Below are positions 1-33,631 of a stretch of 33,631 nt of DNA, in pieces. Under the pieces are notes generated by a model, which was not told the DNA's origin, searched no databases, and saw nothing but the letters and a program-made list of their open reading frames with translations. How positions within the stretch are numbered: position 1 is the stretch's first letter; each line of letters starts with the position of its first letter. A program made the position numbers and the translations under genes. This stretch comes from Candidatus Dadabacteria bacterium (GTDB lineage: Bacteria; Desulfobacterota_D; UBA1144; Nemesobacterales; Nemesobacteraceae), in contig JAJDTG010000018.1 in NCBI GenBank assembly GCA_022827275.1, positions 1 to 33,631 on the forward strand, read 5' to 3'.

Positions 1-33
1 CTTTTTGGGGCTCTTTGCTGTACAATCTTCCAT
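1..33 (-). CDS. Start of an unidentified gene, cut by the window edge
   Basis: On the minus strand an ATG at 33 opens a frame of 11 codons (MEDCTAKSPKK) that runs off the left edge. Ten bases upstream lies an AGGAGG ribosome-binding site, which is the main reason to believe the start. The gene follows phr in the same direction after a 128-bp gap. Eleven residues are too few to assign a family. Confidence 0.4.
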   Translation of the reverse strand, partial: MEDCTAKSPKK

Positions 34-161
34 GGCGGTGTTTCCTCCTGTTAAATAGATTTTAGAACATCTTTATCTAACCGGATTTACCAGGAAATGC
101 CGCCTCCTTTTTTAATTTGCGAAAGATTTAAAGCGTTATCAAGAACAATGATAAAACTATT

Positions 162-1613
162 TTAGTTTCTTAACTTTTTGAACATACTTAAAGCCTGATT
201 CTGTGCCTTGGAATGATCTACAACAGGAAGGGGGTAGTTCTTTCCAAGAAAAATGTCAAGATTTTCAAGTATCTTTTCAGATGCTGTCCATGGTTCATGA
301 ATGTACTTGTTAGGCAAATTCGCAAGTTCAGGCACCCATAGTCGCACATAGGTGCCATCGGGGTCAAATTTTCTGCCCTGAAGCACGGGATTGAAAATTC
401 GAAAAAACGGGGCCGCATCAACTCCGCATCCGGCTACCCACTGCCAGCTCACTGAATTGTTGGCAAGATCTGCGTCAACCAAGGTATCCCAGAACCACGC
501 GGCACCGTCCTGCCAAGGTACAAGCAGATGTTTCACGAGAAAAGAAGCGGCGACCATGCGTACCCGGTTGTGCATCCAGCCCGTCATCCATAGTTCTCTC
601 ATTCCTGCGTCGACTATCGGGTAGCCGGTGAGTCCGCGTTGCCATCTGCGAAGCGCTTCCTCATTCCTTTCCCACGGGAAATGTTCGAACTCCTGGCGGA
701 ACGGCTTTTCGGGAAATGCGGGGAAGTGGTAAAGCAGGTGGTGGGAGAATTCCCGCCAGATAATCTGGCGAAGAAAAGAGTCAATGTTTTTTTCCGTTCC
801 GGGTCTTATGTTAGATGAAGCGCGATGCCAGCATAGAAGGGGAGATATCTCCCCGAAATGAAAATGAGGCGAAAGCCTGGAAGTCCCGGCGACACCAGGC
901 CGGTCGCGCCGCATTCCGTATTTTGCCGCCGACTGTTCCAGAAACGGATCCAGGCGCGAGAGAGCTCCCTGTTCACCCGGAGTCCAGATATCAAGCCAGC
1001 CTGTACTCCAGTCGGGCTTTGTCGGCAGAAGGTTCCACTGCTCAAGTGAATCGCTCTTTACCGTCTTTTCGTGGCACTGAAGTCTTTTCAGGGCGGGCGG
1101 GGGAGCGGGCAACGGGAACTTTTTCAGACAGGCTTTGTAAAAAGGCGTAAACACCTTGAACGGCTCGCCGTTTTTTGTCGCAATGGATTCGGGTGGAAAA
1201 ATCAGATTCCCGTCAAGTGCCCTGAATCCGGTTCCAAGTTCATTAAGAATATGCTTTAGTTCTGAATCGATCTTGAGCGCGTGCGGTTCTGTAAGCGAAG
1301 TGCAGTATACCGCCGCGGCACTGGTTTCGGTTACCAACTCCCGCAGAACCTCCTGCGGTCGACCGCGGCGCAGGATTAAGCTGTTTCCAAGAGTCTTTAA
1401 GGATTGGTCGAGTGCTTTGAGGCTGTGATGTAACCACCATCTGCTTGCGCCGCCGGGTGCCCAGGGGTCAGAATCGCCATCTTCAAGTATGTAAACGGCC
1501 AGTATCGGATGACCGGATTCAGCCGCACTTGAGAGTGCCGGGTTGTCCGTGAGTCTTAAGTCTTTTCTGAACCAATGAATAACCGGACGTATAGATTTCT
1601 TGTAGCGAGTCAT
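162..1613 (-). CDS. phr: Deoxyribodipyrimidine photolyase (DNA photolyase/cryptochrome family)
   Basis: This 483-residue protein has the normal length of a class I photolyase, a flavoenzyme that uses blue light to split cyclobutane pyrimidine dimers. The N-terminal antenna-binding alpha/beta domain begins with the typical HWFRKDLRLTDNPAL stretch (about residues 13-27). The C-terminal FAD-binding domain shows the family blocks TGYPIVDAGMRELWMTGWMH (around 330) and WFWDTLVDADLANNSVSWQW (around 370), followed by a GCGVDAAPFFRIFNP-like block. The tryptophan-rich electron-transfer region is present. The ATG at 1613 has a GGGGAGG ribosome-binding site just upstream. That site lies inside the 46-bp repeat duplicated by the adjacent insertion sequence, so the element sits 49 bp upstream of the start codon and may have moved the original promoter away. 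Substrate (CPD rather than 6-4 product) is inferred from the family, not proven. Confidence 0.95.
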   Translation of the reverse strand: MTRYKKSIRPVIHWFRKDLRLTDNPALSSAAESGHPILAVYILEDGDSDPWAPGGASRWWLHHSLKALDQSLKTLGNSLILRRGRPQEVLRELVTETSAAAVYCTSLTEPHALKIDSELKHILNELGTGFRALDGNLIFPPESIATKNGEPFKVFTPFYKACLKKFPLPAPPPALKRLQCHEKTVKSDSLEQWNLLPTKPDWSTGWLDIWTPGEQGALSRLDPFLEQSAAKYGMRRDRPGVAGTSRLSPHFHFGEISPLLCWHRASSNIRPGTEKNIDSFLRQIIWREFSHHLLYHFPAFPEKPFRQEFEHFPWERNEEALRRWQRGLTGYPIVDAGMRELWMTGWMHNRVRMVAASFLVKHLLVPWQDGAAWFWDTLVDADLANNSVSWQWVAGCGVDAAPFFRIFNPVLQGRKFDPDGTYVRLWVPELANLPNKYIHEPWTASEKILENLDIFLGKNYPLPVVDHSKAQNQALSMFKKLRN

Positions 1614-1616
1614 GTT

Positions 1617-1662
1617 ATTACCTCCCCGGATCCGTTGCTGTTTTTACCGGCGCATAGGCTTT
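1617..1662. repeat. 46-bp target-site duplication, left copy
   Basis: This sequence is repeated perfectly at 3577-3622 and directly abuts the left terminal inverted repeat of the IS1634-type element. It contains the phr ribosome-binding region. Long target duplications are a known trait of the IS1634 family. Confidence 0.9.
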
Positions 1663-3576
1663 CCTGACTTCGACGGTTTAGAGTTGTAACGTACTGGAAT
1701 CACACGATCCGAAGTCGTTGGAGTCACTACACGGCATATGGGTTAACGGTATTTTTCCAGGTAATTTACAACTTCAACGGAGGGTCAACCGGCACTGTCT
1801 CCCCACTCAGCCTGCATCCGGCCGTGGCGTACAGAAGACGCTGGGTCTTCGTACTGCTTGAAGGAACCAGGTACTGCTTCCCGTTTCCTTCGTCCCGAAG
1901 CAAAGAAACCTCCACGTTCCCAAGTTCCCTGAGTATAGTCTGCTCACTTAACGCATCCTGCGCCGGATGGGAACGGTTGTGCTTCCAGCGCAGTATCCGA
2001 AGCATCGCGAACGCCACAAAGCAGATGGCCACGTGAGCCCGCACCCGACGCTCCGTCCAGTGAAACACAGGCCTCACCGCCATAGTATGCTTCATCACCC
2101 GGAAACTCTCCTCTATCCTACAAAGCTCCCCGTAGTAACCGTAAACTTCCTCAGCTGAATACCTGTCCCTATCAAGGCTTGTCCACACCCCATGGAGTCC
2201 GTCGAACTGCTCATCCCTCCTTATCGCCTCTTCGTTTATCGATACGGCCCCCGCCTCCACCTTCAGATAACGTCCCCGCCGCCCGCTTCCCTTTATCCCT
2301 TCACCGAGACGCTTCCGAGCCTTCTCCACCGCAGCCTCGCGATCAAGGGCGTCCTTGCGGGCACGCTTCGCGCAACGGCGCAGCACAAGCCTCCTGCCCC
2401 CTATATCAAGATCCCCCACCTTCCTCTCATCCCCAGCTTCCTCCCACTGCTCCCAGTTAACCACCTTCTTCTCCGATTCCTTCCCGAGCCTGCGAAGCCG
2501 TGCCGCTACCACCCACTCACACCCCCTCCTCTCAAGCTCCTCCAGGTTATCCCCGCTCCCCATCGCCGCGTCAGCCACTACCACCACCCTCTCAATGTCA
2601 AAACGCTCCCTCAGCCCCTCAAGCGCGGGCTCAAGAGTACTCACGTCCGCTGTGTTCCCCGCAAACAGTTCATACCCTATCGGCAGCCCCTCCGTGGTTT
2701 GCATAAGAGCCAGTACAACCTGCACCCTCTGCGGCTTCCCGTCCTTGCTCCACCCCTTCCTGCGAAGCGTATCCTCCCCTTCGCTCGCGAACGACAGCGT
2801 AGTGACGTCGAAAAACACAACCTCAACCTTCCCCCCAAGCAACCCCATAACCTCCCTTGACACTGTCCTCTGCAAAGAATCAATGCGCCTCTCATCCACC
2901 CTGTCCATCATCCTGTAGAACTTCTCCACCGACACTTCCACCCCGTGGTCCCACGACAGCCTCGCGTGGGCGCTTTTGCTCTGCCCCGGAGCTGCAAGCC
3001 GCATCATAACCGCCTGCTCAAACAACCGCGCGCTCATCCGATGACGGGCCCCCCACACCCTGTCAAACCCCAGCTGGCGGTAAAGTTCTCCGAACACCTC
3101 GTGGAAACCCACCGTTAAACGCTTCTGCTCCTTGAGCAGCCGGGCGTTGGCTATGGGAAGGGGCCTCTCTTCCTGCTTTGCTCTGCGGGACTCCATAACT
3201 ATCTTTGCCACGGTGTCCGGGGGAAACAGCGAAGGCTTCATGTCGTGAACAAGCTTCTGCTTCTCTATCTCCGCTATGCGAACCAGCTCGTCAAGAGCGG
3301 AGCCCGGGGGAGCGGAGCCCATGTTGCGGACGATTCTCTGGCGGGGCTTGCCCTGGGAGTTGCGGTAGGACTCCACTATCTGCACTCCGAGGTTCTCTGT
3401 GTTTTTGCGTTTGACTGTGCGAACGAACATGGAGAGAAGAGTAACTGGAGCCGCGAGAGAAGTCAATAGGCAGGCACATGCAGACACTACAAGACGCTTT
3501 TTGAAAAACCAAAAATAAAAAACACCAATATCAGTCAGTTACAACACCGGGGAAATTCTAAACCGTCGAAGTCAGG
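1663..3576. mobile_element. IS1634-family insertion sequence, complete (1,914 bp)
   Basis: The element is bounded by perfect 20-bp terminal inverted repeats: CCTGACTTCGACGG... at 1663-1682 and its complement at 3557-3576. A further shared GTTGTAAC lies inside each end (1683-1690; 3538-3545, inverted). It carries one transposase gene on the minus strand and is flanked by 46-bp perfect direct repeats. IS1634 itself was described as making long, variable direct repeats, so the family assignment and the flanks agree. Its coding sequence is more GC-rich, with C-rich codon choice, than the neighbouring genes, suggesting recent arrival. The intact ends, intact reading frame and undecayed duplication indicate a young and probably functional copy. 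Confidence 0.92.
1766..3430 (-). CDS. IS1634-family (IS4-like) DDE transposase
   Basis: This is the transposase of the surrounding insertion sequence; it cuts and joins element ends in an RNase H-fold DDE reaction. From the chosen ATG (3430) it is 554 residues. The frame could open further upstream (GTG at 3487, 19 more residues), but those residues look unlike family members, and homologues usually begin near the MFVRTVKRK segment. No good ribosome-binding site marks either start. Catalytic residues can be seen, numbered from 3487: D227 in VVFFDVTTLSF, D306 in VVVVADAAMG, and E459/E460 in CRIEESFRVMKH, which is the YREK-like signature region. The large insertion between the second Asp and the Glu is beta-strand rich, as in IS4-like enzymes. 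No frameshift or missing catalytic residue is seen. Confidence 0.9.
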   Translation of the reverse strand: MFVRTVKRKNTENLGVQIVESYRNSQGKPRQRIVRNMGSAPPGSALDELVRIAEIEKQKLVHDMKPSLFPPDTVAKIVMESRRAKQEERPLPIANARLLKEQKRLTVGFHEVFGELYRQLGFDRVWGARHRMSARLFEQAVMMRLAAPGQSKSAHARLSWDHGVEVSVEKFYRMMDRVDERRIDSLQRTVSREVMGLLGGKVEVVFFDVTTLSFASEGEDTLRRKGWSKDGKPQRVQVVLALMQTTEGLPIGYELFAGNTADVSTLEPALEGLRERFDIERVVVVADAAMGSGDNLEELERRGCEWVVAARLRRLGKESEKKVVNWEQWEEAGDERKVGDLDIGGRRLVLRRCAKRARKDALDREAAVEKARKRLGEGIKGSGRRGRYLKVEAGAVSINEEAIRRDEQFDGLHGVWTSLDRDRYSAEEVYGYYGELCRIEESFRVMKHTMAVRPVFHWTERRVRAHVAICFVAFAMLRILRWKHNRSHPAQDALSEQTILRELGNVEVSLLRDEGNGKQYLVPSSSTKTQRLLYATAGCRLSGETVPVDPPLKL

Positions 3577-3622
3577 ATTACCTCCCCGGATCCGTTGCTG
3601 TTTTTACCGGCGCATAGGCTTT
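3577..3622. repeat. 46-bp target-site duplication, right copy
   Basis: Perfect copy of 1617-1662. Its last base is the first base of the era -35 hexamer, so the duplication left the era promoter complete. It also carries an orphan copy of the phr ribosome-binding region. Confidence 0.9.
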
Positions 3623-3650
3623 TGTGTTAAAGTTTGCGGTAAATTATACT
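3622..3650 (+). promoter_or_regulatory. Sigma-70-type promoter for era
   Basis: TTGTGT at 3622-3627 and TATACT at 3645-3650 are separated by 17 bp, close to consensus. The expected transcript start is near 3657, giving a leader of about 35 nt. The insertion sequence ends 46 bp upstream of this promoter. Confidence 0.65.
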
Positions 3651-3690
3651 GGGAAGAGCAGAATAGTTTGCTGAACAGAGGTAGTTTTAC

Positions 3691-4596
3691 ATGCCGGATG
3701 AGCAATTAAGAGAGAACTTCAGATCGGGATTTATCTCCGTGGTTGGACGGCCCAACGTGGGCAAGTCCACTCTTGTAAACTCGATTGTCGGAGAAAAAGT
3801 TTCGGCCGTTTCGGATAAGCCGAGTACTACCAGGAACAGAATTCTGGGAGTAAAGACTTTTGATGATTCGCAGCTGGTTTTTCTTGATACCCCAGGTGTT
3901 TACAGGGAAAAAAGCAGGCTTGGAAAATCCATGGCCCGAGCTGTAAGCGGGGCTCTTTCGGACGCTGATCTGGTGGCGTTTGTTACGGATGTCGAAAAGC
4001 CTTTCGGGGCGGCTGATGAATCCATACTGAAAATGCTCAGGAAACCTTCCTTGTTTGTCGTAAACAAGATCGACAAGGTAAGGAAATCAAAGCTCCTGTC
4101 TGTACTTTCAACTGCCGAGAGATTCTCTGAGAAATTCCTCGAAATAGTCCCCATCTCGGCTCTTACAGGCGACGGGGTGGAGCGGCTCACGCAGCTTCTC
4201 AAGAAACACCTGCCGGAAGGCCCGAAATATTTTCCCGATGATATTTTCACGGATCAGCCCGAGATTTTCTACGTAAGCGAACTCATAAGGGAGAAGGTGT
4301 TCAACCTCACGCGAAAAGAGATTCCCTACAAGGTTGCCGTGGTGGTTTCGGGGTTCAGCGAGGACACGGAACGGAACCTTATAAGGATAAACGCGGAAAT
4401 CTACGTCGAGAGAAAAAGTCACAAGGGAATTCTTATAGGAAAGGGCGGAGGTATGCTCAAGCAGATCGGCTCAGAGGCCAGGGTCGACATTGAAAAAATA
4501 CTTGGGGTGAAGCTCTTTCTTGAACTCTGGGTCAAGGTGAAGGAGAACTGGACGCAGAGCGATTTTCTGATAAGGGAGTTCGGTTACGGGGACTGA
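3691..4596 (+). CDS. era: GTPase Era, 16S rRNA/30S assembly factor
   Basis: Era binds the 3' end of 16S rRNA and helps mature the small ribosomal subunit. The 301-residue length is normal. The N-terminal GTPase domain shows G1 GRPNVGKST (about 19-27), the switch I region KPSTTRNRILG, G3 DTPG (about 67-70), G4 NKID (about 134-137) and G5 SALTGDGV. The C-terminal KH domain carries the RNA-binding GxxG segment GILIGKGGGMLKQIG and the family tail ELWVKVKENW, ending FGYGD. The ATG at 3691 is preceded by AGAGGT. A diverged fragment of this same gene's 3' part is present about 1.2 kb downstream, at 5760-5873. Confidence 0.97.
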   Translation: MPDEQLRENFRSGFISVVGRPNVGKSTLVNSIVGEKVSAVSDKPSTTRNRILGVKTFDDSQLVFLDTPGVYREKSRLGKSMARAVSGALSDADLVAFVTDVEKPFGAADESILKMLRKPSLFVVNKIDKVRKSKLLSVLSTAERFSEKFLEIVPISALTGDGVERLTQLLKKHLPEGPKYFPDDIFTDQPEIFYVSELIREKVFNLTRKEIPYKVAVVVSGFSEDTERNLIRINAEIYVERKSHKGILIGKGGGMLKQIGSEARVDIEKILGVKLFLELWVKVKENWTQSDFLIREFGYGD

Positions 4597-4688
4597 ACGG
4601 AAAAATCCCTGCCCGCCTAATGGAAAGACGAGGCTTACCGTCATCTCGTTCTGCTGCGCCGGGAGCTTCCTGCACGGATGTTTTCACG

Positions 4689-4729
4689 TTGACAGTGTTT
4701 TTTTGGAGTTACAATGTTACTATGTAACA
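4689..4729 (+). promoter_or_regulatory. Promoter and palindromic operator of the antitoxin-PIN operon
   Basis: TTGACA at 4689-4694 is followed by TACAAT at 4710-4715, a short 15-bp spacing. Immediately after it is a perfect inverted repeat, TGTTAC-tat-GTAACA, at 4715-4729, with an additional GTTAC at 4708-4712. A palindrome overlapping the promoter start region is what an autoregulating antitoxin needs. The identity of the binder is inference. Confidence 0.5.
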
Positions 4730-4744
4730 ATTGCGAGGTGATTT

Positions 4745-5338
4745 ATGCCGGTAATAAGAATATCGGATGAAACCCTGCGGCGTCTTAAAACTTGGGCCGA
4801 ACCCTTGGAAGACAGCGCGGAATCAGCAATGAGCAAGGCTCTTGATGCGGCGGAGAGGATGCGCCGCACCTCGACCCGGACTCAGACGGAACCGGAGACT
4901 GTGAAAACCCGAGCCCTCGATAAACGTTCCGGTGTTGAATCCGCCGAGAAACCTTCGGGAAAAGAGTTTCGAAAGCCTTTGCTGCGGACGATTTATGAAA
5001 TGGGAGGGTCGGCGCGAACGAGAGACCTGTATCCGGTCATGGAGAAACACATGACGGCAGTTTTGCTGCCTGGAGACTTTAAGAATTTTTCTTTTGGGGA
5101 CAGGAGGTGGCGCAACTCCGTCCGCCGGGAGCGCTTGAAGTTGGTCAATGAAGGCTACCTGCGGGACGATTCACCTCAAGGAATCTGGGAGCTGTCTGAC
5201 AAGGGAAGCAAGTTGATCGAGAAAATAGTCACTGAGCCACCAGAGTCGTTCATCAAGCACCTGCTTTCCATTCCGGCTGTCGGTGACGATGCCGACTTTG
5301 ACCGCGACCCATCGCAACCGCGCACGGTCAGGTTATGA
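4745..5338 (+). CDS. Putative antitoxin: N-terminal RHH-like segment plus Mrr_N-type winged helix
   Basis: The 197-residue protein begins with a short beta strand and helix (MPVIRISDETLRRLKTWAEP, 1-20) resembling the ribbon-helix-helix segment of SeqA-like regulators. A charged linker (about 45-80) follows. Then comes a domain (about 78-160) resembling the winged-helix N-terminal domain of Mrr-type restriction proteins, with RRWRNSVRRERLKLVNEGYL and GIWELSDKG as its most typical parts. Its stop overlaps the start of the PIN gene by 4 bp, so the two are translationally coupled. GAGGTG lies 5 bases before the ATG. By position and pairing it is most likely the DNA-binding antitoxin that neutralises the PIN ribonuclease and represses the operon at the palindrome upstream. 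No Mrr nuclease domain is present. A stand-alone regulator is the alternative. Confidence 0.65.
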   Translation: MPVIRISDETLRRLKTWAEPLEDSAESAMSKALDAAERMRRTSTRTQTEPETVKTRALDKRSGVESAEKPSGKEFRKPLLRTIYEMGGSARTRDLYPVMEKHMTAVLLPGDFKNFSFGDRRWRNSVRRERLKLVNEGYLRDDSPQGIWELSDKGSKLIEKIVTEPPESFIKHLLSIPAVGDDADFDRDPSQPRTVRL

Positions 5339-5751
5339 GCTACTTGCTAGATACCGACATAATATCCGAGCTTCGGAAACGTGACCGGGCGAACCCACGC
5401 GTTGTCAGTTGGTTTGAAGAACGCAGACCATCCGAGTTGTTTCTGAGTGTTCTGACTATCGGCGAACTGAGGCAAGGTGTTGAGCGGGTTCGCAGACGGG
5501 ATTCTATTTCGGCCGAAAATCTGGATTGGTGGCTTAACCTCACGGTGCTTGAATTTCAGGATCGCATCATTGATGTGGACATGGCCATAGCGGAACGATG
5601 GGGACGACTTGGAGTACCTGACCCTGTCCCAAAAATTGACGGTCTGATTGCAGCTACGGCACTCGAAAGAGACCTTGTAGTCGTAACTCGAAATGAAAAG
5701 CATATGGCTCTTGCGGGTGTACGCTATCTTAACCCCTTTAATGCCGACTGA
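5335..5751 (+). CDS. PIN-domain ribonuclease toxin (VapC/FitB type)
   Basis: VapC/FitB-type toxins are Mg-dependent ribonucleases that cut specific RNAs unless bound by their antitoxin. This 138-residue protein has the usual length and a full set of PIN landmarks: D6 in LLDTDIISELRK, E44 in TIGELRQG, D102 in KIDGLIAATA, and the final TRNEKH block, where N120 occupies the fourth position as in many FitB/VapC members. The TDxISELRK start and the GVPDPVPKIDG segment match the FitB branch. It overlaps the upstream regulator gene by 4 bp (ATGA). All catalytic acids seem intact, so it is probably active. Confidence 0.88.
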   Translation: MSYLLDTDIISELRKRDRANPRVVSWFEERRPSELFLSVLTIGELRQGVERVRRRDSISAENLDWWLNLTVLEFQDRIIDVDMAIAERWGRLGVPDPVPKIDGLIAATALERDLVVVTRNEKHMALAGVRYLNPFNAD

Positions 5752-5759
5752 GAAACGGA

Positions 5760-5873
5760 TCTTGCAGGATCTCTGAATAAATACCTGCCCGAGGGGCCGA
5801 AATACTCCTGCGACGACGTCTTCACGGGCCAGCCGGGATTTTCTGCATAAGCGAATTCGGTTACGGGGACTGA
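5760..5873 (+). pseudogene. Decayed 3' fragment of a second era copy
   Basis: Read in frame, 5761-5840 encodes a stretch alignable with the middle of Era: KYLPEGPKYSCDDVFTGQP against KHLPEGPKYFPDDIFTDQP. It then loses frame, and its last codons read EFGYGD followed by stop, exactly like the Era C-terminus. About 298 bp of era are missing in between. In the intact gene the two edges of the missing block both carry GATTTTCT (4263-4270 and 4561-4568), and the fragment has one copy of it (about 5837-5844). Nucleotide differences across the fragment show it is diverged from the local era and not a fresh duplication. Confidence 0.85.
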
Positions 5874-5886
5874 ACCCCAGGAGCCT

Positions 5887-6672
5887 TTATTCTCCCTTGA
5901 AAACCGGTTTTCTCTTCTCGAGAAAAGCTTTTTTCCCTTCCTTGGAGTCGCTGCTTTCCCTCACCTCGGCGAAAAGGGACCTTATGAGTTCTTCATTTTC
6001 TTCTGATAGCGGCCCCCCTTGTTCCCAGATGTTTATCATCTTTTTCATCGATATCATGGAGAGCGGGGCGTTTTCGCTTATTTCCTTGGCAAGCCCGTAG
6101 GTGAACTCTTCAAGCTTGTCTCTTTTTACAACGTGGTCGACAAGCCCTTTCTCCAGGGCCCTTTCGGCGTTAATGGGGTTTCCGGTGAGAAAAAGCTCTC
6201 TTGTAAACCCGGGACCCACCAAGTTAAGGAATTGCTTTATTCCGCTGTAATGATAAGTGACTCCCAGTTTTACGGGCGGGATTGCGAGTTTCGCGTCGTC
6301 GACGCATACTCTCAGGTCGCAAGTTACTGCGAGTTCAAGTCCCGCCCCGAAAGCATGACCGTTTATCATTGCTATTACGGGAAGAGGGTAGGCCTTGACC
6401 GCCCGCATGGCCTCGGTCAAGGGATGGCCGTTTTCTATCGCAATTTCTTCCTCGGATATTGCGGCTATATCGTATCCTGAGCAGAAAGCTCTATCCCCGC
6501 TTCCTCTTATAACAACACATCTGATTTCAGTGGTTTCTCCTAGCCTTAGAAATTCCTCGGTCAAAATTCCTAGAGTTTCTGGGGTAAGGGAGTTTCTTTT
6601 CTCAGGGTGATTGAGAGTAAGGGTGCAGACTGAACCCTTGGTCTTTACGAGAATTTCTTTGTTTTCGGCCAT
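5887..6672 (-). CDS. Enoyl-CoA hydratase/isomerase (crotonase) family protein
   Basis: Crotonase-fold enzymes act on acyl-CoA thioesters, typically hydrating 2-enoyl-CoA in beta-oxidation or related routes. The 261-residue length is normal. Visible family features are LNHPEKRNSLTPE (about 19-31), the CoA-binding and oxyanion-hole segment FCSGYDIAAI (about 62-71), and a second oxyanion region NGHAFGAGLELAVTCDLRV (about 104-122). The usual catalytic Glu positions in the following block are not clearly conserved: AIPPVKLGVTYHYSG departs from the classical PEIxLGxxPGxGG motif. This may therefore be an isomerase, a decarboxylase-like member or an enzyme with a different acyl substrate. The ATG at 6672 is followed by a conventional first strand. 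No operon partner from fatty-acid metabolism lies beside it. Confidence 0.88.
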   Translation of the reverse strand: MAENKEILVKTKGSVCTLTLNHPEKRNSLTPETLGILTEEFLRLGETTEIRCVVIRGSGDRAFCSGYDIAAISEEEIAIENGHPLTEAMRAVKAYPLPVIAMINGHAFGAGLELAVTCDLRVCVDDAKLAIPPVKLGVTYHYSGIKQFLNLVGPGFTRELFLTGNPINAERALEKGLVDHVVKRDKLEEFTYGLAKEISENAPLSMISMKKMINIWEQGGPLSEENEELIRSLFAEVRESSDSKEGKKAFLEKRKPVFKGE

Positions 6673-6803
6673 GGAGAAATTATATATTACCGAGGCTTGG
6701 TGTCTAAGTGCTATCTGGCTATAGAGCGAAGATGTTTTGCACTCTCGATTCTTTATAAGAGATGCGAAATGTGATTTAGGTAGAGAGTTAGGTTTTCTGA
6801 CAC

Positions 6804-7253
6804 CTAGAACACTTGCTTGAATTCATTAAGTATGTTTTGCCTAATGCTCGGACGAAGTCCTTCTCGCGTCATTACATCCACTTTGCATTTCAAGCTATCT
6901 TCAAGGAAGTACTTTACATCAACCAAATCGAGCAGGCTGAAGGAGACTTCCGGGTCGGTATCAATAAAAACATCTATATCACTTGTTGAAGTGTTTTCAT
7001 CTCGAACGGCTGAATCGAATAGGAAGATGGATTTGACTCCTCTGTCACGCAACGGTTTTTCCAAAGAAGAAATCTGTTTGTGGATTTCTTCTTTGGTTAA
7101 TGGTGTTGTCAAGGATGTATCAGTTGAGGTGTTGTCTCGTTTGACTAACAGCCGCAACGCCTCGCGAACTACTTCACTGGCATTGTTGTAAAGTCCGGAT
7201 GAAACCTTCTCCCGAATGAACTCTTCCAACTTGGGTGTGAGTGAAACATTCAT
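6804..7253 (-). CDS. ParD-like RHH domain fused to a minimal nucleotidyltransferase (MNT) domain
   Basis: Residues 1-40 (MNVSLTPKLEEFIREKVSSG...YNNASEVVREALRLLVKRD) look like a ParD/CopG ribbon-helix-helix antitoxin. Residues 53-149 form a pol-beta-type minimal nucleotidyltransferase: IFLFDSAVRDENTSTSDIDVFID, with D92 and D94 as the metal pair and D126 in CKVDVMT as the third acid. In the family the motif is normally GS; here position 80 is Asp (FDS), and the usual RG is RD, so nucleotide binding may be weakened. MNT proteins often act as antitoxins that modify a HEPN toxin, but no HEPN gene is next to this one. A TTG one codon upstream is possible, but the ATG at 7253 is preferred. The fusion suggests one polypeptide that both represses its promoter and has, or once had, nucleotidyl-transfer activity. 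Confidence 0.78.
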   Translation of the reverse strand: MNVSLTPKLEEFIREKVSSGLYNNASEVVREALRLLVKRDNTSTDTSLTTPLTKEEIHKQISSLEKPLRDRGVKSIFLFDSAVRDENTSTSDIDVFIDTDPEVSFSLLDLVDVKYFLEDSLKCKVDVMTREGLRPSIRQNILNEFKQVF

Positions 7254-7320
7254 CAATCTTTGCCTACGTTACAAAAGATACTTTGATAACAAGCTTTGTC
7301 AATCTTTGTTATAAAGATTG
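7254..7320 (-). promoter_or_regulatory. Promoter with repeated CAATCTTTG operator half-sites
   Basis: On the minus strand TTGACA (7302-7297) and TATCTT (7280-7275) are spaced by 16 bp, a good promoter for the RHH-MNT gene. Overlapping and just upstream of the -35 is a perfect 8-bp inverted repeat, CAATCTTT-gttat-AAAGATTG, at 7300-7320. A further CAATCTTTG copy abuts the start codon at 7254-7262. The arrangement fits autorepression by the RHH domain. Confidence 0.6.
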
Positions 7321-7406
7321 TTTTTTGGTATTTTATCTGCCAAGAATAATCTATTCTAAACTATCAGGAATACTTACAGAGTTAAATTTGCCAAAAGAGA
7401 AGGATT

Positions 7407-7940
7407 ATGAAAGAAAAGGAGACACCAAATAAGCGAGCCTACAGGGTGCTGTTTCTCTGCACGGGCAACTCGGCCCGTTCGATCATTGCAGAATCTCTTT
7501 TAAATCACAATAGCGGCGGAAGATTTGTCGGCTACAGCGCGGGCAGTCATCCTCGGGGAGAAGCCCACCCACTTGCTCTTGATCTCTTACTCAGCAAGGG
7601 ACACGATATTGAGAATCTGCGTTCCAAATCTTGGGATGAGTTTGAGGTTGAGGATGCTCCCTTGATGGATTTTGTCTTTACGGTATGTGACAACGCGGCG
7701 AATGAACCTTGTCCCATATGGCCGGGAAGGCCTGTGGTGGCTCACTGGGGCCTTGCGGACCCCGCAGGCGTTGAGGGAACTGAAACTGAGCAACGAAAAG
7801 CTTTTGAGAGAGCCTACGAGTTACTCAAAGAGCGTGTCCTTGCGTTTCTGGCTCTTCCGTTTGACTCGCTTGACAGCGTGGAACTTCGTGAGAGACTTGA
7901 AAAGATAGGTGTTTCTGGATCCGGAACGGACGGAGAATAG
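7407..7940 (+). CDS. ArsC-like arsenate reductase / low-molecular-weight phosphatase fold protein
   Basis: The N-terminal phosphate loop is clear: VLFLCTGNSARSIIAESLL (about 15-33), with the nucleophilic Cys followed by the signature Arg. The later block VCDNAANEPCPIWPG (about 92-106) is typical of the ArsC branch that reduces arsenate to arsenite. It supplies the further Cys residues used to pass electrons to thioredoxin or a similar thiol. Also typical are the HWGLADPAG segment and the C-terminal helix. At 177 residues it is slightly longer than usual because of a tail after about residue 160. The ATG has AGAAGGA in front. No arsenic regulator or efflux gene is adjacent, so the resistance role is inferred from the family. 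Confidence 0.82.
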   Translation: MKEKETPNKRAYRVLFLCTGNSARSIIAESLLNHNSGGRFVGYSAGSHPRGEAHPLALDLLLSKGHDIENLRSKSWDEFEVEDAPLMDFVFTVCDNAANEPCPIWPGRPVVAHWGLADPAGVEGTETEQRKAFERAYELLKERVLAFLALPFDSLDSVELRERLEKIGVSGSGTDGE

Positions 7941-8013
7941 TAACTTGTGCTTGAAGCGTTTCTGTCCGGCCGAGCATGATCCCTAACCATTCTGACTCTC
8001 AGGCGGAAGTGCT

Positions 8014-8487
8014 ATGACGAAACGAAAAACCCTGTATCTGGCTAATCCCTACGGCTTTTCCGTACAGCAGCGCGAAGGGCCTTTGATGGCTCTTGTCGAG
8101 GTTCTGGAATCAATGGGAGCTGAGGTATGGGAGCCATTTTCCCGGAATAATCAGGTCGATAAGGCGGTCGCCGGTTGGGCCTATCGGGTTGGACAGTCGG
8201 ACCTTAGGGATGTGCGTGAGGCCGATGGATTATTTGCTGTTGTCAATGGATGCCCGCCGGACGAAGGAGTTATGGTGGAACTGGGAATGGCGATTGCTTG
8301 GGGCAAACCCGTATTTCTGTTCCGGGATGACTTCCGCAGATGCACCGACAGCGAAGTCTATCCGCTCAACCTGATGCTGTTTGCCGGCATGCCTGAAAAG
8401 GGCTGGGAAGCTTACTTATATGGTTCTGTAGAAGAGATAACCGATCCGGACAAAGCGCTGGCGAGATGGCTTAGGGATGCGGACTGA
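8014..8487 (+). CDS. Nucleoside 2-deoxyribosyltransferase-like protein
   Basis: These enzymes move 2-deoxyribose between bases or hydrolyse deoxynucleosides in salvage. The 157-residue length fits. The N-terminal strand-loop LYLANPYGFS (about 7-16) matches the family's LAxPxF start. The segment DLRDVREADGLFAVVNGCPPDEGVMVELGMAIAWGKPVFL (about 63-102) holds the nucleotide-binding Asp and the catalytic Glu at E89 in the DxGxxxELGxA signature. The C-terminal part has PLNLMLFAG, again typical. It starts with a standard ATG 73 bp after the ArsC-like gene, in the same direction. The exact substrate (base exchange or simple hydrolysis) cannot be read from the sequence. Confidence 0.82.
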   Translation: MTKRKTLYLANPYGFSVQQREGPLMALVEVLESMGAEVWEPFSRNNQVDKAVAGWAYRVGQSDLRDVREADGLFAVVNGCPPDEGVMVELGMAIAWGKPVFLFRDDFRRCTDSEVYPLNLMLFAGMPEKGWEAYLYGSVEEITDPDKALARWLRDAD

Positions 8488-8525
8488 TTCCTAGTTTCTC
8501 TTTTAGGGTCGAGGCGCCAAAAAAT

Positions 8526-9560
8526 TTACCGGTCTGCTATTCTTAGAACTCTGGCCCCCTTTCCTCCTCCCCTTTTCATTTCCAAAAGCGCCGCGTTTGC
8601 CTCTTCAAGTCCGTACTCGGTGATTTCAGCTTCTATTCCCAGAGTGGACGCGGTTGAAAGAAAACCGGCAACATCTTCCCTTGTGACGTTCGCTACGCTT
8701 TTTATCTCTTTCTCAAGCCAAAGATGCGACTGGTAATCGAGACCCAGCAAAGAATTGATGTCGGAGTTCTCCTTGTTTATAGCGTTTACGACCAGTTTCC
8801 CCCCGGGGACAAGATTCTCAAGCGAACGCAGAACGGGTTTCCATGCCGGAGTGGTGTCAATGATGGCTGAAAGCTGCCTGGGGGAGTGCTCTTCAATTCC
8901 ACCCGACCAGGATGCTCCAAGCTCCATGGCGAACAGCCTTTCCCTCTCTCCTCTTGCGAATACGAACACCTCGCATAGGGGATATGAGTGACGAAGTAGT
9001 TGTATGACCAGATGCGCTGAAGCCCCGAATCCCATGAGCCCTACAGCGTCGCCGTCTGTTATTCCGGAAAGTCTAACGCAACGGTAACCTATCGCTCCGG
9101 CGCATAGAAGAGGGGCTGTCTTCACTGGGTCCATTCCCTCCGGTATACGGTGAACAAAGTCTGCCTCCGCGACCATAAATTCGGCGAAACCTCCGTCTCT
9201 GTCCCTGCCGGTGGCAATGAAGTTCTGGCAGAGGTTCTCCCGTCCGCTGCTGCAGTAGGAGCATTTTCCGCAGACTCCTCCTATCCACGCAACTCCGACC
9301 ATGTCGCCTACGTCGAAATTTCTTACTCCCGGGCCGTGTTCCTTGACCACCCCCACGGCTTGATGCCCCGGAACAATCGGAAGAGACGGGGGGATCACCC
9401 TTCCTTCTACCTCGTCCATGTCGGTGTGGCAGACCCCGCAGGCTAAGACGCGTATCAGCATTTCTCCTTCGGCGGGTTTTGGCGTGGGAATCTCGAGCAG
9501 TTCAAGAGGAGTATCGTTATTGAGCAGGTCGTACGTACCTCTTAGAACCATTGCCTTCAT
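8526..9560 (-). CDS. Zinc-dependent alcohol dehydrogenase (MDR family)
   Basis: Medium-chain dehydrogenases oxidise alcohols or reduce aldehydes with NAD(P). From the ATG at 9560 (MKAMVLRGTYDLL) the protein is 344 residues. The catalytic-zinc region shows CGVCHTDMDEVEG and PGHQAVGVV. The structural-zinc lobe is C-GKCSYCSSGRENLC, with four Cys. The Rossmann segment is less canonical: VGLMGFGASAHLVIQL keeps the GxGxxxH shape seen in the AdhA-like branch that includes GFGASAH. The frame stays open 17 codons further upstream, but those residues do not resemble the family, and a TATACT-like hexamer (9576-9571) lies just before the chosen ATG. The gene is convergent with the deoxyribosyltransferase-like gene and follows the exonuclease gene by 47 bp in the same direction. 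Confidence 0.9.
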   Translation of the reverse strand: MKAMVLRGTYDLLNNDTPLELLEIPTPKPAEGEMLIRVLACGVCHTDMDEVEGRVIPPSLPIVPGHQAVGVVKEHGPGVRNFDVGDMVGVAWIGGVCGKCSYCSSGRENLCQNFIATGRDRDGGFAEFMVAEADFVHRIPEGMDPVKTAPLLCAGAIGYRCVRLSGITDGDAVGLMGFGASAHLVIQLLRHSYPLCEVFVFARGERERLFAMELGASWSGGIEEHSPRQLSAIIDTTPAWKPVLRSLENLVPGGKLVVNAINKENSDINSLLGLDYQSHLWLEKEIKSVANVTREDVAGFLSTASTLGIEAEITEYGLEEANAALLEMKRGGGKGARVLRIADR

Positions 9561-9607
9561 CACGCTACAAAGTATAACACGCATATGTGGCAGCACGGGC
9601 TGGTCTC

Positions 9608-10216
9608 TCACTGCTTGTTTGTTTCGAGTGTGGTATCTGCGTACGCCCTCAGAACGATTTCTGCTGCGACTCTTGCGTCTTCTCCGGCGTCGTGGTGGCG
9701 AAAATGAATCCCGAGGTCCCGGGCGATATTCCCGAGACTGTAACCCCTCAGGGCGTATTTATCCGGCCAGGCGCGTCGCGCTACCTGCGCACTGTCAATC
9801 CAGGTTCCGTAACGAAGAGATTTTCCACACTTTTCAAATGCTTTTGAGATTGCCCTGCGGTCAAAGAATGTATGGCTTACGACGGTTTTTCCCAGGTGTC
9901 GCGAGATCTTGTCGCACAATTCTTCAAACCTGGGGTAGCCACTTACCATCTTGTGGTCTATGCCGTGTATGGCGATATTATACGGATCAAAAAAGTCATA
10001 CGGATCAACAAGCTGTGTCCATACGTCTTTGATCTCCGCTGACCTGACCACGGCGATTCCCACTTGGCAGATACTTGAAACGTCTGAATTCGCGGTCTCG
10101 ACGTCGACAGCGACGAAATCCAGATTTTTACTCACGGGGAGATAGTTTTTTGCGTTTTTCCCGCGGGGCGTTTTCGGCTTTCCGGCTTTTTTCATTCTCC
10201 TAATATTATGAACCAT
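9608..10216 (-). CDS. DnaQ-like 3'-5' exonuclease
   Basis: The exonuclease domain covers about residues 30-195. Motif I is FVAVDVETANSDVSSICQVG, with the Asp-x-Glu metal ligands. Motif II is the VSHTFFDRRAISKAF segment. The family's final block is HHDAGEDARVAAEIVLRA, with the His and Asp of the DEDDh type. It resembles the stand-alone pol III epsilon-like proteins. It lacks the polymerase-binding tail of true DnaQ and has a basic N-terminal extension (about 1-25) of unknown role. The start is uncertain: ATG at 10216, or the ATG seven codons later, which has AGGAG very close to it. A role in DNA or RNA trimming or proofreading is inferred. Confidence 0.85.
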   Translation of the reverse strand: MVHNIRRMKKAGKPKTPRGKNAKNYLPVSKNLDFVAVDVETANSDVSSICQVGIAVVRSAEIKDVWTQLVDPYDFFDPYNIAIHGIDHKMVSGYPRFEELCDKISRHLGKTVVSHTFFDRRAISKAFEKCGKSLRYGTWIDSAQVARRAWPDKYALRGYSLGNIARDLGIHFRHHDAGEDARVAAEIVLRAYADTTLETNKQ

Positions 10217-10264
10217 AGTCGGCTTTCTTTCAGCAGTATTTCACCCGCTTCGTCGTTTTCGGGC

Positions 10265-10293
10265 TTTAAACTCAGATTATATTGTTTATAATC
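10265..10293 (+). promoter_or_regulatory. Promoter with palindrome overlapping the -10
   Basis: TATAAT at 10287-10292 with TTTAAA at 10265-10270 (16-bp spacing) precedes the zinc-ribbon pair. The -10 is half of a perfect inverted repeat, GATTATA-ttgtt-TATAATC, at 10275-10293, so a repressor binding here would block the promoter. GGAGG at 10315-10319 serves the first gene. Confidence 0.55.
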
Positions 10294-10325
10294 TTCCGAA
10301 CTAAAAGTTTTTCCGGAGGCGCAAG

Positions 10326-10829
10326 GTGCCGTTATACGAATATGAGTGCGACAGCTGCATGGAGGGTTACAATACGGACATAGACAGTCTGGTCGCCAAG
10401 CTTACCAAGACAAACGCAAGGAAAATTTTCAAGCGGAACCGTAACTTCTGTTATATTGAAGTCACAAGCGACAAGAGCGGAAAGGTGTTTTTCGAACTGG
10501 GGGAAAGGGACATACGCGGTGCTAGAAGGTTTCGTTACAAGCTAGATAACGGGAAGGTCCTTTACCTTGAGCTCATGAACTTCCGTTTCGACCACCTTGT
10601 GTACGGAGATGACGAGCAGGATGAAGTCAAATGCCCTCTCTGCGACGATTCCGAGACAGTGAGAAGGGTTTTTTCCACCTTTAAGGCCATATTCGATGAT
10701 AAGAGCAAAAGAGCTCCGGGTCCCGGGGATGAGCTCAGGTGGCATCTTGAATACAAGCAGCAAAAAGATGAAGAGATAGCGAGCGACTGGGTAGGGCAGG
10801 ATCACCTGAACCAGTACTTCAACAGATAG
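10326..10829 (+). CDS. Split zinc-ribbon protein, copy A (FmdB-like ends, unknown middle)
   Basis: The first residues MPLYEYECDSC (C8, C11) match the opening of the FmdB/putative regulatory zinc-ribbon family. The partner knuckle CPLC (C103, C106) followed by ETVRRVFSTFKAIF matches that family's second half. In FmdB the two knuckles are about 20-25 residues apart; here roughly 90 residues lie between them, including strand-rich stretches such as KVFFELGERDI and GKVLYLELMNFRFDHLVYGDD. The C-terminal 40 residues are charged and probably flexible. The start codon is GTG, with GGAGG six bases ahead. It is followed after 9 bp by a paralogue of exactly the same length. No function can be assigned; metal-dependent binding of nucleic acid or protein is a guess. 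Confidence 0.72.
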   Translation: MPLYEYECDSCMEGYNTDIDSLVAKLTKTNARKIFKRNRNFCYIEVTSDKSGKVFFELGERDIRGARRFRYKLDNGKVLYLELMNFRFDHLVYGDDEQDEVKCPLCDDSETVRRVFSTFKAIFDDKSKRAPGPGDELRWHLEYKQQKDEEIASDWVGQDHLNQYFNR

Positions 10830-10838
10830 GAGACGCAA

Positions 10839-11342
10839 ATGCCCCTCTATGAATTTGAATGCATCAAGTGCAGAGACAACGTTGAGAAATCACTCAAGAC
10901 TCTTGAGAAAAAGCGGGACAAGGAGACCGTAAAAAACCTCGTCCAGAAATATGACAACATCTTTGCCATAGAAGTTATCGACCTTGAGCGCGAAAAAATA
11001 GTCGCGAAGCACGGAAGGAAGGGAAAAGACTCCGTATTCAGCGATTTCTATCTTAAGGACGGGGCCCTGGTTGTACTTTTCAACATGCGAAGCTACAGGT
11101 TCTCCGAGCTTATATACGAAGAGGGGGACGAGAAAAAGGTAAAGTGCCACTGCGGGGAGAAAAAGAAAGTGGAGAAAGTTATCTCGACTTTCGCTTTTAC
11201 CAGAGACCTCTCAACCGATATGCCGAAGCCCGATCTCTCGAACCTGCCGCCTTCAGTTAGAAACAGAACTTTCGTGGGAGACTACATAGAGGAAAAGGAC
11301 AGGCCTAAGAAGCACAGGCCTACTCAGAAAAGACTCTCCTAA
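10839..11342 (+). CDS. Split zinc-ribbon protein, copy B (paralogue of copy A)
   Basis: This is also 167 residues, and it aligns end to end with its upstream neighbour: MPLYEFECIKC (C8, C11), a middle with GALVVLFNMRSYRFSELIYEEGDE matching the neighbour's GKVLYLELMNFRFDHLVYGDDE, and a second metal site at the same position. That site is CHC (C103, C105) and not CxxC, followed by KVEKVISTFAFTRD. The copies are far apart in sequence, so the duplication is old and both have been kept. The C-terminal tail is rich in Lys, Arg and Pro. The two genes are 9 bp apart and certainly co-transcribed. The altered spacing of the second knuckle may change or weaken zinc binding. Confidence 0.72.
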   Translation: MPLYEFECIKCRDNVEKSLKTLEKKRDKETVKNLVQKYDNIFAIEVIDLEREKIVAKHGRKGKDSVFSDFYLKDGALVVLFNMRSYRFSELIYEEGDEKKVKCHCGEKKKVEKVISTFAFTRDLSTDMPKPDLSNLPPSVRNRTFVGDYIEEKDRPKKHRPTQKRLS

Positions 11343-11353
11343 GAAAAGAATAT

Positions 11354-11390
11354 AGCCGCCGGCACGCAATTTCCTCTTCCCGCCGGGGCT
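11354..11390 (-). terminator. Possible intrinsic terminator downstream of hisIE
   Basis: Between convergent genes, AGCC(g)CCGGC at 11354-11363 pairs with GCCGGGGCT at 11382-11390, with one bulged G. Read on the minus strand, the stem is followed by a T-rich run (ATATTCTTTTCTT), as expected for ending hisIE transcripts. Confidence 0.45.
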
Positions 11391-11400
11391 GCACGCTTGG

Positions 11401-12066
11401 TTACTTTTGTTCTTTTCCCGAATACTCCTCTTTGCGCCTGCCGAACCTTCTCTCAAGTTCATCCGATATGTCCTGAGGCGAAAGACCCGCTTCGCAGAGA
11501 AGCACCATGGAATGGAACCACAAATCGGTAAGTTCGTAGACGAGTTCGTCTTTATCCCGGTTCTTGGCGGCTATTACCACTTCGCCGGCTTCCTCTCCGA
11601 TTTTCTTAAGTATCCTGTCAATTCCGCCCTTCATAAGGCCGCTTACATAAGAGCCTTCCTTGGGGTTCTGCTTCCTGTCTTCTATTACGGAAAACACCTT
11701 TCTGAGTGAAGCTTTCTCGAACACGGGGGCGGCTTTTTCTTCCATATCTCCCGATCTGTAAAAGCATGTCGGCCTTCCGGTGTGGCAGGCCACTCCGGTC
11801 TGCTCCACGGTTATTAGCACCGTATCGCAGTCGCAGTCAACAAAGATTTCCTCTACGTCCTGAAAATGGCCTGATTCTTCCCCTTTGTTCCAGATCTTTT
11901 TTCTTGATCTGCTCCAGAAGTGGGTCCTTCCAGTCTTGACGGTCAGCTCGAGAGCCTCTTTGTTCGCATATGCGAGCATAAGCACCTGCCCGCTTGAGCG
12001 GTCCTGCACTATTACGGGCAAAAGGCCTTTGTCGTTGAACTTGAGTTCTTCTAGCTTCATATCCAT
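11401..12066 (-). CDS. hisIE: Bifunctional phosphoribosyl-AMP cyclohydrolase / phosphoribosyl-ATP pyrophosphatase
   Basis: HisIE carries out the second and third steps of histidine synthesis. The HisI half (about 1-115) shows [38 protein letters not shown], the metal cluster [28 protein letters not shown] and its Cys residues. The HisE half (about 125-215) shows [32 protein letters not shown] and [13 protein letters not shown], the MazG-like pyrophosphatase helices. The frame is open for 148 codons further upstream, but that stretch overlaps a promoter and looks non-coding. A start at 12066 (MDMKLEEL), or two codons later at 12060, gives the family's normal 220 residues. The gene stands alone, away from other his genes. 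Confidence 0.93.
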
Positions 12067-12097
12067 CGGGTTTTCGTTCCGCTGAAAGTACGTCAAG

Positions 12098-12125
12098 ATA
12101 ATAATTGCAAAGATTCCATTGTCAA
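12098..12125 (-). promoter_or_regulatory. Sigma-70-type promoter for hisIE
   Basis: On the minus strand TTGACA (12125-12120) and TATTAT (12103-12098) are separated by 16 bp. The predicted start leaves a leader of about 25 nt before the ATG at 12066. This supports the short hisIE start over the longer open frame. Confidence 0.6.
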
Positions 12126-12264
12126 AGAACTGGCGGGGTGGGGAAACCGGCACATTGAGACTTAGACCCGGCTGTTTTTTTCTCCACGATAGCTTTTCCC
12201 TGAATTGCTGTTGATTTTGGGTGTATAACTGTAAGACTGCTGTGCGCAGGGAGGAATTGCATCT

Positions 12265-13989
12265 GTGTTCTTGAGAAAACATCTTGTTCATGGTTCTGTG
12301 GTTATGCTTTTCGCCCTTCTGCTTTTCGCTATTAGCCTCGTGCTCTACGGCGATTCGGGACTCGTGAGTTTTGAACATGGAGTCGCAAGCGGCGATCCTC
12401 TGGATGACAGGGTTATTCTCTGGACTAGAGTCACTCCGCAGGAATCTCAGAGAAAAGTCAGAGTAAGAGTCGAAGTCGCTTCGGATGATGAGTTCAGAAG
12501 CATTGTTCACAACTCGGTTAAGAGCACCACGGCCGAGAGTGATTACACCGTCAAGATTGACATCAAGGGTCTTTTGGCCGAAACGGTCTATTATTACCGT
12601 TTTCGCTCAGGTGGGTCTGTATCCGCAATCGGCCGTACCAAGACCTTGCCCAGAGGCGATGTGGATTCAGTTAGTTTAGCGGTGTTTTCGTGCGCAAACT
12701 ATCCTGCTTCTCATGGCGGTTACTTTAACGTTTACGGCCATGCGGCGAAAACGGCTGACGTCGATGCCGTAGTACACCTCGGCGATTATATCTACGAGTA
12801 CGGCAAGGCGCCGGATTCTGGAAGCGATAATGCCGGGCGAACAGGCAGGGATTTTCCAGAATACAGCGATAAGGAAATCCTTACGCTTGACGATTACCGA
12901 AAACGTTACGCTCTATACAGGACTGATCCGCAGCTTCAGGCTCTCCATTCTGCGCATCCGTTCATCACCGTCTGGGATGATCATGAGGTCGCAAACGACG
13001 CCTATGTGGGTGGTGCGCAGAACCATAACGAAGGTGAAGGCAGTTTCGATGCGCGCAAAGAAGCTGCCCTTCGGGCCTATTACGAGTGGATGCCGGTTCG
13101 CCCAGTAGAAGAGAATGATTCCGGACGGGTCTACCGCAGTTTTTCTTTCGGAGGCCTGGTTGAACTTTTCATGCTCGATACCCGCCTTGCCGGACGGGAA
13201 AAGCAGCTTAGTTACAAAGATTATTTTGACCCTGATACAGGTTTTGACGCCCGGCGTTTTCGTGAGGATATTGGTTCTTCGGACCGAACGCTGCTCGGTC
13301 GGGATCAGCTTGTCTGGCTTCAGGGGGAGCTTGCCGGCTCAACTGCCGCCTGGCAGGTGCTGGGCCAGCAGGTGCTTATGGGCAGAATGAATATTCCCGC
13401 CGAAATAATTCCCGATCTCGGCAAACGTACACCGCAGATTGCGGGTCTTATCAATGAACTGACCGAGATTAAGAGGCAGACGCTGCAAGATGACCCTTCC
13501 GTGACTCAGGATGAACGGGGCCGTATAAATACGGTGCTTCCCTATAATCTTGATGCCTGGGACGGTTACCCAGCGGAGCGCGAAGCGGTGCTGGGCGCGG
13601 CCTACAGAGGGAACAAGAACCTCGTGGTGCTCGCCGGGGATACGCATAACGGATGGGCAAGCAATCTCAGGGACTTGAGAGGCAACCAAGTGGGGGTTGA
13701 GTTCGCAACACCCTCTGTGTCCTCGGGAGGCCTTGAGACTTACCTGAAACTTGAACCGCAGCAGGCCGAGGAGTTCGCCCGGGACCTGGAAGTGCTGATC
13801 GATGACCTCGTCTACTCAAACACAAAGAACCGCGGCTATATGATCGTAAGCTTTACTCCGGAAAAAGCGCAGTCGCGGTGGATATACGTGGATACCGTCA
13901 AACGTCCGGAATTCAGGGAACTAACTTCAAGTGAAAAGACCCTTGGCGTGCTTGCTGGAAGAGGAAACCGTAAGCTTGTTTCTGAGTAA
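12265..13989 (+). CDS. phoD: PhoD-like alkaline phosphatase/phosphodiesterase, copy 1
   Basis: PhoD enzymes release phosphate from phosphomonoesters and diesters outside the cytoplasm. After a hydrophobic N-terminal segment (about 9-28; signal peptide or anchor, no clear lipobox), the PhoD N-terminal domain begins with HGVASGDP and VILWTR (about 38-55). The metallophosphatase core follows: VFSCANY (about 144), [12 protein letters not shown] (about 170), [12 protein letters not shown] (about 237) and [10 protein letters not shown] (about 455). These are the usual metal ligands. The 574-residue length is normal. The start is a GTG at 12265 with GGGAGGAA eight bases before it. A second phoD-like gene follows directly. 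The absence of an RR pair in the leader argues against Tat export, which many PhoDs use. Confidence 0.9.
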
Positions 13990-14137
13990 TCTGTATCTTC
14001 GGGAAACGCTCTGAAAAAGGAAAAACAGTTTTGCACGTGAGAAAATTCTGATCTTTAAATTTTTTAGTCCAAATCAAGTTTGATTTTGCGTACAATATAA
14101 TTTGATGAGTCATTCAGCTCGCGAGGGGGTAACTACA

Positions 14138-15892
14138 ATGCCTTTTAGAAAAGGCTTTTTCTTCGGCTTTGCCATACTGCTTCTCATGGGCATCTTGGCG
14201 GTTATGAGCTTTACCTCTTGTGGAGATTCCGGCAGCGGCGATTCCGGAGTCCCGGAGCTTGAAAAAGGAGTCTTCGCCCATGGAGTCGCAAGCGGCGACC
14301 CGCTTTCAGACAGAGTAATTCTTTGGACAAGAGTGAGTCTGCCTGAACCGCAGGAAACAGTTGAAGTCACGGTTGAAGTTGCCACGGATCGGGAATTTGC
14401 AAATCCTGTGATGCGAAGTCCTGTTACAAAAACTGCTACGGCTGAGCGGGATTACACTGTAAAAGTTGATTTTACTGGGCTTGAGGCTGGCACCGTTTAC
14501 TACTACAGGTTTCGCGCGGACGGTGTTGAATCTCCGACTGGACGCACCAAGACTCTTCCCGAAGGTGATGTAAGTTCCGTTAAGCTTGCCGTGTTTTCAT
14601 GTGCTAATTATGCTTCCGGCTACTTTAACGTCTACGGTCATGCCGCGAAACAAGATGATCTGGATGCCGTTTTGCATGTCGGGGACTATATCTACGAGTA
14701 TGACACTGAGGGGTTAAGCTTTGAGAATTCGGGAGATATTGTAAGGCATCTGCCGGAAGATAACGATAAAGAGGTAGTAACCCTTGATGATTACAGGGGA
14801 CGTTACGCTATTTACCGCTCAGATTCCCAGCTTCAGGCTGTTCACGCCGCGCACCCATTCATAGCGATATGGGACGATCATGAGGTCGCGAATAATTCCC
14901 ACAAAGAAGGTGCGTCTAATCACGATGCCGGGGAAGGCGATTTTGAAGCGCGGAAAATGGCCGCCTTGCAGGCTTATTATGAGTGGATGCCGATTCGTGA
15001 GAACACGCAAGAGCGCGAGGCTGCCTACCGCAGTTTTTCTTTCGGAAACCTTGTGGGTCTTTACATGCTTGAGACCCGTTTAGTCGGGAGAGATGAACAG
15101 CTTGATTATCGAGATTACAGAGATTCGAAGACAAAAATGATTGATATGCAGATGCAGCAGAAGCTTGAGACAGACCTGCAGTCGCAAACTCTTTTGGGCG
15201 AGGATCAACTTGATTGGCTGCTTGGAGAGCTTGGCGGTTCAACTGCCACATGGCAGGTGCTGGGGCAGCAGGTTCTTATGGGCAGAATGACCCTTCCGGC
15301 TGAGCTGCTGATCCATTTGGAAGATCCATCAATAGACCTTGCTTCTGATATTTCTCAATTGACCGCAATTAAGATGCAGATATTGAGCGGTGCTTCTGTG
15401 TCCCCAGAGGACCGGGCGCGTATTGAAAATGTACTGCCTTACAATCTTGACGCCTGGGATGGTTATCCCAGTGACCGCGAAGCGATATTCGACGTGATTC
15501 ACGAGACGGATAAGAACTTGGTGGTACTCTCAGGGGATACGCATAACGGATGGGCGAACAACCTTAAAGATGCAAATGGGAAACAGATAGGCGTTGAGTT
15601 CGCCGGACCTTCCGTAACGTCAGGCGGTATTGAAGATTTTCTGGGTCTGCCGGAACCACTTGCAGCGTCTTTTTCAGATGCTGTGGAGTTCCTGGTAGAT
15701 GATCTCGTTTATTCAAACGCAAATGATCGGGGTTACCTGATTGTAGGCTTCACTCCACAAGGGGCTCGTTCTGAATGGATATACGTTGATACGGTCAATG
15801 AACTCGATTTCGATGAAAAGGGTTCCGCGTCTAAGGTTTTTAAAGTGCTTCCCGGTAAGGGAAATCGCAAGCTTGTTCCTGTTGATAATTAG
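14138..15892 (+). CDS. phoD: PhoD-like alkaline phosphatase, copy 2, probable lipoprotein
   Basis: This is a paralogue of the preceding gene, aligning along nearly its whole length: [60 protein letters not shown] and VLSGDTHNGW are all present. Its leader differs. MPFRKGFFFGFAILLLMG...SFTSC, with C28 after a hydrophobic run and a Gly/Ser-rich spacer behind it, looks like a lipoprotein signal, though FTSC is not a perfect lipobox. The ATG at 14138 is preferred because GAGGGGG stands eight bases ahead; the frame is open 12 codons more. TATAAT at 14096-14101 may be its own -10, with no convincing -35. The two copies may act at different places in the envelope. Confidence 0.9.
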   Translation: MPFRKGFFFGFAILLLMGILAVMSFTSCGDSGSGDSGVPELEKGVFAHGVASGDPLSDRVILWTRVSLPEPQETVEVTVEVATDREFANPVMRSPVTKTATAERDYTVKVDFTGLEAGTVYYYRFRADGVESPTGRTKTLPEGDVSSVKLAVFSCANYASGYFNVYGHAAKQDDLDAVLHVGDYIYEYDTEGLSFENSGDIVRHLPEDNDKEVVTLDDYRGRYAIYRSDSQLQAVHAAHPFIAIWDDHEVANNSHKEGASNHDAGEGDFEARKMAALQAYYEWMPIRENTQEREAAYRSFSFGNLVGLYMLETRLVGRDEQLDYRDYRDSKTKMIDMQMQQKLETDLQSQTLLGEDQLDWLLGELGGSTATWQVLGQQVLMGRMTLPAELLIHLEDPSIDLASDISQLTAIKMQILSGASVSPEDRARIENVLPYNLDAWDGYPSDREAIFDVIHETDKNLVVLSGDTHNGWANNLKDANGKQIGVEFAGPSVTSGGIEDFLGLPEPLAASFSDAVEFLVDDLVYSNANDRGYLIVGFTPQGARSEWIYVDTVNELDFDEKGSASKVFKVLPGKGNRKLVPVDN

Positions 15893-16109
15893 GCTTGAGG
15901 CTGGATTTGATACTACAGTCGGCAAAGAAGCTTGACTTGAGACTTGAATCCGATTCTGTAATGGGAATCACTAATATTTTCGACAATTGAGCTACCCTCT
16001 CTGGTTTTTGTTTCAGGGGAAGATTAACTTACCTGAAGGGTTTCGGTTTTACAGGAGTGTGGAGAATTCCTGTGACGCGAAAAGCATCCGCACTCAGACG
16101 GTTTGCCTT

Positions 16110-17855
16110 TTATTGGGCAGGGCAGAAAAACCCGTCTTCTTCCACAAACCTTTTTATAATTTCAGCGCGAGGCCCTTCGGAGAAATCCTGTTTTGAATAA
16201 ACAGGAATGCGGGTGCGGATTAAAAGCGGCCCCGGTTTGACTGCTTCCCCCTCTTCCGGCGCTCTTCCAAGACTTATTGAAGACAGAGAAACTACTTCGC
16301 CGTTTTTATCTATAATGGGCCCGCCGCTCATGCCGCCTTCAGCGAAGTGCGAGATGAATTCTGATACATATTCTGTTGACCGCGTGTAAACAGCGCCGAC
16401 TCCCTGCGGGTAGCCTACGCTGTTGTATACATCTGCGGAACCTATAGCGACAAGAGGGTCTCCGCACTTAAGAGAAGAAGAGTCTTCCACTATTCTAAGC
16501 TTTTTATATCCTTTCAATGAGCCTAGTTCATTCATCTTTATAACCGCAATGTCGCATCCTTGATAGCTAAAATCCTGAAGCTGGGTTTTTTTAACGGTTC
16601 CAGAGAATCTCTTTCCGTCTTCTGTCTCTATTGTTGCGCTATAGCCTTGATTGGGAACCACATGCCCTACGGTGACGACTGTATCCTCGTCGTATATGAA
16701 TCCGGAACCGTGATTTGCTCCAGAGGAGACTACCACGGTGGCTTGGCGTGCCTCTTTGTATACGGTCTGCATATGATCGAACTGATCAAGTGGGAACGGG
16801 CTGTATTCGTTGCCGAACTCATGTGAGGTTCTTTGCCACTCGTTGTTCCTGTACGCGCGATTTTCGTCCGGTTTTTCATCAGGAGGAATCATTTCAAAAA
16901 CTTCCCTGATTTCCATCGGATTCGGTCCGTATGGAAGGCAATAAGGGTACGGTTGAACGAAAGCGTAGACCCAGAGATTTTCCGGAGACTTCCTGCGAAC
17001 CTCAAGAGGCATGACGCCAAATGCTTCCGTGAGTATGCTTCTATAAGGTGGTCCACACTGAGCCGCGGATACAAGAGAAACCACTTCTCCGTCGCGATTA
17101 AATATGGGTCCTCCGCTCATCCCTCCGGAAAACGGCACCGCGTGATGAATCCTTTCGCCACCCCTGTATCCCCTTTCTGGCTCAAGGGCCGGCCCCGCGG
17201 AAACCGTCCATCCGCCAAGGCCTCTCAGTATGACAGGTGTTCCCATCCCCATCAGAAATTCGTTTCTTTCGGGGGTTTTTTCCGCTATCTTCAGGGGAAC
17301 GGCGTCAATTTCCCGTTCAAGTTTGAGCAATGCCAGATCAGTTCCCGCTATCTCCTTATTGTCGCGATAGACGACTTCTACCGCCTCTATAATCTCACCT
17401 TCAAAAGTACGAATAAGTATCCTTTCTCCCGGGGTGCCGTCTACAACATGTGCGGCCGTAATGACATATTTCGGAGCTGCAAGCCACCCAGAGCCCACTG
17501 ACCCGGTCAGGCTATCGCCTTTTCTGGTTTCTATTTCGAATACGGAGCGGCTTATCTTTCTTGCGGTATCGTAATCTTCTTCCGTGGGAGATATGTCGAC
17601 TCCGTATTCACGCGAGAAATCACGGCTGAACACCTTGGGATAATAATTCTCTCTTTTTTTGCCGGAACGTCTCTGTTCGTTTCTCTGGGAAGTAAGGTCG
17701 CATTCCAGTTTGCGGACAGTTATGGAGTAATTGTCTCCGCCGCCGCATGACCCTGATACAAAAGCACCAAGCATAAGCAGGGCAGGGAGAAAGATTCCAA
17801 GCAGTCTGTGTTTTGGCTTTCGCACTCGTTGTTTGCCTGATAAGCCTCTCGGCAT
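16110..17855 (-). CDS. Envelope lipoprotein with two trypsin-like serine protease domains
   Basis: This 581-residue protein has a basic, hydrophobic leader ending GAFVSGSC (C37), then GGGD, a probable lipoprotein signal. Domain 1 (about 100-290) shows a complete chymotrypsin-type triad: H136 in VITAAHVVDG, D173 in GTDLALLKLE and S247 in FSGGMSGGPIF. Domain 2 (about 368-570) repeats it: H398 in VVTVGHVVPNQ, D435 in CDIAVIKMN and S510 in AEGGMSGGPII. Both belong to the trypsin-like/V8-like group with the GGMSGGP active-site loop. No PDZ domain is seen, so it is not DegP-like. The linker (about 290-365) is Pro- and acid-rich. The gene faces away from the phoD pair and follows the fumarylacetoacetate-hydrolase stump. 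Its substrate is unknown. Confidence 0.85.
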   Translation of the reverse strand: MPRGLSGKQRVRKPKHRLLGIFLPALLMLGAFVSGSCGGGDNYSITVRKLECDLTSQRNEQRRSGKKRENYYPKVFSRDFSREYGVDISPTEEDYDTARKISRSVFEIETRKGDSLTGSVGSGWLAAPKYVITAAHVVDGTPGERILIRTFEGEIIEAVEVVYRDNKEIAGTDLALLKLEREIDAVPLKIAEKTPERNEFLMGMGTPVILRGLGGWTVSAGPALEPERGYRGGERIHHAVPFSGGMSGGPIFNRDGEVVSLVSAAQCGPPYRSILTEAFGVMPLEVRRKSPENLWVYAFVQPYPYCLPYGPNPMEIREVFEMIPPDEKPDENRAYRNNEWQRTSHEFGNEYSPFPLDQFDHMQTVYKEARQATVVVSSGANHGSGFIYDEDTVVTVGHVVPNQGYSATIETEDGKRFSGTVKKTQLQDFSYQGCDIAVIKMNELGSLKGYKKLRIVEDSSSLKCGDPLVAIGSADVYNSVGYPQGVGAVYTRSTEYVSEFISHFAEGGMSGGPIIDKNGEVVSLSSISLGRAPEEGEAVKPGPLLIRTRIPVYSKQDFSEGPRAEIIKRFVEEDGFFCPAQ

Positions 17856-17927
17856 CGTTTCCGTATTCAGGTCAGGTATATATTCTCCTGAAAAGTAACC
17901 TTGTCGGGACCTGCTTGCTGGGTCTTG

Positions 17928-18063
17928 CTACAGGCCGACGCGATTTTCAAGTTTTCCGATCCTCTCGATTTCAACTTCCACTGCGTCTCCCGGCTTCATG
18001 GGACTTACCCCTGAGGGAGTTCCAGTTGCTATTATGTCTCCGGGAAGAAGGGTCATCACTTTT
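17928..18063 (-). pseudogene. 3' stump of a fumarylacetoacetate hydrolase (FAH) family gene
   Basis: Minus-strand translation just before the IS5-family element gives [20 protein letters not shown] then [20 protein letters not shown], ending VGL and stop at 17930-17928. This is the unmistakable C-terminal block of FAH/2-hydroxyhepta-2,4-diene-1,7-dioate isomerase proteins. The first 80% or more of the gene is absent: the element's left end abuts it, and the DNA on the element's far side does not continue it. The stump lies 72 bp upstream of the serine protease gene in the same direction, so the two may once have been co-transcribed. Confidence 0.85.
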
Positions 18064-19357
18064 GGGCATCTCTAAAAATATCCCTGTATATTCAGTTAAA
18101 CTTTAAACAGTAAAAAAGTATATCTACATGCCCCCCCCGTCAAATTGCAGGGCGGAAGGCGTAGATAGAGTAAAGCCGGAGGCAGGAAAGTGGAACAACT
18201 GGATTTCGGAGAAGAGGGCAGGTACGTGAAGCTGGATCACAAGAAAGACCCTTTGGTCAAACTCAACGCGATTATCCCGTGGGAACTGTTCCGTCCCCGC
18301 CTCAGGCAGGTGTGGCGGGAGCCCGAGAGGAAACGCAAGTCTCCCGCGGGACGCAAACCCTGGGACGAGATAGTGATGTTCAAGACGATAATTCTGTGCG
18401 CTCTTTATAATCTGTCGGACGATCAGGTTGAATACCAGATATTGGATCGTTTGTTGTTCACAAGGTTCCTGGGGCTTGAGCTTAAAGACAATGTTCCCGA
18501 CGCCAGAACGGTATGGTTCTACAGGGATAAGCTTGCCCAGGCGGGGGTTATGGAGGAGTTGTTTGCGGACTTTGACGGTTATCTTGGCCGTAAGGGACTC
18601 AAGGCCATGGGAGGCCAGATAATACACGCTTCCATAGTTTCTGTGCCGAAGCAGAGGAACACAAGGGATGAGAATGAGAGTATCAAGAAGGGGGAAGCGC
18701 CTGAGCAGCAGGGAGAGAACCCTTCCAGGGGGTCTCAGAAGGATACCGACGCGAGATGGACAAAGAAGCGAGGAGTGAGTTATTACGGTTACAAAAACCA
18801 TGTGAATGTGGACGCGAAGAACAAGTTCATAAGAGGGTACAAGGTAACCGACGCGTCTGTGCATGACAGCAGGGTGTTTGAAGAGATGCTGGATGAAGGA
18901 AACGGGGGCAATGGAGTATGGGCTGACAGCGCATACAGGTCAAAGGAGACCGAAGAGATTCTTGAGGAGCGAGGTTACAGAAGCTATGTGAACCGCAAGG
19001 GTTCTCGGAACAGGCCGCTTGGGAAGTGGGCAAAGCGTGCGAACAGGATTTATTCCGTGGTGAGGGTGAGGGTTGAGCATGTGTTCGGGGCTCAGAGCAA
19101 CGATATGGGAGGGAGACTTTTGCGTAGCATAGGGATTGTGAGGGCCAAGGCGAATATAGGGCTTAAGAATCTTGCTTACAACATGAGGAGGCTGGCTTAT
19201 CTTGAAGGGGCGGGGTGACAGAAGGGGCAAAGAGAGTAAGACAGCATGAGAAAATGGACTGAAAACCTTCTGTAAGGGAAAAGTAATTCAGACTGAGGAT
19301 GCGAGTAAGGCCTTCAGTTCGTAATCTTGAGTTGAAAACCTATTTTTAGAGATGCCC
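18064..19357. mobile_element. IS5-family insertion sequence (1,294 bp), probably inactive
   Basis: Perfect 17-bp terminal inverted repeats, GGGCATCTCTAAAAATA at 18064-18080 and its complement at 19341-19357, bound a single transposase gene. No direct repeat of the target can be seen: the left flank reads ACTTTT and the right flank TAATAA. Together with the truncated FAH gene on one side only, this points to a deletion or rearrangement at one end after insertion. The transposase lacks a catalytic residue, so this copy is unlikely to move itself but could be mobilised by a related enzyme. Confidence 0.88.
18190..19218 (+). CDS. IS5-family transposase with a substituted catalytic Asp
   Basis: The 342-residue protein has the full length and blocks of the IS5 group: SPAGRKPWDEIVMFKTIILC (about 51-70), LDRLLFTRFLGLEL, DTDARWTKKRGVSYYGYKNH (about 185-204), TDASVHDS, VWADSAYRS (second Asp, D246) and RVRVEHVFG (Glu, E296). 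The first catalytic position, normally in a VDAS/IVDA-type motif, reads QIIHASIVSVPKQRN, so H146 (codon CAC at 18625-18627) stands where Asp is expected. GAC to CAC is one base change. The rest is undamaged, so the loss looks recent. The start is GTG at 18190, with GGAGG upstream. Confidence 0.9.
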   Translation: MEQLDFGEEGRYVKLDHKKDPLVKLNAIIPWELFRPRLRQVWREPERKRKSPAGRKPWDEIVMFKTIILCALYNLSDDQVEYQILDRLLFTRFLGLELKDNVPDARTVWFYRDKLAQAGVMEELFADFDGYLGRKGLKAMGGQIIHASIVSVPKQRNTRDENESIKKGEAPEQQGENPSRGSQKDTDARWTKKRGVSYYGYKNHVNVDAKNKFIRGYKVTDASVHDSRVFEEMLDEGNGGNGVWADSAYRSKETEEILEERGYRSYVNRKGSRNRPLGKWAKRANRIYSVVRVRVEHVFGAQSNDMGGRLLRSIGIVRAKANIGLKNLAYNMRRLAYLEGAG

Positions 19358-19448
19358 TAATAATTATGTAACTTGGAACCCAGTAGTTTCCAAAACTGCT
19401 CTTATAAATGTACAATTTACTTTAGAGTTGTAGTTAAGGAGAAATGTT

Positions 19449-20717
19449 ATGAAAAGTTTTCGAGGTTTTATGCTCACCTTGAGCATGGTGCTGGCTGTAA
19501 TGGTCTTTCTCTCCGGCGTTCCCGCTTTTGCGGATGCCGACGGGTCTCACAATGATCCTCAAACAACGGCCCAGCAGGCGGCTTCTGCTAATGATGAAGC
19601 TACAATGAAGGATTTCGTTCTGCACGCGAAACGGCACCTGGATGCAGCTGTTTCAGACGGGGGGGGGGAGCTTTCGGCATTCTTCAGAGAAATGAGGCAA
19701 AGAGAAGAATGGAATGATAAAGAGGGCTCGGTATACTTGATCACACTGAACCGTCAGGGCAGCGTGACAAATCACGGGCTTTATACCAGTTCCTTGTTTA
19801 ATGATTCCTTGCTCAAGCTTCCAACTGTAGACAAGCTTTTTTCCATGCTTGGGACTGCTCAGGGTGACCCGGTCTGTTTTGAGTATGAGCATTATAAGGA
19901 TAGATCTTCAAGGTGGACCTGTGCCGTTGAATATGACACTGTTCTTCAAGGGGCAGGGAAAAGTATCTTGATTGCTGGTTTTGATCACGATAAAAACGAT
20001 CAGAACATAGTTCGCCTTGAATGTGGCGATTATACTCCCGCCGTAACGGCAAAAGACGTAACCGCGAGCCAATTCATAAGTGAAAGCCAAAGCCAAGAAA
20101 CCCTAAGGGCCTTTGTAAAGGAGGCAATTAAGAGGATAGCTGACTTGGCTGGGGAATCTTCCGGAGGGGACTTGAGAAGTGCTCTTGCAAAAATGGGATG
20201 TCTCGGAAAAGAGGGGGTTTGGAAATCTGGTTCCGTATACCTGTTTGTTATGAGAGACAGAGCCACTGGGGCTCCTACGGTGATTATTAACGGAAACAAT
20301 CCGGAGCTTACCGGCAATGATTTTGTAGATATTCTCGATGAGGATGGAATTGATGTTGGAGCTGCGATACTTGAGATTGCGGGAGAAACCGGAGCAGGAG
20401 GCTTCGTTGAGTACAAATGGGACAACCCACTCATAGAAGAGGATGATCTGACTATACCTGGGATGTCCCCTGGAACATCACCCAAGATCAGTTATGTCGA
20501 AGGAGTTTCATTCCCCGTGAGGCCGGATACAGTTTTCATCTTCGGTTCCGGTATTTATAAGCCGCTTGAAGCGACGGACAGTGGAACCAGTGATAACGAT
20601 GACGGATGTGCAATTGCGGGGACGAGTGGTAACCTTGCTGGTACCGTTTTCAACCTGTTTTTGATAGTATTTTCCTTCTGCATTGCCTTTTGGTGGAATG
20701 GCCAGTCAAGAAAGTAA
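19449..20717 (+). CDS. Exported protein with two Cache-like domains and a C-terminal anchoring tail
   Basis: The 422-residue protein has a clear signal peptide (about 1-28, ending PAFA). Two related segments follow. The first (about 50-200) has GSVYLITLNRQGSV and VCFEYEHY. The second (about 215-370) has GSVYLFVMRDRATGAPTVII, NPELTGNDFVDILDEDG, GGFVEYKW and PKISYVEGV...FGSGIY, which are the hallmarks of small-molecule-sensing Cache domains. No histidine kinase, cyclase or methyl-accepting domain follows. Instead it ends with an acidic linker, Cys387 (DGCAIAG), a hydrophobic helix (about 399-416) and NGQSRK, resembling short C-terminal sorting tails with a conserved Cys. The ATG has AAGGAG seven bases upstream. 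A run of ten G lies within codons 71-74. It may be a solute-binding or sensing surface protein; the partner is unknown. Confidence 0.72.
   Translation: MKSFRGFMLTLSMVLAVMVFLSGVPAFADADGSHNDPQTTAQQAASANDEATMKDFVLHAKRHLDAAVSDGGGELSAFFREMRQREEWNDKEGSVYLITLNRQGSVTNHGLYTSSLFNDSLLKLPTVDKLFSMLGTAQGDPVCFEYEHYKDRSSRWTCAVEYDTVLQGAGKSILIAGFDHDKNDQNIVRLECGDYTPAVTAKDVTASQFISESQSQETLRAFVKEAIKRIADLAGESSGGDLRSALAKMGCLGKEGVWKSGSVYLFVMRDRATGAPTVIINGNNPELTGNDFVDILDEDGIDVGAAILEIAGETGAGGFVEYKWDNPLIEEDDLTIPGMSPGTSPKISYVEGVSFPVRPDTVFIFGSGIYKPLEATDSGTSDNDDGCAIAGTSGNLAGTVFNLFLIVFSFCIAFWWNGQSRK
19659..19668 (+). repeat. 10-G homopolymer inside a reading frame
   Basis: Codons Gly71-Gly72-Gly73 plus the first base of Glu74 form an uninterrupted run of ten G in the exported Cache-like gene. 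Adding or losing one G would shift the frame and stop synthesis shortly after the signal peptide. Such tracts are typical contingency loci. Confidence 0.85.
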
Positions 20718-20832
20718 ACCGAATCTTCACAAGATGCTTTCTTATGTGTGGAGATCGTTTTTAGATCGTTATGCGAGTCTGTGTTGAATTCAGCCGGAAC
20801 ATTTTGAAGTGCAGTGGCAGAGTCGGATTTCA

Positions 20833-20863
20833 TTGACAGACTTGCAGAAAGCGGGATGATACT
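20833..20863 (+). promoter_or_regulatory. Possible promoter for rpoZ
   Basis: TTGACA at 20833-20838 and GATACT at 20858-20863 are 19 bp apart, slightly long. It is the only good -35 in the 220-bp gap before rpoZ. Confidence 0.35.
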
Positions 20864-20937
20864 GGATGGTTTGTTTCTAAACCGTTTTTAGTGGACTCGG
20901 AGTTTGAGTTTGCTGTTAAAGAGGAAGGTAAAAACCT

Positions 20938-21150
20938 ATGGCCAGAATTACAATTGAAGACTGCTTAGAGAAAGTTGAGAACAGGTTCGCTCTTTCCATC
21001 GCGGCGATGAAAAGAGCAAGCCAGATATCCAAGGGAGCTACAATAGTGGCGTCTGAGAACGATGACAACAAGCATGTTGTTTCGGCATTAAGAGAGATAG
21101 CCGAAGGAAAGGTAAACGTCATATATCCCAAGGATAGAGATAATTACTGA
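20938..21150 (+). CDS. rpoZ: DNA-directed RNA polymerase omega subunit
   Basis: Omega chaperones the beta-prime subunit into RNA polymerase. This 70-residue protein matches the family from end to end: [20 protein letters not shown], then [12 protein letters not shown] (the conserved RA-x-Q region), then [16 protein letters not shown]. The ATG at 20938 follows AAGAGGAAGG. The usual neighbour gmk is not present. The gene is closely followed by a stem-loop and then by hyuA. Confidence 0.95.
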
Positions 21151-21153
21151 TTG

Positions 21154-21176
21154 CGCACGTAGTTCCGTGCGGTTTT
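21154..21176 (+). terminator. Short stem-loop after rpoZ, possible weak terminator
   Basis: CGCACG (21154-21159) and CGTGCG (21166-21171) form a perfect 6-bp stem with a 6-nt loop, followed by GTTTT. The stem is short and the T run has only four bases, so read-through into hyuA is likely. Confidence 0.45.
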
Positions 21177-21207
21177 AACCCGCGCGTAGCGAGGTAAAGA
21201 TCTTTTT

Positions 21208-23154
21208 ATGCTCTCGGTAGGCATAGACGCGGGAGGAACTTTCACCGATTTTGTTTTCTTCGATGGAAAGCGAATATCGGTAAACAAGATTCCTTCCACT
21301 CCCCGCGATCCTTCGATAGCAGCACTAAACGGACTTAAAACCCATCCCGTTGAGTTCTCCCGCATATCAGAAATTATCCACGGAACCACCGTAGCCACAA
21401 ACGCTCTTCTGGAACGGGAAGGGGCGAAGACCTGCCTTGTCACCACAAGGGGTTTTGAAGACGTAATCGAGATCAGAAGGCAGAACAGGGATAAACTGTA
21501 CGATCTGCTATGGAGTCCTGCCGCCCCTCTTGTGCCCCCGGAACTCAGGTTCGGTGTTTCCGAGAGAACGGATTACCGCGGCTGCGTGCTTGTTCGTCCG
21601 GATGAAGCTGAAGTAGAGGAAGTAAAGGAGGGGATATCTTCTCTAGGTGTTGAGGCGATAGCGGTTTGTTTTCTCCACTCTTACGCGAATCCTGAAAACG
21701 AACGTAGGGTTGCTGCCGCGCTCGCTGAATTAGGCGTCCCGATTACCCTCTCCTCGGAACTCGTCGCGGAATTCAGAGAGTATGAAAGGACTTCGACGAC
21801 GGTCCTTAATTCCTACCTGATTCCAAAAGTGAGCAAGTACATGCATTCGCTCTCGCGCCGCCTCGAGGGAAAGTCTCTCTCCATCATGCAGTCAAACGGC
21901 GGGGTTATTTCTGCCGAGCAGGCGGCCGAGGAGCCTGCAAAAATAGTCCTTTCCGGTCCCGCCGGGGGAGTGATCGGGGCTTTTGAGATATGCGCGCTTT
22001 CCGGAAGAAAGAAAATTATTACCTACGACATGGGGGGAACTTCGACAGACATATCCCTTTGCGACGGCAAAGTAAGCTTTACGACTGAAAACACCTTGGG
22101 TGGTGTCGCGCTTAAGGTGCCGATGATAAACCTCTCGACCATAGGGGCCGGGGGTGGTTCAATCGCTTACATTGCCGAGGGGGGCATCCTCAAGGTCGGA
22201 CCGCGAAGCGCCAGCGCTGATCCGGGCCCCGCGTGTTACGGGAAAGGAGTTCTGCCGACCGTAACAGATGCCAATATAGTTCTCGGGAGAATGGATCCCG
22301 GATGGTTTCTGGGGGGCGAGATGAAAATATATCCGGAAAGGTCCTTTGAAGCGATTCGCTCTCTCGCCCCGGATCATCCTGCGGAGGAAGTCGCCGAATC
22401 TGTAATCAGGATTTCAAATTCAAACATGGAAAAGGCCCTTCGCGTGATATCGGTCGGGAAGGGGTACGATCCGAGAGAATTTTCGCTTGTCTCCTTTGGC
22501 GGCGCGGGAGGTCTTCACGCCTGCGAGCTTGCCCGCTCCCTTGGTATACGGGAAGTCGTGTTTCCCCGAAATCCCGGAGCGCTCTCCGCCTACGGGATGC
22601 TTCTTGCCGATTCCTTCAAGGATTACGGAATCACGTTTTTCTCCTCAGCGGATGAGGATCATCTTGTGGAGATGGACCGAAAATTCACGGATCTCGAAAG
22701 GCTCGCGTGCGAGGACCTCGAAAGAGAGGATCTGAAGTTCGAAAAGCGTGTTGACGCTAGGTACCGAAGGCAGTCCCATGAACTGACTATTTCCTACAGT
22801 GATTCCATGGCTTCGGATTTTCACCGCGAGCATGAAAGAGTTTACGGATACAGGAAGGAATCTTCCGTCGTCGAGATAGTGACCCTGAGACTTAGGGCTT
22901 ATATGCCGGAGCGAAAAATAGATATTCTTCCCGCTTCTGCTGTGGAGACAGAGCCTCGGTTCTTCACAAAGGAAGTGATTTTTGAGGGCAAGAGCATTAA
23001 GGCCGGATGCTGCGAAAGGGAAAAACTCCGGCCGGGTTCTCAATTTGAAGGTCCCTGCATTCTCTATGAGAGAACCGCCACCGCTTTTATCCCTCCCGAT
23101 ACCGCCTGCGAAGTGGACGACTACGGGAGCATTATAGTGACCCTCAATCCGTAA
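21208..23154 (+). CDS. hyuA: Hydantoinase A / oxoprolinase family protein
   Basis: HyuA-type proteins are ATP-dependent amide hydrolases (N-methylhydantoinase, 5-oxoprolinase, acetone carboxylase beta-like) with an actin-like ATPase fold. Both phosphate-binding blocks are present: IDAGGTFTDFVFFDG near residue 5 and TYDMGGTSTDISLCDG near 270. Also present are HGTTVATNALLEREG (about 54-68) and SFGGAGGLHACELA (about 428-441). At 648 residues it is complete. The expected partner HyuB, which usually follows and completes the enzyme, is not in the window; a Nudix gene follows instead. Substrate therefore cannot be given. Note the leader between the rpoZ stem-loop and the ATG is only about 30 bp. 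Confidence 0.88.
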   Translation: MLSVGIDAGGTFTDFVFFDGKRISVNKIPSTPRDPSIAALNGLKTHPVEFSRISEIIHGTTVATNALLEREGAKTCLVTTRGFEDVIEIRRQNRDKLYDLLWSPAAPLVPPELRFGVSERTDYRGCVLVRPDEAEVEEVKEGISSLGVEAIAVCFLHSYANPENERRVAAALAELGVPITLSSELVAEFREYERTSTTVLNSYLIPKVSKYMHSLSRRLEGKSLSIMQSNGGVISAEQAAEEPAKIVLSGPAGGVIGAFEICALSGRKKIITYDMGGTSTDISLCDGKVSFTTENTLGGVALKVPMINLSTIGAGGGSIAYIAEGGILKVGPRSASADPGPACYGKGVLPTVTDANIVLGRMDPGWFLGGEMKIYPERSFEAIRSLAPDHPAEEVAESVIRISNSNMEKALRVISVGKGYDPREFSLVSFGGAGGLHACELARSLGIREVVFPRNPGALSAYGMLLADSFKDYGITFFSSADEDHLVEMDRKFTDLERLACEDLEREDLKFEKRVDARYRRQSHELTISYSDSMASDFHREHERVYGYRKESSVVEIVTLRLRAYMPERKIDILPASAVETEPRFFTKEVIFEGKSIKAGCCEREKLRPGSQFEGPCILYERTATAFIPPDTACEVDDYGSIIVTLNP

Positions 23155-23166
23155 GAGTTTTTTTTG

Positions 23167-23763
23167 ATGGACGCGATGAGCATGCGAGAGGAAATAAGAA
23201 AGGTCCTGGATCCTCCGGGAACCCAGCTTGGTCCCGAAGAGGGAGTTCTGGCATCCGCCGTGCTGGTTATGCTCTGCGAGCGGGGCGGAGATTATGGAAT
23301 ATGGTTTATAAGGAGAACTGAATACAGGGATGATCCTTTTTCGGGGCACGTGGCCTTTCCGGGGGGAAAGAAAAAGCAAAGTGACTCGACTCTTCTTCAT
23401 ACGGCTTTTAGGGAAGTCGGAGAGGAGCTTGGTTTTGACGCCGGGAAGGAAGTAGAGATTCTCGGGGAAATGGATTTTGTGCGTCCTTATACCCCTTCTG
23501 TCAGACAGTACGCGGTAAAGCCTTTTGTAGCGATGATAAATGACAAAGTAGAGTTTGTTCCCAATTATGAAGTGTCGGAATTTTTCTGCGTTCCGGTTTC
23601 CCACTTGGTTAACCCAAAAAACAGGGATGTAAGGGAAAGAAAACGGGATGGGGAAATAATAGATGATTACGTCTTTTCTTACCGCAATCACATAATATGG
23701 GGACTTACTGGGAGAATACTTAACGAATTCTTCAAGAAAACTTCGGCGTGTTTCACGATGTGA
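23167..23763 (+). CDS. Nudix hydrolase, CoA pyrophosphatase (NudL)-like
   Basis: The Nudix signature is present as GGKKKQSDSTLLHTAFREVGEELGF (about 74-98 of 198 residues). It contains the REVGEE metal-binding helix, with Asp where many families have the first Glu, as in the NudL/UPF0035 group. The preceding RRTEYRDDPFSGHVAFPGG also matches that group's LxxHxGQxxFPGG element. Such enzymes cleave CoA or related dinucleotides into phosphopantetheine and nucleotide. The start is ambiguous between ATGs at 23167, 23176 and 23182, with no strong ribosome-binding site. The gap of 12 bp after hyuA implies co-transcription. Confidence 0.83.
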   Translation: MDAMSMREEIRKVLDPPGTQLGPEEGVLASAVLVMLCERGGDYGIWFIRRTEYRDDPFSGHVAFPGGKKKQSDSTLLHTAFREVGEELGFDAGKEVEILGEMDFVRPYTPSVRQYAVKPFVAMINDKVEFVPNYEVSEFFCVPVSHLVNPKNRDVRERKRDGEIIDDYVFSYRNHIIWGLTGRILNEFFKKTSACFTM

Positions 23764-23827
23764 GAGAATATCAGGAGTTTTTTATACATCTTGATTCCTT
23801 CTCCAGACTTTCATTTGTGTCAGTTGT

Positions 23828-23935
23828 TTTGATCTAACTAACATAAAATTCCATTTATGTTAGTTGCCCTCTTGTAAGTTCCATCTATGTTAGTTATTTT
23901 GACCTAGCTAATATAAAACACAGTTTGCGTTAGTT
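23828..23935 (+). promoter_or_regulatory. Repeated palindromic operator region upstream of fic
   Basis: A perfect 12-bp inverted repeat, AACTAACATAAA-attcca-TTTATGTTAGTT, lies at 23836-23865. A second, weaker one of identical architecture (12-6-12, 8 of 12 pairs) lies at 23906-23935 and ends 11 bp before the fic ATG. A lone half-site, CTATGTTAGTT, sits between them at 23885-23895. The blocks from TTTTGATCTA (23828) and TTTTGACCTA (23898) are direct repeats 70 bp apart. TATAAA at 23912-23917 may be the -10, with TTAGTT at 23890-23895 as a -35. Confidence 0.65.
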
Positions 23936-23946
23936 AGGGGCTTGTC

Positions 23947-25116
23947 ATGGAGAAGAAAAAGCGCATTGGCACATATCTCAGAAGTTCAGTTGTAGCGGGA
24001 GAGTATTATGATTCCTATGTTCCCAAGCCTCTGCCACCTGAACCGCCTCTTGACATGAGGGAACTTTACCCTTTGCTTGACCGGGCAAATGCGGCGCTGG
24101 GACGGCTTGACGGAATGAGTACGGTTTTGTCCGACGCGTCGCTTTTTCTCTATATGTATGTTCGCAAGGAGGCTGTGCTTTCTTCGCAGATTGAAGGGAC
24201 GCAGTCTTCTCTGTCTGATTTGCTGTTGTTTGAAACCTCGAAGGCTCCCGGTGTTCCCATGGACGAAGATGTCACCGCGGTCTCACGTTATGTTTCTGCA
24301 ATGAAATACGGTCTTGACCGAATGGAGGAACTTCCGCTTTCCCTGCGCCTTATTCGTGAAATTCACTCCAAACTCATGGATGGCACGCGGGACGGCCATG
24401 TGCGTCCCGGTGAGTTCCGTACTTCGCAGAACTGGATAGGAGGTTCAAGACCTAGAAACGCGCGTTTTGTTCCACCTCCCGCCGAGAAGCTGATGGAGTG
24501 CCTTGGAAGCCTTGAGAATTTTCTCCACGACGACACGGTGAAACTGCCTGTTCTTGTCAGAGCGGCTTTGGTCCACGCGCAGTTTGAGACTATTCATCCA
24601 TTTCTTGATGGAAACGGGCGTGTTGGCCGACTTCTCATAACTCTCATTCTCTGTGCTCATGGGATTCTTAAGGAGCCTCTTCTTTATCTGAGCCTCTATT
24701 TCAAAACCAACCGCCGGGCTTACTATGATCACCTGCAATCCGTAAGAGAGACGGGGGACTGGGAGGCATGGACCGGGTTTTTTCTGGAAGGTGTGATTGA
24801 GACGGCCGGTCAGGCAACTGAAACGGCGAGGGCTGTTATGGATCTGTTCGAAAGGGACAAGTCTCGCATTGAAGTGTCCGGCAGATCGACTCCCGGAGTC
24901 TTAAGGATACATGATTGCCTCAAGCGCTTTCCCGTCAGCAATACGACCGGAATCAGGGAGTTCTGCGGAGTTTCGCTGCCCACCGTGCTTCGTTGCCTGC
25001 GCAGTCTTGAATTCTTGGGGGTCGTAAAGGAGGTTACGGGCAGGGACCGCCATAAGATCTTTGTGTACAGAGAGTATCTTGATATTCTCAACCGGGGCAC
25101 CGAACCGATTTCTTAA
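23947..25116 (+). CDS. Fic-domain AMP-transferase with N-terminal inhibitory motif and C-terminal winged helix
   Basis: Fic proteins transfer AMP (or similar groups) to hydroxyl side chains. The catalytic motif HPFLDGNGRVGR begins at H217. The inhibitory motif is S79-S80-Q-I-E83-G84, matching (S/T)xxxE(G/N), placed N-terminal to the Fic core: a class II, self-inhibited enzyme. The N-terminal block PPEPPLDMRELYPLLDRANAALGRLDG is the usual Fic_N region. The last 75 residues (TGIREFCGVSLPTVLRCLRSLEFLGVVKEVTG) form a winged helix that could bind the repeated palindromes just upstream. The 389-residue length is standard. There is no separate antitoxin gene. Target protein is unknown. Confidence 0.92.
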   Translation: MEKKKRIGTYLRSSVVAGEYYDSYVPKPLPPEPPLDMRELYPLLDRANAALGRLDGMSTVLSDASLFLYMYVRKEAVLSSQIEGTQSSLSDLLLFETSKAPGVPMDEDVTAVSRYVSAMKYGLDRMEELPLSLRLIREIHSKLMDGTRDGHVRPGEFRTSQNWIGGSRPRNARFVPPPAEKLMECLGSLENFLHDDTVKLPVLVRAALVHAQFETIHPFLDGNGRVGRLLITLILCAHGILKEPLLYLSLYFKTNRRAYYDHLQSVRETGDWEAWTGFFLEGVIETAGQATETARAVMDLFERDKSRIEVSGRSTPGVLRIHDCLKRFPVSNTTGIREFCGVSLPTVLRCLRSLEFLGVVKEVTGRDRHKIFVYREYLDILNRGTEPIS

Positions 25117-25211
25117 CTTGTCGCCCATGTGGAGTCTTTTTCCTGTATTTAAATATGTTAGGATATTCGTGTAGAATTTCCAAAATCTGAAAACGGCGGT
25201 GATTAAGACTA

Positions 25212-25640
25212 ATGGCTGCAGTTAACAAGGCTATAATACTTGGCAATCTGGGAAGAGACCCGGAAGTAAGGTACACGACGGACGGAAAGGCGGTCACCAA
25301 TTTCTCGGTTGCTACGACAGAGAAATGGAGAGACAGGGACGGAAATTCCCAGGAACGCACCGAGTGGCACAGGGTAGTGGTGTTTGACAGGCTCGGAGAG
25401 GTATGCGGCGAGTATCTTTCCAAGGGAAGTTCCGTTTACGTGGAGGGTTATCTGAGAACCCGTTCATGGGACGACAGGGAAGGAAACAAGAGGTATACGA
25501 CCGAGATCGTGGGAAGAACCGTGCAGTTCCTCTCCCCTAGAGGAGAGAGCGGAAGGCAAGGCGGCGGGGCGCCCCCGGCTGAAGATGACTTCTCCTACGA
25601 AGAGGGCGCCGGCATGACGGACGACGACGTCCCGTTCTGA
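25212..25640 (+). CDS. ssb: Single-stranded DNA-binding protein
   Basis: SSB coats single-stranded DNA in replication and repair. The OB-fold starts [18 protein letters not shown] (about 5-22) and includes [29 protein letters not shown] and the L45-like region with [26 protein letters not shown] short Gly-rich linker (about 112-122) leads to the acidic tip DDDVPF, the docking peptide for partner proteins. At 142 residues it is compact. The ATG at 25212 follows a moderately A/G-rich leader. Confidence 0.96.
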
Positions 25641-25671
25641 TTCTTTTGGTCTTTACTGACACATTAAGTTT

Positions 25672-27057
25672 ATGTCTCTGGCCGTTATAATCCTGGCGGC
25701 GGGAAAGGGAGTCCGCATGAATTCGCAACTCCCCAAGGTGCTGCACCCCATCCTGAAAAAACCCATACTGCGCTATGTCCTTGCGACGGCGCAGAAGATG
25801 GAACCCGAGAAAATAGTGCTTGTACTGGGACGTGACTCGGAGCTCGTGAAGGGAGAGATCTCGGATTACCCGGTGGAGACAGTCATTCAGGAACCGCAGC
25901 TTGGAACCGGGCACGCGGTTTTGTGCTGCGAGGATGCGTTTCAGGATTTTTCGGGAGACATTCTCATACTAAGCGGAGATGTTCCCGCAATAAGTTTTTT
26001 TTCTCTGCGTGAGTTTACGGATTCTCACGCGAAAAACGGAGCGGACCTCTCATTAATGTCCACTCTGGTGGAGAACCCCGGCGGATACGGGAGAGTATTG
26101 AGGAATGCCGACGGGGAAGTGCTTCGCGTTGTTGAGGACAAAGATGCCACGGCGGACGAGAAGAAGGAAAATGAGATAAATGCAGGTATTTACTGCGTAA
26201 ATTCTTCCTTTCTCTGGGAGAGTTTGGGCGGACTTGATAGTGAAAACAGCCAGGGAGAGTATTACCTGCCAGGGATTGTGGATCTCTGCATTTCCCGCAA
26301 ACGCAGACTTTTGGCTTTTACCTTGGCAGATCCAAAGGAGGTGTCCGGAGTGAACAGCAGAGAGCAACTCGGCGAGGCGGAAAAAACCATGAGACAGGCA
26401 ATAAACCGTCGCCACATGGAAAACGGGGTTACCATAGAGGATCCCGAAACCACCTACATATCAGACTCTGTCAGCATAGGGAGGGATACAACCGTGTGTC
26501 CTAATACCTATATTTACGGCGAAACCAGTATCGGCGATGGCTGTCGCATAGGGCCGTCTGTATACATTGAAGATTCACGTATAGGAAACAATGTCGAGAT
26601 AAGGTTTTCCTCTTATCTTACGGGGTGTGAAGTCGAAAACGGCGTCGTGATGGGTCCTTTCTGTCATCTGCGGCCCGAAGCCAGGATAAAAGACGGGGCC
26701 AAGCTCGGCAACTTCGTTGAGATAAAGAAATCGGAAATAGGGGTTGGCTCCAAGGTCCCGCATCTCTCCTACGTGGGAGATGCTGATATCGGCGACGGAG
26801 TTAATATCGGTGCCGGAACCATCACCTGCAACTACGATGGGGTAAACAAGCACAGGACTGTGGTCGAGGATCGCGCTTTCATAGGAAGCGATACCATGCT
26901 TGTCGCGCCGATCAGGGTTGGAAAAGAGGCCACTACGGCTGCGGGTTCCACGATAACGAAAGACGTTTCCCCGGGTGCTCTGGCCATAGAACGTGCCGGG
27001 CAGAAGGAAATAACCGGCTGGGCGGAGAGAAAACCGGTGAAGAAGGAGAAATCCTGA
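25672..27057 (+). CDS. glmU: Bifunctional UDP-GlcNAc pyrophosphorylase / glucosamine-1-phosphate acetyltransferase
   Basis: GlmU acetylates glucosamine-1-phosphate and then couples it to UTP, giving UDP-GlcNAc for peptidoglycan and lipid A. The uridyltransferase domain opens with VIILAAGKGVRMNSQLPKVL (about 4-23) and has QLGTGHAV and ILSGDVP. The left-handed beta-helix acetyltransferase domain (about 250-440) contains NFVEIKKSEIG, HLSYVGDADIG and GAGTITCNYDG. The 461-residue length is normal. The gene is followed after 1 nt by glmS, the enzyme that makes glucosamine-6-phosphate, so the pair is translationally coupled. Confidence 0.96.
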   Translation: MSLAVIILAAGKGVRMNSQLPKVLHPILKKPILRYVLATAQKMEPEKIVLVLGRDSELVKGEISDYPVETVIQEPQLGTGHAVLCCEDAFQDFSGDILILSGDVPAISFFSLREFTDSHAKNGADLSLMSTLVENPGGYGRVLRNADGEVLRVVEDKDATADEKKENEINAGIYCVNSSFLWESLGGLDSENSQGEYYLPGIVDLCISRKRRLLAFTLADPKEVSGVNSREQLGEAEKTMRQAINRRHMENGVTIEDPETTYISDSVSIGRDTTVCPNTYIYGETSIGDGCRIGPSVYIEDSRIGNNVEIRFSSYLTGCEVENGVVMGPFCHLRPEARIKDGAKLGNFVEIKKSEIGVGSKVPHLSYVGDADIGDGVNIGAGTITCNYDGVNKHRTVVEDRAFIGSDTMLVAPIRVGKEATTAAGSTITKDVSPGALAIERAGQKEITGWAERKPVKKEKS

Positions 27058-27058
27058 A

Positions 27059-28888
27059 ATGTGCGGAATAGTAGCATACGTAGGAAGTTCGGATAGAACC
27101 AAAAGTGTCCTCTGCGAAAGCTTGGGGAGATTAGAGTACAGGGGTTACGATTCTTCCGGGATATGTTTTGTCGAAAACGGCCGCTCCCGTGTCATAAGAA
27201 GCGAGGGCAAGCTTGAAAATCTTTTCACCAAGCTAAAAGACTGCGAAGTGACTTCTTCACTCGGCATCGCTCACACCAGATGGGCTACCCACGGCGGTCC
27301 CTCGGAGCGAAACGCCCACCCCCAGGTATCCGGTCCGATAAGTGTAGTGCATAACGGAATAGTGGAGAACTACACAGAGCTTAAAGAGGAACTTACTGCT
27401 GCAGGTTATAAATTCCGCTCCGATACTGATACAGAGGTCATCTCTCATCTGATCCGCGATTTTACGGAAAAGGGAAGCTCCCTTCTTGAATCAACGAGAA
27501 AAACCTTCGAGAAAGTAGAGGGCTCTTACGCGGTGGCAGTCATGTCGGATGCAGAACCCGGAAAGATAATAGCCACTAGGCGTTTCTCTCCTCTTATAAT
27601 AGCGCGCAACGGAAGCGAATCTTTTCTGGCTTCAGACATACCCGCGATTCTTCCCTACACGAGGGAATTTATTTTCCTTGAGGATAACGATTTCGTGGTT
27701 CTTGACGAAAATGGTGTTTCCATAACCGACGCCGCCGGCAGGAACGTTAGCAGAGACCCGACGGTTGTGGACTGGGACCCTTCGGTAACTGAGAAGTCAG
27801 GCTATCGCCATTACATGCTGAAGGAAATTTTCGAACAGCCCTCGGCCATCTTCGATACGCTCCGGGGAAAATTCACGGCGGACATGAGGAAAGTGGTTTT
27901 TGAGGATCTGGATCCCGCGCTTTTGCGAAACACGCAGAGAATCATTGTCGCGGCCTGCGGCACTTCCTACCACGCTTCCCTTATAGGGAAGTACATGATA
28001 GAGGAAGTGGCCGGAGTGAATACCCAGGTGGAGCTTGCATCGGAGTTTCGACACAGAAATCCGGTCGTTGGCCCCGACACCCTTTTTATTGCGGTTTCTC
28101 AGTCGGGCGAGACCGCGGACACCTCTGAAGCACTTCTAAAGGCCAAGGAACTCGGTATGAACTCAATCGGAATAACGAACGTTGCGCTGAGCAAAATCTC
28201 AAGAGAGTCTGACTGTGTCATAGCTACAAAGGCGGGGCCTGAGATCGGGGTCGCCTCCACGAAGTCTTTCACGACGCAGGTAATGGCGTTCTATCTTCTT
28301 TCCGTATATCTCGCGATTTTAAGGAAGGCGATTGATTCAGAAAGGGCGAAGCAGCTGATAGCCGATGCCATATCGGTTTCAAAACTCCAGCAGGAATCTC
28401 TTGGACTCGATGAACGTCTCAGGGAACTTTCAAGAGATTTTTACGGTTACAGGAATTTTATATATATGGGCCGGGGAATTAACTACCCCGTGGCTCTTGA
28501 GGGAGCTCTTAAGCTCAAAGAGGTTTCATATATCCACGCCGAAGGGTATGCCGCCGGGGAGATGAAGCACGGCCCCATAGCTCTTATAGACAGGAATATG
28601 CCCGTTGTGTTTATAGCTCCGGAGGAGGATGTATATTACAAAAAGCTCCTTGGAAACTTTCAGGAGATAAAGGCTAGGGGAGGGCGAATTATTTTCATAA
28701 CTTCGGATAGAGAGCTTCGGCTTCCCGATGAAAGGGACAGGAAGATAATGATTCCGAAAAGCTCTTACCTTGTAAGCCCGATGGTATCGGTCATCCCCGT
28801 TCAGTTTATGGCTTATCACATAGCCAATATTCTGGGGACGGATGTTGATCAGCCGAGGAATCTGGCCAAGGTTGTCACGGTTGAATAA
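27059..28888 (+). CDS. glmS: Glutamine--fructose-6-phosphate aminotransferase (isomerizing)
   Basis: GlmS makes glucosamine-6-phosphate from fructose-6-phosphate and glutamine. The N-terminal glutaminase domain begins MCGIVAYVG, with Cys2 as nucleophile (after Met removal Cys1), and has RLEYRGYDSSG, AHTRWATHG and the NGIVENY loop. Two SIS sugar-binding domains follow, with ACGTSYHASL (about 300), SQSGETADT (about 348), STKSFTTQV (about 402) and the C-terminal DQPRNLAKVVTVE lid. The 609-residue length matches the family. The 1-nt distance from glmU leaves no room for a glmS ribozyme in a 5' leader, so metabolite control by that route is excluded here. Confidence 0.97.
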   Translation: MCGIVAYVGSSDRTKSVLCESLGRLEYRGYDSSGICFVENGRSRVIRSEGKLENLFTKLKDCEVTSSLGIAHTRWATHGGPSERNAHPQVSGPISVVHNGIVENYTELKEELTAAGYKFRSDTDTEVISHLIRDFTEKGSSLLESTRKTFEKVEGSYAVAVMSDAEPGKIIATRRFSPLIIARNGSESFLASDIPAILPYTREFIFLEDNDFVVLDENGVSITDAAGRNVSRDPTVVDWDPSVTEKSGYRHYMLKEIFEQPSAIFDTLRGKFTADMRKVVFEDLDPALLRNTQRIIVAACGTSYHASLIGKYMIEEVAGVNTQVELASEFRHRNPVVGPDTLFIAVSQSGETADTSEALLKAKELGMNSIGITNVALSKISRESDCVIATKAGPEIGVASTKSFTTQVMAFYLLSVYLAILRKAIDSERAKQLIADAISVSKLQQESLGLDERLRELSRDFYGYRNFIYMGRGINYPVALEGALKLKEVSYIHAEGYAAGEMKHGPIALIDRNMPVVFIAPEEDVYYKKLLGNFQEIKARGGRIIFITSDRELRLPDERDRKIMIPKSSYLVSPMVSVIPVQFMAYHIANILGTDVDQPRNLAKVVTVE

Positions 28889-28948
28889 TGTCACGTCTTT
28901 GCTGTGCACAATGATGTTCTTGCATCTAAATTTTATAAGAGGTTTCAA

Positions 28949-30229
28949 ATGAAAGTACTTGTCGTCGGAGGCGGCGGGAGGGAGCATGCCCTCTGCTGGA
29001 AAATAAGCCAAAGTCCTCTTGTGGAGAAAACCTACTGTGCTCCAGGAAACGCCGGGATAAGCCGCCATGCGGAGTGTGTGGCTATCGGTGTTGGAGACTT
29101 CGATTCGCTTGCGCAGTTTGTCAAAGAAGAGTCAGTGGACCTTACTGTTGTGGGCCCCGAACAGCCTCTTTGCGAAGGAATAACCGATTTCTTTGAAAAA
29201 GAGGGTCTTTTGGTTTTTGGTCCCTCTAAGGCTGCGGCGGAGCTTGAGGGAAGCAAGAGTTTCTCAAAAAACCTGATGAAGAAATACGGAATTCCAACCG
29301 GAGAATATTCCGTGTTCACCGATATCGGACAGGCGATTGACAAAGTAAGGGAAAGTGAGCCCCCTTTCGTAGTGAAGGCCGATGGTCTTGCCGCCGGCAA
29401 AGGTGTTATCATATGCGCTTCTCAGGCAGAGGGCGAGGAGGCGCTTCGCTCAATGATGGAGCATGGAGCGTTTGGCGAGGCAGGGACGAAGGTTGTAATA
29501 GAGGAATTTCTTACGGGCGAGGAGGCTTCCTTTTTTGCCTTTACCGATGGAAAAAACGTACTTCCTCTTGAGCCTTCTCAAGACCATAAGCCAATTTTTG
29601 ACGGAGACAAGGGACCGAACACAGGAGGCATGGGGGCTTACACCCCTGCCCCGGTGGTTACCGATCAGCTTAGGCAGAGAATAATTGACGAAGTCATGGT
29701 TCCAACCGTGGGGGCGATGAAATCCGAAGGGAGAACTTACAGGGGAATTCTCTACGCAGGATTGATGATAAAGGACGATGACCTCAAGGTGCTTGAATTT
29801 AACTGCCGCTTCGGCGACCCCGAAGCCCAGCCTCTTCTTATGAGAATGGAATCGGACATCGTTCCTATTCTTTATTCAATAGCCCAGGGCGAGATGAAGG
29901 CGGATCCTATAGAGTGGAAAGAAGGCTTCTGCGTGTGCGTTGTCATGGCTTCTAAGGGATACCCGGGAAGCTACGACAAGGGGGTTGAACTTAAAAAACT
30001 CATGGATTTCGCCGATACCCGCGAGACTGTGATTTTTCACGCGGGGACCGCTTTTTCCGAGGAAAAACTTGTTACAAGCGGCGGCAGGGTCCTGGGAGTT
30101 ACCTCCCTTGGCGATACCATAGAAGAATCCATACGGAGTGCATATAAGGCCGTCGATTCCATTTCCGATGAAAATCTGATCTACAGAGCGGATATAGGGA
30201 AGAAGGCGCTTTTGCGGATCGGTCGCTGA
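28949..30229 (+). CDS. purD: Phosphoribosylamine--glycine ligase (GAR synthetase)
   Basis: PurD joins glycine to phosphoribosylamine, the second step of purine synthesis. The start at 28949 (MKVLVVGGGGREHAL, AGAGG ahead) gives 426 residues, the normal length; an upstream GTG at 28904 would add 15 non-homologous residues. ATP-grasp features are visible: FVVKADGLAAGKGV (about 138-151), VIEEFLTGEEASFFAF (about 181-196), DHKPIFDGDKGPNTGGMGAYTP (about 213-234) and EFNCRFGDPEAQ (about 284-295). The gene lies 60 bp after glmS, so a shared transcript is possible. Confidence 0.96.
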   Translation: MKVLVVGGGGREHALCWKISQSPLVEKTYCAPGNAGISRHAECVAIGVGDFDSLAQFVKEESVDLTVVGPEQPLCEGITDFFEKEGLLVFGPSKAAAELEGSKSFSKNLMKKYGIPTGEYSVFTDIGQAIDKVRESEPPFVVKADGLAAGKGVIICASQAEGEEALRSMMEHGAFGEAGTKVVIEEFLTGEEASFFAFTDGKNVLPLEPSQDHKPIFDGDKGPNTGGMGAYTPAPVVTDQLRQRIIDEVMVPTVGAMKSEGRTYRGILYAGLMIKDDDLKVLEFNCRFGDPEAQPLLMRMESDIVPILYSIAQGEMKADPIEWKEGFCVCVVMASKGYPGSYDKGVELKKLMDFADTRETVIFHAGTAFSEEKLVTSGGRVLGVTSLGDTIEESIRSAYKAVDSISDENLIYRADIGKKALLRIGR

Positions 30230-30439
30230 TGTGTCTTGAATATGTCCGCCTTAGTAGAAATCCCGGACCCATGAAAGTTAAGTCTTTTCGGGCTCTTTGA
30301 GGGAAGCTGCAACCATATTCTAGGCAGCGTTTAGTAAAGTTTATACAGCCCCAAAATTTTTTATTGAAAACCTGTTTTCTTTCTGTAATATAGTGCTTCC
30401 CTCGATTTGGGATTTAGCGGTTTTTTTCCGTTCTTTCAT

Positions 30440-30469
30440 TTGACATCCGTCTGTTATTAAGCTTATAAT
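30440..30469 (+). promoter_or_regulatory. Strong sigma-70 promoter of the str operon
   Basis: Both hexamers are perfect: TTGACA at 30440-30445 and TATAAT at 30464-30469, 18 bp apart. The start would be near 30476, leaving about 30 nt to the rpsL ATG. The 276-bp gap between purD and rpsL otherwise shows no gene or clear terminator. Confidence 0.8.
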
Positions 30470-30505
30470 GATCGGATTACCCAAATTTAGGGAAAGGATG
30501 ATTTT

Positions 30506-30877
30506 ATGCCTACGATAAGCCAGTTGCTCAACAAGGGAAGAGAGACGGTTAAGAAGAAAAGCAAGGCCAGAGCTCTTCAGAGATGTCCCCAGCGAAGAGG
30601 GGTTTGTGTGAGGGTTTACACCACCACCCCAAAGAAGCCTAACTCCGCGCTCAGGAAGGTCGCTAGGATAAGGCTTACAAACGGCATAGAGGTCACAGGG
30701 TACATACCCGGGGAAGGACACACGCTGCAGGAGCACTCCGTTGTGCTCGTCAGGGGGGGCAGGGTGAAAGATCTTCCGGGAGTTAGATACCACATAGTCA
30801 GGGGAACTCTTGACTCAACTGGAGTTGAGAACAGAAGAAACGGGAGATCCAAGTACGGAGCCAAAAAGCCTAAGTAA
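30506..30877 (+). CDS. rpsL: 30S ribosomal protein S12
   Basis: S12 sits at the decoding centre and controls accuracy. The 123-residue protein has [12 protein letters not shown] at the start and the near-invariant [26 protein letters not shown] (about 28-53), which contains the conserved Lys whose replacement gives streptomycin resistance in other bacteria; here Lys is present (wild type, TPKKPNS). The [16 protein letters not shown] loop is also intact. It leads the str operon, 17 bp before rpsG. Confidence 0.98.
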
Positions 30878-30894
30878 CGGGCGGGAAGCAGCAG

Positions 30895-31365
30895 ATGCCG
30901 AGAAAAGGTAGGGTAGCAAGAAGAAAACTGGCTCCGGATTCAAGAACCGGAGACCTGATAGTCGCCAAGTTTATAAACAGCCTTATGTACGACGGCAAGA
31001 AGAGCAAGGCGGAAAAAATCTTCTATGATTCTCTTGACAGGATAAAAGAGAAAACCGGAAAAGACCCGCTTGAAGTCTTTCACGACGCTCTTGACAAGAT
31101 AAAGCCCTCGGTCGAGGTAAGGTCAAGGCGCGTCGGCGGAGCCAACTACCAGGTTCCCATGGAAGTGAGTTCTTTCAGAAGGCAGTCCCTTGGGATCAGG
31201 TGGCTCATAAATTCCTCCCGCTCAAGATCAGAAAAATCGATGGTAGACAGGCTTTCTTCAGAAATAATTGATGCCCATAACAACAGGGGCAACGCTGTGA
31301 AGAAGAAAGAGGATGTTCACAGAATGGCTGAGGCCAACAGGGCCTTTGCGCACTACAGGTGGTAA
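30895..31365 (+). CDS. rpsG: 30S ribosomal protein S7
   Basis: S7 binds 16S rRNA early and starts assembly of the 30S head. The 156-residue length is standard, and the sequence shows [47 protein letters not shown] and the C-terminal [27 protein letters not shown] lies just ahead of the start. In other bacteria S7 can repress this operon by binding its own mRNA; the 17-bp rpsL-rpsG gap here is too short to show that site. Confidence 0.98.
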
Positions 31366-31382
31366 TTCCCCGGAGGATTAAG

Positions 31383-33467
31383 GTGTCAGGACAGATATTC
31401 CCCATAGACAGGGTGAGAAACATCGGAATTGTTGCTCACATAGATGCTGGCAAGACCACTACTACTGAGAGAATACTCTTCTATACTGGCATAACCTACA
31501 AAATCGGTGAGGTGCACGAAGGTGCGGCGACCATGGACTGGATGGAGCAGGAACGCGAAAGGGGTATCACCATTACTTCAGCTACCACTACGTGCTTCTG
31601 GAATGACTGCAGAATAAACATCATAGATACTCCCGGCCACGTTGATTTCACCATAGAGGTTGAAAGATCGCTCAAGGTGCTTGACGGAGCGGTGGTTGTG
31701 TTTGACTGTGTCGGAGGAGTCGAACCTCAGACCGAGACGGTTTGGGGACAGGCCGACCGTTACTCTGTTCCAAGGATGTGTTTTGTGAACAAGATGGACA
31801 GGATCGGAGCGGACTTCTACAGGGTCGTGGACCAGATAGTTGAGAGACTCAGTGCCAATCCCGTGTGTCTTCAGATTCCTTGGTTTGACGGTGATGAGTT
31901 CACCGGAATAGTTGATCTGATAAGGATGAAAATGGCGGTCTGGGACGGGGAGAGCCTTGGGGCCAAGTTTGAATTCATAGATATTCCCGAGGACACGAAA
32001 GAGCAGGCGGCCGAATACAGGGAGAAACTTATAGAGGCTCTATCGGATAACGACGAGGAGATAATGGAGCTTTATCTCGACGGAGAGGATGTTCCCGAAG
32101 AGATGATCCGGAAATCCATAAGACGACAGACAATCGACGCGGCAATAGTTCCGGTGATGCTGGGATCGGCTTTTAAGAATAAGGGAGTGCAGCTCCTGCT
32201 AGATGCCGTTGTGGAATACATGCCCGCTCCCGTGGATCTGCCACCGGTAAAAGGCATTCATCCCAGGACCGATGAGGAAATCGGGAGAAAACCCGACAAA
32301 GAAGAACCCTTCTCCGCGCTTGCGTTTAAGATCATGTCGGACCCGTTCGTCGGCCAGCTTACCTACCTTCGGGTTTATTCCGGGAAACTAAAATCAGGCA
32401 CTACCGTCTACAATTCATCCAATCTTAAGAATGAAAAAATAGGAAGGCTTCTTCGCATGCACGCGGACAAACGCGAAGATATAAAAGAGATTGAGGCCGG
32501 TGGTATAGCGGCCGCGGTTGGGCTTAAGAACACTCTTACGGGTGATACCCTGTGCTCGGATTCAAATCCCGTGATACTTGAGAGTCTTCATATCTCGGAT
32601 CCGGTCATCTCGATTGCCATAGAGCCTAAGTCAAACGCCGACCAGGAGAAACTCGGTCTTTCGCTTAGCAAGCTTGCCATGGAGGATCCCTCCTTCAAGG
32701 TGAAAACCGATGAGGAGACCCGTCAGACGGTGATTTCCGGCATGGGTGAGCTTCACCTTGAGATAATCGTCGACAGGCTTAGAAGGGAGTTCAAGGTCGA
32801 TGCGAACGTAGGGAGGCCTCAGGTCGCTTACAGGGAGACGATAACCGCTACCTCTCAAACCGAAGGGAAATACATAAGACAGACCGGTGGGCGCGGTCAG
32901 TACGGTCATGTGAAGATAAGGGTGGAGCCTCTTGAGAGGGGCGAAGGATTTCAATTCAATGATCAGATAAAGGGAGGGGTGATTCCCAAGGAGTTTATTC
33001 CCGCTGTGCAGAAGGGAATAGTCGAGGCCATGGAGACCGGGGTTGTATCCGGGTATCCGGTAGTCGACGTGGCGGTCACTCTTTACGACGGTTCTTTTCA
33101 CGATGTAGATTCCTCGGAGATCGCCTTTAAGATTGCCGGTTCAATGGCATTTAAGGATGCGATCCATAAATCTTCTCCGGTTGTACTTGAGCCTGTAATG
33201 AAACTTGAGGTAGTTGTTCCTGAAGCTCACATGGGAACCGTCATAGGTGATCTGAGCTCAAGGCGCGGAAGAGTAAGCAGTACGGAAATGAGAGGTGCTA
33301 TGCAGGCGGTAAAGGCGGAAGTTCCGCTTGGCGAAATGTTCGGTTACGCGACCCACTTAAGGTCAATGACCGAAGGTAGGGGTTTGTTCACTATGGAATT
33401 CTCCCATTATTTTGCCCTGCCCGCCAACATAGCCGAAGAGTTAAAACAGGCAGCCAATGTCAGTTGA
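31383..33467 (+). CDS. fusA: Elongation factor G
   Basis: EF-G is the GTPase that moves tRNAs and mRNA through the ribosome. The start at GTG 31383 has GGAGG six bases ahead and gives 694 residues; the frame also opens at 31359 within the end of rpsG, but that adds only non-homologous residues. The GTPase motifs are [15 protein letters not shown] (about 16-30), [16 protein letters not shown] and [12 protein letters not shown]. Domains II-V follow with [37 protein letters not shown] and [10 protein letters not shown]. The C-terminus ends [12 protein letters not shown]. Sequence is complete and ordinary. Confidence 0.97.
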
Positions 33468-33505
33468 TATTTTTATGTTTTTTTTAACAAGGAGGTCAGC
33501 AAGAG

Positions 33506-33631
33506 ATGTCTAAGGCGAAGTTTGAGAGGGGGAAGCCGCATTTAAACATAGGGACGATAGGTCATGTGGATCATGGCAAGACGACGTTAACGGCGGCGAT
33601 AACGAGCATATTGTCAAAGCGAGGGCAGGCG
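33506..33631 (+). CDS. tuf: Elongation factor Tu, 5' part only
   Basis: The window ends 42 codons into the gene: [19 protein letters not shown] then [20 protein letters not shown], with the P-loop of EF-Tu. AAGGAGGT stands eight bases before the ATG. EF-Tu carries aminoacyl-tRNA to the ribosome. Gene order rpsL-rpsG-fusA-tuf is the classic str operon. Confidence 0.97.

Follow-up and report, generated by a model that had tools for sequence, protein, structure and literature searches.

The question raised by this locus is how a small toxin-antitoxin pair came to reside between the essential era gene and a decayed second copy of the last third of the same gene, and what that second copy tells about the origin of the pair. 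The window analysed is the 33,631-nucleotide contig C22 (JAJDTG010000018.1, assembly GCA_022827275.1) of a Candidatus Dadabacteria genome of 1.77 Mb, designated G000. The intact era gene is located on the forward strand at 3691..4596, encodes a protein of 301 amino acids with the Pfam domains MMR_HSR1 and KH_2, and constitutes the left copy of the duplicated gene end. It is followed by a cargo-specific left flank (4597..4690), which bears no relation to the native era-ech spacer, by the two genes of the pair and by the era remnant, beyond which the ech gene for enoyl-CoA hydratase (5887..6672, reverse strand) is the convergent neighbour that borders era at the empty site of congeners.

The stretch of era copied to the right of the cargo comprises ~416 bp (4183..4598, forward strand); it starts at codon ~165 and extends 2 nt beyond the stop codon. 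The remnant, at window positions 5756-5873, has the same limits within era. Self-comparison of the window aligns era 4183-4284 with 5756-5858 (73% identity over 104 bp, E 2e-11), and era 4570-4598 matches 5847-5875 (93% over 29 bp). The decayed central part (5756..5846, forward strand), equivalent to era 4183 to about 4272, is shifted in frame by a 1-nt deletion and contains an in-frame stop, with the peptide LAGSLNKYLPEGPKYSCDDVFTGQP still aligning with LTQLLKKHLPEGPKYFPDDIFTDQP of era codons 166-190. It meets the native 3' end of era (5847..5875, forward strand) at 12-bp imperfect repeats, GTAAGCGAACTC and ATAAGGGAGTTC, which implies a deletion of ~297 bp, and the remnant starts 4 nt from the toxin stop codon. 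The same arrangement and junctions are present in the independently assembled G009, a Candidatus Dadabacteria MAG (JAJDUA01) that is the sister of G000 and the closest to it of the genomes searched, so that they can be put down neither to chance nor to faulty assembly. No gene-end repeat like that of era was found at the other loci compared, including further PIN and IS loci, except at those covering the same locus in G000 and G009, and the other repeats at compared loci are IS target duplications or lie inside coding or tandem DNA. The left flank was also considered as another era remnant, and this was rejected as its alignment to era scores no better than shuffles.

The cargo consists of two genes only, without integrase, recombinase or transposase, and is sensibly assigned to a predicted type II toxin-antitoxin module of the VapBC/FitAB-like kind. 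The operon is bicistronic with the antitoxin first, and the two reading frames share 4 nt at the antitoxin stop and the toxin start, as is also the case in G009. The toxin gene (5335..5751, forward strand) encodes a VapC/FitB-like PIN-domain protein of 138 amino acids (PF01850, 5.2e-13), which is identical in G009 and whose closest solved structure is FitB (2h1c, E 2e-10); in the alignment to FitB, the acidic catalytic residues D6, E44 and D102 are conserved and the fourth position is N120, compared to D in FitB. The preceding gene (4745..5338, forward strand) encodes an antitoxin-like regulator of 197 amino acids, which contains an N-terminal segment resembling NF047386 (E 1e-8, below the cut-off), an Mrr_N-like winged helix at 74-159 (25.1 bits, under the Pfam cut-off of 29.5) and a FitA/VapB-like tail including FIKHLLSIPAVGDDADFDRD, the C-terminal tail being in common with a Pseudomonadales peptide. 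In its AlphaFold model the winged-helix core reaches a pLDDT of ~80 and the N-terminus and tail are poorly modelled, and the overall quality (mean pLDDT 60.6) was too poor for a fold search. The pair is like FitAB/VapBC in having a FitB-like PIN toxin, a 4-nt overlap with an upstream antitoxin of putative DNA-binding type and the tail FIKHLL.IP.VGDDADF, but differs in the length of the antitoxin, its Mrr_N-like winged helix and its other N-terminal segment, whereas the partners of the closest plasmid PIN relatives (L090 1277-1926 and L091 1289-1926) are of ~75 amino acids. Just upstream of the antitoxin gene, a stretch near-identical in G009 (4690..4744, forward strand) contains TTGACA, TACAAT and the palindrome GTTAC-TAT-GTAAC, and its reading as a promoter/operator is put forward as a suggestion because no promoter with a spacing of 16-18 nt came out of a consensus scan.

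The PIN toxin has more than 1000 plasmid relatives with less than 60% identity, and none in viral contigs. Two of them, the closest plasmid relatives named above, are located in restriction/defence operons, in Allochromatium vinosum pALVIN02 between methyltransferase and specificity-subunit genes. No full-length relative of the regulator was found outside G009 in the collections searched, and a search for its homologues in phages, plasmids and viral contigs yielded none of note and one weak plasmid match. A foreign composition of the cargo was discarded, since neither its GC nor its GC3 falls outside the range of the genes of the window.

To place the duplication among relatives, the search covered 13 congeners and a further 27 members of the order (41 genomes with G000). 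Twelve congeners, counting G000, have a readable era locus, G003 and G010 being without one. In 10 of these 12 (G001, G002, G004, G005, G006, G007, G008, G011, G012 and G013), era and ech adjoin, separated only by a few nucleotides of spacer, with neither cargo nor remnant, and the same is true of era next to ech in G014, which belongs to another genus of the family. Cargo and remnant occur together with identical junctions only in G000 and G009, and the module has no further carrier among the 41 genomes. The earlier sequence-only reading, that a gene-end duplication flanks the cargo, is thereby borne out. That reading had also held that a remnant beside era without any cargo would speak against it; this was looked for, and in congeners with a readable locus the remnant is always accompanied by the cargo, so that the fragment tracks the cargo perfectly. 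Its proposal of era as an acquisition hotspot did not hold up: there is one event in the genus, and no era repeat is present at 19 further loci of era in the remaining family and order, each with 0.7-1.5 kb of downstream sequence. Given that the remnant accompanies the cargo and that these 19 loci lack the repeat, era does not serve as a general site of acquisition; in about half of the 19, ech adjoins era or lies one gene further on. At one of the congener loci (G007:C5:108643-109525, L032), the era gene has several frameshifts and stops, yet its DNA is 89% identical to era of the window, and these frameshifts probably reflect an assembly rich in sequencing errors.

The side on which the native end of era is found could be established from the spacer. 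In ten congeners the era-ech junction has 81-88% identity to the 124 bp at 5837-5960, which comprise the remnant end and the spacer to ech, and the DNA after the intact era has no match to the native era-ech spacer. With the native end attached to the remnant and non-native DNA after the intact gene, the insert must have separated era from its native 3' flank. The exact C-terminus had been taken as part of a foreign segment; instead, the last 29 bp of the remnant, with the spacer that follows up to ech, represent the native end of era. Comparison with congener eras over 25 codons shows 9-11 differences at the 50 first and second positions of the remnant and 9-13 at its 25 third positions, as compared to about 1 and 5.5 differences among the congeners themselves. 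A congener copy that had undergone ~0.2 neutral changes per site would show just such differences, so that taken alone they do not show the foreign origin that had been supposed; the timing discussed below leaves import possible. The right copy is heavily decayed, and with regard to the identity of the two copies at insertion its divergence fits a native copy that decayed as well as an imported one.

A foreign era allele is present at this locus, but it is demonstrable in the 3' half of the intact gene and not in the remnant where it had been placed. Between G000 and G009, the 3' half of era reaches a four-fold site divergence of 0.39, compared to 0.11-0.12 in its 5' half, 0.10 in the antitoxin gene, 0.07 in the PIN gene, 0.11 in ech and 0.18 in two other genes. 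When compared to all congeners, the 3' half of G000 era (about 4101-4596) diverges by 0.30-0.46 at four-fold sites, other genes mostly by 0.12-0.35 (Fisher P down to 5e-6), whereas the 3' half of G009 era is normal. In trees, G000 pairs with G009 in the 5' half of era and departs from it in the 3' half with modest support (62-66). The left flank 4597-4690 is homologous in the two genomes but only ~68% identical. These comparisons indicate that 4101-4690, the era 3' half with the left flank, is a recombination tract from an unsampled lineage and the only demonstrably foreign era allele. As the divergent tract continues into the left flank of the cargo, its donor would have carried the same flank, which implies an unsampled cargo-bearing lineage. 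Raw identity (96-98% in the cassette, 92% in era) had hinted that G000 and G009 exchanged the cassette recently, and this was ruled out by four-fold sites, which put the cassette at background and the era 3' half as the outlier.

The same divergences bear on the age of the insertion. As the four-fold divergence of the antitoxin, PIN and ech genes is that of the era 5' half, it indicates that the cassette was inherited by both G000 and G009 and hence was present before their split. The two genomes are sisters (support 90) with a stem of 0.0096, on which 0.9 changes are expected at 50 first and second position sites, as compared to about 9 in the remnant (P of at least 9 changes, 5e-7). Up to the crown of the nine-genome clade the expectation is 1.4 (P 2e-5), and with inclusion of the preceding internal branch it becomes 10.3, which fits. 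This argument is based on 25 codons and assumes that four-fold rates hold for the remnant, and its neutral-site scaling factor of 1.9 is an estimate from pairwise overall and four-fold distances. Moreover, the remnants of G000 and G009 differ at 3 of 129 bp, fewer than a divergence of 0.10 predicts (P 7e-4), so that the clock of the remnant is not clean. With an estimated scaling factor and a remnant below the neutral rate, the old age of the insertion is treated as probable and not as proven. An independent sign of age is provided by the left flank, which exists as two alleles of genus-level divergence (~32%). Either the insertion would predate the nine-genome clade and have been followed by at least two losses, or a cassette that was already decayed would have been imported.

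Taken with the duplication, these data make it probable that a VapBC/FitAB-like module was inserted long ago, before G000 and G009 separated, with duplication of ~416 bp of its target, and was then lost elsewhere or spread by homologous recombination. Insertion of the toxin-antitoxin operon at the 3' end of era would have left ~416 bp of era on both sides, a product to which two routes may lead, namely insertion that duplicates a long target, or integration by a single crossover of DNA with an era 3' end. The left copy would keep era functional, and the redundant right copy beside ech would decay by substitutions, the frameshift and the 297-bp deletion between short repeats. Subsequent precise loss in at least two lineages by recombination between the repeats would leave no scar; alternatively to such losses, the old cassette may have reached the ancestor of G000 and G009 by homologous recombination. 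Later, the era 3' half and the cargo left flank of G000 would have been replaced by the divergent allele of an unsampled lineage with the same flank. Counting against old insertion are the two or more losses that it requires on the tree, and no known intermediate retains the second era end at full length.

The reading nearest to the earlier one is that a segment of an unsampled congener, with module and decayed remnant already in it, entered the ancestor of G000 and G009 by homologous recombination in era and ech. In its favour, the remnant had already decayed before the split, and the stem leaves too little room for this decay to have occurred in place; the tract in G000 attests to a divergent donor lineage with the cargo; and among congeners it is the most distant one, G005, that comes nearest to the central part of the remnant (80% versus 75-77%). 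However, no donor is known, the 41 genomes show the module in no third member, decay of a native copy explains the divergence equally, and the remnant end with the ech spacer is native, which leaves this import a doubtful though serious alternative. A tandem duplication of the era 3' end with later insertion of the module between the copies would give the same end product with a decayed right copy, but it is unlikely, as it needs two events, a remnant without cargo is seen in no congener, and the remnant begins almost exactly at the toxin stop codon.

It is also improbable that an IS1634-family element generated the long duplication, either carrying the module or being later replaced by it. 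Elements of this family produce long and variable target duplications of 8-514 bp (PMC2266710), a range that includes 416 bp, and in this genus they are active, with duplications of 46 bp upstream of era in G000 and of 84 bp in G009. In the window, however, a search tolerating up to 3 mismatches places the terminal inverted repeat of the local element at 1662 and 3577 and nowhere else, the cargo borders included; the cargo lacks the transposase, and its toxin gene stops 4 nt from the remnant. The absence of any trace of IS1634 ends on the era cargo ranks this route low. Site-specific integration of a small element through a 20-29 bp attachment site in the era 3' end would agree with the near-perfect 29-bp direct repeat that bounds the insert, but is very improbable, since there is no integrase and the central era piece, homologous over a further ~100 bp, is left unexplained.

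Insertion with a ~416-bp target duplication, the reading preferred above, resembles events known from restriction-modification systems (Nobusato et al. 2000 and Furuta et al. 2010, in the passages citing them in PMC3031569 and PMC3874152). In common with the cases as related there, an addiction-type selfish pair lies between long direct repeats with a single-copy empty site in relatives, and without transposase or inverted repeats. The era cargo has no integrase either, and the inverted repeats at it are weak, at chance level only. Unlike those cases, the era cargo is a PIN toxin-antitoxin pair, the repeat is ~416 bp as compared to the ~100 bp usually quoted, the right copy is heavily decayed, and the event is probably old. 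The event is best read as ordinary in kind, resembling known insertions with long target duplication, and well dated here. It would provide a clean, datable case of a chromosomal toxin-antitoxin pair settling beside an essential gene without breaking it, in which the gene end is duplicated, one copy stays whole and the other decays, and, in an uncultured phylum, would support carrying the long-target-duplication model over from restriction-modification systems and applying it to toxin-antitoxin modules. That toxin-antitoxin modules can in general, like restriction-modification systems, insert themselves into chromosomes with long target duplications, with a decayed gene-end scar downstream dating the insertion, is offered as a tentative and rather speculative extension. 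The locus also cautions that not every divergent gene remnant is a foreign allele.

Other mobile or accessory DNA was observed on both sides of the locus. Between the photolyase gene and era lies the IS1634-family element (1662-3577), a single copy in the genome, with a transposase gene on the reverse strand (1766-3487), 24-nt inverted repeats and a perfect 46-bp target duplication (1617-1662 and 3577-3622), and its relative elsewhere in G009 is bounded by a perfect 84-bp duplication (L094 1263-1346 and 3267-3350). On the other side, the ech-LMWP interval (6672-7407) contains at 6804-7256 a ParD-type RHH fused to an MNT-type nucleotidyltransferase, which is type VII antitoxin-like. A HEPN-looking partner of 113 amino acids is kept in this interval in G001, G008, G009 and G013 and missing in G000 and G012, and the interval is empty in G002, G004, G005 and G007 and occupied by other genes in G006 and G011, being far more variable than the era site.
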